64,000 nt of DNA, taken from positions 124,001 through 188,000 of the forward strand of contig CAMPDV010000374.1 of NCBI GenBank assembly GCA_946699065.1, read 5' to 3'. Under the pieces are notes generated by a model. That model saw nothing but the letters and a program-made list of their open reading frames with translations. It ran no database searches and was not told the origin of the DNA. This DNA is from Loxodes magnus (taxonomy: Eukaryota; Ciliophora; Karyorelictea; Loxodida; Loxodidae). The position numbers and the translations under genes are program-made. Positions 1-64,000 of the stretch are shown here, one piece after another (positions within the stretch are counted from its first letter, which is position 1; each line of letters starts with the position of its first letter).

Positions 1-3000
1 AAATACTATAATGTTGATTATGATCTCTATTAGCATCTTAAATACTTTTAACTATTTACTTAGTAAAATTGTATACCTAGCTAATCACTTAAAGACTAGA
101 ATCAATAAATTTCATAATGTCACTCAATCTAGAGTATTGGCCTAATATCATTAGTATGTCTTAATGATTCTTTAAACTCATCTTACTGAATTTTAGATGT
201 TTTTTCAATAATTTTCAAAAGCTTAAGGCTTATAACTGGAAATTAAATTAAGATTTGTACAGAAGATTAAAGCTTTTTTATAGAATTATGTAAATAGGTC
301 AGCTTCTCAACTAGGTATTATGCTTCAGTCAATATCTTAATTATTATCTTGGATTAAAACAAGCATAGAAACTAGTTCAAGAGTAAGATATCTTTATTTC
401 TAAAACTGTTACAAATTACTTGTGCCAATCAAAAAAAGACTCACAAAAACATTCAGCTTTTATTTTTCTTGCTATGATAGACTGATTTCAGATTATAGTT
501 CCTTAATATCTTTCTACTAGTTTAATCTAAAGTGGAAAAAAGTAAATATTCTCTATATAAAGCGAAAGAAACCATCCATAAAAAAGTAAGAGATATTATT
601 ATAGTGCAGGTACTTAATTAACTTCAATTGATCAATTTCATTTAAAAAACTTGCTTAAATAAATAAATCTTTTAGAAAGGTTAAAGATGAATATTCCCCT
701 TCTTTGAGCCTTAGCCAATAAGAATTAAAAGAGTATAATTAGATATTCGTTATTGTAAAATAGGTCCAACATTTAAGTTCTTCTACTTTAATTTTCTTCT
801 TCCAATTATTCTTATAAAGCTAAAACTTCTACTCCTTATTTTTACTTTTATTCTTGTAAATCCTTAATTTAACACAAGCTATGGAGCTAATAGCTGGTTT
901 AAGACAATGATGCAAATCATATGATTAAAAGGGAAGCTAATTAAATAAATAGAAGCAATTCTTACCTCGTATCTTCGTATTGAGTAACTAAAATTCATTC
1001 GATATATCTCCTTTAAACTATGAGTAGAAAATTAAGATTTAATTAAACATAAACTCTCTTAAATTGGAGTAACAAACTTTAACCCAATAAGTATAAGTAC
1101 CTATAAAAAACATTAATACAAACTTAAAACCCTAAATTTAAAAACACATAACAGACTTTAAGTCTCTAGACTTATACATCAAATTCTTAAACCAAAACCT
1201 AATCTTAGAGCCTTCAAAATTTAACATCATCAAAGATACCTTTTAATTTCATATTTATATGCAAATTTCCATTTACCATCATAAAATCAATATATGCACT
1301 TTTCATCCTCATTATTATGTAAATCATAGATTCAAGTACTCCCACAATATTTCCTATCTTAAAACCTAATTCACTCTCCTTACTTCAAATTGTCAAAACA
1401 TTGCTTAACCAAGTAAATACAGTTAAATAGAAGAGAGGCTTTAGATATGAGACAGCACTATGTTACATAAGTAATCAATTCAGATTAGTTTTTATATCTC
1501 TAAGTTAATGGACCAGAACAATATAACTAGCTTTTCAGTACAATAAACCAGTTTATAACGCTAATGGACAAATACTACTTCCTTCTGATTAAGAAAATGC
1601 AAAACACTTGCTTTTATATAATATTACAACTGGGCAAATCTTCCACTTTAAATGAATCTAATTATACAATGAAGCAGTCAGTATTTTAACATGATTTAAC
1701 TATGAACAATTTTTCAGAATCATTCCCAAAAAGTCCTTGAATCTTGAATCTAAACAAAAAAATTCATCAACTATAGTAGAATATGGAGTCACTAAGCTTT
1801 TCTTACCTATTAACGAAGATTACTCTTAAAATATTTTGGCCATAGTCAATTATCCTTAAATCTACAAAAAGGGATTTGCTTTAATCCTTAGCTACAGAAA
1901 TTCTTACAGTCTTTGGAAAAATTAGTTTTAATGGTTATATTTGATTCTAGTTCGGTGATAGAGTGACTTTGAGTGAGGTAAAATATCAATTTTATTGCTT
2001 AGAGCTATCTTTAAATTCAGTTTTAGAGTAGATCTCTTAAATTAAACAGACTAAAAGTAACTGATTAGTATTAAGTTCAAGACATATAACATCTTTGAAA
2101 TTTAAGCTAATTTAAGTAGGAAGTATAGAGGATTATAAAGTTGAGATATTTTAAGATATTATCTGACCTCCAAATGCAAAAGACACACCCTTTAAAAGTT
2201 AAAATGAGTTACCAATTTCAACAATTCATGATTATAGCAATGCAGATGTAGCTATATAAGCTGAGTAGATTATTTTACAAGGGAAGATAATTTGGTTTTC
2301 ACATAATAAATATCAGAAATTATACTTTAGCATTTTAAAAAATCAAGCAAACATATATTTATACAGGCGCAAGTGTATTTAACTATGATTATGTTATGAG
2401 CGAATGATCACAAACGAAGGATTAGTATGGACTTATCCGTTTAATATCTGCAAGTAACTTACTCACTATTAAACTAACGGAGTTTTATGTAGACCTAAAA
2501 TTTATTGTATCTTTCACTTCTGGAGGAAATAAAACTTCTGATTTATCTGACTCTTAGTGATTTCCTTATTCCGTCCGAACTAAACCAAGATCTGCTTTTT
2601 AAGGATAAATTTCTGCTTTATTATGTGTCCTTTTAAACGCAAAATAAATCTAAGTTAGGTTTTTAAGAAATTATTTATTTTTATCTTTTTTCTATTTTTT
2701 GGTATCTTCAACATCTTTTTTTTTATGCTTCCTAGTCTTCTACACAGTCAGCATATAATTTATCTTCTTTTTATTACTTGATTAATTATCTAATTTTTTT
2801 AGATTTTATTAATACTTAAGTTTGATTGCATAATCACCATTGGATTGTGTATAGCTTTAATCATAACTTATTAATGGCTTATTTAATTAAGATTTCTAAT
2901 TTATTTAATTTTATTTTCTGTTTTTTTCTTAATTAAATAGAAGTGTAGAAGCTTTTAAGCTAAATTCTGTATTAAAGATTTTATCATAATTTAGAGTTAC

Positions 3001-3073
3001 TTAATTTTAAAGTAAATGCTGTTTATTTGGTTAGTTAAATGCTAAACATTTAAACAAACATTAGAAAAAATGA
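1..3073 (+). CDS. Large membrane protein, 5' end outside window
   Basis: I do not recognise the family. Read with TAR=Q and TGA=W, one frame gives plausible protein from base 3 to about 1930. It then moves to a second frame until about 2330 and a third to a TGA at 3071-3073. The first part is polar and N/Q/S-rich, which would suit an extracellular or lumenal domain. The last quarter holds one long hydrophobic stretch (about 2660-2800) rich in F and L, which looks like one or two membrane segments, followed by a short basic tail. The first frame change may be a short intron. The second falls where there is no GT between about 2281 and 2370, so a frameshift or sequence error is more likely there. 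The start codon is not in the window. Type I membrane topology is inference. Confidence 0.45.
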
Positions 3074-3135
3074 AAATTATTATTTACTTTTTAGATTAAT
3101 GTAATTCTCTCATTATTTATAGAAAATATTAAAAA

Positions 3136-3534
3136 ATGTGCTCTAATTATTGAGATAAAAGTAAGTTATTAAGGTCTTGTAGTTAGGTTATCTATGATTT
3201 GAAGGGTTGTAGATCTTAAAGTTAGTGTTATCTCAGTTTGATGAGCTAATAATTTGATAAGGAAAGAGTTGTAAATAAGTAATAAATTGTAAGATAAAAT
3301 GAAATAAAAATTTGAATAGAAAATTTTAGCAAACTAAATGAAAAATGAATAGGATTGTAAAGATAAAATAAGAATAAAAGAATTTTTATAAAGAATTTAA
3401 TCATTCGCAATCAAAAAGTAAAGCTATATCTCTTGCAAACAACTGAATTAATTGTATAATGCATTAAAAATATTATCTTTTAGAATTAAAGATTAAAATA
3501 ATTATTTAAAAAGATTGGAGTTATGGGTTTTTGA
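3136..3534 (+). CDS. Small hypothetical protein (132 aa)
   Basis: An ATG-to-TGA frame of 133 codons, starting 62 nt after the TGA of the upstream gene. The N-terminal third has five cysteines and the rest is rich in K, Q, N and I, with a weak coiled-coil look. Two internal TGA codons would be tryptophan. No domain is recognised. It is listed because both ends fit the code used by neighbouring genes and the residue mix is protein-like, but a chance frame cannot be excluded. Confidence 0.3.
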
Positions 3535-4992
3535 CAATAGCATTTTTTCTCCTATAATGCTAAACTTTGGTTTTTTCCATAAATCTAAGGTAATTAAGTC
3601 ATTTTATCTCAGCGTTTATTCATTTAAATGATTTTTTATGATTCTATCAGTTACTATCTATCTCAGGTGCAATTTAAATAATTATTTAAGTAATTTTTAT
3701 TCTTTAGAATTAAATATTTTGCTATCAATCTATAATTTCTTATCCTTTATTTAGCTTTTCTTTAGGTATCTTATTTATATTTATGTATCTTTTATTTCAA
3801 CTTTTTATTTCTTGTTACATATTTTACTACTTTTTGTTATTTTTCAACCCAATTTATTATTAATTTTATTTGCTTTTTTATCTTCTTCATAGTATCGTGT
3901 CTAATTTTTTGTTAGTTTAAACATCATCAAATTGCCAAATGACTTAAATTTACACATATGTAGAACTTTTTGTTTTATTCTTGTGAAGGTTTTTAGCTAT
4001 TTTTCTGTTGGAACTAAGCTTTTGTTTATACCAAAGGGAATTAGGTAGTTATTATTATTGTCGTATTAATTTATATTTCTCTTCTTGTTAAAATATAAAA
4101 GTTTAATATTATTATATTTTATGCTAGAGATTTATTAATTTATTCTTAATAAAATAAAACAGTTAGAATAAGTCCAGTTGCTATTATTCATACTTAATCT
4201 ATATATTATCCTAATTCTCTCTAACAGTACTCGAAAGTTCCATTAATGCAAAAGTTAAATTATTTTTGCTATGTTTGAGTTGTAACGTTTAAAATGTCTC
4301 TCTATAATCGATAGATTATTCCTATTTCTTAGACGAAGTTTTCTATTTTATTCTCTTTATTTTCTTCAAAAAAATTGCTCATTAAAATATTTTATTTTCT
4401 GCTAATTTTATTAGTTTATCTTATTTTTCTTGTCTTTTCTCATCATTAAACATCCCTTCTAAAAACTTTATATGGATGCAACTGAGTATAGTTTAATGGT
4501 ATATCATATTAATCTCGAAAAATTATTATTTTGAGTTTTTATCGAGAGTATATGCGTTATAATGGCTTTATTTCATTATTGGCTATAGAAGGTACATTTT
4601 TAAGTATATATTAGCTAGTTTAAATAATATAAAGGAAATAATTTATTTTAGACTTGAGATGTTGGCTTGAAAATAGTAGTGATTACTTAATTAGTATTTA
4701 GATAAAGGTATAGCTTAATTAATTTGAATATAAGAATGTATTTAAAGATAGTTTTTTTGACTATGTTGAATATAACTATGTTACAAACTGTATGTTTGTA
4801 TCTGAATAATGATAATATTTGAATAATAGATTTTTAAAGATGTTTAGATAAAATTTGATTCTTTATTTATTTCAAACACTTTAAATATTTTAATAAGTTT
4901 AACATATTTACCTAATTATATATCTTTAAACTACTTCATTGCATATAAAACTATATTTATTATAAATAATATAGATATTATTATTATGTTTA
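3535..4992. other. AT-rich intergenic region
   Basis: About 1.45 kb, T-rich on the plus strand, lying between the small plus-strand ORF and the 3' end of the convergent RING-kelch gene. I found no frame with convincing protein composition and no RNA gene or repeat array. Confidence 0.4.
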
Positions 4993-6387
4993 TCAGTTAT
5001 GACTTCTAATACTTCTATAACTCAATTTTTCTAAATCAATCCTCATTATTACAACTCTTCTCTATTCTATAGCAAAAACATATCCATAGTTATTTCTTAT
5101 TTTCATCTCCGTTAAAGCTTCAACATCTTTAAAAATTTAGCTTTATTGTCATTACTCTTTGCTTCTTTTATATATTTTTCTTAAATATTCTTTCATCTAC
5201 AAATTTTTCATACCTCCAAATATGATAAAAGGCTCTAATGAAATTATAGGATAAGCAACAGCTTCAGGAAGACTCAAATTTTACTTACTCCATTTATCAT
5301 TCTATATGTTATACTTTCATATATCTTTTAAAATATATTTTTACTAATTAAACCCTCCAAAAGAATAAATATTTTATTCATCTTTATCTACTACTAAAGT
5401 TTAAAAAGCTATTTAGAATGGAAATTAAGAACAGTTTTATCATTTACTTTAGTTTCCTATCTTTAACTTTTCTACTGATCATAAAGCTTGATTATTACTA
5501 GTAATTCCTCCAACCACATAAATATATTTTTAAGCAGCTGCTATTCCAAAGTCAGTTCTTCCCTCATTTAGATCACTGAGTTTTATATTATTACCTTCAT
5601 AATCAAACTACCAAGTTTCTTTTATTCATTTCTTTTAATTTTCGTTATATCCTCCAATTAAATATAACTTATTTTAATATTCTATACTTTTACTATAGTC
5701 TGGAATTATAATTTAAACTTAGATTTATCGTAATTACTCTGTTTAAATATTAAATAAACTTAATTTTTAAATTTCAAAATCAAAATAGTGAATATAGTTA
5801 GATTATATGGAGTGGTAGCTTATTTTATGTTAATTAGTCTAAATCTTATTTGGTTACTTAGTATTGTATTATAGTTTTTATCTTATTAGATTGTAAGTTA
5901 ATTTAGAGTTTAGTATTGTAGGTGGTTATGAGTTATATTAGAGTATAGTTGGTTTTAGTGATTAGTAGAATTAGATAATATTTGAGTGTTATTTTTGGTA
6001 GATAAATGTTGGTTAATGATTGATGATGATATTAGTTAGTGGTATTATGAGAGTATTACTAATGTTTGATTATTTGGTTGTAATGGTTTTAGATTTTTCC
6101 ATAATTTACCTCCTTATCTCTTTTAATTTCTATCTAGCATCTTAAATCTTTTATATGTATTATTAGTTTTAAAATATCACTCTTATTAAATCACTTTCTT
6201 AAGGTAAATCATCAAATCTAAAATGGAATCCTTTTTAACAAATAGGACATTACATTATGCCTTATAATCAGTACTGAGTATTCAAACACAAACCACAGTA
6301 AATATGTCCACAAGGTAAGACAGTTGGAAGAGCATTAGTTAAGTTGTAATCTTCTAAGCAGATTAAGCATTTTGGTAACGCTTACAT
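4993..6387 (-). CDS. RING finger plus kelch-repeat protein
   Basis: A single uninterrupted 465-codon frame from ATG (6385-6387) to TGA (4993-4995). Residues about 5-55 form a C3HC4 RING finger: CLIC at the start, CGHIYC in the middle and CPIC at the end. A Q/N/I-rich linker follows (roughly residues 70-210). The C-terminal half carries kelch blades, visible as LYLIGGY, YVVGGI, YSFGGF and FIIFGG spaced about 50 residues apart. RING proteins are usually E3 ubiquitin ligases, and kelch repeats form a substrate-binding propeller, so a substrate-specific ubiquitin ligase is the natural inference. Only about four blades are seen, fewer than a full six- or seven-blade propeller. The frame uses TGA for tryptophan at least four times beside ordinary TGG codons, yet ends at TGA. 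It is the cleanest single-exon evidence for the code in this window. Confidence 0.85.
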
Positions 6388-6768
6388 TTTTATTATTATT
6401 TAGACTACAAAAGCTATAAAGCTAATTTATAACAGTTACCATCAAAAATACAGTCAATTATATCTAAAAATACATTATTACTTAGTACAATATTAAGTTT
6501 TATATAAAGTACCAATCTCACATTCAGCATGCCGCCAATCTAGAATCGAGATTGCTTAGTAAATTTAGCAAAGACATGAAAGAGCTTTACAACTTAATCA
6601 AATTATAGATATTATTTTTAAGAAAAACGACTTTGTCTCAAAATCTTTAAACTACTAGGAGGAATGCACTAAAATAAGGGACAGAAATGCTAAAACTAAG
6701 TAGCCTATCAAAAAAGGTAGTTAATTTAGAACATCAACTTAGACAAAACCTCTGTGCAAATCATTATA
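6388..6768. other. Spacer between RING-kelch gene and LINE fragment
   Basis: About 380 nt upstream of the minus-strand RING-kelch start and of the plus-strand retroelement ORF. It must hold the promoter of the RING-kelch gene and may include untranslated sequence of the element. No motif could be assigned. Confidence 0.35.
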
Positions 6769-9080
6769 ATGGAAGAAGAAAAGAACGAGCAAATACCATA
6801 AAATGAGGACAAGAATATGTAGCTCAAAACTGCTATAAGGTTAGGATTTACCTATTTCAATAAATTTTTGGAAGAAAATTACTACAGCCAAAGACTCAGT
6901 CCAGTAGAAATGCAATAAAATGAAATCGATCAAGCATTTCCACGATATCTGAATTAAGAATATGGTAAAATATTGAGAGTGTGAAAATCCTTCAGACAGG
7001 AATTATTATTATATGATTCAAAAATAAGGAAACACTTACGAAATTCGGAAATAATTAAACTTGGAAAAGTAGGAATTTTGTAATCCCAAAAGAGTAAAGA
7101 AACATAGAGGAATTCTATAACATTAAGAACTACCCGATTCATTGAGCATTTAACATGTATTCAAGTTTGAACCTGGTAGAAACCCATCTATAACTGTACG
7201 GAAAAATAGTATGTATAGAGATAGGAACCATAAAAGGTATAACGTGGTTAATGGAAAAATGAGAAATTATTTAGAATTGAAGGAGATCAAAGATGCTTAA
7301 AATGTATTTGATAAATAAGACGAAGGAGGTATAAGCACTTACTTGAGCCATCCATCAATTTGAAAATGTATGAGCTGTAACCAAAAAGGTATAGCTCAAA
7401 TTAATAATTAAGATAAAAAGCTATAAAGGAATCAATTAAGAATGCCAAGGAAGTAAAAGCCAGGTTTATGCATTCAGAAATCAAAGAATAAAATGCCTTA
7501 CTATAAAGAGAAACAAATAGCGAAAGAAAAGAAAGTGAAGAAAACTGAAGAGAATTAATTTTCAAATAGAATACCACTTTTTATTTAAAGCAAAAAACAT
7601 CATGTTTAAGCCATACTAAAGTTACTTTAAAAGCGTTTGACTTTAATAGATTCTGAACTACAAAATTAAATAAATAAAACTGAGACGAAACTATCAATGT
7701 CACAAAAAACAGAAAGTAAAATAGGAAATATGACAAAAAATCTGAAACAACTAGAAAACAGCGGGTTGAAGGAAATATGCATAAACACAACGCTGTCTCA
7801 AAAAAGACAGAAAATATATAATGGTAAGGAAGATAGTATTGAGTAAAAAACTTGAAGACATAAGTGCAGAAAAAAAATAAACATTATAACGATTTGATTT
7901 TCACGCTATTAAAGAAGAAGCTAAAAATGCAGAGAAGGATCAAAAAAATAGAAAGTACAAGGAAAAACTAATATAATAAAATAGACAGAATTAAACATAG
8001 ACACAGCAAATGTCAGAATAAATAAAATCAAACAGAAGAATTAAGCAAGTTTATCTGTGAAAAGTAGATAAATATTATGGCGATTTAAGAAATATTTGTG
8101 GATAAAACTACTGAAATGCATTATATATACGGATTCAGAGAAATTATAAAATTGAGCACAAAACACTGCAAATGAGTAGTATTTATATAAAAGATGGAAT
8201 TACCAGCAGAACCAAAGTATTAGATATAGTGGATCTCAACCACGCAGAATTATTTTAGAGGAAGATTAATAGGTTTGACACTTGATGATCAGCCGGAAGT
8301 GATAAATGTATATAGCACTACAACATCTGACTCTGACTAATTAATACCCTTTTATGAAAGTCTTTAATAATACATAATAGCAGCAAATGATTATAAATTT
8401 TAATATTAAGGGATTTTAATGCGCATATTCCCCAATTTTTATCGTATGAGCAGAATAATGCAGGCTAGTACTTATTTAACTTGATCAAAGATTATATTTT
8501 AGAATATAAAGATCCAAATTAAGATCCAACCTTAATCATAACATAAGGGAAAGAAAATTCGAATAGAATACTTCTTAACTGATCAGTATATCACTCCTAA
8601 AATCATCAGCACAAAATTCTATCAATAGAGACCAATAGAAGATCATTAACCAGGTAAAATAAAGATAAAAATTGAGGAAGAATATCGAAAAAACCCATAA
8701 ATTAAAAGGATAAACTTTCAAAAATTAAAGCATTAAAAGGTTCAAAAGAGATTCAAAGAATGATACGAGAAAATAGATTTAAGTGAATTCGAAACTTTAG
8801 ATAGTGAAGCATACTATGAAAATGATTAAAATATATCCAAGAAGAGACTAAAGCGATATTTGGGTTTGTAACAAATAAAATGAGAAAATGCTATTATACA
8901 GTAGAAATAATAATACTAAGAAAGTATTTCTAATAGCAGGCGAAATAAGTAAAATATCTAATTAGATAAGGATGCTAAGAAATTGATAATTATATTTCGC
9001 TATTTAAACAAAAAATGGTAGATTCAAAAAAGAAATTAACAGCTTGATTGAAGAAGTAATTGAAGGGGAATATGTTTGAA
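6769..9080 (+). pseudogene. Decayed non-LTR retrotransposon fragment with APE-type endonuclease
   Basis: The segment starts with an ATG followed by a charged coiled-coil-like leader. Around 8250-8700 it shows the signature of an apurinic-type endonuclease as found in LINE elements. In order: a VINVYSTTT strand, FYESLQQYI, the GDFNAHI catalytic block (8411-8431), NNAGQYLFNLI, then DPNQDPTL and a later IEYFL block. These motifs lie in two frames. The frame changes at about 8411 and again near 8565, with further changes near 6965, so the copy is not intact. Sequence that should lead into reverse transcriptase stops near 9080, and I found no YADD motif downstream. The reading follows from the endonuclease motif order; that it is a dead, 3'-truncated copy is inference. 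It directly abuts the 3' part of the minus-strand gene ending near 9090. Confidence 0.7.
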
Positions 9081-9089
9081 GTCTTTGCT

Positions 9090-12000
9090 GGTAAGAAAAT
9101 AGTTATTAAGATTAGGTTAACTCATTTCTAAGCTTTTAAAAATGAGAAAATTATCTTCTAGTCTAAACACGTGTCAGTTCATAAAATGGGTCTTATTATG
9201 TTCTATAAGTTTGATGAGTAATCTGTAATCTGTTAGAGATCATGCTTATTGAAGTCACTTTACTTTTCAAGCTAGCTTTTAAAACTTTTATTCAAGACCA
9301 TCTCCGAGTTTAAAAGCTTCTTTGATTATTTTTTTCCTGAGCGAACTGGTTTATTCTCCTTTTTCGAACTTTCAAAAATGATTATATAATCGTCATTTTA
9401 TTTCTATCTCAAAAGTTCTAAAACATCTTTAAATACTAATTTTAGAGTTACTAATCAGATTAATTTAAACTCGACTACGAATTACTTTTTGATCTTGACA
9501 GCTCTTTTCACTTTTATTACATGTTTTCTTCGACAAATTATCTCAATTTCATTTACTTAATAAACTGCTTTTTAGTCTTTTTCTTCAATTTTTTTAACTT
9601 TTCTTAGTCTTACTATACAAGTACTTACTTTTGTAGTTTAGTCAATATGCTTTCAATATTTTTCTAGATACTGAAGTTTCTTTCAAAGTGCTTTGTCAAT
9701 TCCTTATTGTTTTATTTTTGGGGTATTATCTTATATAGATAAACGAGAAACTTTTTATTTAGGTTTTTCGAATTTGATTTTGTATTCTTTAGCCAAATCC
9801 TACTATTTATTTCTTTCTGTTGCCATTTTTAATCTAAGACAGTAATCTTGGAGAACAAACCACCTATGGAGATGATGCTGGAAGAGAAAGAAGATTTAAT
9901 AGAAAATATGGAATGACCTAACCTAATTTTACCCAACCAGGAATGGAGAAATTTATAAGAAGAAAGCAAGCTATATGAAGAAACAACCATTCCGAAAATT
10001 TGACAGTGAAGGGAGGAGAATACCACCTAGAGGTCAAGTTCCTATTGGCTGGATAGGGAAGTAGGAAGCTCTTAAGTAGACGATCCTTCTTTATCACTTT
10101 AATTTAATTTAATTTAATTTAATTTAATTTAATTTAATTTAAAGACACTAATCTTATTTATATGTAACCCTAATTTCTAGGATGCTTCTCTCAAGTTAAT
10201 AAAGAAACTGATTTATTCTCTAAGCTCTTATATTCGTTTGACGTTACTTTAATTTATTTTTATTCAATTATCATAGCTGGCTTTTTAAAACTAAGGTATT
10301 TCTGCTATTCATTATCTTTCCAAATTAGAGCTTAAATAGATTTCTAAATTAAACTGGATTTGTGATTTTTTTAAATAAAAATTTTTGAGTAACTTGGTTT
10401 CATATCCTTTATCTAATTTATTTTTACTATTTTTCGCTTTACTCCGATTACTATTTTGTCTGTCGTTCGTATCTTTATCATTCTTAATTTCTTGACTAAA
10501 TTTATCATTTTATTTTATCTAGTGTCTTTGAGCAGATCTGAAGATAGAAAGTGGGGAAAAATTGAAGTGAGATAAAAATTTATTTTCAAGATGTTTCTAC
10601 TTGCTTACGACAGTTTTTTCACCTTTCTATTATTGCCCTTTTAACCTTTACTTCTTTTATGACTTGTTAATTTCAGACAAATTTAAAAGGGGTTTTGTTA
10701 GTTATTTCTCCGATGATACCAAGGTTTAATTGTCTTACTTCTAGTTGTTTTAGCTTACTAATTTTCAGTTATTTTTACTCATTTACTGTATCTTAGTTTA
10801 ATTTTCATTATTGGAAACTGTTGTATATATTTAAATTTATCTGCTCTATAAGTTTATCAGAAGTATATCTTTCCAATTATTTAAATATCCAACTGAAGAT
10901 AAAAAAAGCAGCAAATCTATTTTAAGTTTTTTAAAAATCTTCTGTCAAGCATTTGTTTAAAATTCTGCCTATTGAGTGCTATTTGTCATCTTAAGTAGAT
11001 ATGAAAAAAATTATTCAATTTAGATTCCTTGATTAATTAAGCTGCTTCTACTTTATTGGTTATTAGTACTTTAAATTACTCTCTTGATTAAGATTTAGAC
11101 TTATCTGAATATCTTTAATTCTTTTAAATATTTCAGAAATGTCGAATTGATTACATTTACTCCATTGAGCACTTCTTCTTGCTTTAGAACTGCTATTTCG
11201 TACTATTATTAAGTTTATTACTTTCTGTTTCTCAGTTAGAATAATGATAAAGTTTTTTTACACATGTAGCTATAAAGATTATAATACTTTTATTAATCTC
11301 AATAAGTACGATGTGAAATGCAGATTTTCATAATTGAAAAATGGATCTTAGCTAATACGTAGGAAACTATGAAAAATTTTGCACTTCTCTGGAAATTAAC
11401 CTGATATTTTACTTAAAGCAATATTAGCATGTTTCTATCCTTCCATGCTACTATAAAATAATCCCTATGCACTTATTCATTTTAGCTAACTGCTTTAAAA
11501 CTTTTGTTTTTTATTCTGTTACTCATACATTTCTGATGTTAGTGGCTCTTATCCATTCTTAAAATTTTAATCTCTATTCTAAGTATGGATATTACTTACG
11601 ATTAAAGAGGTTCTATTGCAAATCTATTTTTTAAAGATAAGCCAAAATTTATATGCTATCTTGCGTTTCTTTTTACGACTCTATTTCAATATAGCAAGTA
11701 TTAAGCACTAAATGTAGTTCTTCAGCCCTTCTAGGTTTTTCAACTAATTTCAGGAAATACCAATTTCTGTCAACTCTAAGAGATTAGCTTTTCAGAAAAC
11801 TTGCTAAACTTAGTTACGATTAACTACCAGCTTTCTCAGTTTCTTGCATCTGATAAGCAAGAAGTATTGATGTGATTATAACTTTTGTTAAGATTATGTA
11901 ATGATGGGAATTAGAAATATTTGGTATTTTTCTTTGATATTTGTCACACTTATTAATTTAGTTATCTACTAAAGATAGTATAGGTATCATCTAGCTATTC

Positions 12001-12123
12001 TACTAAACTTATATTAAGTCTTACTAATTTTGTTTTCCTAAGATTATATTAATCTTATCCCTTTGGTATGTAAAAGCATATTATTTATAGTATAGCTAAT
12101 ATTTTAGGGGAAAACTCTTCCAT
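9090..12123 (-). CDS. Large K/Q-rich hypothetical protein, carrying an insertion
   Basis: An ATG at 12121-12123 opens a minus-strand frame with natural composition that stays in one register, codon for codon, to about 9100. The N-terminal part is mixed polar and hydrophobic. From about 11200 downward it becomes rich in K, Q, N, E and S, with coiled-coil character near 9700-9450. No domain is recognised. The frame crosses a short inserted element (9850-10141) and resumes in the same register on the far side, because the insertion adds a multiple of three bases. I see no convincing TGA stop before the frame runs into the LINE fragment near 9080, so its 3' end may have been disrupted. An alternative frame offers ATG at 9824-9826 and TGA at 9122-9124, but its composition is poorer. 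Confidence 0.5.
9850..10141 (+). mobile_element. Short retroelement-like insertion with (AATTT)n tail and 14-bp flanking repeats
   Basis: A comparatively GC-rich block of about 250 bp ends on the plus strand in eight AATTT units. It is flanked by AAGACAGTAATCTT (9836-9849) and AAGACACTAATCTT (10142-10155), a 14-bp direct repeat with one mismatch. Flanking duplications plus a simple-repeat 3' tail are the hallmarks of target-primed insertion by a non-LTR machinery. On the plus strand the block also reads as an acidic, W-containing peptide (start near 9869), unlike the host frame on the other strand. It interrupts the minus-strand gene. Removing one repeat copy and the block (306 bp) leaves that gene in the same register. 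It could instead be the 3' stub of a larger element. Confidence 0.6.
10099..10142 (+). repeat. (AATTT)n microsatellite, about 8 units
   Basis: Perfect pentanucleotide array forming the 3' tail of the insertion described at 9850-10141. A similar AAATT-type array lies at 58803-58846. Confidence 0.9.
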
Positions 12124-12262
12124 TTTATTTTTTAATTTTAGTAGTAATTATTCTTATGCTTATTAAGTTTTAAGCTAATAAAAGAATCTTTTTTATTAAT
12201 GGCTAAGTATCTCTTAAGCCAAAAAATAGTTTCTTTTAATTTTTAGTTTATTCAAAAATAAA

Positions 12263-13596
12263 ATGCAAGCATCTAAATGTGAAGCCAGTGAAGAAGAGTT
12301 CAACTAAGAGTTCATATGCAATAATCATAACATCATCACTGATAGACCAATTGAATAATTGGAAATGCTAGATTCACATATTAAAGAAGAGTCAAAGTAA
12401 AGCCATTTGGGTATATATTAAGAGCATAATGAGATTCTAGCTGTGTATTGTATGATTGATAGTACATTAATATGTGAAAAATGTCAATAGGATTCTCATA
12501 AGAATCATCAATGGGGTAGATAAGAGGAGATCGTTCCTATTATGTAAGTTCGAATGTAAATGACTTTGAGTGCTATAAAGGAGAGGTTAAATCAATATTC
12601 TTCTGTATTAGGTCAATGATAAAAGTAGTTGTTTGAGGATTATGCGATAAATATAAAATATATAGTATAGATCTATGATAAAATCAAGAGAAGTTTAGAG
12701 TAAGCATGTGAGGAGGTGGTGATAAGAGTATAGGAGAAAGTAAATAGTATAGGTACGAAATAAGTTAAAATAATCTTTTTGAGTAAGTAGAGAGTATCGG
12801 GTTAATGTAATAGGCATCTATATAGTAATGTGAGATAAAGAAGGCTGAGATAGAGAGATTGGAAATATAGCTTTAAGAGAATTAAATAAAGGATGAATAA
12901 AAATATTCTTAATATAAAGCTATTCTTAACTTAAAGAATATGGAAGCTTAGGTCTTTGAGAGAATGATGAAGGAAGTTCAGTTTAGTTAAGAATAAGAGT
13001 TGCGAGTTAGAGTATAGAAACAATCCTTTTAGAGTATTATATAACATTTATGATAGGAGTTGTAGAATGTAAATAAGGAAAGTAAAGAATAAATTTAAAA
13101 GTTAAATTAAGTTATTAGAGATAAGGAATTTATATTTAATTATTTGAGGGAATAAATATCTCGCTACTAGAAAGTAATAGAAGAGTAAGAAATATAGCGT
13201 GAGAATTTGATATAGTAGTAAAATACTATCTTGTAGTAAAAAATTTTCGAGTTATAAGGCTATAAAAATAAGTTAGAGGAATAATCTAAGTGTTTGAATG
13301 AGTAAATAAAAAGTTTATCAAACTAGGGCGTTTAATATTAAAGGCAAATAAGTGAGTTGTTGTAAGCTATTGAAGAGAAGGATTAGAAGAATCAATTTTA
13401 AAAGTTTTTTAATTTTTATTAAAAAATTTCATACTAAAACATATTGTATTACTATATATAAATTATTTCCAGTTTTCTTTTATTATTCCAAAATTATAAA
13501 TCTTAGTCTCTTTCCAAATTCTTATTAAATATAAAAAGCAGAGTAAATACGATTTTTTTAATTTAGTAAAAAGTTGCTTATTTTAACTTTTTATGA
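12263..13596 (+). CDS. B-box zinc finger coiled-coil (TRIM-like) protein
   Basis: The ATG at 12263 opens a protein whose residues about 15-95 contain two Cys/His clusters. The second has B-box spacing: H, then YC, ICEKC and H-x3-H around 12420-12520. The rest is a long Q/E/K-rich coiled coil to about residue 400, so the layout is that of a TRIM protein lacking its RING and C-terminal domain. The frame shifts near 12760. A 38-nt GT-AG intron at 12753-12790 would join the two parts in frame; a 20-nt alternative at 12764-12783 also works. The coiled coil ends near 13395, but the first in-frame TGA is at 13594-13596, so the last 65 residues, which are low-complexity, may be untranslated. B-box coiled coils usually mediate oligomerisation. 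The role here is unknown. Confidence 0.65.
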
Positions 13597-13629
13597 CTAT
13601 AAATTTAATAAATGTTACTATTTAAAATT

Positions 13630-13974
13630 AATTATTCTTTAAAATAATTGAAAAGATGGTGGGAGTTGAGAATGACCTTCGTGACAACACTTTCTGGTTT
13701 TATGGCTAGGAACAAGTTCCTTTCCTGTCGCTGAGAAAGTCCCTGGTCAGAGTCCTTTTCTGAAGGGAACACTGTCTTTGAGATTATCCGCTCTTGGTAG
13801 GGGCTTGAAGCCTGGCTGCTCATAGTGATGGAGCTCCCTAGCAGCTGTGTCTGGAGCACAACAGGATATCCCTGTTATTCCATAAAAAGAGAGCGTCGGG
13901 TCGTGCAATTGGAAAGGAGTTTCCGGTCCAAAAACTTTTTTAGTTGAAATTAATTAATAAATTATTCTTTAAAA
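13630..13974 (-). mobile_element. Short interspersed element, copy A, with 15-bp flanking repeats
   Basis: A GC-richer block of about 300 bp, flanked by perfect copies of AATTATTCTTTAAAA at 13630-13644 and 13960-13974. It is homologous, in the opposite orientation, to the block at 56747-57077. Shared landmarks include CTTTCTCAGCGACAGG, CCAAGAGCGGATAATCT and CTCCCACCATCTTTT. The flanking repeats differ between copies, as expected for target-site duplications. On the minus strand the block reads as a peptide containing PRADNL and GTFSATG, and this reading is largely shared with copy B. It may therefore be a piece of a larger element's coding sequence rather than a non-coding SINE. No clear Pol III A/B box was found. 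It lies 33 nt after the B-box gene's TGA. Confidence 0.75.
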
Positions 13975-14221
13975 GCAATTCAAAATATTTAGAATTGTTT
14001 AATATTTTATTTATTTTTAATTATTGAAATATATAATTTAAATCTAAATAAATCTATTATAACTGTAAAAAAATTAATTAAACTTTTTAAATTTAAAAAG
14101 CTTTAAGCAATAAATTTTTAAAGAAATATAAATAAAATTCATTTTTTTAACTTTAATTTATAAAATAAATTTAATTATAAAAAAGGTATTTATTTATTAG
14201 ACTGAAATTGCTGAATCTATT

Positions 14222-17200
14222 ATGATCAAAAGTTCTGCACCTTGCTCAGATATAACTCCTAATAAACGGTCTTTAAGTACTAATATTTCAGGTGATAAAA
14301 CTTACACATAAACATAAATCTGAAAAGAAGGAAATAATAAATATACAATAAACAATGAAATTAATAAAAAATAGAGAAAAATTTAAAAGAAATGGTAGAA
14401 TATAATCAAATATTAATAAATTAAGAAACAAAAAAGAATAAATAAATCCTAGAAGATATTGATCTTAAGATTAAAAAAACATGGTCTAGCATAAAACAAA
14501 AACATTAACAAATAACTTGATTTTAAGAATGATTGAGGGAAAAATAAATCCATTAGTAATATTTGAATAAAGAAGACTTAAAATAATTATTTTTAGAATG
14601 AACAAAGATACAAGAAGAAGAGAAACTAAACTAAAAAAAATCAAATCAAAACAATAATGAAGACCTAAGAGTTTCAGAATGAGAGTGATATCATAAAAAT
14701 TATTTTATTAAGCTGAAAGGCGAATATTATTTAATTTAATTTAAATATTTCAGGTGATATGAGCGAGGATAGGTATTTGATATTTGGATATCTGCAGTCA
14801 GGGAGCTTCATCACTATAAACTGTCTATCGTCAAGTCCTTATTAATGGTAAATCGGATAATCCAATTTTACATTGAATCAGGATGCTATATTCATGCTAG
14901 TGACCTGTAACTAATTGTAGACGAAGCACTACTCTGAAGCCACCAAATTTAAATTATGAATTAATGTGAGATATGCTCTCGAACATTTATAATTGCAAGA
15001 AATATAATTACGATGTTTAAAATATCTTTGTTCTATACTAAAAAGTTTACTTAAAATAAATTCAAAGACTAATTCTCATAGTTTGAGTAAGACATAGACA
15101 AAGATAATATTTGCCTATCTTGCAATCTAATGATAGACAATTGTTAGAAATGTCATAAGGCTAATGAAACGGTGATATGCGATGATTGCTTTACTAACTA
15201 CGGACTAGGAGAAAATGAGTGCTTTTTATGCAGTGAAATACACTAAGATTGTTTCAAATGTAAATAGAAAGGCTTTTTTCTGCAATGTAGGACTCTTATA
15301 CTTTCTAATAGAACATGCAAAATTTAGTGTGGTGATATAGAGCAAGATAATGATTATGACTAAATTAATCTACTTTGTATCTAGTAGCTTTAAAACTGTA
15401 ATAAGTGTAAAAAGCAAAATAAATAATGCTTTGAGTGCTAAAGAGGATTTTTCCTAGATAACAACAATTAATGCTATTTTTGTTCAGTAATTAATCCGAA
15501 TTGCATTAGTGCTCAAAGTCAACTGAATGCACATTATACTAAGATTAAAAGTTATCTAATGGAAATTGTGTCGAACAATGGTTTTCGACAGAATAGGATT
15601 AATCAAAGTCAGGTGCTTGTAGTTCTTGCAGCTAAACAATAGATAATTGTTTAGAGTGTTCTAAAGATGAAAACTTATGCCTCTCCTACTTCTTTCTGTA
15701 TAGCTTAACTGAAAGCATCAGTTGCGATTCAAATATGTCATAAGAAGAATAATCTAATAAATAGAAGGTTGAGGATAAGTAACGGATTATTAACATATTT
15801 AATATAGCAACTTCAGAAAAAGAAGCTATTAAGAAAATTTCACAGATGTAGGATACTACTATAATGTGGAAGTTGGTTCAGCAACAGCAATTAGTCTTTT
15901 CTTTCTTCGAGTGGATCAACTGGAAATATCTTTACATTCATATTAGCAAACTATTTTTTTATAAAATGGTTTAATAAATGTTGAAAAAGTCTGCAATATT
16001 ATTAGCATACTTCTAGCAGGTGAATCAGAGTTTGTTGAAAAGCCATCAAAATAACTAAATCAAGATGTTTATTTGAATTCACTCTAAAATGGCTTATTTG
16101 AAATAAGTAAATGAGGAGAAAATTCTTTCTTACCAAACATCTCAGCAAACTTTATTGTAATACTTGTAGTTATTGAATGTGAATTGTTATTATAACTCGA
16201 TTTAAATACACTTAAAGCAAAAAATTAAGTAATTTTAAACTCAAGTACTTACATTACAGATTGGTTTTGGCTCTTTATTTCGAATTTAGCTTAAAGATAG
16301 GCTACTCCTCTGCTTATAAGCTAAATATTTTAGCCTAGAAAACTCATGAACTGCTGTAAACTTAATATCAGCCTGCTTAAGCTTAGTAAGCTTAATTTTA
16401 GGTTTTGCAAACATCAGTCATCTTTTACTTGTTTTGGGTAATTATTAAGTTCTTGAAGATTAAGAATAAAACAAACCCTGAGAACTAGAACCAGAAATAC
16501 TACTTTTGTGATATCAAATGAAGTATTTGATGAACTTAAAACTGAAAAATTGGTTTTGCTGTTTTAACCTTTATTTTTGATCCAAATGTTCTTGTTAACT
16601 TACTTTTTGAAAGGGCTTAGATATAACTCTTCACTCTAAACGACTCTATGTTAAGTTTAGACTCAATTTAAGCTTTTTTTTTACTTGCTTGTTAGCCTTT
16701 CGAGTCACACATGGTTAGCAAAGCTTACATATTCTAAGAGATATGAATGTCCTTTCTATATTTTTTTAATTTCTATTTCTTAGCCTAAGACAGTAGCAAA
16801 AGAACAAGAAATCTAGAGACAATAAATTCTGATAGAGCTAAGATAATTGGGAAAGTGATAGTGCTAGTGTAAGATAGCATCTCATTTATTTGCTTGGTTT
16901 ACTGTTTCTTTTCAATGATAAAAGATCTGATAAAGTATATAAGGAAAATAGGGAAAATAGGGAAAATAGGGAAAAAGAAGCAAGAGTTTTAAAATAACTG
17001 GCTAGAAATTTATTAGAGACAAAACCTAACTAAGGCTAAGGGATTTAAGAGTGCATTATTTAATTTTCTTGAGATCTAAATAATTACAAGCATCAGAATG
17101 ATTTTAGTAATGAGGAGTCGTTTCAAATCTAACACAATAATTCTCGATTATTTCTAAAGAGGAATATGAATTATAAATTTTAACCATCTGAAATCAGAAC

Positions 17201-20200
17201 ACAGGTAAGTTTCTATAATTTAAAAGTTAGATTTTATATACAATTAAAACATGAACTAGATAAGATAAATAATAAGATATAACTCAAGTCTCAGCTAAAA
17301 GATCAGGAATAAAAATTAATATTTATCTTAAGTTAAGAAATCATATAACTGGCTAAGATATATAGCAAAGCGACTGCATAAAAGTGCTATAATTAAAGAT
17401 CTGATAAAGGGATTATCCCACAAGTATTAAATACATATGAAGAAGGAAAATACTGTAAAGTTAAATCCACCAGATAGAAAGCCCCAAAGAAGGAAAAAAA
17501 GAGTAGATAGATGAAAATTACTTTTAGTTTGACGATTAATAATTAAATTTGTATCTATACTTTCTAAAAGCTGCTTTATATCTATGTTTTGCACTTTAAT
17601 CTTATAACTTAAGAATCACCATGCAAGATAATAAAATAGAAGAGAGATATGTAATTAATCTTGTTATATTTATCTTTAAGCATAGTTAAGTATTCTATTG
17701 ATAAAAACTAATCAGAGTAAGTAAGTAAGAATGAATAACCAGATTTATCTTTTAAGTGATAATATAGAATGAGAAGAGTAAATCATTCTTTTTTAGCAAT
17801 GCAAGCTTATAAAATAACTTAAGTAATTAAATAAAGCAAATGCATAATGAGACTCTAAACTTTAATTATATAGTAAAGCACTTAATCATCAAAGATAGAA
17901 GTAACTATATTTTAGACCGTTTTGTTCTTTTTAGGATTTAAATTTTTTACTTATATAGGTATTTAGTTATGTATTTAATGTAAATATTAGTTAAACTTAA
18001 AAACTAATGGCTTATATTTAATTAATTAGAGAAAGCTAACTATATAATTATTTTCTATCTACTATTTAAATCATCCTCTGCTTTTAGAGAAGGCTAGAGA
18101 TAAGTATGAAACAGTAAGTTTAATTAAAAGATAAAATTTTGCTTCTTTCAGGTAAAGATCCCTTTATGTTTAGTTTATCTTGGAACTAGTACTTCATTAA
18201 TTTTATTTGGTAAGAAGCTTTTCATTATTTTTTAACCTTTCTATTTTGTATAATAAACACTATAATAATGATGATTGTTTGCTAGTCTAGCTAGGGAATT
18301 TATTGTGAAATATACTTTATAATGCTTTGTGAGAAAATCTAAATAGCATTTTGATATTGTAGTCTTTTAGCTCTTTTCTTAAATCTGAGATTAAAAATCA
18401 AGAGCTTTTCTTTCTTTATACTCCACAAATCACGGATAATTTACGCAGCTAGCAATATAAGGTGTAGACTTCTACGTTTGGTACTGCATTTTATTTTTCA
18501 TCTCCTCATTTCATTCAACCTTCAGAAGATAAGCTCAAGAATAAAAAATGCCTTTATCTAATAAAAATATCTGAACAATGGAAGATATTCCAGGTTCAAG
18601 TTATAAAGAAACAGGTAGATACCACTAAGTTAAATGGCTGAATTATCCTATCTACTTTAAAATTGTTTTTCATCTCTTCTTAAACCTATAAACTTTTCCT
18701 TTGAATAAGGGAGAAGTTCATAAAGGAATCAAGCTTAAGTTTAATGATATATTTCACAGTTCTAAGTAAAATTAAAAAAATTGCTATCTAGCATTGTTCT
18801 TGCCTTTGTATATCTAATTGATTTAAGATTCGAATCTCTAAATTTATTCATTTTTTCTAGTATCCTAGAAATAAAGTTACTAGTACATTTAGTAGCATCC
18901 TTATAGTGTTTTTCTATCAAATTTAAGAACGCTTTGATATATCTACTCATATAGAGACTTAATTTTGATAGGATTCTTAATTGAACCTAATTAAAGATAC
19001 TTAGTTATTTTATCTAGTAATATCCTATAAATAAAACATCTGCTTAGTATGATAATTTTAGGAAATTATCCTTACTTAATACATTAAATGATTTAGATAG
19101 GCCAAACATATTTAGTTCCATTCCACGCTATTAACTAAAGGTAATGATATATTTTTAATCCCTTGTATCTAAGTAATTTAAAGTATGAGTGTCTCTTTTA
19201 CATTTATTCTTATTTTACTTAACTGTCTATTTATTTATACTCCTATTACTTTTTAATTTAGTTAAAGGTAATTTATTTAAACCATTTGATAGCTATATGA
19301 TTATACAAGCCTATATTAGAAGCAAAGCTATAATATTTAATAAGCTTTTATATGTAAATATCAGATGCTGATTGTAAGATGCTTAAGCTTTATTAAAAGA
19401 CTCTAACTTGCTATTTAGTAGATTTAGTTTTATTAGCATTACTCTTATCTGTTATTACTGCTATCTATCTATATTAAGTAACCTAGTTTATCCTAGCAGA
19501 TATAGACATGCATACACTTAGTTTTAGTACTATGTGGATGTTACTAGATATGCTAATTCACATTCTCTAGGTTTTTTATTTATGGTCTTTTTGGTAATTT
19601 TTATTAATATAAAATGGATCAAAGTGATAGCTTCATAAAAAGGCTAGTTTAAATAACTAAGTAATAAGAATCTTAGACTTTAAGACTGGAAGAAAATGAA
19701 GGCAGTCAAAAGAGAAAGGAATATTAGGTGCTAGATCTTTTGATAGGAGAAGGGTATATGACTGATAAGCTTTTTGGTGAAAGGATAGTAGTTAGCTATT
19801 TAGAGAGTAAATAGCTTTAGTACTCAAAATTAATACTTTCCTAGGAAATCAGCTAGATGAGAAACTCAAACGGTTATAGGGATTTAAAGGAATAAAACTC
19901 TGGCAATTAACCTATCGATAAAGGATTAGAAGTAGATCAACAATCTTTCTAGCAATACACCTAAAACTCTCCAATCTACTCTGTTGAAGACTAAACGTTC
20001 ACTACTACAAACCTAGAAACAAACGAAAATTAATTAAAAAAAAGCAACGAAATAGAATACATTTAAGCCCTCAACACTCAAAGCAATGAAGAGAGTATAA
20101 GAGAAAGACAGCTGAATATAGATAAGAATTTATTAGAAAGCAAAAGAGTAGAAAATAGAATTCTGATAAATAATAATAGACTCAAGGTTTTTATTTTATA

Positions 20201-23200
20201 AACTTAAAATTAAATTCAGTCAAATAATAAATTGAACTTTGTTTAATTAAACTGAGAACTAGTAATATAGAAATGATAACAAGTGAAGACTTCTTAAGAG
20301 CTTTAAAAAGAGTTAGTTTGTATGCTTAAGTAAAAATTCGGGTTAGTTCAAATCTTGTATTCGCTGGTGCTTCAGGAGTAGGTTGGCATGGAGTGGAAGT
20401 AAGTTTTAGATTAGTGAGGAAAGATTGACTAGAAGGAAAGTTTTGACTATAGGTAGGTTAAATAGATGCTTTAGTAAAAGGATTCAGAGTAGCTGGACTA
20501 AATCTAGAGTTAGTTGGTTAGTTTATTATCAAGGAGAGAAGATAGATAAATTGCCTATCTATATGGAAATAAATAAGTCTTATTCTAAATCTCTTTCAAT
20601 AAGCTAGATATCGAGTCCTTCTTCAGCAAGGAGAAGAACAATTTTTTAAAGCTTATCAAACTAGCGAGAAAGGAAGAGCTGTAAGAGACTGATCTAGAAA
20701 TAAAGGAAATTTCAATCTAAACTCAAAGTAAGTTAATGGTTAAACTATGCTGCTAGGATAAAGCCTAGGAACTTAATTTATTTTATAGAGAACAATAAAT
20801 TAAGTAAGCTTAGCCTAAAGTAAATGATTATAGAGGGGCATAAGAAGAGAAATTATCAAGCTATCAAATAATAGAAAAGCTTTATGATTGCTTCAACAAA
20901 TGACTATTTAGCTATGAGTAGCTATTGTAAATAGATATCAATAGAGACAAAAATAACATAGTTTTAGAGTATTTGGAGTAATAAGATAGCACTACTAGAT
21001 AATAATACTCAGTTTATGTATTGAATAAGCATAACGAAGCTAATTGTGAAAACTGCTAAGAATTCATTAAAATATAGAGGTAGCAAGTAGTAATAAAGCT
21101 ATCATAAATCTGCTAAGATGAATAGCAGAAATTATAACTCATAGCGTTTCTAAGGGATGGGATAGAACTTACGAAGATTTTATACGCTTGGATAATCTAA
21201 GACTGGATAGGGATTAATTTCATAACAGCTCTATAAGTTTTATAAAGATACTAAATAGCATAAAATTAAGATACGGAACTAATAATACTTCAACTAGAAA
21301 ACAACTAAATCTAAAACTTGGAGTAGCATTTAGAAGACTAAGACTTAGAGACTTAAGGAGATAATATATGACATAATGTCTTAATTTTTTAAAACTAGTA
21401 AAGTATCTTAGAGATATAGCTTTGGGGATTTCTTGTAATATCTTTTAGTAAAGATAGCAACCATTGAAGGTATAAACTATAAGAGAAACTTGATAAAGTA
21501 TAGACTAACTTTAGGATAGAAAAGGTGGATAGGATAATAGTTTAAAATGATATGAACTATTTATAGTTATATGGATAGGATGCTAAGTTGCTTTATGCTT
21601 ACATGTCTAGTTAAGAAGATATGAATGTTGAATAGATAGAGTATCCTGAATACTTGAGAGGCAAGCTTATAGAAAGTAAAGAAATTTGATAAGACTAGAT
21701 ATAAAATAAAATTCTCTTGCTTCAATGCTAACAAATATGCAACTCTGTGTAGAAAAATTGATACCATAATGAAGACTAGTAGAGAATAGGAATTTACTCT
21801 GAAGATGAATGAGTATAAACTTAGAAAGAAGTATTGGTAGAAAGACTGAAAGTGTATATGCAAAACGAAGGTATTGTTCAAGAATCAATAAACTAGGCAA
21901 TATAAAAATACTCAAATGATAGCACTAGTAGCTTATATAATATCATATTTAGCACTATTATAGATAATCTATCTGTATAAGGAAAAAATAAGGAGTTAAA
22001 AGAGTAATAACCATAGCTTACTTAAGAGTTTTATTTTATCCATAGGAAAATAAATAAGTTCTTAAAGCAAACTTTTGGAAGAGTACCAGGTAACGAAAGT
22101 TGGGCTTAGTATATATTAAAGATCTAGTAAGTATGAAATTGAATAATCTAAAATGAAGTAGAAAGTTAGAGGAACTAATTTTAAGAAAATGAAATTAAAG
22201 ATTTGAAAGTGCATTAAATTAATAACAACGTAGTTGCTTTGTTTATTTCTCAGCTTTTTAAACCTAGAAATTAAGATTATTTAAGTTTTATAGTATTTGA
22301 AGAAGTAGAATAGGAGAATGATTGGCATCATTTTACTAAATATCCTAACTAATAAATTGTTAGGTACTGTAGGGAAAATATCAAAAGTGAAAGCTAAGTA
22401 AAATAGTTTGTTTAGTAGCTTCAATAATAGGGAGTTTTAGAACTTGTTTGAATCAAAATTTTTTAAAATCTAAAGAGCTTCACAACACTGATGTAAGTAA
22501 TAAATTAAATTGACTAGAACTAAGCGAAAATTGATAAACATCAAGTGTTAGAATTACTTGAGCAAGGTTAAATGGAAGAGTTTTATAAGCTAATAGAAGC
22601 ATGTCTAGAGGACTATCACACGGCTAATCCTCAATTTTTGTTCTTCATAAACAAAGAAAAGTTTCTTTACTGGATAATTCTAGACTAATAAAGGAGGATC
22701 ATTCAATGTCCTTATTACTTAGGACAAAACAATCCTTCAATTTTATTCGATCTACTTAACTAGCTATAGTGAGATAATATAGTCATATCATTCTACGATA
22801 AGCCTAAAAATTATTTCTATGAAAGCAAGTTTATAGAGCATTACTTAAAAATAGATCCTCAAGTATATTTTAACTCTTTGGATCTGAATGGCACAATTAC
22901 AAGCAACTATCAAACAATTTTTCCAGGATACACCTTAATTAAAGCTATTTACAACCATGATAAAGCGATATTACTATAAGCAAAGAATTGGAACGGTTAA
23001 TTAAGAGCTATAAAAATCCTAAAAAATGGAGATTAGACTAAATAGCTAGAATAAGTTATTCATAAACTATAAGCTAATAAAGAGAGATATGAAAAGCACT
23101 GCATCCAAATCTATAACTATTCCTTTAATAAGCTTACTCATACTTACTGGATGGAAATGCAGTATTGTGAATCAGGAAACTTATAGCAAGCTATATAGAA

Positions 23201-26200
23201 AAAATAACCTTTTAAGGTTAAAGAAATATTCGATGTTTTTAATTAAATGGTGGAAGCTCTTGCTTTCCTTCAAGAAATAGGGATATATCATTAAGGCATA
23301 AAGCCTAAAAATATTTGGATAGAAAAGTAGTAATTTAACTAAGTTCAGTAAAAGCAAACATATAAACTAGGACATTTTGATTAGGCAGATCCTTTGCTAT
23401 CTATAAGATATCAAGATACCATAAAATAATATGATCAGTACCAGTCTCCATAAATAGTATTGAAGCAGTAAATAAACCTTTTTAAATCTGACGTTTTTTC
23501 GCTAGGTATTACTTTATTAGAAATAGCTTCACTTAAAGATTGCTCTCGACTCTAGCTAAACTAAATAAAAAGGAGCGAGGAAGAATTAAGTAGTTTAATT
23601 GACAAAAGACTTTGACATTATCAATAGGATTAGAATTATGAAGATTTATAGGTACTCTTGCTTAATTTACTTCAATGAGAGGAACACTAGAGATTTGATT
23701 TTAAAGAATTGAAACGAAAAGAAGTTCGAAGAAGCTTTTAGGTTTACTAAGTCTAAGATAGTAACTTCACGGTTAGTAGAATTTAATCCAACTAGTCAAC
23801 TTTTCAAAGACTTCAAGAAGAGAATTATAATCAGTACTAAGTTGACTAAGAGAGTTTAGATAGACTTAACGAAGTATATTTCTAATAGAGTTCTAGTGAT
23901 TTAGAGTATTAAGGCCAAGAAACTAGTAACTAAAACTCTTAAAGAGAAGTAATGCAACCATGTTAATAGTATGCTAATAGCCAATGAGATCTAAAGAACT
24001 AGCATAATTTAAACTACTTAAAAGAGCTCAGGAAGAAGGAAAGGATTCCTTTTTTAAAACTTAAAGAAGTATAGCAAAAGTAGTCATAAAGGTTTTATTT
24101 GATCAAGCTAATATAGCAAGATCTATACACCAAATAGTATTCTAAGTACTATATTTCAGATCAAGTATCATTTCATAATTAAACTTATGTAGGATAAATA
24201 AACGAATTCTATTAACCTGAAGGAATGGGAAGAATGCTGAATGAAGAGATCTATTATGAAGGAGAATTTAAAAATGGACTAAAGCATGGAAATGGTATAA
24301 TAGTTAACCTCTTTAAATAAACTATAGAGAAAGTAGTGCATAATCTAGCCAAATAGGTAAAGTCATAAGTTATAAAGGGATATGAAACTGATGAAATTAG
24401 CTAATATTTAAGTACTGCAAATTGATTTCCTAGTATATAAATATAAAACTCTCTTATAAGCACAATTATATCACAGATGTAAGAAGCAGCATTAACTTAG
24501 ATGACTATCAATAACGAGTAAATACATCAAGTTTATAAAAATATTGACTGCTTGGAGTTTGAAGGATAAGTCAATGAATAAAGAAATCCTCATGGGTTTG
24601 GATAAATATACGATAGCCAAAACAAATGGTTCTATTGTGGATTTTTCAAACATGGTAAAAAGCATGGAAATGGGCTTATTATAGATCTAGAATTATATAG
24701 CACAGGATTCATAGAGTTTACCTATGATAAAATGGTATTTCAAGAAATACTGGATTATGATAACCAAGACTAAATAGCGATATTAAAGCACTGAAACAAT
24801 AAAATATCTGAATTCTTAATAAACTTCAGAACGTAATTCAGAATCTCAGAAATAAGCGACTTATCATAATTTGAAGGACAGAATAATATCTATGAGCTAG
24901 ACTTGTAAGACTACATAAAAATTCTAGTTAAAGATATAGAGGAAGATATCAAGTGAATAGGATTTTGAAATAGTTGTAAGATAGAGAATAAAACTTGCTT
25001 TTAAACTTATGAACAGAAAATTAAATACATAGTATGTCAGAAGCTAAACCTTTTTTTATTCGATAAAGTAAAAAAGATAAGGCAAATAGCATGCTTTACA
25101 TAAGAAAACATGTAAAAACAATAATAAAGCATTTAAAGCTAGAAAGAAGTTAAAGAAATATACTTAAATCTGAGGAGATAAATCCATGACTTTATTAAGA
25201 TCTAGAAATAATAGATTCTCTTCTTTAACTAAGTCTTAACTTCATATGACTTACTGACATACACACTCAAAAATAACTCAGATAAAATAATCAGTTAAAG
25301 CATGAAGCGAGACTAAACGGATGTGGTGAAGACAAGTCCACATCATAAAAATGAAGATTCCTATGAAGGCTAACAGCTAGAAAACTAGAAATTCAGATTT
25401 GGAGTTTATAAGTTTAAAAATGGAGACATACATAAAGGGTAATTTTTAGGAGATAAATAATATGGAAACGGTATAATATAATATAAAAATGGTGATAAAT
25501 ATGAAGGAGATGTTTTTAATAGTTAAATATGCGGAAATGGTACTTATTGATTCAAGAATGGAGATAAATATGAAGGATAGTGAATTGAAAATAAATATGA
25601 GGATATGGAACTTATTTCTACGCGAAAAAAACTTAAAATGGGAACTCTTATGAAATAAACTAGTTACTAATATAAATTAAAGAAAAATGAAAAGTGAAGT
25701 TAGATGAAATACTTTCAAAAAATTAAGAAAGTGACTAAAAAAAGATTTGGAGTATATACAAAGGAGAATGATTAAATAGTTGAAAACATGGATATGGTTA
25801 ATGAAAATTTAAAAATGGAAAATACTATGAGGGGAGTTTTGAAGAAGACACTCAATAAGGAATAGGAAAGTCAAATCTTCCAAAAAAAGAAATCTATTTT
25901 GGTTAATTTTAAAGAGGTTCGTAGAATGGCTGAGGGTTTTGTAAATTTTAGAGTGAAAATATATTCATAGGATAATATCTAAATGGAGTAATACAGGGAC
26001 TTGGAATAGCTTATTACAAAGAGAAAGATATTTATGAAGGAGAATGAATAAATTCGTAAAAATAAGGATATGGATGCTATTTATTTAGAAATGGGGATAG
26101 ATATGAAGGATCATTCTACGAGAATAAAAGATAAGGAAAAGGAATTAATGTTTATAACAATGGAGATATATATGAAGGAGAATGAATGAATGATTAATTA

Positions 26201-27703
26201 CATGGGATAGGAACTTATAAATATAAGAATGGAAATACATATTCAGGATAATGAGAATTTAATTTGCCACAAGGCAAAGGAATTTTAAGTTATTCAAAAG
26301 GAGATAAGTATGAAGGAGAATTTTTTGAGGGAAAAGTGCATGGATTTGGCATTTAATATTATAGTAATGGAATTAAATATGAAGGCTATTGAAAAAAAGG
26401 AGAGAGAGATGGACAAGGAAAATTATTTTATTCCAACGGTGATTGATATGAGGGAAATTGAAAGGAAAACGAAAAATATGGTATAGTAACTTTTTATTCT
26501 AACTAAGGAAAATATTAAGGATAAATGGAAAAAAACAAAAAGCATGGTAAAGGTAAATTATGATATGTTAATGGAGATATATATGATGGATATTGACAAG
26601 AAAATTTAAGATAAGGATATGGTTAATTTCAGTGATTGGGGAATAGTTATGAAGGATAATGGGATAAAGATAAAAAATAAGGATAGGGAAAATAAAGATA
26701 CATGAATGGAGATTATTATGAAGGAAATTGATTAAATGATTAAAAATCGGATTATGGGAAATTTAATTTTAAGAATGATGAAGAATACTAAGGACAATGA
26801 CAAAATGATAAAAGACAAGGAAAAGGAAATCAAACTTATAAAAATGGTGATGTTTATTCAGGAGATTGATTTGATGATAAAAGGCATGGAAAAGGATGTT
26901 ACAATTTTAGTAATGGAAGTATATACAAAGGTTAGTGAACAGAAAATTAACTTTAAGGAAAGGGTAAGATGTAGTACTAAAATGGAGATTGATATTAAGG
27001 AGATTTATTTTAAGGATAAAAATAAGGAATAGGTAGTTTTTATAAGTAAAATAAAGGTAAATATGAAGGAAACTGGAGAAATAATAAAAAAGAAGGAATA
27101 GGATAATTTTACTATGTGAACGGAGATTTTTACTAAGGAGAATGGAAAGATGGATTCAAACATGGAAAAGGTGTTTATAAGTATTCTAATGAAGATTGAT
27201 ATGAAGGTTAATGGAAAAAAAATATGAAAGAAGGCTAAGGAAAATAATATTATTAGAATGGAGAAGAGTATAATGGAGAATGGAAAAATGGATTAAGACA
27301 TGGATATGGAATTTATAACTGGAAAAATGGGAATAAATACGAAGGATATTGGGTAGAGGATAAGCAGTAGGGAAAGGGAGAATTATATTTATTAAATGGA
27401 GAAAAATATTAAGGAGATTGGTATTAAGGGTAGAAGAATGGTATTGGGATTTATTTTTGCTTAAACAACGAAAAGTATGAAGGATAATGAGTAAATGACA
27501 AAAAGCATGGTAAAGGATATTTTTAATACTCAAATGGAGATTTTTGTGAAGGAGTATGATAAGAAGATGTAATGACTAGTCATGAAGTTTAAAACTACAA
27601 AAGTGAAGAATAAAATCCACGTTCGAAGTCAAGTAACAAATTATCTATTTGCTAAGAAAATATAAGCAAGGAGAAAAAACTGTAACATTTTTATCAAAAC
27701 TGA
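14222..27703 (+). CDS. Giant receptor-like protein: Cys-rich ectodomain, membrane segments, pseudokinase, MORN repeats
   Basis: This appears to be one gene of roughly 4,300 residues. Order: a short N-terminus; a region with repeated C-x2-C pairs typical of furin-like or growth-factor-receptor cysteine-rich domains (about 15100-15700); a hydrophobic zone with several membrane segments (about 15890-16920); a long polar region with further hydrophobic patches (to about 19600); a Q/E-rich cytoplasmic part; a kinase-fold domain (about 22900-23720); and about 30 MORN repeats to the end. From about 15544 to 25596 (10 kb) the register never changes, which is the main argument for a single gene. TGA at 20253 and 20274 would be tryptophan. 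Likely short introns are 14900-14939, 15045-15081 and 15509-15543. A one-base deletion at 25599-25608 (GAGGATATGG where GAGGGATATGG is expected) shifts the last part to TGA 27701-27703. A split into two genes near 20255 remains possible. Function as a plasma-membrane scaffold or receptor is inference. Confidence 0.65.
14292..14753. other. 462-bp segment between 16-bp direct repeats inside the giant gene
   Basis: AATATTTCAGGTGATA occurs exactly at 14282-14297 and 14744-14759. The segment between the two CAG/GT points begins with GT and ends with AG, so a 462-nt intron is one reading. An insertion with target-site duplication or an eliminated sequence of IES type is another. Removal leaves the gene in the same register (462 = 3 x 154). 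The segment has its own coiled-coil-like reading in a different frame (about 14376-14710), so it is not simple AT filler. Confidence 0.5.
22890..23720 (+). other. Pseudokinase domain within the giant gene
   Basis: Protein-kinase fold landmarks are in order: an AIK lysine motif near 23010; a glutamate-containing helix region; hinge-like [11 protein letters not shown] near 23150; the catalytic-loop position as [10 protein letters not shown] (23292-23321) where HRDLKPxN is expected; the DFG position as HFD (23373-23381); and DVFSLGI near 23490 with its helix-F aspartate. The catalytic-loop aspartate is glycine and the DFG aspartate is histidine. The ATP-binding lysine and the LKPxN asparagine are kept. 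By comparison with the kinase family this should be catalytically dead or severely impaired, perhaps still able to bind nucleotide. Confidence 0.75.
25380..27570 (+). repeat. MORN repeat array (about 26 consecutive units at the C-terminus)
   Basis: A 23-residue unit of the form YEGxW-x5-HGxG-x2-YxNGD repeats almost without a break from about 25746 to 27570, with four or five further units at 25380-25600. Isolated units lie nearer the kinase domain (about 24170-24290 and 24550-24680). MORN repeats bind acidic phospholipids or act as membrane-apposed scaffolds. Tryptophan in the YEGxW position is often encoded by TGA and glutamine by TAA, which makes the array an internal proof of the code. Confidence 0.9.
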
Positions 27704-27751
27704 TTTAACTTTTAAATATAAATTAATCATAGAAATATGATTTTATACTGA

Positions 27752-30700
27752 ATGGATTAAATAAATCCTATAAAACTGATTAAAGTATTCTATCTTTCAA
27801 TTGATAAAAAGAAAACAGAATCAAAATTTAAGAGCAGCCCTTAGATTACATAGACTTTATATTAATTAAGAACTTCAAAAATCGAATAATAATTTATTCA
27901 TCTAAAGCCTATGAATATAAAGGTTTTAATATTTTAACATGATACTTATAATTAAATAATAAGTTTATTAAAGATAAAATTAGATTTATATCTCACTAAG
28001 GAATTTTATGTTTACGATTTGTTTCATTCTTCTTAATATTCACTTTATTCTATAGTAATGCATATCTAATTTTATTATTTAGATTAGATAAAAGATTATC
28101 AATTTCATATGAATTTGAATAATCTCTAAAATTTTTATAACTAGAATTTTAATGCTATGTTTGATTATTTATTTAGCAAGTTTAGTTTTTTTTCTTTATA
28201 TATACTAGTATTTTCTATTAGCTTCTTTTATATTTTTGCTCATCTTATGTTTTATAAGAGAGTAATAAAAATTCTTTCATATCTAAATTTAGCTCATCTT
28301 TTTCCTTAAATTTTGCTTTATTTTAAAAGCAAAAAATTAAGTAGAACTCTTAATTATATTCCTCTTTAAGAATGTTATATTTATGGATAGTTTTTATTGA
28401 GTATCATACAACTAATAGCTTTTAATAGAAAAAATTAAAGTTTCAATACATTAATTTTATGTGATTTAGAGTTCTAGAAAACAAGTATTTCATTCATTTT
28501 TTCTATAGCTTATGCTTGCAATTTTGCTTCTACTTAATTAAATTCCTTTCAGATTTTTATAGAATGAAAGTATGAAGTTCGAATATTAGCCTTATATCTG
28601 ATGATCTGATATTTGCTTTTTAATCTAAATTTAGCTATATTATAAACCTCGTACTCATTATTCTATTTTAGGTATATTATAGTAAAGATATCTTTAAGGA
28701 AATATTGCAGTATAGCTACTATCAATTTAAAAATATAGATCAGTTCTAATTAAGGAATACAGGCTTGATAGTATTTTTCTGAATGCAGCATTAAGATGAA
28801 AAACAAACCAATACAATTTATTTATTATCTCATTTATGATCCCTTTTCTCATCTTAAGTACTTGTATCTTTCTTTAATATCTAAATTGAATATGATACTA
28901 AATTCCTAAAATGTGGTAAAGTGAGAAACTTAGATTATCAAAAGTATATTCTGCTGAAGATCTAATATCGTAGAGATAATGTTATATATTAACTAGATAC
29001 CTTGAAATTGTAGTTATTTTTTAAATATTTCCCATAATTAAATGACTTTTCATCTTTCTGAGTGCTATTTTATATTCCCTAGAGCTATTAAGATTTCAGC
29101 TTTAGTGGAGTTGATTAAATATCTTTCTGTTTTGCTCATAAGTTAAACCATATTTCTTCCTATCTAATAGTATAATCGTTTAAACTAATAAACTATTTTT
29201 CATAGACAAAGAAGTTTAAAATCTGAAGCAAATTTAAAAAAATTAAGAAACCTCAGTAAGCGAAACTTGGACATGATCAAGACGCATTAACTAAAAATTT
29301 ATAATACTAGTAATAAATAGAATGTTTCCTAATTATTCAGTTACATAAAGTTAAAGCATGTAGACTTAGAATCATCTACTTACATACTTAGTTCTATTAA
29401 CAATCTCTGAAGAGAAAGTTGTAAATCGGAATAAGTTAATAAGCATCAAGTAATCCTTTAGGCTTTATAATGAATAATATTTGAAATAAGGTAAGAAACT
29501 CATTCTACCTTTAACAACTTGGTTTCTTTAATTTACCAATGCATGAAAAAGTACACATATATTCTTGAGACTAATGAGTAACAAAAGCATTTTAAAGAGA
29601 AGGAAACTTATAGCTGAAATCTGAACAGGGAATATTTCCATATATTGGATTAAATAGATCAAATAAATTTAAAATTACATTAACTAATAATTGCTTGCTA
29701 CTAGCATAAGTCTTAATATTACCTATTCTAAATAATTATTTTTATTTATTACAGGAAACTAATTTACCTAAAGCAAGCATGTTAAATTAATTAAAAATCC
29801 ATTTAGATAAACAAACATTTACTAGTTATTGAATGAGCAAATATCGGTTGAAGTTTAGCAAAGTAATTAAAAAATTTTAAATAGAAGTTTTGACTTAAGA
29901 TTCGTCCATTGGTATTGATTTAAAAATTTTGGATTAAATATTTAGTGCAACTTAATTGGTTTGAAGCATTAATACAATTAACTAGTCATTTAGTCGATAA
30001 GAAAAGTTAAAGATATAATAGAACGATAGAAGAAAATTTAGCTTAATAAAAAACTTGAAATAGCTTGAAATTTAAAATAGCAATACTCTTACAATTTAAC
30101 AGCTTTCTCTTCAAATCCTGCGAGAACATTTTTTTAAATTTTCAATATTTCTCGACCAAAATTTCTGAATTAAGAAACTAGAGCAAATACATAAAAAGAA
30201 GATTCCATAAATAAACTTTTAAAATAATGTATAGATATACCTTCCATTTACTATAAAACGCTTTAGCAAGACAGAAGAAAATTTTGGTATCATTAAAATA
30301 TATAATATTTACTCGAAGTAATTAAAAGAACTTTCTTTATTTAAATTTTGAAAAAGAAATAATTACAAGTAGTATCTGATAGTCATATTGTACTTGATGT
30401 AGAGCTCTAAAAGGGATAAATTGAAAGTAGTCCAGTTAAAAATAAGTTTGATTAAACTTTTAAAGATGTGCAGCCGAAAAACAAAAATAAGCTTTTAAAT
30501 ATATTTGACTTACATTAAAAGCATCAAAACATATGTTTAGGTAGAAAAAAGTGGATAAAAAATAAGTAAATTAAATAAATAAATTCAGGTTATGTCATTA
30601 AAGAGTGTATAGTAATCAAAAATTTACTAATTAAGAACTAATTATATAAAAAGAATTTATTTTTACAATATTTAGAACAAATGCAAAGTAATCAAAGGCT

Positions 30701-30890
30701 GAAAAATAATTTAATAATAAAGTATCAAAAAAAGCTAAATGACATAGAAAAATTGTATTTAAAAAAAGAATCGAAATAAATAATCTTCGAGTCAAAAGGA
30801 AAACTAAAACTAAGAAAAAGAAAAAGAAGTTTTTCAAATGATTAAAAAATCTAAAATAATAATATAAAAATACCTAAGAAATAGAAATGA
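27752..30890 (+). CDS. Multipass membrane protein, family not recognised
   Basis: The ATG at 27752 lies 48 nt after the TGA of the giant gene. The first 90 residues are polar and basic. The register then changes near 28010. A 46-nt GT-AG intron starting there (pyrimidine-rich, ending CTATAG) would restore it. From about 28060 to TGA at 30888-30890 a single register gives natural protein. It has several hydrophobic segments between 28140 and 29160 (two at 28150-28250, one at 28500, one at 28810, two at 28990-29090), then a long hydrophilic K/Q/N-rich tail that could be cytoplasmic. No pore, kinase or ATPase motif was identified. A minus-strand reading of the same region is also open, but lacks a consistent start and register. 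Confidence 0.5.
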
Positions 30891-31265
30891 AAAATATAAA
30901 AATTCTAAAAAAAATATTGAAATAAACATGTCGCAAAATACCTATTGTAAATTGAGAATAAGCAAGAGATGAAATGAAAAAAAATCAAATCTTAGAAGAA
31001 ATTAAAATTATAAATTGAAATATGAATAAAAATTATATTGATCTAAAAAAAATAAAATAAAATAAGTAAAAAATACTAAAAAAAGATGTTGCAAATAAAC
31101 GAGTTTTTATTATAAAGAAATATATTAAAAAAAAGATTAAGAAGATAGTAAAAAATGAAAAATCTTAAAAAAAGAACATAACAATAAATGTTTAAGATAT
31201 GAAAAAAGTAAAAAAAAGTAAAAAGAAATCTAAAAGACCTAAAAAACTTAAAAAGAAACAGAAAA

Positions 31266-31748
31266 AACTTTGCGGCAGGAAAAATGACGATTTATAAAGT
31301 AGAAATTAAGTGAGGTGGTAACTATGATTCCAACGATAGGATTTAATGTAAAGATGGTAGAATATAAGAATATATCATTTACAGTATGGGATATAGGTGG
31401 ATAGGATAAAATAAGACCATTATGGAGACATTATTATAATAATACGAATGGATTGATATTTTTATTATATTCTAATGATAGAAAAAGTGTAGAAGATGCA
31501 AAAGATAAGTTGTTTAGGAATTTATAAGAAGATGAATTAAGAGATGCCTGCATTTTAGTATTTGCGAATAACTAAGACTTACCGAATACCATGCTGTAAC
31601 TGAGTTGACAGATAAGTTATAATTACATCAATTGAAAGGAAGAAGTTGCTATATTCAAGCAACATGTGCTATTAATGGTGATGGTTTATATGAAGGTTTG
31701 AATTGTTTGACAAAATTCCTAATAGGCAAGGAGAAATTAACAATGCTT
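31266..31748 (+). pseudogene. ARF-family small GTPase pseudogene
   Basis: The core of an ADP-ribosylation-factor GTPase is plain: AAGK of the P-loop, then [12 protein letters not shown] (switch 1), [20 protein letters not shown] (switch 2), FANNQDLPNTM in place of NKQDLPNAM, then ELTDKLQLHQL and [15 protein letters not shown] near the end. It is broken. The P-loop threonine pair and the following helix are altered and shifted (about 31280-31315), a one-base loss at about 31592 changes frame, and the N-terminal amphipathic helix is missing. The A-rich sequence upstream is not an ARF start. A second, differently decayed ARF copy lies at 49232-49718. ARFs control vesicle budding. This copy should be non-functional. 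Confidence 0.85.
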
Positions 31749-33038
31749 ATTTTTATTATTATTTTTTTCTAATTTTTTATTCATTTTTTAGTTTTATTTT
31801 TAATTTCACTTATTCATTGAAATTTGATAAACAATTGTTTTTAAGTTAAAATAAATTATTAAATTTTTTTTATTTAATTTTAATTTCTAGTGGTTTGCCT
31901 TTTAAAATTCTAGCTTTTACTTTTACCACATATCCAAAAATTCATTAATTTTAACTTGTCTTTCTTATTATGAAGATTTACTTATTTGATGAACTTCAAC
32001 TCCATACAGTTCTTTTTTAGCTTTAACTAAAAAATCTGAATTATTTTTTTAAAATCTATAATAAGATTACTCTTGATATAATACTCAAAAGCTAGAACTA
32101 TTTACTTTATTTTCGTTTTAATTTTCAAAATATAAATATACTTTCCATTTAATGAATTTGTATCCATTTGATTCAATTTAATAATATAATACTTTGATTT
32201 ACACAGAATTTATAATTATTTAATCTTTATTATAAATGATTTTCAATTTAATTCTAAAATTAATTTGAAGGAGAGTTTTTATATTCTATCTGAGTCTAAT
32301 TTTTTATATGAATTAATTCAAGGATTAAGTTACAATGCTATTATTCTTTTCTACACTTTTTTAATAATTTTTTCTTTTTACCTTGTTTTTCTTATCTTTT
32401 ATATATCTTTTAAAATCAAAATTGCTTTTGAAAGATTTAGAGTAGTATAATTTTTTATGTACTATATAAGGAGTTGTCTCTAAACTATTTATTCTGAAAT
32501 CATTTATTTTCTTGCTTTATAAGTAGAAGAAACGAATATCTATAACTTATTTTTCACTTGCTAAGGTTAGATATTTATTTTGAGAGCTCTTCTATGTCAA
32601 TATAGTTATTTTAATTATCTAAAGCTCTATATTGATCAAATACTTTTAAGAATTCCAAAAGAAATTTATCCTAAAATGGATAAATTAGGATTCTTCCTTT
32701 TTATCAAACTAATTTAATGATACTTTTCTTTCTACCTTTTTTATAAGCAAACGAGAGTTAAAATTTAAAATTATAGAGAAAGATCTGATTATGATCTTTC
32801 TCTAATTTATTCAATATTCAGCCAATAGTTTTTCATCTTTACTAAAAATAAAGTTATACTAATATTAAGTAAATGACTAAATACCTGTATAAGTAATAAG
32901 TTTAATACTAATTAAAATAATAAGTTACAATTAGAGTTAGTTAATCTTTTAAGCTTTAGTGTTATATCATTATTAAAGTTTTAGTTCTCATTATTTAATT
33001 TTTATATATATAAATAAATAAACAAAAAGGATTATAGA
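31749..33038. other. AT-rich region without a supported gene
   Basis: T-rich sequence after the ARF pseudogene. A short hydrophobic frame at 32265-32450 ends at TAA, which is not a stop in this code, so it is not called. The rest shows no convincing frame. Confidence 0.4.
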
Positions 33039-33420
33039 GTGCGTAGCACCTCGATGGCGCACGGCTTTTCCAATATTAATATTTAATATTTAAAAATATT
33101 TTCATGATTCTTGTTAAATTCTAGGGGTCCGATGAGTCATGTCAGCTTCTCCAAATGGGGAATCTTCTTATTAAAGATTATTCAAAAATCTTGAGTCAAA
33201 TGCTTCAGTCCTCTTGAATAAGGTCCAAATAAGAGAAAGTTATTAAGTTGGTAATTAGAAGACCCGTCAGTCAAACTTTCATACTGCTAGAGAGAACCCT
33301 CGGGGTAAGTTAGGTACGTCTCAACAGAGTTTATCCACCCTTTCCCGTGGTGGCATCTAGTGGGAGATTACTCGCAATGCAGTATACACTGCACCAGATT
33401 ACCTACTAGTTTGACTGACG
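33039..33420. other. GC-enriched palindromic island, candidate structured RNA
   Basis: A local rise in GC within AT-rich DNA, with nested inverted repeats. GTGCG/CGCAC pairs across 33039-33062. GTCAGTCAAACT (33267-33278) pairs with AGTTTGACTGAC (about 33408-33419). Inside that 12-bp stem lie a palindromic TGCAGTATACACTGCA hairpin, a CCACC/GGTGG hairpin and a CCCTCGGGG hairpin. The layout looks like a branched RNA of about 155 nt with a separate 5' hairpin. I could not match it by eye to U1-U6, SRP, RNase P/MRP or telomerase RNA. A palindromic mobile element is an alternative. Confidence 0.4.
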
Positions 33421-33610
33421 CTGCCGATATTCATTTTATATAATATATATAATAATATGTTACAGAACTAAAGACTTCAGAAGCTTTTCTTTCTTTATCT
33501 CAAATAAACCTTAAAAATTTTATAAATAAAAATAAAAAATTAAATTTTTTACTTTCTTGGAGGTATTTTAATCTCTTTCCCACCAATCTCTAGAGGCTAA
33601 ATATGAAAGT

Positions 33611-34468
33611 TCAAATGTCTCTACAACACTTCTTCTTTCTATACATATTTTCACTAAGGTATACTTTCGCATAGATAATGATTGACATATTTGATCTTGT
33701 ATATTTTTCTAAATTTGTTGTAATATAGCATTTCTCTTTTTTAGTTTTAGTTGTTGTTTCATCTTCTTTTAATTCTCCAACTTCTTCTAGTAATTTCTTT
33801 ATTCTTATTTAAAATTTCAAAATTTCTAGCATCTTTTCCATAGATGCGTTCGAGAGTTACAATAATAACATCATTTTTGCTTCTCGTTTAGGTTTAAATC
33901 TTGAGTTCTTTTCTCCTTCGATTATCATTTGGTCGTTTTCTTATTCTTTTATACCAATTTAACGCTGCAATTTTAGCTGGTTTTCTTCTATTTTTCTATT
34001 TTGTTGACAATTTCTTTCTGATTCTATTGTTAATGTTTCGATTAATTGCTCTGGTCTTTTGAAATATTTTAAAATGCGTTAAGGCCTCTTTCTTAGGTCA
34101 TAAGTTTCGATTCTATTTATTTTGCAATTTAAAGTTTTCATCAGTCTCTTTTAATCTTTCTTCAGCTTTTAGGCCTCCTCCTGGAGGTCCAGCATCACTT
34201 TTACCAGCTTATCATTGCTTATTTACTTTGTGGTGAGATTGAATACTTCCAAGCGCATAATACTTTTATCCTATTTCCTAGGTTTTTCTTCAGATGTTAG
34301 AGATTCGATTTGATGAAGGACTTTTTTTGATTCCCTTTTCATGGCCTTAGCCTCTTAGAGATTTTGTTGACTCCTGCCTCTTTGGAACTGAAAAATCCTG
34401 ACATTAAAAAATTTAATTAAGTATAAATATTTAAAAACTTTGTTTTCTTATCTTACCTTCTTCTGCAT
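33611..34468 (-). CDS. Charged coiled-coil protein
   Basis: The minus-strand frame from about 34390 to TGA at 33611-33613 gives a 260-residue K/E/Q-rich protein with long helical, heptad-like stretches, for example near 34220-34100 and 33820-33750. The base composition is richer in GC than the surroundings. A GT-AG segment at 34398-34456 (59 nt, minus strand) looks like an intron following a short first exon with ATG at 34466-34468. The phase that joins it cleanly to the main frame is not certain, and translation may start at the internal ATG near 34335. No catalytic motif is present. It could be a cytoskeletal protein or a retroelement ORF1-like coiled coil. Confidence 0.5.
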
Positions 34469-37400
34469 TCTTTTAAATTGCGATTATTTATAAAAAAAAT
34501 GTAAGAAAAAATAAATAAGAAAATATTTGCTAAAAAGATATGAAAAGAAAGCATTTTAAGTCAGTAATAAGCATTTTTAAAGCCTGTAAGTTTATTTGGG
34601 CAAATGGCAAGATAGCGACTCCTAAGAATGCATTAAAGATCTTTCAAAGATAGAAAGTCAAAAATATACGCATCAATATAATTAATAAATCTTGTTGTGT
34701 CAAATTAATTAATATTTCAATGATTGAGATTTTATGAAAGTCAATTCTTTAATGATTAAGCCTCCAACATTATTTAATGAAGGGAAGTTACCTTATGCTG
34801 TAGTTTTATCCTAAAATTTTCTTTTTTTGCTTTTAATTTGTATATTTATACTATAAAATGACTTATTCTTATGTAAAATCAACAATTATTAGTTTTTTTG
34901 AAAATTTGTATTAATAAAGACATAAATTATTTTTATTTACTATTAATAATTAATTTAATATCTATTGTCTACAAATAAAAATACTTCACAGGATTATAAA
35001 ATCTATAAGAGTTTAAATAGTGAAACGGAGAAAACTTAAAAGAAAGAAATAGAAGAAGAGAAGAAAGCAAGATAGATTGATTGATTAATAATGAGATATA
35101 AGACATAATTAGAAAAATAAGCATAATAAAAAAGCGGAATTGTGATTTTAGCTCGAATATACAAGAGGTCTCTGGTTAAATCTATTATTTTGAAGGGAAT
35201 ATGTCTAAAGATTATCTGGTTTTAGTAATGGCTTGAATTTTGAGATTTTCTAATTTGTATTTATTACTTAATGTATTATCTATTTACAAAAACTGATTAG
35301 CAGAATTCCTGTTATAACTATTTAAAATTTCATTCAGAAAAAACAGCATTATGAGAACTATTTTTCACAAATATTAAAGTTAATACTTAATTGGTTAAAA
35401 ATTTACAAGCATTTATTGGTAAAAAAATACTAGATATAAAAAAATTCTTTTAGTTCAAAAATCTAAATTTAAAATATTAAGTAAATTTTATTATGCTATG
35501 AGATTAAATCTACGCAGAATAGTTCGAACATAAGAAAATCAACGTTATTTAAAAAATTTGTCTTGTAGATTAAAAAAAGTAACATTTTAGTAAGATTAGA
35601 AAATATAGAATTTTTAATCTGATTTCTAAAATTGTATGACTTGAAAATAATTATTCAAATTATTTTTGTCTTAATTATAAGTTTTATAGCTATTAGTAAC
35701 GTGCACTAAACATAAATTTAAAGTCATTTATTGTGAAAGCTTTAAATTTTTTAATAAGTAGATATTAATTTGCTATATTAAGATTTTTTAGAATAAATGA
35801 ATATCAAAATAAAAAATTTTCATATCTTCAATTAAAAAATTAAATTGTTTTCTTAAATTAAAAAGTTAACCTTTTAAGCTTGTATAAGTGGATCAAAAGA
35901 CATTCAAAAATTCTAGCTTGAAAAATTTTAATTTCTTTACTATTTAATATGTTTTTACTCTCATCTATTTGTTAATCATCTATATTTAATTTATTTATGA
36001 AAAGATAAGAAATGTTATTTATAAATTGTTTTTAGCATTTCTGAATTCATAAATATACATGAAAAAATTAAATTTTTTCAAATTGTATTTTTATTAAATT
36101 TATCATCTTTATCTATAACAAATATTAAAAATAACAAAATTAATAAATTCTTATTTTAAAAAGCTAAAAATTTTATAAAATCAGTCTAAATTACAAATAT
36201 TTTAATTTGAAATTTGAGAGATATAATTAAAAAATTTATGTAGAATTAAAATTATTAAAATTATTACAATATATCTAAAAATATTTACTCCTTTTAATAT
36301 AAATCTCCTTAAAGCGTTCTTTTTTTCCATCTTTAAAATTTTTTGTAATTAAAATTCTTAGAAAAGTAAATAAGAAAATTTTTAAAATATTTATAAATAT
36401 AATAATTTCTTTAATACGTTTTATCTACATTTTTTACTTCTAATTATTTTATCTTTATAAGAATATTTTTCAGCCTTAGCAATAAAATTTTCAAAATTTT
36501 AATTCCGTCCGAAAATCTCATGAAGTGTAAAACACTGAGAAAAAACAAAAATAAAATTTGGCGTTTTTAGACTCTCTTAAACCATTTTAATTTTCCAACA
36601 AATTTTTTACAAATTGCTCTTAAAAAAGATTCGAATTCTTAAATAAAAGCATTACTTTGTATTGAAAAATACAATTTTTACCATACCTTATCTCAAAATT
36701 TTTTTGATATTTTGATTTGCTTGAAATTAAAAATTCTTAAAATATTTTTTATATTTCTTGCAGTTCAAACAAATCAAAATTTTTAATTTTTTAAATTTAA
36801 TTTTTCCGAATCCAATTCAATAAGCCACTTCTCTAAATTTTTTTATTTCCCAAAAATCTTTTTTGTTTTTCATAAAATTCATTTTTCCTTTAAAAAATCC
36901 ATTCTAAATCTTTATATGCTTAATTTAAAAATTTTCACTCTTTAAAATTCTATCAATACTCCAAACCCTTTACCCTTTTTAACTTTTTTTATTCCTTTTC
37001 TAATTTTTTATCTTGGCTTTCACTTATTTATTCTGTCGCAATCATTTCCAATAGTGTAAAAAACTGAGCAAAAAAATTATTAAATTACATAAATCTAAAT
37101 TACTTTAAAACTTTTAATACTTTGAAAACACTTAATACTAACCTTTTATTAACAACACTAAGCAAGCCATCCAACGCACATAATTAACACTCACTCATGA
37201 CATCTATTAAATAAAAAATTTATATCTAAATTTCCTATATCGATTCTTAAAAATATAAATACACTCTTTCCAAAGAACTAAAAATTACAAACTATTTTAT
37301 AATAAAAACTTTAACCATAAAAAAATAAATAACATTTATAAGACTCAATAAAAAAATATCGTTTAAGAATTTTTTATAAAAATAAAAAAAAATCAAAATT

Positions 37401-38085
37401 CGTAAGCTCCTTCATAAAAAATGGATTAAACATAAAAATTAAACTGAAAAAATAAAATTAATAAAATCCTCATGTAAAATACTATTTTTATTAAGAATCT
37501 TTACACAAAATTTAAGCTAAAGTAATTTAAATATCTAATACTAACACAAAAATTAAAATTAAAAAAATTGCATAATTAAACAAAATTAATTATTAACTAT
37601 AAAAATATTAATTATCTAAATGATTTTTTAAACTAAACCAAACTAAAATACAAAATAAATATATAAATATATAAATTATAATTTTTTTAATTAATAAGAG
37701 TTATTATTAAGTATGAAAGTAATTCACTCTAAGATTGCGTTACCAAACACATTCATCACTATTATAATTAAATTTATTCTTACAACCTTTTGCATTAGTG
37801 ATCAAATTACCCCCTTATTAATTTTTACATTAAAACATACATTCTACCATGCTAACAATATATGTTACTTCCTAAAAAATTGTCATAAAACAGATACAAT
37901 CTATTAAATAAATAAAATATACTATAAATACCCCTTACATTCTAAATTAATTAAGGTCCAAATTTACCCACTATATAAGGAAAAGGGTTTGTGATAAAAT
38001 ACATTCATCTAATATTGTTAATAAATAACTATTACCAACTTTAAAGCATATATCAATTTTTAATTATCATCTAAAATGATTAATA
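34469..38085. other. Long gene-poor AT-rich region
   Basis: About 3.6 kb of near-pure A/T sequence with frequent A and T runs. I see no frame with balanced composition, no GC island and no tRNA-like fold. It borders a minisatellite and may be a structural or replication-related spacer, but nothing in it proves this. Confidence 0.45.
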
Positions 38086-38089
38086 AATA

Positions 38090-38760
38090 CTTACATTCTA
38101 TTGTTTTAATAATATTAAATTTTGTACTTACCATCTATAGTTTTAAGAATAATAAATGTTTAATTACTTGCTATATTTTTAAGAATATTAAATATTTACT
38201 TATGTGCTATAATTTTTAGAATATTAAATTTTATACTTACTTCCTATATATTTAAGAATATTAAATGTTTCACTTACTTTCTATATTTTTAAGAATATTT
38301 AATGTTTACTTACATACTATATTTTTAAGAATATTAAATGTTTTACTTACTTCCTATATATTTAAGAATATTAAATGTTTCACTTACTTTCTATATTTTT
38401 AAGAATATTTAATGTTTACTTACATACTATATTTTTAAGAATATTAAATGTTTTACTTACTTCCTATATATTTAAGAATATTAAATGTTTCACTTACTTT
38501 CTATATTTTTAAGAATATTTAATGTTTACTTACATACTATATTTTTAAGAATATTAAATGTTTTACTTACTTCCTATATATTTAAGAATATTAAATGTTT
38601 CACTTACTTTCTATATTTTTAAGAATATTTAATGTTTACTTACATACTATATTTTTAAGAATATTAAATGTTTTACTTACTTCCTATGTATTTAAGAATA
38701 TTAAATGTTTCACTTTTTTGCTATATTTTTAAGAATTTTTAATGTTAAACTTACCTATAT
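38090..38760. repeat. 110-bp minisatellite made of about 37-bp subunits
   Basis: TTCCTATATA recurs at 38241, 38351, 38461, 38571 and, with one change, 38681, giving an exact 110-bp period over about five near-identical copies. Each period contains three diverged subunits of 36-37 bp built on TTTAAGAATATTAAATGTTT and ACTTAC. Degenerate subunits extend upstream to about 38090 and end near 38760. Near-identity of the central copies implies recent unequal exchange or slippage. Confidence 0.9.
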
Positions 38761-40386
38761 TAAAAATGAAAGTTTAGCAATGTGACATACTTCCTATAAT
38801 AAAATTATTTTCATTTACCATCTACACATTATTATTTTAAAATTTAGATCACTCCATCTCATTTAGAGCTTTTCCCCATCCACAATCTTATAATATTGTA
38901 TCGTCTTTTTGTGGCCTAACTCTTTTTTATTCTTAAAGATTTCCAATGACCATCAGTATAACTTAGTTTATTCTTATATCATTTATTTTATTTTTTCGAT
39001 AGTATTATCTTATTTGACTGTGAGATTCTCAGAATTATTTTACGGTGATACTATCAATATTTAGATTTCTTTATTTATGACCTTTGTTGATTAAGATTAG
39101 GAAACTTAGATATTTTAATTACTCTAGATTTTTTGATTTTATTAAGGTTATAAAGCTTAAATCTTCTAATTCAGAAAATAATAATATAACATATTAAAAA
39201 TATGTTTTCTTTCTAAAAAGCTTATAATTTTCTTAATAACAAGCAACTTATTTTAATAAAGAGAGTGTTAATAGTGGCAACAATATATGTATAGAATAAT
39301 AGAAAAGAAGAAAGTGTAATATAAAGTAAAATAATTTAGATATTATTAATTTTAAATTATAGTTCCAAAAATAAGATACATAATAAATATAATATTACTT
39401 TGTTATAAAAAGAGAAAGTAATCCAAATGTATTTATTATAACTAATCTAATATCTTTATAAATTAAAGAGAAATGTAATTTAAATTAATAACTAGTAAAG
39501 CTAAAAGGATAAAATTTTAAGTATTTTAATAGACATAATTAAACATATTAAAGCTTACTTTAATAATAAAACTAAATATTACTATTTAATAATTGTAAGA
39601 TAAATTAGTGATAAATCATTTCTAGTTAGTTTTAAATATTTACTTTCTACTACTTCTATTTATTACATTTATATTACCTATTTTTCAACATTATAAGTAA
39701 TAAATTATATTAGTTTATTATTTTAAGAAAGACCTTTATAAATAAAAAGTTTTAATGAAATAGTAGTAAGAAAGTGGGCAATTAAAAGAGTTTATCTTAC
39801 AAAGTCGAAATTTAAATGCTTTGCTTTAAATAGTTTGATGCTTTTTAATCTCTATTCAAGTTAGTTAATAAGTAACTTATTTTATTTAAATTTTTTAATT
39901 AGTAAAACGCTTAAAGAACTCATTTTTTGATTAAATGTAAGCGAAAAACAATAATTAATAACAGTAGCTTTAAAAAATGGTAATGCTTTATTTTTTATTT
40001 AAAAGGGTCTATAAAGAAATAAGAGTTTCTTATTAAAATTCTTGGATTAAAACTCAAATAAATTATACTTAACAAATACATATTAAATTTATTATAATAA
40101 GGATATAATTCTTCGTTATAAAACTTTTGATATAGTAGTTTATCTTTTTATTTAAAAGTAAAAAGATATAAAATAATTAAAAATATAAAAGTTTGTACAA
40201 TATTAGTTTTATATCTTGTCTTGTTTTAAGACAAAAATAGAATTTTTAAATAAATGTTTTAGAAATAAAATATTTATAAATATGTTTAATAAAGAAATAA
40301 TTTAATTGTTTAATTGTATTGAAATCAGTAAAATTGAATTAGTTATTTTAATTAAATGGTTATTAAATTAAGTTATAAAAATTAAA
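38761..40386. other. AT-rich region upstream of the WD40 gene
   Basis: No supported gene. A somewhat more mixed stretch at 38840-39130 has no clear reading on either strand. The last part must contain the WD40 gene's promoter and leader. Confidence 0.4.
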
Positions 40387-41451
40387 ATGGAGAAAAAAGA
40401 AAAACAATTTACTAAAAGTATTTTTTTAAGAAAACTCTTAAGAGCGAGAAACCACATCCTAGGGAAAGTATCTCTTCTCCATTTAAAGTATGAAATTCTG
40501 CCCAACTTATGCTACTAAAAACAAATAAATAAGATCAGTTATGACCAAAGTAAAGGTATTTCTTTAATATTTTTTAGACTAAATCATTACTGACTCTTCA
40601 TACGTTTACTCGGTAGCCATATCAAGTGACCTAAAATTAATTGTATCGGGTTCAGGAGATCCTGAAAATTCGATAAATATCTGAAATTTCTAGACAGGCA
40701 CCCTCCGAAGAACTATAACAGGACATACTTATGATGTTAACTCGATAATAATCTCCCCGGACTCTAGCTATATTGTATCAGCATCTGGTGACAACACCAT
40801 AAAGATTTGAAATTTCAAAAATGGTTCTCTCGTAAGAACTTTGTCGGGACATACTTCTGCAGTTTCATCGGTAGTAATCTCTCCTAACTCTAGCTATATC
40901 GTGTCGGGATCTAGAGATACAACTATAAAGATCTGAAATTTCCACACTGGTGCTCTCCAAAGAACTATAACGGGGCATACTCATTATGTTTTCTCGGTAG
41001 TAATCTCCCTTGACTCTAGATATGTTATATCAGGATCTGGAGATACAACTATAAAGATCTGGGATTTCTAGACTAGTCAGCTTGTGCGAACTCTATCAGG
41101 GAATTCAGGTTATGTTTGATCGGTAATAGTGTCTAAGGATAATAAGTATATAATATCTGGTTCTGGTAACAGTACTATTAATATATGGGACTTCTCTTCT
41201 GGTTAGTATATTCGTACTCTTTAAGATCACACGAGCACTGTACGTAGTATTCTGTAAAGTGTTGATTCAAGTGTTATATTTTCTGGATCTTACGATAAAA
41301 CAATCAAAATATGGAACTTTGATAAGGGTGAGTGTATATAGACTTTATAAGGGCATGTAGGATTAATAATTCTATAGCGTTGAGTATTGATAATAAATGG
41401 TTGGTATCGGGAGGAGACAATACGATTAGAAAGTGGAGGGTTTCGAGTTGA
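40387..41451 (+). CDS. WD40-repeat protein (about 7 blades)
   Basis: The ATG at 40387 begins a 55-residue basic leader, then a 22-nt intron (40556-40577), then about seven WD40 units. Each unit shows a GH near its start, SxD or SPN in the middle and IKIWNF or IWDF at its end. Tryptophan in the IKIW motif is encoded by TGA in three blades and by TGG in others, directly showing that TGA means W here. The last blade is out of frame by one base: at about 41363-41371 one A seems to be missing, after which the expected sequence continues to TGA at 41449-41451. That is either a sequence error or a very recent mutation, since everything else is intact. WD40 propellers are protein-binding scaffolds. 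The partner is unknown. Confidence 0.85.
40556..40577 (+). other. 22-nt GT-AG spliceosomal intron
   Basis: GTATTTCTTTAATATTTTTTAG is not multiple-of-three in length, and its removal joins the leader frame to the WD40 frame in phase 1. It is the clearest intron in the window. Confidence 0.75.
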
Positions 41452-42016
41452 GTAACTTATTATTTGACTTAATTAAATTTTACGATTAAAGATATAAGAT
41501 ATTGGTTATTCATTTAAATGAATGTTTAATGGTAATTATGTTTGTTGTTTTATGAAATGTTTTCATTATATTTATTTAATTTCTTAAAAGTTTTTATATT
41601 CTTAACTTAAAAAAAGTTGAGTAAATAAAAATAGGTTATAGGAAATTAGTGATAGTATGTGATTTAAAGTGGTTATGCTTAAAAATATTTTAAATATATC
41701 TTTTAGTAATCGTAGACAAATAATAAACTTAAGTTGTTTTTATTTCATAAAATTTTTATTGATTTATTTAATTATGGTTTTGTAAAAATTTCAAGTTAAG
41801 TTAAAGTTTTAATTTTTTTGTGAAGTAGTTAAAATATTATTTGTACATGCAAAGTTAGTGCATAGTTTTGATTGTTAATTGAAAAATTAAATTAAATGTT
41901 TTATTTTATTTTAAATTAAATTAAATTTATTAGTATTTATTATTATTTATTAGTATTTATTAGTATTTATAAAGTTAAAGTTAAAAAGTTAAAAAGCTTT
42001 GTTAAAGCCTTAGTAG
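41452..42016. other. AT-rich spacer with TTATTAGTAT microsatellite
   Basis: Spacer between the converging WD40 gene and zinc-knuckle gene. At about 41925-41977 a 10-bp unit (TTATTAGTAT) repeats three to four times. Nothing else was recognised. Confidence 0.5.
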
Positions 42017-42751
42017 TCAGCCATCTGACCTATTCTAACAGCTTGTCTCCATTAGTTTGTCTTGAATTTCTACTAGGCTTAGTTAGGCGGTAGCACTTCA
42101 TTAGCGCATCATCCTTTAATATTCTGAATAGTTTTCATCTTGCATGTAGCGTTCCTAATTATTTCTCCAAGGATTAAGATTTGAATTAAAGAATTTTTTC
42201 CTATAAATTTTTCCGCTTTATGTTGGATATATCCTAAATAGTTTTCTAAAAATATCTTATTTATTCTTTCTTTAAATTTCGCTTAGTTAGTAGCAGTATT
42301 TTCATTGGTGTTATTTATTGCACACGTAGCATTTTATTCTTCTTTTAAACTATTATTCATGTAACACTTATTTAATTTACATTTACTACTTATTTTAAAT
42401 AAACACTTACTGTTTATTTTAATTTGAGGTTTCATTTTCTATTTCCATAGGATCTGATTAATTCTGTTAAATCGAAAATGGCGTAACCTGAATTTATTAT
42501 TAAATTTAAAGAATTCTTTGTTCCAGTTTGTCTTCTATTTCTTATGATTATTAATATTGTTTCTCAAGTAAAGACGTTATTAGTTTTTTTAATTTTTCTA
42601 CTTTATCAGTGAGGTATCTATTTTTAAACATAAACTCTTTTAATGACTTAGATAATATTTCTATTTGAGTTTGTGTTGGAAGTTTTTTTAGTTCTGGATT
42701 TCCAAGTGGTTAATGTTCGTCATATCAATCATACTTCTCACTTTCACTCAT
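42017..42751 (-). CDS. Zinc-knuckle protein, Gag-like
   Basis: A single 245-codon frame from ATG (42749-42751) to TGA (42017-42019). The first 80 residues are charged with a coiled-coil segment and the middle is Q/N-rich. At about residue 140 there is one zinc knuckle, CYVCNKQHQWKYC, with C-x2-C-x3-H-x4-C spacing, one residue shorter than the canonical CCHC. A basic, tryptophan-containing C-terminus follows. An N-terminal coiled coil plus a single knuckle is typical of retroelement Gag or ORF1 proteins, but also of some cellular RNA-binding proteins. No reverse transcriptase follows it. A second knuckle gene lies at 55124-56734. Confidence 0.65.
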
Positions 42752-43027
42752 TGTAATTATTTCGTTTTTTTATTTTTAGAGAATTTTCCTGTTTAAATGT
42801 TTTGTTCAAAGTTCTGTTATTTCTTAGAAGCCATTTTTTTTTATGTAAATAAAAGCTTAGAATGAAATATATCGTATATTTAAAGGTTTAATGTATCTTG
42901 TTAGTTTATTAAGATAAATAAATAAGAAGTATTATACAGAATTAGGCTATCTTTAATTAAAGATACTGAGTCTAGTAATCTTAATAATTTATTAATTTAA
43001 CTAGTAATGCTCCAATATATTAAATAA

Positions 43028-43159
43028 TCAATTAAATACTTTAATTAATTTATTAACTCTGAGGCTAATAATTTAAAGTTGCTTTTTGGTCAGTTTGATC
43101 TTGCTTTCTTCTCTAATCATTTCAATTTACTGCTCATTGATAAGTAATTCCTCGCTCAT
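43028..43159 (-). CDS. Short hypothetical ORF (43 aa)
   Basis: ATG at 43157-43159 to TGA at 43028-43030, encoding a charged helix (starts MSEELLINEQQ). It sits between the zinc-knuckle gene and the NTPase gene on the same strand. It may continue if the TGA is read as tryptophan. Low certainty. Confidence 0.25.
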
Positions 43160-43610
43160 ACACTTAGTTTGTCTTTCTTTAACATAATTTTTTTAAGAAG
43201 ATAAACTGAAAGAAATTGAACCAACAACTTAACTATCTTAATTGATTCATGTAAAAGCAGCAACTTTGAAGGTAAATCTACTTCCTAGCATCAACATTAT
43301 AAATCTTCTAAAAAAGAATAATATGAAGTTGTTTATTTTCTTTTATGAAAAGCTTTAAAATAAATCTATCAAATGCTTTTCGTTTTAAGCTCCAGATTCT
43401 ACTTATTAGGTAAGTAAATGATATACATGTTCCTTAATCCTTAAATCTTATAGTTTAGATTGATAATCTTTTTGCTTTTTTCTTCCCTTTTAAAGAAAGT
43501 TGCTTAGTATCTTTATATTGCTAGATACAACTTCTCATTGTATCATAGCTCTTAGACTAAACTTGTGATATATAAAATTGAAATCAGGCAGGTTAAATTT
43601 TTTATACTAG

Positions 43611-46020
43611 TCAGCTTTACTTGGTAGTTATATTCAGCATGTTAAAAGCAATAGGAGATCGATTTTCTTGCGTTGATGGGACATTCCTATAGTTTTTTCT
43701 TTTCTTAATTCCTTTAGCTCAAACTATTCTTTCATAGTAATAATTCTTCTAAACCTCTAATGGTTTTATCGGATAATCTTTAAATTATATTTAACTTCTT
43801 TTCAAATCTACCAGTTTATATCCAATGAGATCTGGATTAAAAGCTAACCGTCAATTTCGTTTCTATCTTTGAAGATGTTACTTTATTTTAAAGATAAAGT
43901 TTCATACTGGGAATGTTTTGTTTTTGGTATTTAATCTTTTTCTGTTTCTTTGATTTTTATCTAGGTATCAGGTTTAATATTATATATATCAAAATATAGC
44001 GAATAAACTTCCAAAGCTTGATTAATCCTCTATATATTTTATTTTTCTGTTTATCAAGCATTTCTAACTACAAACATATCGCAATTCTAGCAATGAAGTT
44101 AAGTAAAATCAGACAGCAATTTAATGTTCTCCGCAGCCTTCATCAAAGAATTCAAAATTTTTAGCAATCCTTAGAGAAATTAACATCACTAATAAGAATC
44201 TCTCGTTTGGAAGTATTTGAGGCTTTCAAATATTTCTTAGATGAATTCATAGACACAACCAGGCAAGCAACTAATGACAAATATGAGATTATTCGAAACT
44301 TAGCTTTATCTTAATTCTAAGCACATTCTTAGTGTCTATTATTTGCTTCATTCAACATTCTCTACTTTTTACTAAAATTTTGTCTATAGAAATTGATATC
44401 TGACTCTGTCTTTTAGAGCACTGTTTCTTATTAAGATAGAATTAACTTTTTATCTTGCAGACTTTTCAATTATAGTTCCTTTATCACTATACTAAGATCT
44501 GAGAAATTCCAATCAACGACTTCAAGTAAGTTTTTAAGCTTCCCATATTACTAATCTAGACTAAGCTTTTATTATATCTCACTATCTTGAGTCTACTCAA
44601 CTGGTTGCTATTCAAACTTAGTAACCTAATTAAACCTCACTCACTATAACTACAAATAATGCTAAACCTTAACATACTTAAAAGAAGTAAAATCTTCTTA
44701 TATTAATAGCAATTTATTTTAACCTAAATAGTCAAATAATTAGATATTACAGTAGCAAGGATATAAGATTAGCAATCTAGCTTTAATTAACTAATCACTA
44801 TATCCTAATTTTAATAGCCTAGCATTAATATATTACAGTTAATAAGACTATTAGCAACCCTTTATTTTAACAAACCAGCTTATTAGTATTATATATTTAG
44901 TAGCTTTAATTTAAAGACTATAAGAGATATAGTCTAGGATATACATAAAAGTAATAGAAAGGCTATAATATATATAGAGTAAGGATTTTATATCCCTTCT
45001 TAGATACAAATAGTAGCTTTTATAGAAGACATTAAAGAGGTAGACTAGAATATTAATTTTTATATAGATTCATTTTTAAGATTAAATATTTAAAAGTACA
45101 AGAAAGATATGAATGTCTAAAAGTACGCTATGCATAATCTAACTTACTTTATGATATCATTTATCTTATCTGATATTTTGGAAGCATATACAATCATCTT
45201 TCGCTTCAAAAGTTATTTAATCAAACTCCATTCAAATTTACTTTACTTAATGTATTGCTGACAATAGATCTTAGATTATCTATCAATGCGTTTATTAACG
45301 AATGAATCTCTGTTAATTTCTAGTTTTTCAGCAATCATATGAACGAATAAAATTCTTAATTTATTACCTTATTTCTTATCGTAAGCAAATTATTATATTT
45401 ATTCAATTAAAGCGTAACAATCCAACTATTAAATCTGAACAATCTTTAACTGTTTTAAATCAATATAATACATTTCATTTATAGATAATATTCATCCTAA
45501 GGCACCAACATATATTATATTGTAATTTCCGATTGGTATCTATTTATTAACAATTTCTTTTAATCTTATGTCTATAAATTTTCAAATATATGATGCTAGC
45601 TTATTTATTTAGTCTACTATTAACAATCTACCTCATTTTAATTATTTTCACTCTTTCTTTATTTTTTATTTTGAAAGAGCTAATCTTTACTAAAAGCTGG
45701 TAAATTATGCAATTAATAAGGTGTTAGTATGTTTAAGAATTTAGCCAATTTCTTGTAAATTCCAGGATTTACTTAATTAGTATTATCATATTGTTAAATG
45801 TTTTTAATAGTTTAAATTTTCCTATTCCAGTTGATCCTAATGGAAAAAGTATGTATTATATATTTTGCTTTGAAAAATTAAATAAATTAAATTGCTAACT
45901 TTTAATTTATTTATAGTTGAATATCTATAATTTCTAATATTTTAAGTTTAACTTTATTTTTTTAATTCTTTGCTACTACTCTCAATTAAATGATTCGAAG
46001 TAAAGTTTGTTTTGAGTCAT
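43611..46020 (-). CDS. P-loop NTPase with long C-terminal region
   Basis: The ATG at 46018-46020 opens a frame containing a Walker A motif LGSTGIGKF (about 45820-45846). Some 45-70 residues later comes a Walker B motif GRLLIVDQINKL (45597-45632), then a hydrophobic strand IIYVGAL and a helical region. From Walker B to TGA at 43611-43613 (2 kb) the register is constant. Between the two motifs the register changes; a GT-AG intron at 45697-45772 (76 nt) would restore it. The order resembles AAA/ORC or STAND-type ATPases, but I cannot choose. The residue after the P-loop lysine is phenylalanine where Ser/Thr normally binds magnesium, and Walker B ends DQ instead of DE or DD, so ATP hydrolysis may be lost. 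The C-terminal 500 residues are unassigned. Confidence 0.6.
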
Positions 46021-49000
46021 ATGCACAAAATATCGTAATTTATCTTCAAAAAGTAATGCTTATTATTTATATCTTTCAAATTAATAAATATTATTAGATA
46101 TTAGATTATATTAATTTTTATTAAATTTAGGTTTTCGTTATTTATCTTTACTTAGTTTTACATTTAATGAGAACATTTGCAAATTATTCTACTTTCCAAA
46201 CTTCTCAGTATTTCTAAAATTTTGTATTTCTAAAAAAAGGATTAATTCAAATATATTTTAATTTACTATTCTACGTTATAAGAGTTTTAATAAATATCTA
46301 TTTACAAAATCCCTTACAATCCATTATTTTTAGCTTTACTTTTTGCTATGTTTTTGGCTTTATACTTTAGCACATTATTAATATCTAATACAAGCTAAGC
46401 ATCCTAATTGGCTATTCATAATTGTAGTTAAGGTTTCATGAATGGCATTATAAATTTATCATTCCGTCAGGATTTTATAATTGACTTTTAATAAAAAAGT
46501 CAATTTCTTATATCTTAACATATAATCTTAATTTGCAGTTTAGTTCTTTTGCTATTTTATCGACTTTCCTTTTTAATTTGTTGGTTTATTTAATTTTTAT
46601 TTAATGTTAGCTGCATTAGTGTAAAATGATATTAATTATAATTCTAATTTGTTTGATTAATTTAATTTTTTGACACCAATAATGATGTTTTATTTTAGCT
46701 AAAATTAAAGTATTGTTCTCTAATGTTGCTGTTTATACTTATATATAATGAATATGATTAATGATATAAAATGTATTATGTAATATATGCTTCATACTTA
46801 TAATTCAAATCTAAATTAATCTTCATTATAATTTAGTGAAGAGAAAGTTCCCTATAATTCTCTATTAAAGTAACTAGTTTTGCTGGTGTACTAACTGCTA
46901 CTTAATTTATTACATATCCCTTTTTACATAATCTAGATATTTTTAAACTAAATAACTTAAATAAAATAAATCTCATTTACTAAAGCTAAAATTAATAGAA
47001 TAGCTTCTATAATTTATTACTTTTAAACTATTATTAAATTACAATACTTTAAAACCTTAAACTTTGCTAGATAAGAAAGGAAATAACCTATTAAGGATAT
47101 AATAGATTAGATATAAGGATTAATTTTTAATTTATTGCCAAATAAATTTAATTCGAAAAGATAATTGCCAATCTCATTAGTATCCACAGTACAATAAATA
47201 TTCCATTATAAGTTTTGCTTTAAGTTACTATATTAGCTTTGAGTAAGTTTCATTAAAGCATAAAGTAAACATAGCTACAGACCTCAAGAAAATCATATTA
47301 AGAATCTCTCTTAGAGCACATAATAATACTCCTACAGACTTTTTATTTTATACTTAAGCACTTTTTTTAATTTTCTTTGTAATTGAATATTCTTTTTAAT
47401 AATCTAAGTTATAATGAAACTTAGAGCTATTGAAATCCTTAATACTTTTAACTAAATAATTTTAGAATGCTGTTACAAATGTTAAATGATATAGGAATTA
47501 AAAATATAAATAGTATTTAGTTTATAAAAGGATATAATAATTAAAATTAATGTTAAATAGATTATAATAAGTAACTGTATGATATAATTATAATACTTGT
47601 AGTTATTATTAGTAAACCATATAATTATACTCAATCTATCATACTTTTCATTTATTTTCTATTACCATTAATCTTACATAAGTTGAACCAATATAATAAT
47701 AAGCCAGGCTTAAATTAAGGCATCAAGAATAACTTTTTGGGACTAGATAATTAGTTCTAAATAGGAAATTATCAAAGCAATATATACTAAAGTCTATAAA
47801 ATTAATTTAACACTTTATAAAGTAAGCTATTAACATTAGAGTTTATAATATCTTAGGTAAAATAATTATAAAAAAGAGAAATAATAGTATTCTCATATAT
47901 TCACTTAATTATCCTAATAATAAACCATGTAATATAATATTTTACTTAAAAACCATATAGTTAAAATAGATACCTTAAGAGGATTAAGATTTATCAAATA
48001 ATAAATAATTATAATTTAACTTTAAGATATTCAAGCATAGTTATATCAACAATCAGTCCTTTAATTAAAATAATTTATTCATTTGATAAATCTTTCAGCT
48101 ACTTAGCGAATTATCTTAGTTATAATAACCCTTCTTAAATTTTTAAGGCTTTTTCATCCTTATGATCTCTAAATAAGAAACTTCAGTAGTACATTCATTT
48201 TTCTCTTTATTTTTAAATTATAGAAACAATTTTTCCTTTCTAACTTGATATCAAATTAAAACTTAATTATTGCCTTTAATTTTCAATTGTTTTTTCCGGA
48301 TATTTCAAAGATTTCAAATAAAACACTTAATTGGTTTAAGTTTTTCGATTTTCAATTATCTAGATAACCCTTTCAAAACATTCTAAATTTTTACTTGTTT
48401 TGAAGTAATTTATAAGCAATCTCCTTCTTTATGAGTTTTTATATTCTTATTTTTTATACATAAATGAGAATCAATGTATGATACTTTACTATGCTAAGAG
48501 AACTATATAAATGACATATTATTAATTTATGAGCATTTGAAACATTTTTCTAACTTCGATACTATTATTAAGTTTCATATCTAAAACTTAGCAAGATTAT
48601 TTATTTACTATAACTTATCAGTAATTGTTAATTTTTCAAATTAAGCGTTTATTTTGATGTTAAAATATGTTTAATTTTGATTTAATTTAATCTTAAATAA
48701 AAGTATGGTATCACTTTATTAATTTATTGATCATATTTAAGTTTACCAAATGTTTATTCTTATGCTCATAATAGCTATTTTTCCTATAGTAAATAATAAT
48801 TTTATTAGGAAAAGTTTAATGTTTTATCTATTAATATTCTATTATCTAGAATATCTTTGCTATGTTTAAATTACTTACTCTAAATTTATAATTTTTATTA
48901 CAGCTATAGTTTAGCATACATGTTTATTAGGATGAATAAAAGAGTTAACTTTAGAACATTTCCTAATTTTGATATCTTATTAATCTTAATAAATATCAAA

Positions 49001-49231
49001 GATAGATAGTATAATTTTATTTTTTCTAGCATTCATTTGTTTCAATATTTGGAAAAATATAGATAAAAAATCAATTTTTAATAGTTATATTTATGACTTT
49101 AAATAGAAATTTTATTAGTAAAATGTTTTTAGACTAAAATAATTTAAGTAGCAATGGATTTAAATATTAAAATTGTAGCCTTTATATTTATTAATTTATA
49201 ACCTTACATTAATCAAATATTTTAAAAATAA
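46021..49231. other. 3.2 kb of unresolved AT-rich sequence
   Basis: I could not find a frame with convincing composition on either strand, nor RNA genes. The first 300 nt should contain the NTPase gene promoter. A diverged gene could be hidden here because no stop codons delimit frames. Confidence 0.35.
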
Positions 49232-49718
49232 TCTTCATTTCCACACATTGCTTTTGTCAACCAGACAAATCCTTCATACAAACCATCACCATTTATTGCA
49301 CATAATCCTGGAATATGTAATTTTCATTATTGCATTCAATTGTAATTTTTCCTTTAACTCTTCAATATCCATTGCATTAGTGTAGTCTTATTTATTTGTA
49401 AATACTAAAATGCAAGTGTTTCTTAATTCATCTTCTTTTAATATTTTAAATAATTCTTCTTTAGCATTTTCCTTTCTCTATCATTAGAATCTACTACAAA
49501 AATTAATCCATTTGTTAATATATTAAAGCATCTATTCTATCAGCTCCACCTACATCTCATTATTATATTTTTATATTCGACTGTTTCAAATTAAACCCTA
49601 TTATTGGAATATTGGCTTTTACTTCACCTAATTTCAGATTATATAAAATTGTAGTTTAATGAGCTGCATCTAAGCCTATGATATTTTCTATTCTATCTTC
49701 CCAATTAATCTTTTCCAT
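49232..49718 (-). pseudogene. Second ARF-family GTPase pseudogene
   Basis: On the minus strand GLDAAHQTTILYNLKLGEV (P-loop to helix 1) is followed by NIPIIGFN and DVGGADRI (switch regions), then a displaced SNDRE block and [15 protein letters not shown] at the end. The P-loop lysine codon region reads HQ instead of GK, which should abolish GTP binding. The switch 1 threonine is lost, and at least three frame breaks occur between the switch 1 region and the NKxD region (about 49560-49400). It differs from the plus-strand copy at 31266-31748 in its lesions, so the two decayed independently. Confidence 0.85.
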
Positions 49719-50343
49719 ATCTTACCAAAAGATTATCCCATTTTAGACATTTTGTATATATAAATCTTTGTATCACCTTTTGGGCTTTAATTTATGATTT
49801 GACTAGATCTTTTTGCTTAGATATTTATTTGATTATGATACTATCAGTTAAATTAGTAAAATCTGACATGATTCTCAGTAATTTTCTATTTAAATAAATG
49901 AAGCTAATATTTGTTGTTAACCTAAATAAGTTTATTTAAGTCTTTATTTTTCTGATTTAATATAAACTGCCTTTGAAATTTATAATTAAATAGAAAATAT
50001 TTTTTAATCTATTCCGTTTTAAATAGATTGAGAAAGATTTTGTTTAAAAATATATAAGATAAAGATAAGATAATTAAAGTGATATCATCATTATTAATTA
50101 AAATCATTTTAAAATATACTAATAGTTTTCACATTTTAAGGTACAAAAATAATCTTTTTAATTGATTAACTCAGAAAATTAGAAATATTTTTAGATTCAT
50201 TTTATAATTATTTTAGTGATGTTTTTGGATATCAAAATTAAATAATATTCATAGTCAGATATTAACAAAACTATCCCATTTAAGCAAATCATCCTACTTT
50301 TTTTACAACCATATATATTTTACTATTCTTTACTTAATCAAAA
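49719..50343. other. AT-rich spacer
   Basis: About 0.6 kb with no supported feature. Confidence 0.4.
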
Positions 50344-50643
50344 ATGCCATCAGTAACATTTAGATCTTAATATATCAATCAAATTTCGGAGATTGCTAGT
50401 TGGATTCGAGATCTTTAAGAGAAAGTATCTCAGTGCCTATCTGCAAAGCTTAAATCTTATGATATGAAGTATTTAGTCCCTGATTGTAGAAAATAATCAG
50501 CAGAATATCACTGTTATGTACATTGACACTCACTTAAGAATAAACAGAAAGTGAAGTTATGCTGCTTTAAATACTCAAAGTTAACCATTATTTTCATTAT
50601 AGATTTATTAAAAAAAATATTTTAGTTTTAATAAATTAATTGA
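50344..50643 (+). CDS. Small cysteine-containing protein (99 aa)
   Basis: ATG at 50344 to TGA at 50641-50643 in one frame. The first 65 residues are mixed and soluble-looking (starts MPSVTFRSQYINQ), with Cys and His clustered between residues 50 and 80 (DCRK, YHCYVHWH, LCC), perhaps a metal site. The last 20 residues are hydrophobic. No family was recognised. Confidence 0.4.
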
Positions 50644-50988
50644 AAAGATTAATTAAAATTAGAATACCATATAAGCTTAAATTATATTTAAACTACATAC
50701 CTTTAACTTTGCTAATTATCGGAATTATTTCCTTTAATGACAAAATTTTTTTTAAATATTATGAAGAGTTCTTCATTATTCTTTCCTCCTTATTTTTAAC
50801 TCTTCTTTTACGCCTTTTTAATTATAAACCTCTCAATTTCTCTTAATATACATATTTGGAGAAGTAATTTGTATAATTCTAAATATTACAGTTAGTTCAT
50901 ATAATGTCTGTAATATAGTATTAGATATGTAAAAATAGTGGAAATGCAATAGTCTAATATTAGAATATTATATGCATTTTTATTATGT

Positions 50989-51306
50989 TCAATATTTAAA
51001 ATTTCTTACAAAAGAAATCATTAATATATTTATAACCATCTTGAAAATTATTGCCAAAATTATATGATTCAAATCTAATTTATTATACTCATCATTATAC
51101 CTCAGTTCAAAATTAAGCCCGCCATTTTTACCAAATTAAATTACAAAGCTAAAAATTAATAAGAATCTAAAGAGAAAAAGCAGAAACATCAAAACCGAGG
51201 AAGAGAATGTCAGTACCTCAAAAGTAATAAGAAATTCCGTTGTTAGAATGTGAGTCTCGTCTTCTATAGGGCTTGATCGGATAGCTCCCATCTTAGTATC
51301 TGACAT
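50989..51306 (-). CDS. Small integral membrane protein (105 aa)
   Basis: ATG at 51304-51306 to TGA at 50989-50991, one frame. A polar N-terminus of about 33 residues precedes a strong membrane segment (LMFLLFLFRFLLIFSFVIQF). A charged loop with GGLNFELRYND and a second, weaker hydrophobic helix follow. This looks like a two-pass small membrane protein with both ends cytoplasmic. The part encoding the N-terminus has clearly higher GC than its surroundings. The plus strand of the same segment gives a less consistent reading. Confidence 0.5.
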
Positions 51307-51549
51307 CTTTCATCAATAACGTTAATTGATGCCTCTTTAGTCTTTGTCTTCTCTCTTGGCTCCTACCAAGATTCTTGTTCAGTTCTTCGTCCATGGATAC
51401 TTGCTGGTAGCAGATCTTAAGTCAATGTGAGTTGGAGTATTTCTCGTATTTATTTATAAAAATATGAAAATATGGAAAATGTTGTATACTTTAATCTTAG
51501 AGGTAAATTAATATTTTTTATTGATTGAAAATAAATAATTTTAGCCATT

Positions 51550-52470
51550 TAGCTTATACTTGTTTTTTACTTTTTGTAGTAACTTAATAATTTTAAATTT
51601 CCTAATATTATTTGCTATATGTGCTCATTCTTTAAATCTAGTATGTTTGTGATTAATGTTAAAAAAGGAATTTAATTTCATAGATGTAAATTAGATTAAA
51701 TCGATTTTACTTGATAGCATTAAGTTGTTAATAGATATTTGGAAATAACTGAGAAACTTAAATTTTTACATGCAGCTTATTAAATGACATGTCATTATTT
51801 GTAAGGATCTTAATTATTCTCAAACTTAATTTATGAAAGTAGTTCAAGCTATACTTTTTTTCAATCATTTTTATAGAAATTTTAGATTTTATTTATTATT
51901 TTATTTCAAATTCAAACCTTTTTTTAATTTTTAATTCAGCATAATTTTTATCTTTATCTCCTTCAATTTGTTTAAAACTTACTTCTATTATAACAATTTC
52001 TTATTGTTATTAATTAATTGATTAACGTTTTTTAAATATGCTAAATAGTTTACCAAGATGTGCTTATGTCATTAAAAGTAGTTTTTAGTTTTCAATTTGT
52101 TACCTCTTTCTAAGCTATACAATTTAATAAAATCTAATTTTGAAGCTCACTTTTTGAAATTTTATAGATATTATTGTTTATAGTTTTCTTTTTATTAGTT
52201 AATCCTTATCTTTTATATCTGTTATAGTTTAGATATTTTTGCTTTTATACATACTTAAAAACAAGTTAATGAATTCCTCATATCCTGAATCTCATTAAAT
52301 AAATGTTCTTTTAATCTCTAAATTTTGTTTATATCAGCCCTTGCTCCATCAATTACTCCTAAGTAAATTAAGCAGTTAGGTATCCTAACTTGTGTCAGTT
52401 TTTTCTTAATTTCTTAATATCTTAGTCCTAGGTAGTAATTTTTATTTCTTTTTCCTCTTTTGTTATATCC
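51550..52470 (-). CDS. Coiled-coil-like hypothetical region
   Basis: Minus-strand readings across this interval are K/Q/N/I-rich with helical segments (for example LGVIDGARADINKI near 52350), but in two registers that cannot be joined with confidence. No start or stop was fixed. It is head-to-head with the plus-strand gene at 52496. Treat as a probable gene of unknown limits. Confidence 0.3.
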
Positions 52471-52495
52471 TTACTTCCTTCTTTTTTAAACTAAA

Positions 52496-53400
52496 ATGGG
52501 AATATGCTGAAGATAAGAATTAATAATAAAGTTGCTAATTCTTAGGAAAATTAGTGAGTATTAGAACAAAAGTAATTAAACTGGAAAATTCTATATTATA
52601 AATCCTTTTACGATTAACAAGTATGAAATTTTTTACTATTTCTGATAACTCTAACTGTCCTCAACCATATTATTAGACTAAAGTATTTTATCTTCAAATG
52701 TCAATTAGTAAATACAACAGTTTCAAATATTTACAGTACAAACTTTCACAATACTCACATAAATAAGAGATACCATCTCAATTTTATCTGCAGGGGAACA
52801 TTAACCTTTAAACAGATTAAATATACTTCAATGAGCTTCTGATTTGCTTTAAGTTCAGGATCTTATTACCAAATTTAATAGAAATGATCAGGAACTATAT
52901 TTGATGATAAAATCTTAGTTAGTTAATTAAAGAAGAAGTTATCAGATCTAATGAGGTTTATAATAAGAAACTTGAAAATTACTCCTTGCTTAGTAGATTT
53001 TAAAAATTTACCTTTACCAATCAATTCAGAATTAAGCATTATTTATCATACTGAAATTTAATTACCAAGTCAATTTCAGGACCATGTAGTTACGTCTAAT
53101 ATCCAAATATAGATATCTCAGAATTTCTTGCTAAACTAACTAGCAAAAAATGAAGACTGAACAAAGGTAGAGCTTAATAATTTATTTTTAATATTAAAAC
53201 AAACAGTTGCAAAATGCTGATTACAACAGTTTTAAATTTCATATTCGACTACATAATAAAGCTCTTAGAAATATTTAATAAATGGAATTTTGTAAAAATG
53301 TGTTTGCCAAGTATCTTGTCTTATTAATCTAAAATTAATTTTAAGTATAAAGGGAAATAATAAAAGTGCCTTTTAATCAATTTTTAATTATCAAGTTTTT
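52496..53400 (+). CDS. Hypothetical helical protein
   Basis: The ATG at 52496 (MGICWRQE) opens a frame of natural, leucine/isoleucine/glutamine-rich helical protein to about 52920. The register then changes by one and continues (EEVIRSNEVYNKKL onward) to about 53360. The composition recalls large helical trafficking-complex subunits, but no motif proves it. No TGA stop could be fixed before the tRNA gene at 53616. Confidence 0.4.
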
Positions 53401-53615
53401 TAATATTTTAAATCAAAAAATCCTAAACTGAAATATAAATTCAGAGTAATAGCTAAGGCTTAAATAAAATTTATTTAAGTACCTAAATATTAGTTAAAGT
53501 TTTGTTAGTCTAATAAAATAACTTTTGGGAGTTTAAAGAAAAAGCTTAGTTAACTTATAATTATTAAAGCTAAGATAGGATTTCTAATATTTAAGCAACT
53601 TCAGTTTTAAAGCAA

Positions 53616-53687
53616 ACCCGACTAGCTCAGTCGGTAGAGCGTCAGACTCTTAATCTGGTGGTCGTGGGTTCGAGCCCACGTTGGGCG
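53616..53687 (+). tRNA. tRNA-Lys (anticodon CTT)
   Basis: A complete cloverleaf: D arm with AGCTCAGTCGGTAGAGC, anticodon stem CAGA/TCTG enclosing CTCTTAA (anticodon CTT), and T arm GTGGG/CCCAC with TTCGAGC loop. A-box and B-box promoter elements are intact and a T-run follows at once as Pol III terminator. The only flaw is the first base pair of the acceptor stem, where A faces C instead of the usual G-C. Confidence 0.9.
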
Positions 53688-53724
53688 TTTTTAATTTTAT
53701 ATATTTAGTAGGCGTTCAAAATAG

Positions 53725-53796
53725 TTCCGCATCCGGGGCTTGAACCCCGATCTTTCGTATGAGAGCCGATTATCCTAAGCACTAGACTAAAGGGGA
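53725..53796 (-). tRNA. tRNA-Glu-like gene (anticodon CTC), probably a pseudogene
   Basis: On the minus strand the sequence follows tRNA-Glu closely (TCCCCTTTAGTCTAGTGCTTAGGAT, loop CTCTCAT giving anticodon CTC). However, the acceptor stem has C-C and T-T mismatches, the anticodon stem pairs poorly at both ends, and the T stem has a G-G mismatch. Compared with the neighbouring intact tRNA-Lys this looks decayed. It is convergent with that gene, 37 nt away. Confidence 0.7.
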
Positions 53797-55123
53797 TTTA
53801 ATTTAAGAGCAACGAAAATGATTGAATAGGCTAAATATGAATAAAAGGCTTTCATATTTGATGTTTAATCTACAGAACTAAGAAAAATATAAAAATCATA
53901 AATACAACTACAAAATTTATGGATTATAATTAAAAGAAGGAGATAAAAATATAAAATAACTTATAAATATATTCTCTGTATTTCTTACTTATATATGATA
54001 TAGTAAGTAAACTTAGGATTTAAATAATAATAATTATTATTAAAGTTTATGAAGAAATAATATTCTAGATATATAGGAAATATTGTATATTTAAATAAAT
54101 TATTTAAAGCATTTTATCTTAGTTTCTCTATATATATAAATCCTAAGCTTTATATATAATTTGTTTAATTTGTAACAGTAATACTTTAAACTTCATTTTA
54201 GAGATAACTAGATACGTAGCAAGGCTAATAAATTGATTAAGTAAACTTTTTGATTAAAACATAAAATTTGATTATTCTTTACTTTTTGATTATGAAACTA
54301 GAGGTTTATTGATATAAATAATTTGATACTCACTTAATTAATAGACAATTAAGAGTATGATAAACACTTTATGATAGATTTATAAGTATTTAATAGGAAA
54401 TTAATTTATTATATTTATTCTTTTTAATCTATAGTTATTATATAACTTATACATCCTTAAATACCCATTTACTTTAACTATTATTTATATATCACTTCTT
54501 CAGAATTATAGACATTCTTCAAATCATTTATTTTAATATCAAAGTTATATTCAAATAGATAAAAAAGGATTATTATATTCAAATTAAATTGAAGATAAGA
54601 GTTTAAAGCAATAAGGGATTAAATATTACTTATATTTAATTAAACCAAAACTAATATAGCCAACTCTAAAATCATATTTCGCTAAAAAGCCTTTCAAAAT
54701 ATTAAAACTGTTAAACGCTGAGCTTAAAACGCGAAGCCTTTTTATATTATAATTTAATAAAGAAAATAAATTAAATAAATTAAAAAAAACAATCTAAAAA
54801 TATTAAGTTTTAAATTATAGACAAGAGTTTTAAAATAAATTAAAAAAAGCAAATAGAAAAAAGTAAATTTTAAGTAATAGCCAAGCATAAAAATATTATG
54901 TTTTAATTTAAAAAAATTTAAAATAAATTAAAAATATTATTAAATAACAATAGCCAAAAATATTAAATATTAAACAATCTAATTTTAAAATAAAAATGCC
55001 AAAAAAACTTTAAAATTTTAATTAAAAAAATCTAAAAAGGTATTGAAAAATCTAGATAGAAAACTTGTAAAATTAAAAGCAAGCAATAAAAAGAAGAAAA
55101 TTAAGTTAAGAAATAATCTAGAA
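53797..55123. other. AT-rich region before the Gag-like gene
   Basis: No supported gene from 53797 to about 54960. From 54960 onward the frame of the downstream Gag-like ORF is already open and lysine-rich, so its true start may lie here. Confidence 0.4.
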
Positions 55124-56734
55124 ATGAATCACTTATGATTCAAGTATTTCAAACAGAATTCTTGAATATCAGATTATAATAATAAGTTTATGAGAGAAGT
55201 AAGAAATAGACAAAGAAAAAGCATAATTAAGAAAAATTTAATGAAAATATCGAAAGACAGAATTTTCAAATACTTTAAGATGTGACTTTAATAATAAGCT
55301 TAAGAGTTAATTCTGAAATAAAAAAGAGATCAGGTTTAACTAAGTAAAACTGAATGAATAAATCGACAGATAGAAATTAGAATAAGCGAATAGATTACTT
55401 AAAAAAAGCTTAAGAAAGAAATTTGGAGCAAGACAGAAAAAAACATAATTAAGTAAAAATTGAATTTTTTCATTGAAGGAAAGAAGATTTGAATATTGGA
55501 AGATGTGACTTTTCAGAAGTGCTTTAGAGAGAAGTTTTAACAAGATGTGGAAAAGTATAGATAAGGTAAATTGGATTCATTTGATTACAGAAAGAAACTA
55601 AAAGATTTGAAGGATAGACCTTAGTTTAAAGATATTTAAGAAGTAAGAGGTAGATCAGAAATATGAATATCTAAGTAAAGATTGAATTTTTTCATTGAAG
55701 GAAAGAAGATTTGAATAATTAAAGATATGACTTTAAACCGTACCTTAAGAGAGAAGTTTAAAGATGATAAGGAAAAAAGCATGGGTATTCAAACTGTTTC
55801 TCTTGATTAGTTCTAGTCTTAAAATTCAAATAATAAAAGCTCTTGCGTATTATTATCACTTCAACACAATTTGTAATTTCATTCACTTGAGATTTTAGAA
55901 ATGAAACTTCCTGTCGAATTATTATAATTAATTATTATATCTACGTCAATTTATGAGAATCTTAATCTTTTATCAATCAATTAAATTTCTAATTTTCTTC
56001 TTCTTTGCAAATTTTTTCGATAAAATATCGTTAAATTCTCAAAATGGAGTGAGTAATAATCTTTAATTAAGAGTCTTAGATTAGAGCTATAAATGTATTA
56101 ATTTTATGTTTAATAGCTTTAGGACTTTAACCACGATATAATTTTACAAAGCAACAATTAACGTTAAAAATAATATTTTGATTAAATAAAAAAATATTAT
56201 GATAATTTAAAAATGGCACCTAAGAATTAGATTTCTTCCATAAAGTCCAGAATATCTTAGCTAGATACTACAGATGAACTATACTTTTTGTAGTTAGAGA
56301 ACAAAAAACTTACAAAAAACAGTAAGTAATCTAAGCCAATAAACTGAGAATTTGATGACATCCATTAATCTATTTATAAATGAAAATAAAATTATAAGAC
56401 AATAAATAAACTGGATTACTTTATCTTAATAAATATTGCTGTAAATTAATGCAATTTAAAATAGCTTAAAGATGATGCAAATTTAAAGATATTTTGAATT
56501 ATATTAAACCTAACTAAGTGAAGAAAATAATCCAATATAATTGATTAATATCTTTTCACCGAAATTTTAAAATTTAGTAAAAATATAATGAGGTGTTGAT
56601 ACTGCAAATGTAAAGGGCATATGGTAAGATAATGCTTTTAATTTCTCTAAAAAAAAGCGTAAATAGGAAAAAGTTTTTGCATAATATGCTTGAGATATAT
56701 TGATCATTTAACGGAAAACTCTGAAGTGTTTTGA
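55124..56734 (+). CDS. Gag-like protein with internal repeats and CCHC zinc knuckle
   Basis: One register runs from at least 55124 (first in-frame ATG) to TGA at 56732-56734, 536 residues. The N-terminal half is highly basic and contains a duplicated block of about 74 residues, each copy opening with LNFFIEGKKIWI (near 55460 and 55682). A weaker 111-bp (37-residue) periodicity can be followed from about 55170 to 55760. The C-terminal 170 residues begin MAPKNQISS (a possible alternative start at 56213). They contain a canonical zinc knuckle CWYCKCKGHMVRQC (C-x2-C-x4-H-x4-C) near 56593, then CIIC. A basic N-terminus with a C-terminal CCHC knuckle is the plan of retroelement Gag or LINE ORF1 proteins. 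No polymerase follows: 13 bp after the stop lies the flanking repeat of mobile element copy B. Confidence 0.65.
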
Positions 56735-56746
56735 TAAACTTTATAC

Positions 56747-57077
56747 TATATAATTAAATTAATAATTTTAACTAAAAGAATTTTTGGAACTGAAACTCCT
56801 TTCCAGTTATACGACCCGATGCTCTTTTTTTAGGAATACTGGGGATATCCTATTGTGTCCAGAAACAGCTACCAGGAAATTCCATCGCTATGAGCAGCAA
56901 GGCTTAAAGCCCATACCAAGAGCGGATAATCTAGAAGACAGAGTTCCCTTGAGAAAATGATTCTGAACAGGGACTTTCTCAGCGACAGGGTAGGAACTTT
57001 TTCCAAGCAAGAAAAGTTTAGTCAAGAAGGTCAATCACAGCTCCCACCATCTTTTAAATTATATTATATAATTAAAT
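56747..57077 (+). mobile_element. Short interspersed element, copy B, with 13-bp flanking repeats
   Basis: The same roughly 300-bp element as at 13630-13974 but in the opposite orientation. TATATAATTAAAT flanks it at 56747-56759 and 57065-57077. The core runs from TTTTTGGAACTGAAACTCC (about 56780) to CTCCCACCATCTTTT (about 57053). Relative to copy A it has point changes, a one-base loss in the first third and small differences near the end, but PRADNL and GTFSATG are still readable. The immediate upstream neighbour is the Gag-like gene's stop codon. Confidence 0.75.
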
Positions 57078-57443
57078 AATTCTCTTAAGCTTTCTTTCTT
57101 ATTTTTAATTTTTTTGGTATGGTAGTTATGCTAAATTTTGAAATCTGAAAGAAAGATTGCTAAATTTTTTATGTAGCCATAAATGAAATAACTGCTTTAG
57201 TTGAAGTAAAAATAAGCAAAGTATGCTAAAAAATTACAAATGGCGAACAGGAAAATAATAAAACTAAACTGTTTATAATTGAAAGGAGCAAAAATGATAG
57301 CTTTTTTATAATTTTATTATTTTTGTTAAAAGCAAAAAGATTATATTTCATGTTACTTAAATAAAAATTATAAATATTTTTTGTTTTTAGTCAATAAAAA
57401 AAATCTGAAATCCAGCATTCTAGCTTAATATTTATTGAATAAA

Positions 57444-57845
57444 ATGTCTATTAAAGTTAAGAAAAAACAAAAAATTTAATAAAAATCTAAAGTTGATTAT
57501 ATAATTACTAAAATATAATATTTTTGTACGATTAAAGAACAGCGAGAGTAAGATTTTGAATTATCTGATTTTATTTCTAATCTAAGAGAGGTCATTAGTA
57601 GGACCAAAGATCTTGGAGGGAATGCTTATGAAAGGTTTAGGGTCTTGAAGTGGATATAATTAATGAAATTGCCCTTGAAGCATTAGAAAATAATTTTAAT
57701 AAAATTTTATTTAAATTTAATATAATGTTTATATATTTTATACTAAAATTAATATAAAAATTTTAATTTTGCTTAAGAGTCCAATTTCGGAATCAAGAAA
57801 GCATTAAATACAACACATAATAACCTCACTAGAATCTATGTTTGA
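57444..57845 (+). CDS. Small basic hypothetical protein (133 aa)
   Basis: ATG at 57444 to TGA at 57843-57845. The first 70 residues are lysine-rich, then mixed (ISNLREVISRTKDLGGN). After about 57655 a neighbouring frame (LEVDIINEIALEAL) reads more naturally than the continuing frame, so a small intron or one-base lesion may lie there. No family recognised. Confidence 0.35.
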
Positions 57846-59090
57846 GAATTGATCTTCTACGCCTAATTTGCAGATAATGCCAAGTCATCATCGAATCTGC
57901 AATCCATTGTAAACATTGCAGAATATTAGACTCCAATCCTCCTTATCTAAATATCATATTCCCAAAATAGTTAAGAAAGCACACCACCTCATACACCAAT
58001 TAAAGGTTACAATTAACCAAAATAATTAGTTGAATTTAACTGCTTGTACAATTCCCCTTTTTGCAATATTTAATTATAACATTATGATATTATACTAAAT
58101 TATTCTATTAAAGTTAGTTTTTTTAGATTAAATTATTATTAAAAAAATACAAATCTAACGTGTAAAAGTAATTATCTTAAATAAGTCCTTATATTTATAT
58201 GTAAACCAGAGAAAGTCTCAGAATTTATTTTTACAAATAAATAAATTATTTTTTATATTAGTGATTTAAGAAATTACCTCCTTAAGAACTAAAATTTTAT
58301 ACAATATTCTATTTACTTTATTAATATTGCATACAAAATTTTGACTATCTTTGGTTTTTCTTACGATTTGGATCTTTATGGTGATTTAAACAAAATTAAA
58401 AAATTTAAGTTGATAAATTTATGTTCAAATGTTAACAAAAAAATTTTAAATTAGAATATATTATTATGCTAATATAATTAGTATAACTAAATATTTTTTA
58501 ATCATAAAATAATCATCATTTCATAAAGATTATGAAAAAGAGTATTGAAATTTATACATTTTAATTTATCATTAAATATCAAAATTGTATTAGCATGTTT
58601 TACTCCCTTACTTCTATTATTAAAATTATCTTAAGAGATATTAATAATTTCAACTTAATTTTTTTATAACATCTACAAGATTTTTTAATTTCTTAGTATT
58701 TAATATAAATTAATAAATTTAATTATTTAAATTCTTTTTTTTAAGTTTGAGCCTTTTATATTTTTGCTTCTTTTTAAACTTATAATTTATTTATTTTAGA
58801 AAAGTTTTAAATTAAATTAAATTAAATTAATTTAAATTTAAATTTAATTAGATTCTCCTTTCTGCTCTATTATATCTACAAAATGGTTTAATTTCTTGTT
58901 TCTCTCTACGATACCACCTAAATAATACTTACCTTTCCCCAAAAAAGGCAAGAAAGGATGATATCAGAATGTAATATTTTGCCCTTAAAGCTGAAAGCTT
59001 CCAAACAATGTTGGTGTTCAGTATTAACTACGCATCTCCGCTTACTCAATTGCGAACAACGAGGTCCACATTCAATTTCTATCTGTTATA
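57846..59090. other. AT-rich region with one GC-richer patch
   Basis: The patch at 58860-59085 reads as a short cysteine-bearing peptide on either strand and could not be assigned. A second mixed patch at 57780-57980 is also ambiguous. The rest is A/T. Confidence 0.35.
58803..58846. repeat. AAATT-type microsatellite
   Basis: AAATT repeated four times, turning into TTTAAATTTAAA. It resembles the element tail at 10099-10142 and could mark the end of an eroded insertion. Confidence 0.6.
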
Positions 59091-62000
59091 TCAATTTTTT
59101 TATATAATTTTAGATAATTAATTAATAATTATTTTATACTGATTTTCTATTAATTTTTTTATCTTAATTTTGATATTCTTATCATTTATTCCACTTAAAC
59201 AATTTTTAAAGCTATTAACTTTAATTAGTATACTTATAGTATTTTTTTCTAATTTAATACAAATTTTCTTCAAAAGTTCATATAATTTAACCATTTTTTC
59301 TGTTGTTTTAACTTTTGCAAAAGCCTTGAATAAAATGAAATTTTTAATAAGAATAATAGAAGGATGTGAGCTTAGCCACCAGAATAAAACTAACAGAAGT
59401 AAATTAAAAAAGCACGGTTAATAATGATCCAGCAAAAGCTTCATAAGTAATAGTTTAAACTAAATTATCAGAATTATGAATTTACTCCCTTTTATATAGT
59501 GAGAGATATGTAATCTTACTCTAAGAGAAAGTCTGTAATGTATTTTATAAATAAGTTTCGTTAGAATTCTTCTTATAATCTACTGAGCAAATTCCAGAAC
59601 TTGCATTTTTCTAATTTCTTTACACGAACAGCCAAATAAAAGTGAACTTTTTTAATATATTAAATCATTTTTGTTCTATAATCGTTTATCATAAGACTAG
59701 CCCTTTGAATGGATACTATATTCATAGGATTACTATTTATATCTAAAGCTTAATATAGCAGTGGCATAAATTTTAGCAAATAACAAGAAGATATTTAAAA
59801 TTTCTTAATGATACTTAATGATGAATATCACTGAAACTAAATATGATAGCCTTTGAAAAAGGTTTCTTTGCTCTTTCAATCTAATAAAATAGGTATGGAG
59901 GTATCTACATTTTTTTTTCTTGATTAATTACTCTTGGACATATCCAAGACTCTTATCTAAAGATATTTGATAACTTGTAACTAAATATCTAAACTTTAAG
60001 TATGTCTAATTAAATGCCCAATCCTTTCTTTGCACCCTTTAATTAAAAGTAATAATGTTGATCTACTGGCATCTTATTCTAACTGCTTGATCTTCTTGGT
60101 TATCAATTCCAATCTCACTTTCTATTCCTCTATCATACTCAATCACTTTCTTAGCTTCAAGTATTTCTACTATTTTAATCACACACAAGTTACTCTTTTA
60201 GCTTTTCATTTAGTTACTTGGCAAGAAAGAATAATCAAGATTTTTAGCCTTGGCTTGTTTTAACTATTTATTAATGTGCTCTAGATTTTAGCTAAAAGAG
60301 AAAAAGACACTTGAAGTTTTCTGCTGAAGCTAAATTAACTTAATAGATAAGCTACATTTAATTGGGTTTGTTCCTTTTTAATTATCAACCTTATGCTTAT
60401 ATTTCCTTATTTCATTTCATTTTCTGACGATATTAGGTCATGTAATCTTAAATCCATTTGACTGAGTAATGAAGAGCTGATAATTTGAAGTTTAGTGAGT
60501 CAAAACTTCTTAGAAAACTGAAATTGAGCCTTGTAATCCCACGGGTTATTCTTATATGATTTCAATCAAGGAGCAACTCTTAATTTTAGACTTTTACTGT
60601 AGATAAGTAGTGCATCTTGGAGTAGTTCGTGTAGATCAGCTTTTATCTGTGACTGACAAGCTTTATCTAAAATTAGCTTGTCTTATATACTAGCTGAAGA
60701 GTTTGCTTTCTCTTATTTATACTGGGTTTGAAATTAGACACTCAATGTTTTTTCCCTTAAAAGAGATAATTAATCTTTATTCCTTAGAATATTTTAAGCT
60801 TAGCTTAGTTAGCAAATTAATATCCTTATATAATTTATTTTATCTACCTTAGTCTTGGGTAAAGATAAAACTTACCTACTTTAGTGTTTTTGATGCAAGT
60901 CTAGAATATTTAGCTTCACTTGGGTACTTTAAGCTTATAGTTCTATCTTCAAAGAGGTTTTTTTCCTTTGCTTGATCCTTAGCGCTTTACTCATTTCTTT
61001 TAGTTTCAGCTGAGTGCATTTTATACCTTCCTGCATTTAGATTTTACTGTTCTATTAGTGAAGTTTAGCGCTTTAAGGCTTAACCTGTGTAATATTGTTT
61101 GGCTTAAATTACTTTTTCAGTCTATTTCCTTCTTTAAGTACAAACTAAGGCTAAATCTTCTTTCAGCCTCTTTTTGTTCTTTCACTTTCATGCTTAAATT
61201 ACAACTTATGCCTAATCTTCTTGATCTTCTCTATATTACTATCATTAACTGAAATCCAGATTACCTTTGACTATTTAAAGTAATGTAGATGTTTAGCGTT
61301 TCTATAGAGATCTATGAAGATCAATTTCAAACCATTAAATGAGATATTTTGTACTTTTACTGCCAATGAAGGGTGGAGAACTGCTGTTCATGCTTCGAGA
61401 TTTTAATTACTTTAAGATCTTTAGACTTATATAAAAAACTAAGCTTTGAAGCTTTATTAGAAGGTTTAAGCTCTAAAGTCTTTTTATCTCTTAATCAAAG
61501 AGAGTAGAAATTCTCCTAATCTGCCTTATTTTAAAGCAGGGCTTGATTTGATTATTTGAAAGAGTCTGATTAGTTAATAAATCAAAGATAAGAGATATAT
61601 AGTCATTACTCATATATTGGTCTTTAGTTTTCTGAAGCATATAAGATTCATAAACATCACGTTATGTATTATTTATGCTATAAAGTATCTTTATTAAAGT
61701 AAGTTGGGCTATCTTCAACCATAACATAGATCTAGAAGTTACTTTTAGGTTAGTTAAGTCAATTCCTTTCTCATTTTAACCTTCCTTCATCTAATTACCA
61801 TCTTAAGGAGGATGAACTGCTTATGATATTTAGGATATAGTTTTATTCATTTGCAGTCTAAGCATCTTTTTGAGCATTATATTGCAATAAAAGACTATAA
61901 TGGATCAAATAGAGATAATAGAAAATGTAGCTGATAAAGAGACAAGATAGTCAAGAATAGTTTCTTCAGTGTTAAAAAACGTGAAAATGTATGAAATGAA

Positions 62001-64000
62001 ATTACAGACATTCCTAAACCTACTAAAACCGTAAATCCAAAATCTTAGCCTAAACTTTTCTATTAAGTAACAATTATAAGGTTACCAGAAAGTATCACGA
62101 AGCAATAGCAAAATCTATATACAAAATGAAATTTTTTTTAGAGCTTAGGATTGAATCTTTAATCAAGGAACTGTCATGAAAACATTAATTGTTCATTGGG
62201 ATAATTTTGGCAGATTTAAAGAACTAAAATATAAAGCTCTATCTAAATTTTCCTTTTTCCTTGACATTACATGCAGAGTTATAAATATATAAATTGAAAA
62301 ATATTAAACATAAGATTACTAATGAGTAAGCAAGAATTGGATGCTTATAACTTGACTAATTTCCATTATCCTCTCTTTTTTCATTTAAATCCAGTCCTAA
62401 GTTTGATTCTTCATAATTTTACATTTCTTCGTTTCTCTCTTCCTAAATTTGATTCTCTTATCCTTGATTTTCTTCATTTTATCCTCATTTTCTTATTCTT
62501 CTACCTCTTATACAACTGAAGTGAGTATAAAAAGTCCTGATTAACTACAATTTACACCTATAATAGTTAGCTAGTTGGATTTTTTCTATTGAGCATGAAG
62601 TTCCATTTTCTCATTTTTTTCGTTGATATCTCACGATTGGCACACTAAATTTGAAGGTGTTTAAATTTGGTTATAGCTTAGAATATATTTAATTTAGATT
62701 TTAAATTTCTTCAAATTATCCTTCTTATATAGAATCTATCATTTCAGATATTTAGTAAACAGAAGATTTAAATAATGGATATAACTAAAATCATCCATTT
62801 CACATTAATTGTTCCTTCAAATAAAAAGATTACAACAAAGCATCCTTTAATATCATTGAATAACTTAGGAATTAGGCAGAGAAATTCCCTTTACTATCAT
62901 TATTTCTCCTTTATAGTTTCAACGGTTGAGATCATAAAAAAGAAAAGACTCTAGTCTCGTAACTCTTTTCTTTAGTAGGAATTTTTTTTTCCTTTCATAG
63001 AATAGAAGAATTATTTACAAGATTTATCAAATTTAGATTTTAGAAGTTTTATATGTAAAAGTATGATTATTTATATAGTTAAAGGTACTTCACCTAGTTA
63101 TTAGACTAGGTTATACTTCTTGTTCAATGTTAAATTTTATATATTAGAACTGTTTAATTATCTACGTAAGCAAAGACGTCTAATTTAAGGATATCTGGTA
63201 CTTTGTTTGCTAGTTAAGACATTGGTAGATACTGTCTATATAACTCTGCAGGCTTTCAGGTGCTACGTTTAGTCTTACTTCTTAGTAACTTGAAACTGCT
63301 ATTGCCATCTATTCTTGCTTCTCTATTTTTTAGGATAGATATCATAAGAACTGTTTCATATCTATAGGAGAAAAACTAAGAGTATTTAAATAACTTAAAG
63401 CTTTTAGTGCTAATTTCTTCATCTAATTTAAAGGAAATTCTTTATAGAATGATCCCATGCAAAAGAACTGGTATCTTAAGGGATAATCTTCATCTAAATC
63501 AGTAGCATCATCACACTTTAGACTAAATAAGGTATCTCATGCTTTTCCTTTTTGAGAGCTCACTATAAAATTTTCAACTTGAGGAGCTCTGTAAATATAG
63601 ATTATTTTTGGCTAGTACACTTGATTACTCCTTATACTTCAAAAATAAATGTATGGTAATTTCCTTACTCAAGTTCTTATGCCTTAATTTATATAAACAA
63701 TTTAGTGACAAAGAAGGTAGCAGATTATCAAAATCTACCAGAACTTTGGTATCAAGAAACTGTCTTTATATCTACACTTGAATTAGAAACAACTCTATAC
63801 ATTATAAAAAATTAGATGGATTTATTTTGCTATATTCATTATTCTGTATCATTATAGCCACTGGAGATACCTTATTATTGGTTATATTTAAGTAAACTTT
63901 ATCAGAGATTTATTTTTGTTTGTTGAAATAGACACGTACATCAAGTTCTAAGAATGCTCATACTAGAAATTACTATCCTTATAACGTAATGGAAGATGTA
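59091..64000 (-). CDS. Large REJ-like membrane protein, 5' end outside window
   Basis: A minus-strand frame keeps one register from about 63560 to TGA at 59091-59093 (4.5 kb). Near 63540-63470 the segment CDDATDLDEDYPLRYQFFC resembles the core of REJ (receptor for egg jelly) domains found in polycystin-like proteins. Near 62610-62560 VNCSQSGLFILTSV, preceded by a tryptophan and cysteine, recalls a GPS-type motif. The rest is K/Q/S-rich with coiled-coil stretches. Near the C-terminus are hydrophobic segments (about 59800-59720 and 59390-59310), then a lysine-rich tail. Upstream of about 63600 a different register (VYLNITNNKV) reads better, so an intron probably lies there. REJ proteins are surface proteins, some linked to cation channels. 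The assignment rests on short motifs and is tentative. Confidence 0.5.

Follow-up and report, generated by a model that had tools for sequence, protein, structure and literature searches.

The closest described counterparts of this locus are found among MORN-repeat proteins, protein kinases and ciliate surface proteins. TbMORN1 and the radial spoke and flagellar MORN proteins carry 23-residue repeats with YxGxW and GxG motifs, and the same repeats are present here, with the difference that they number ~30 and are placed behind a pseudokinase. ULK1-like and other eukaryotic protein kinases share the kinase fold, as judged by profile, with this pseudokinase; they have the HRD and DFG motifs, whereas it lacks both, and the two are likened at the level of the fold, not of the kinase group. 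Ciliate Cys-rich surface proteins contain closely spaced C-x2-C motifs, a spacing also found here, but the membrane part at this locus is only putative and its Cys-rich stretch matched no Pfam family above cut-off. MORN repeats and a kinase are reported to occur in one chain in plant phosphatidylinositol phosphate kinases (PMC7725318); as these are characterized in that source, they are lipid kinases with N-terminal MORN repeats, whereas the pseudokinase here is of the protein-kinase type and the repeats are C-terminal. Our literature search retrieved no paper that joins "MORN repeats" with "pseudokinase", which is no proof of novelty.

The locus lies in a 64-kb stretch of Loxodes magnus DNA, referred to here as the window. 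A pseudokinase-MORN scaffold gene adjoining a separate Cys-rich gene is the arrangement that we consider rather likely, and a fusion of the Cys-rich, kinase and MORN parts was not supported. In Loxodes magnus, TGA is reported as the sole stop, introns are usually short (mean 19.3 bp, mode 17), 3'-UTRs have a mean length of 53 bp and 18.6% GC, and in-frame TGA and TAA are depleted over ~20 codons ahead of true stops (PMC11441545).

Results

The features of the interval, with the evidence for each, were as follows.

14938-15486 (+): Cys-rich stretch, frame 1 (9 CxxC counted over 14938-15780); CxxC count against shuffles
15487-15509 (+): candidate 23-nt GT-AG intron, frame 1 to frame 0; permissive gene model, length and frame checked
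15510-15780 (+): Cys-rich stretch continued, frame 0 (2 CxxC); CxxC count
17735-19613 (no strand): stretch without clear plus-strand coding signal, containing the GC trough 17920-18074; coding signal, GC, shuffles, gene model
19614-20148 (+): frame-0 coding-like stretch, which may close an upstream gene, open the kinase gene or form a separate gene; coding signal
20149-20253 (no strand): GC trough, candidate gene boundary; GC windows, gene model
20164 and 20253 (+): candidate stops in this trough, TGA in frame 1 and TGA in frame 0, respectively
20273 and 20322 (+): candidate starts past the trough, ATG in frame 2 and ATG in frame 0, respectively
20322-25595 (+): frame-0 coding stretch with an N-terminal region without known domain, the pseudokinase and the first MORN repeats; coding signal, domain profiles
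22983-23720 (+): pseudokinase domain, HQG for HRD and HFD for DFG; PF00069 profile, ULK1 alignment
24255-24323 (+): isolated MORN repeat, frame 0; repeat matrix
25362-25568 (+): three MORN repeats, frame 0; repeat matrix
25569-25650 (+): MORN repeat starting in frame 0 and continuing in frame 2, with one base lacking at 25596-25600; control scoring
25757-27544 (+): 25 MORN repeats, frame 2; PF02493, repeat matrix
27701-27703 (+): likely stop TGA, followed by 15% GC; downstream GC, gene model

Genetic code and composition of the window

The GC content of the window was 18-29% in 2-kb steps, and under the standard code just two stop-to-stop frames of at least 100 codons were present in 13-29 kb. 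Sense use of TGA as Trp and of TAA/TAG as Gln was read directly from the MORN repeats: the Trp codon at repeat position 5 was TGA in 12 of 19 cases and TGG in the other 7, and 48 of the 59 Gln codons of the array were TAA or TAG. This codon use fits NCBI table 27 (karyorelicts), and table 28 is also compatible. We infer that TGA serves as a stop as well, and the window would then come from a genome of ciliate type whose karyorelict-like code reads TAA/TAG as Gln and TGA as Trp, with TGA also taken as the stop.

Elsewhere in the window, a kelch-repeat protein (4978-6234, -) and a B-box zinc finger stretch (12251-13402, +) were observed. A GC-rich repeat of ~340 bp was present in two copies of opposite orientation that were 82% alike (13626-13965 and 56750-57081); it had no Rfam match and looks like an interspersed retroposon. 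Two Arf-like GTPase copies, at 31.2-31.8 kb (+) and 49.2-49.9 kb (-), showed frame changes and ~75% DNA identity over ~270-290 bases, and the copy at 49.2-49.9 kb, judged by eye, looks like a pseudogene. A tandem array at 38072-38760 gave self-matches at many offsets. Two tRNA matches lay in opposite orientation with 37 bases between them (53616-53687, +, and 53725-53796, -); the Rfam search returned two tRNAs and nothing else, and ARAGORN found only the one at 53616-53687 (+), a tRNA-Lys.

The pseudokinase and the MORN array

The domain search of the table-27 translation, which the first-pass annotation had proposed, matched PF00069 and PF02493. The kinase-fold domain claimed there was recovered in frame 0 at 22983-23720 (+) with 84.6 bits (E 9.6e-24, cut-off 31.7), and the best PDB matches of the region were ULK1 chains (E 1.8e-09). 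In the alignment to ULK1, HRD was replaced by HQG and DFG by HFD, and the two catalytic aspartates by which an active protein kinase is recognized were lost from the domain; the lysine of the AIK motif was retained, as judged by eye. As far as these motifs tell, the kinase of this gene is probably inactive, in agreement with the earlier claim that it is dead. A structure predicted for the kinase region from its sequence alone had a mean pLDDT of 33.3, and no relatives of the region were present in a scan of viral contigs.

The MORN array matched PF02493 with 230.2 bits in frame 2, and its PDB matches were solved MORN1, radial spoke and flagellar MORN chains, with E-values down to 1.9e-56. The repeats were tandem and 23 residues long, with GxG at positions 12-14. 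A matrix derived from the frame-2 repeats gave scores above 8 to 25 repeats of frame 2 and to 4 of frame 0; in 200 shuffles of a 1241-residue protein, the best score per shuffle had a 99th percentile of 2.9. Together with one repeat that straddles a shift of frame and a few degenerate copies recognized by eye, these 29 repeats gave a total of ~30 over 24.25-27.54 kb, which is the number that had been claimed.

The kinase-MORN stretch shifted from frame 0 to frame 2 at ~25.6 kb. The straddling repeat, which lacked one base, ran in frame 0 from 25569 and resumed in frame 2 at 25601 with GYGTYF, and none of 4377 control positions scored as high at that repeat position. A missing base is preferred as the origin of the frame change because frame 2 holds the exact repeat continuation GYGTYF. 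GT-AG stretches of 20, 32 and 29 nt (starting at 25663, 25663 and 25699; the 20-nt one is 25663-25682) would also carry frame 0 into frame 2, and it is possible that an intron now bridges the slip; assembly error, mutation, slippage and such an intron are all candidates. A 17-nt intron at 25540-25556 was rejected as the cause, as it would cut a clear MORN repeat.

Extent of the kinase-MORN gene

The kinase domain and the MORN repeats were consecutive in one coding stretch, and the proposal that one gene encodes the pseudokinase and ~30 MORN repeats held up; its further join to the Cys-rich part was not supported. One frame (frame 0) was maintained only over ~19.6-25.6 kb, and the kinase stretch was constant over more than 5 kb.

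Windows of 100 nt with GC of at most 0.16 were found at 17920-18074 and 20149-20253 and nowhere within the kinase-MORN stretch, where all 7170 windows were richer in GC than the 20.2-kb minimum. The 53 bases after TGA 20164 (frame 1) contained 15% GC, the same as after TGA 27701; inside the gene, none of the 16 in-frame TGAs of the kinase stretch and two of the 21 of the MORN stretch were followed by 19% GC or less. TGA 20253 (frame 0) was followed by 26% GC, with four TAA among its preceding 20 codons. The last 20 codons contained one TGA and no TAA before TGA 20164, and no TGA and two TAA before TGA 27701; by upstream TGA/TAA depletion, neither is a clean stop. A frame change that would bring frame 1 to TGA 20164 was looked for and was not found.

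Gene boundaries were also evaluated with a home-made gene model, trained on the kinase-MORN gene with the membrane composition set by hand, under six settings. Forcing a break at 20.2 kb cost 11.6-15.6 nats, slightly above the charge of 10-13 nats for a single start plus a single stop. The gene end near 20.26 kb that the first-pass annotation had named as counter-evidence to one gene fits the GC trough; the coding model was indifferent or slightly unfavourable to a break at that place. Left free, the model began a gene at ATG 19614 and read it across 20.2 kb in all six settings, in line with the possible, if doubtful, reading that the kinase-MORN gene begins at ~19614 and takes in the frame-0 stretch ahead of the trough, with the Cys-rich gene ending near 17.7 kb. 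Against such a start, the same gene reached 27703 in only three settings and terminated at 22451, ahead of the kinase domain, in the other three, followed by a second gene from 22491, and the trough at 20149-20253 resembles a UTR. The split at 22451/22491 was not itself credited and shows the weakness of the model.

The Cys-rich stretch and the interval behind it

The C-x2-C repeats noticed in the first reading were confirmed: over 14938-15780 (+), nine CxxC motifs in frame 1 and two in frame 0 were counted, and no frame of 300 dinucleotide shuffles contained more than four. The stretch matched no PDB chain at E <= 1. Along 14.9-16.3 kb the frame was 1, then 0, then 2. The list of candidate introns that contains 15487-15509, 20095-20111 and 25540-25556 is too permissive to trust. 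Another reading takes the frame changes of the Cys-rich part, and perhaps of more of the interval, as mutations or assembly errors in a gene that is decayed or full of errors. This reading would agree with the MORN repeat that is one base short and with the two Arf-like copies, which change frame, one of them at several points (as judged by eye against an Arf sequence); it is unlikely, however, given that the kinase stretch holds a single frame for more than 5 kb and that the 23-nt GT-AG stretch at 15487-15509 would account for one of the changes.

The membrane segments proposed behind the Cys-rich stretch were not distinguished from chance. Over 15.8-16.8, 16.8-17.9 and 17.9-19.6 kb, the best plus frame contained 2, 2 and 4 membrane-like windows, against shuffle maxima of 3, 3 and 8; for 17.9-19.6 kb, the best-frame mean of the 200 shuffles was 3.88. 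At 16.8-17.9 kb, the two windows lay in one plus frame (best-frame shuffle mean 0.34), and up to five were counted on the reverse strand, the shuffles covering the plus strand only. The ~1.9 kb at 17.74-19.61 kb that separates the Cys-rich part from the kinase side had no clear plus-strand coding signal. In this part, the free model drew a reverse-strand gene at 18.1-19.6 kb, at least partly, in all six settings; Pfam gave nothing above cut-off in the three reverse frames of 14.2-20.2 kb, and codon statistics are the whole of the support for that gene.

One gene or two

The first-pass annotation had described a constant register over 10 kb. This was not observed: the Cys-rich part is read in frame 1 and then in frame 0, frame 0 also holds the kinase, and most MORN repeats lie in frame 2. 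Such frame differences alone are no argument against a fusion because very short introns could explain them. Forcing one gene over 15.3-26.5 kb cost 3.0, 11.7, 22.4, 33.0, 28.9 and 42.1 nats under the six settings, the cost being only 3 nats under the most permissive intron setting. The claimed chain, in which one gene with several very short introns would join the Cys-rich ectodomain and membrane segments to the pseudokinase and ~30 MORN repeats and which we put at ~4,000 residues, is quite improbable: the coding-like frame 0 from 19.6 kb, the free model crossing 20.2 kb, a 17-nt GT-AG stretch at 20095-20111 that would enter frame 2, TGA-free from there to 20426, the short introns usual in Loxodes magnus (PMC11441545) and the low cost in one setting are consistent with it, but the lack of a clear coding signal on the plus strand at 17.7-19.6 kb, counts of membrane-like windows no higher than in shuffles, the two GC troughs and a cost as high as 42 nats stand against it.

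Discussion

In the preferred reading of two adjoining genes, the 14.9-27.7 kb interval would contain at least two plus-strand genes. One of them, from ~14.9 to 17.7 kb, would encode the Cys-rich stretch and perhaps membrane segments. The other, from ~20.3 (or 19.6) to 27.70 kb, would encode an N-terminal region without known domain, the pseudokinase and ~30 MORN repeats; both sets of boundaries are inferred.

By analogy with solved MORN proteins, the MORN array may fold into a long beta rod for self-association or docking. The pseudokinase may act as a binding module rather than as an enzyme, and together with the MORN rod it could form a cortical or ciliary scaffold. The rod with its pseudokinase would accordingly point to a scaffold and not to a receptor tail bound to lipid, and, so read, the pseudokinase-MORN protein is an ordinary sort of scaffold protein.

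The fusion, if true, would couple sensing at the cell surface and a MORN scaffold within a single protein, making it a receptor-like pseudokinase that brings its own scaffold. This locus also illustrates how adjacent genes can appear joined where introns are short, frames slip and the code has no plain stops.
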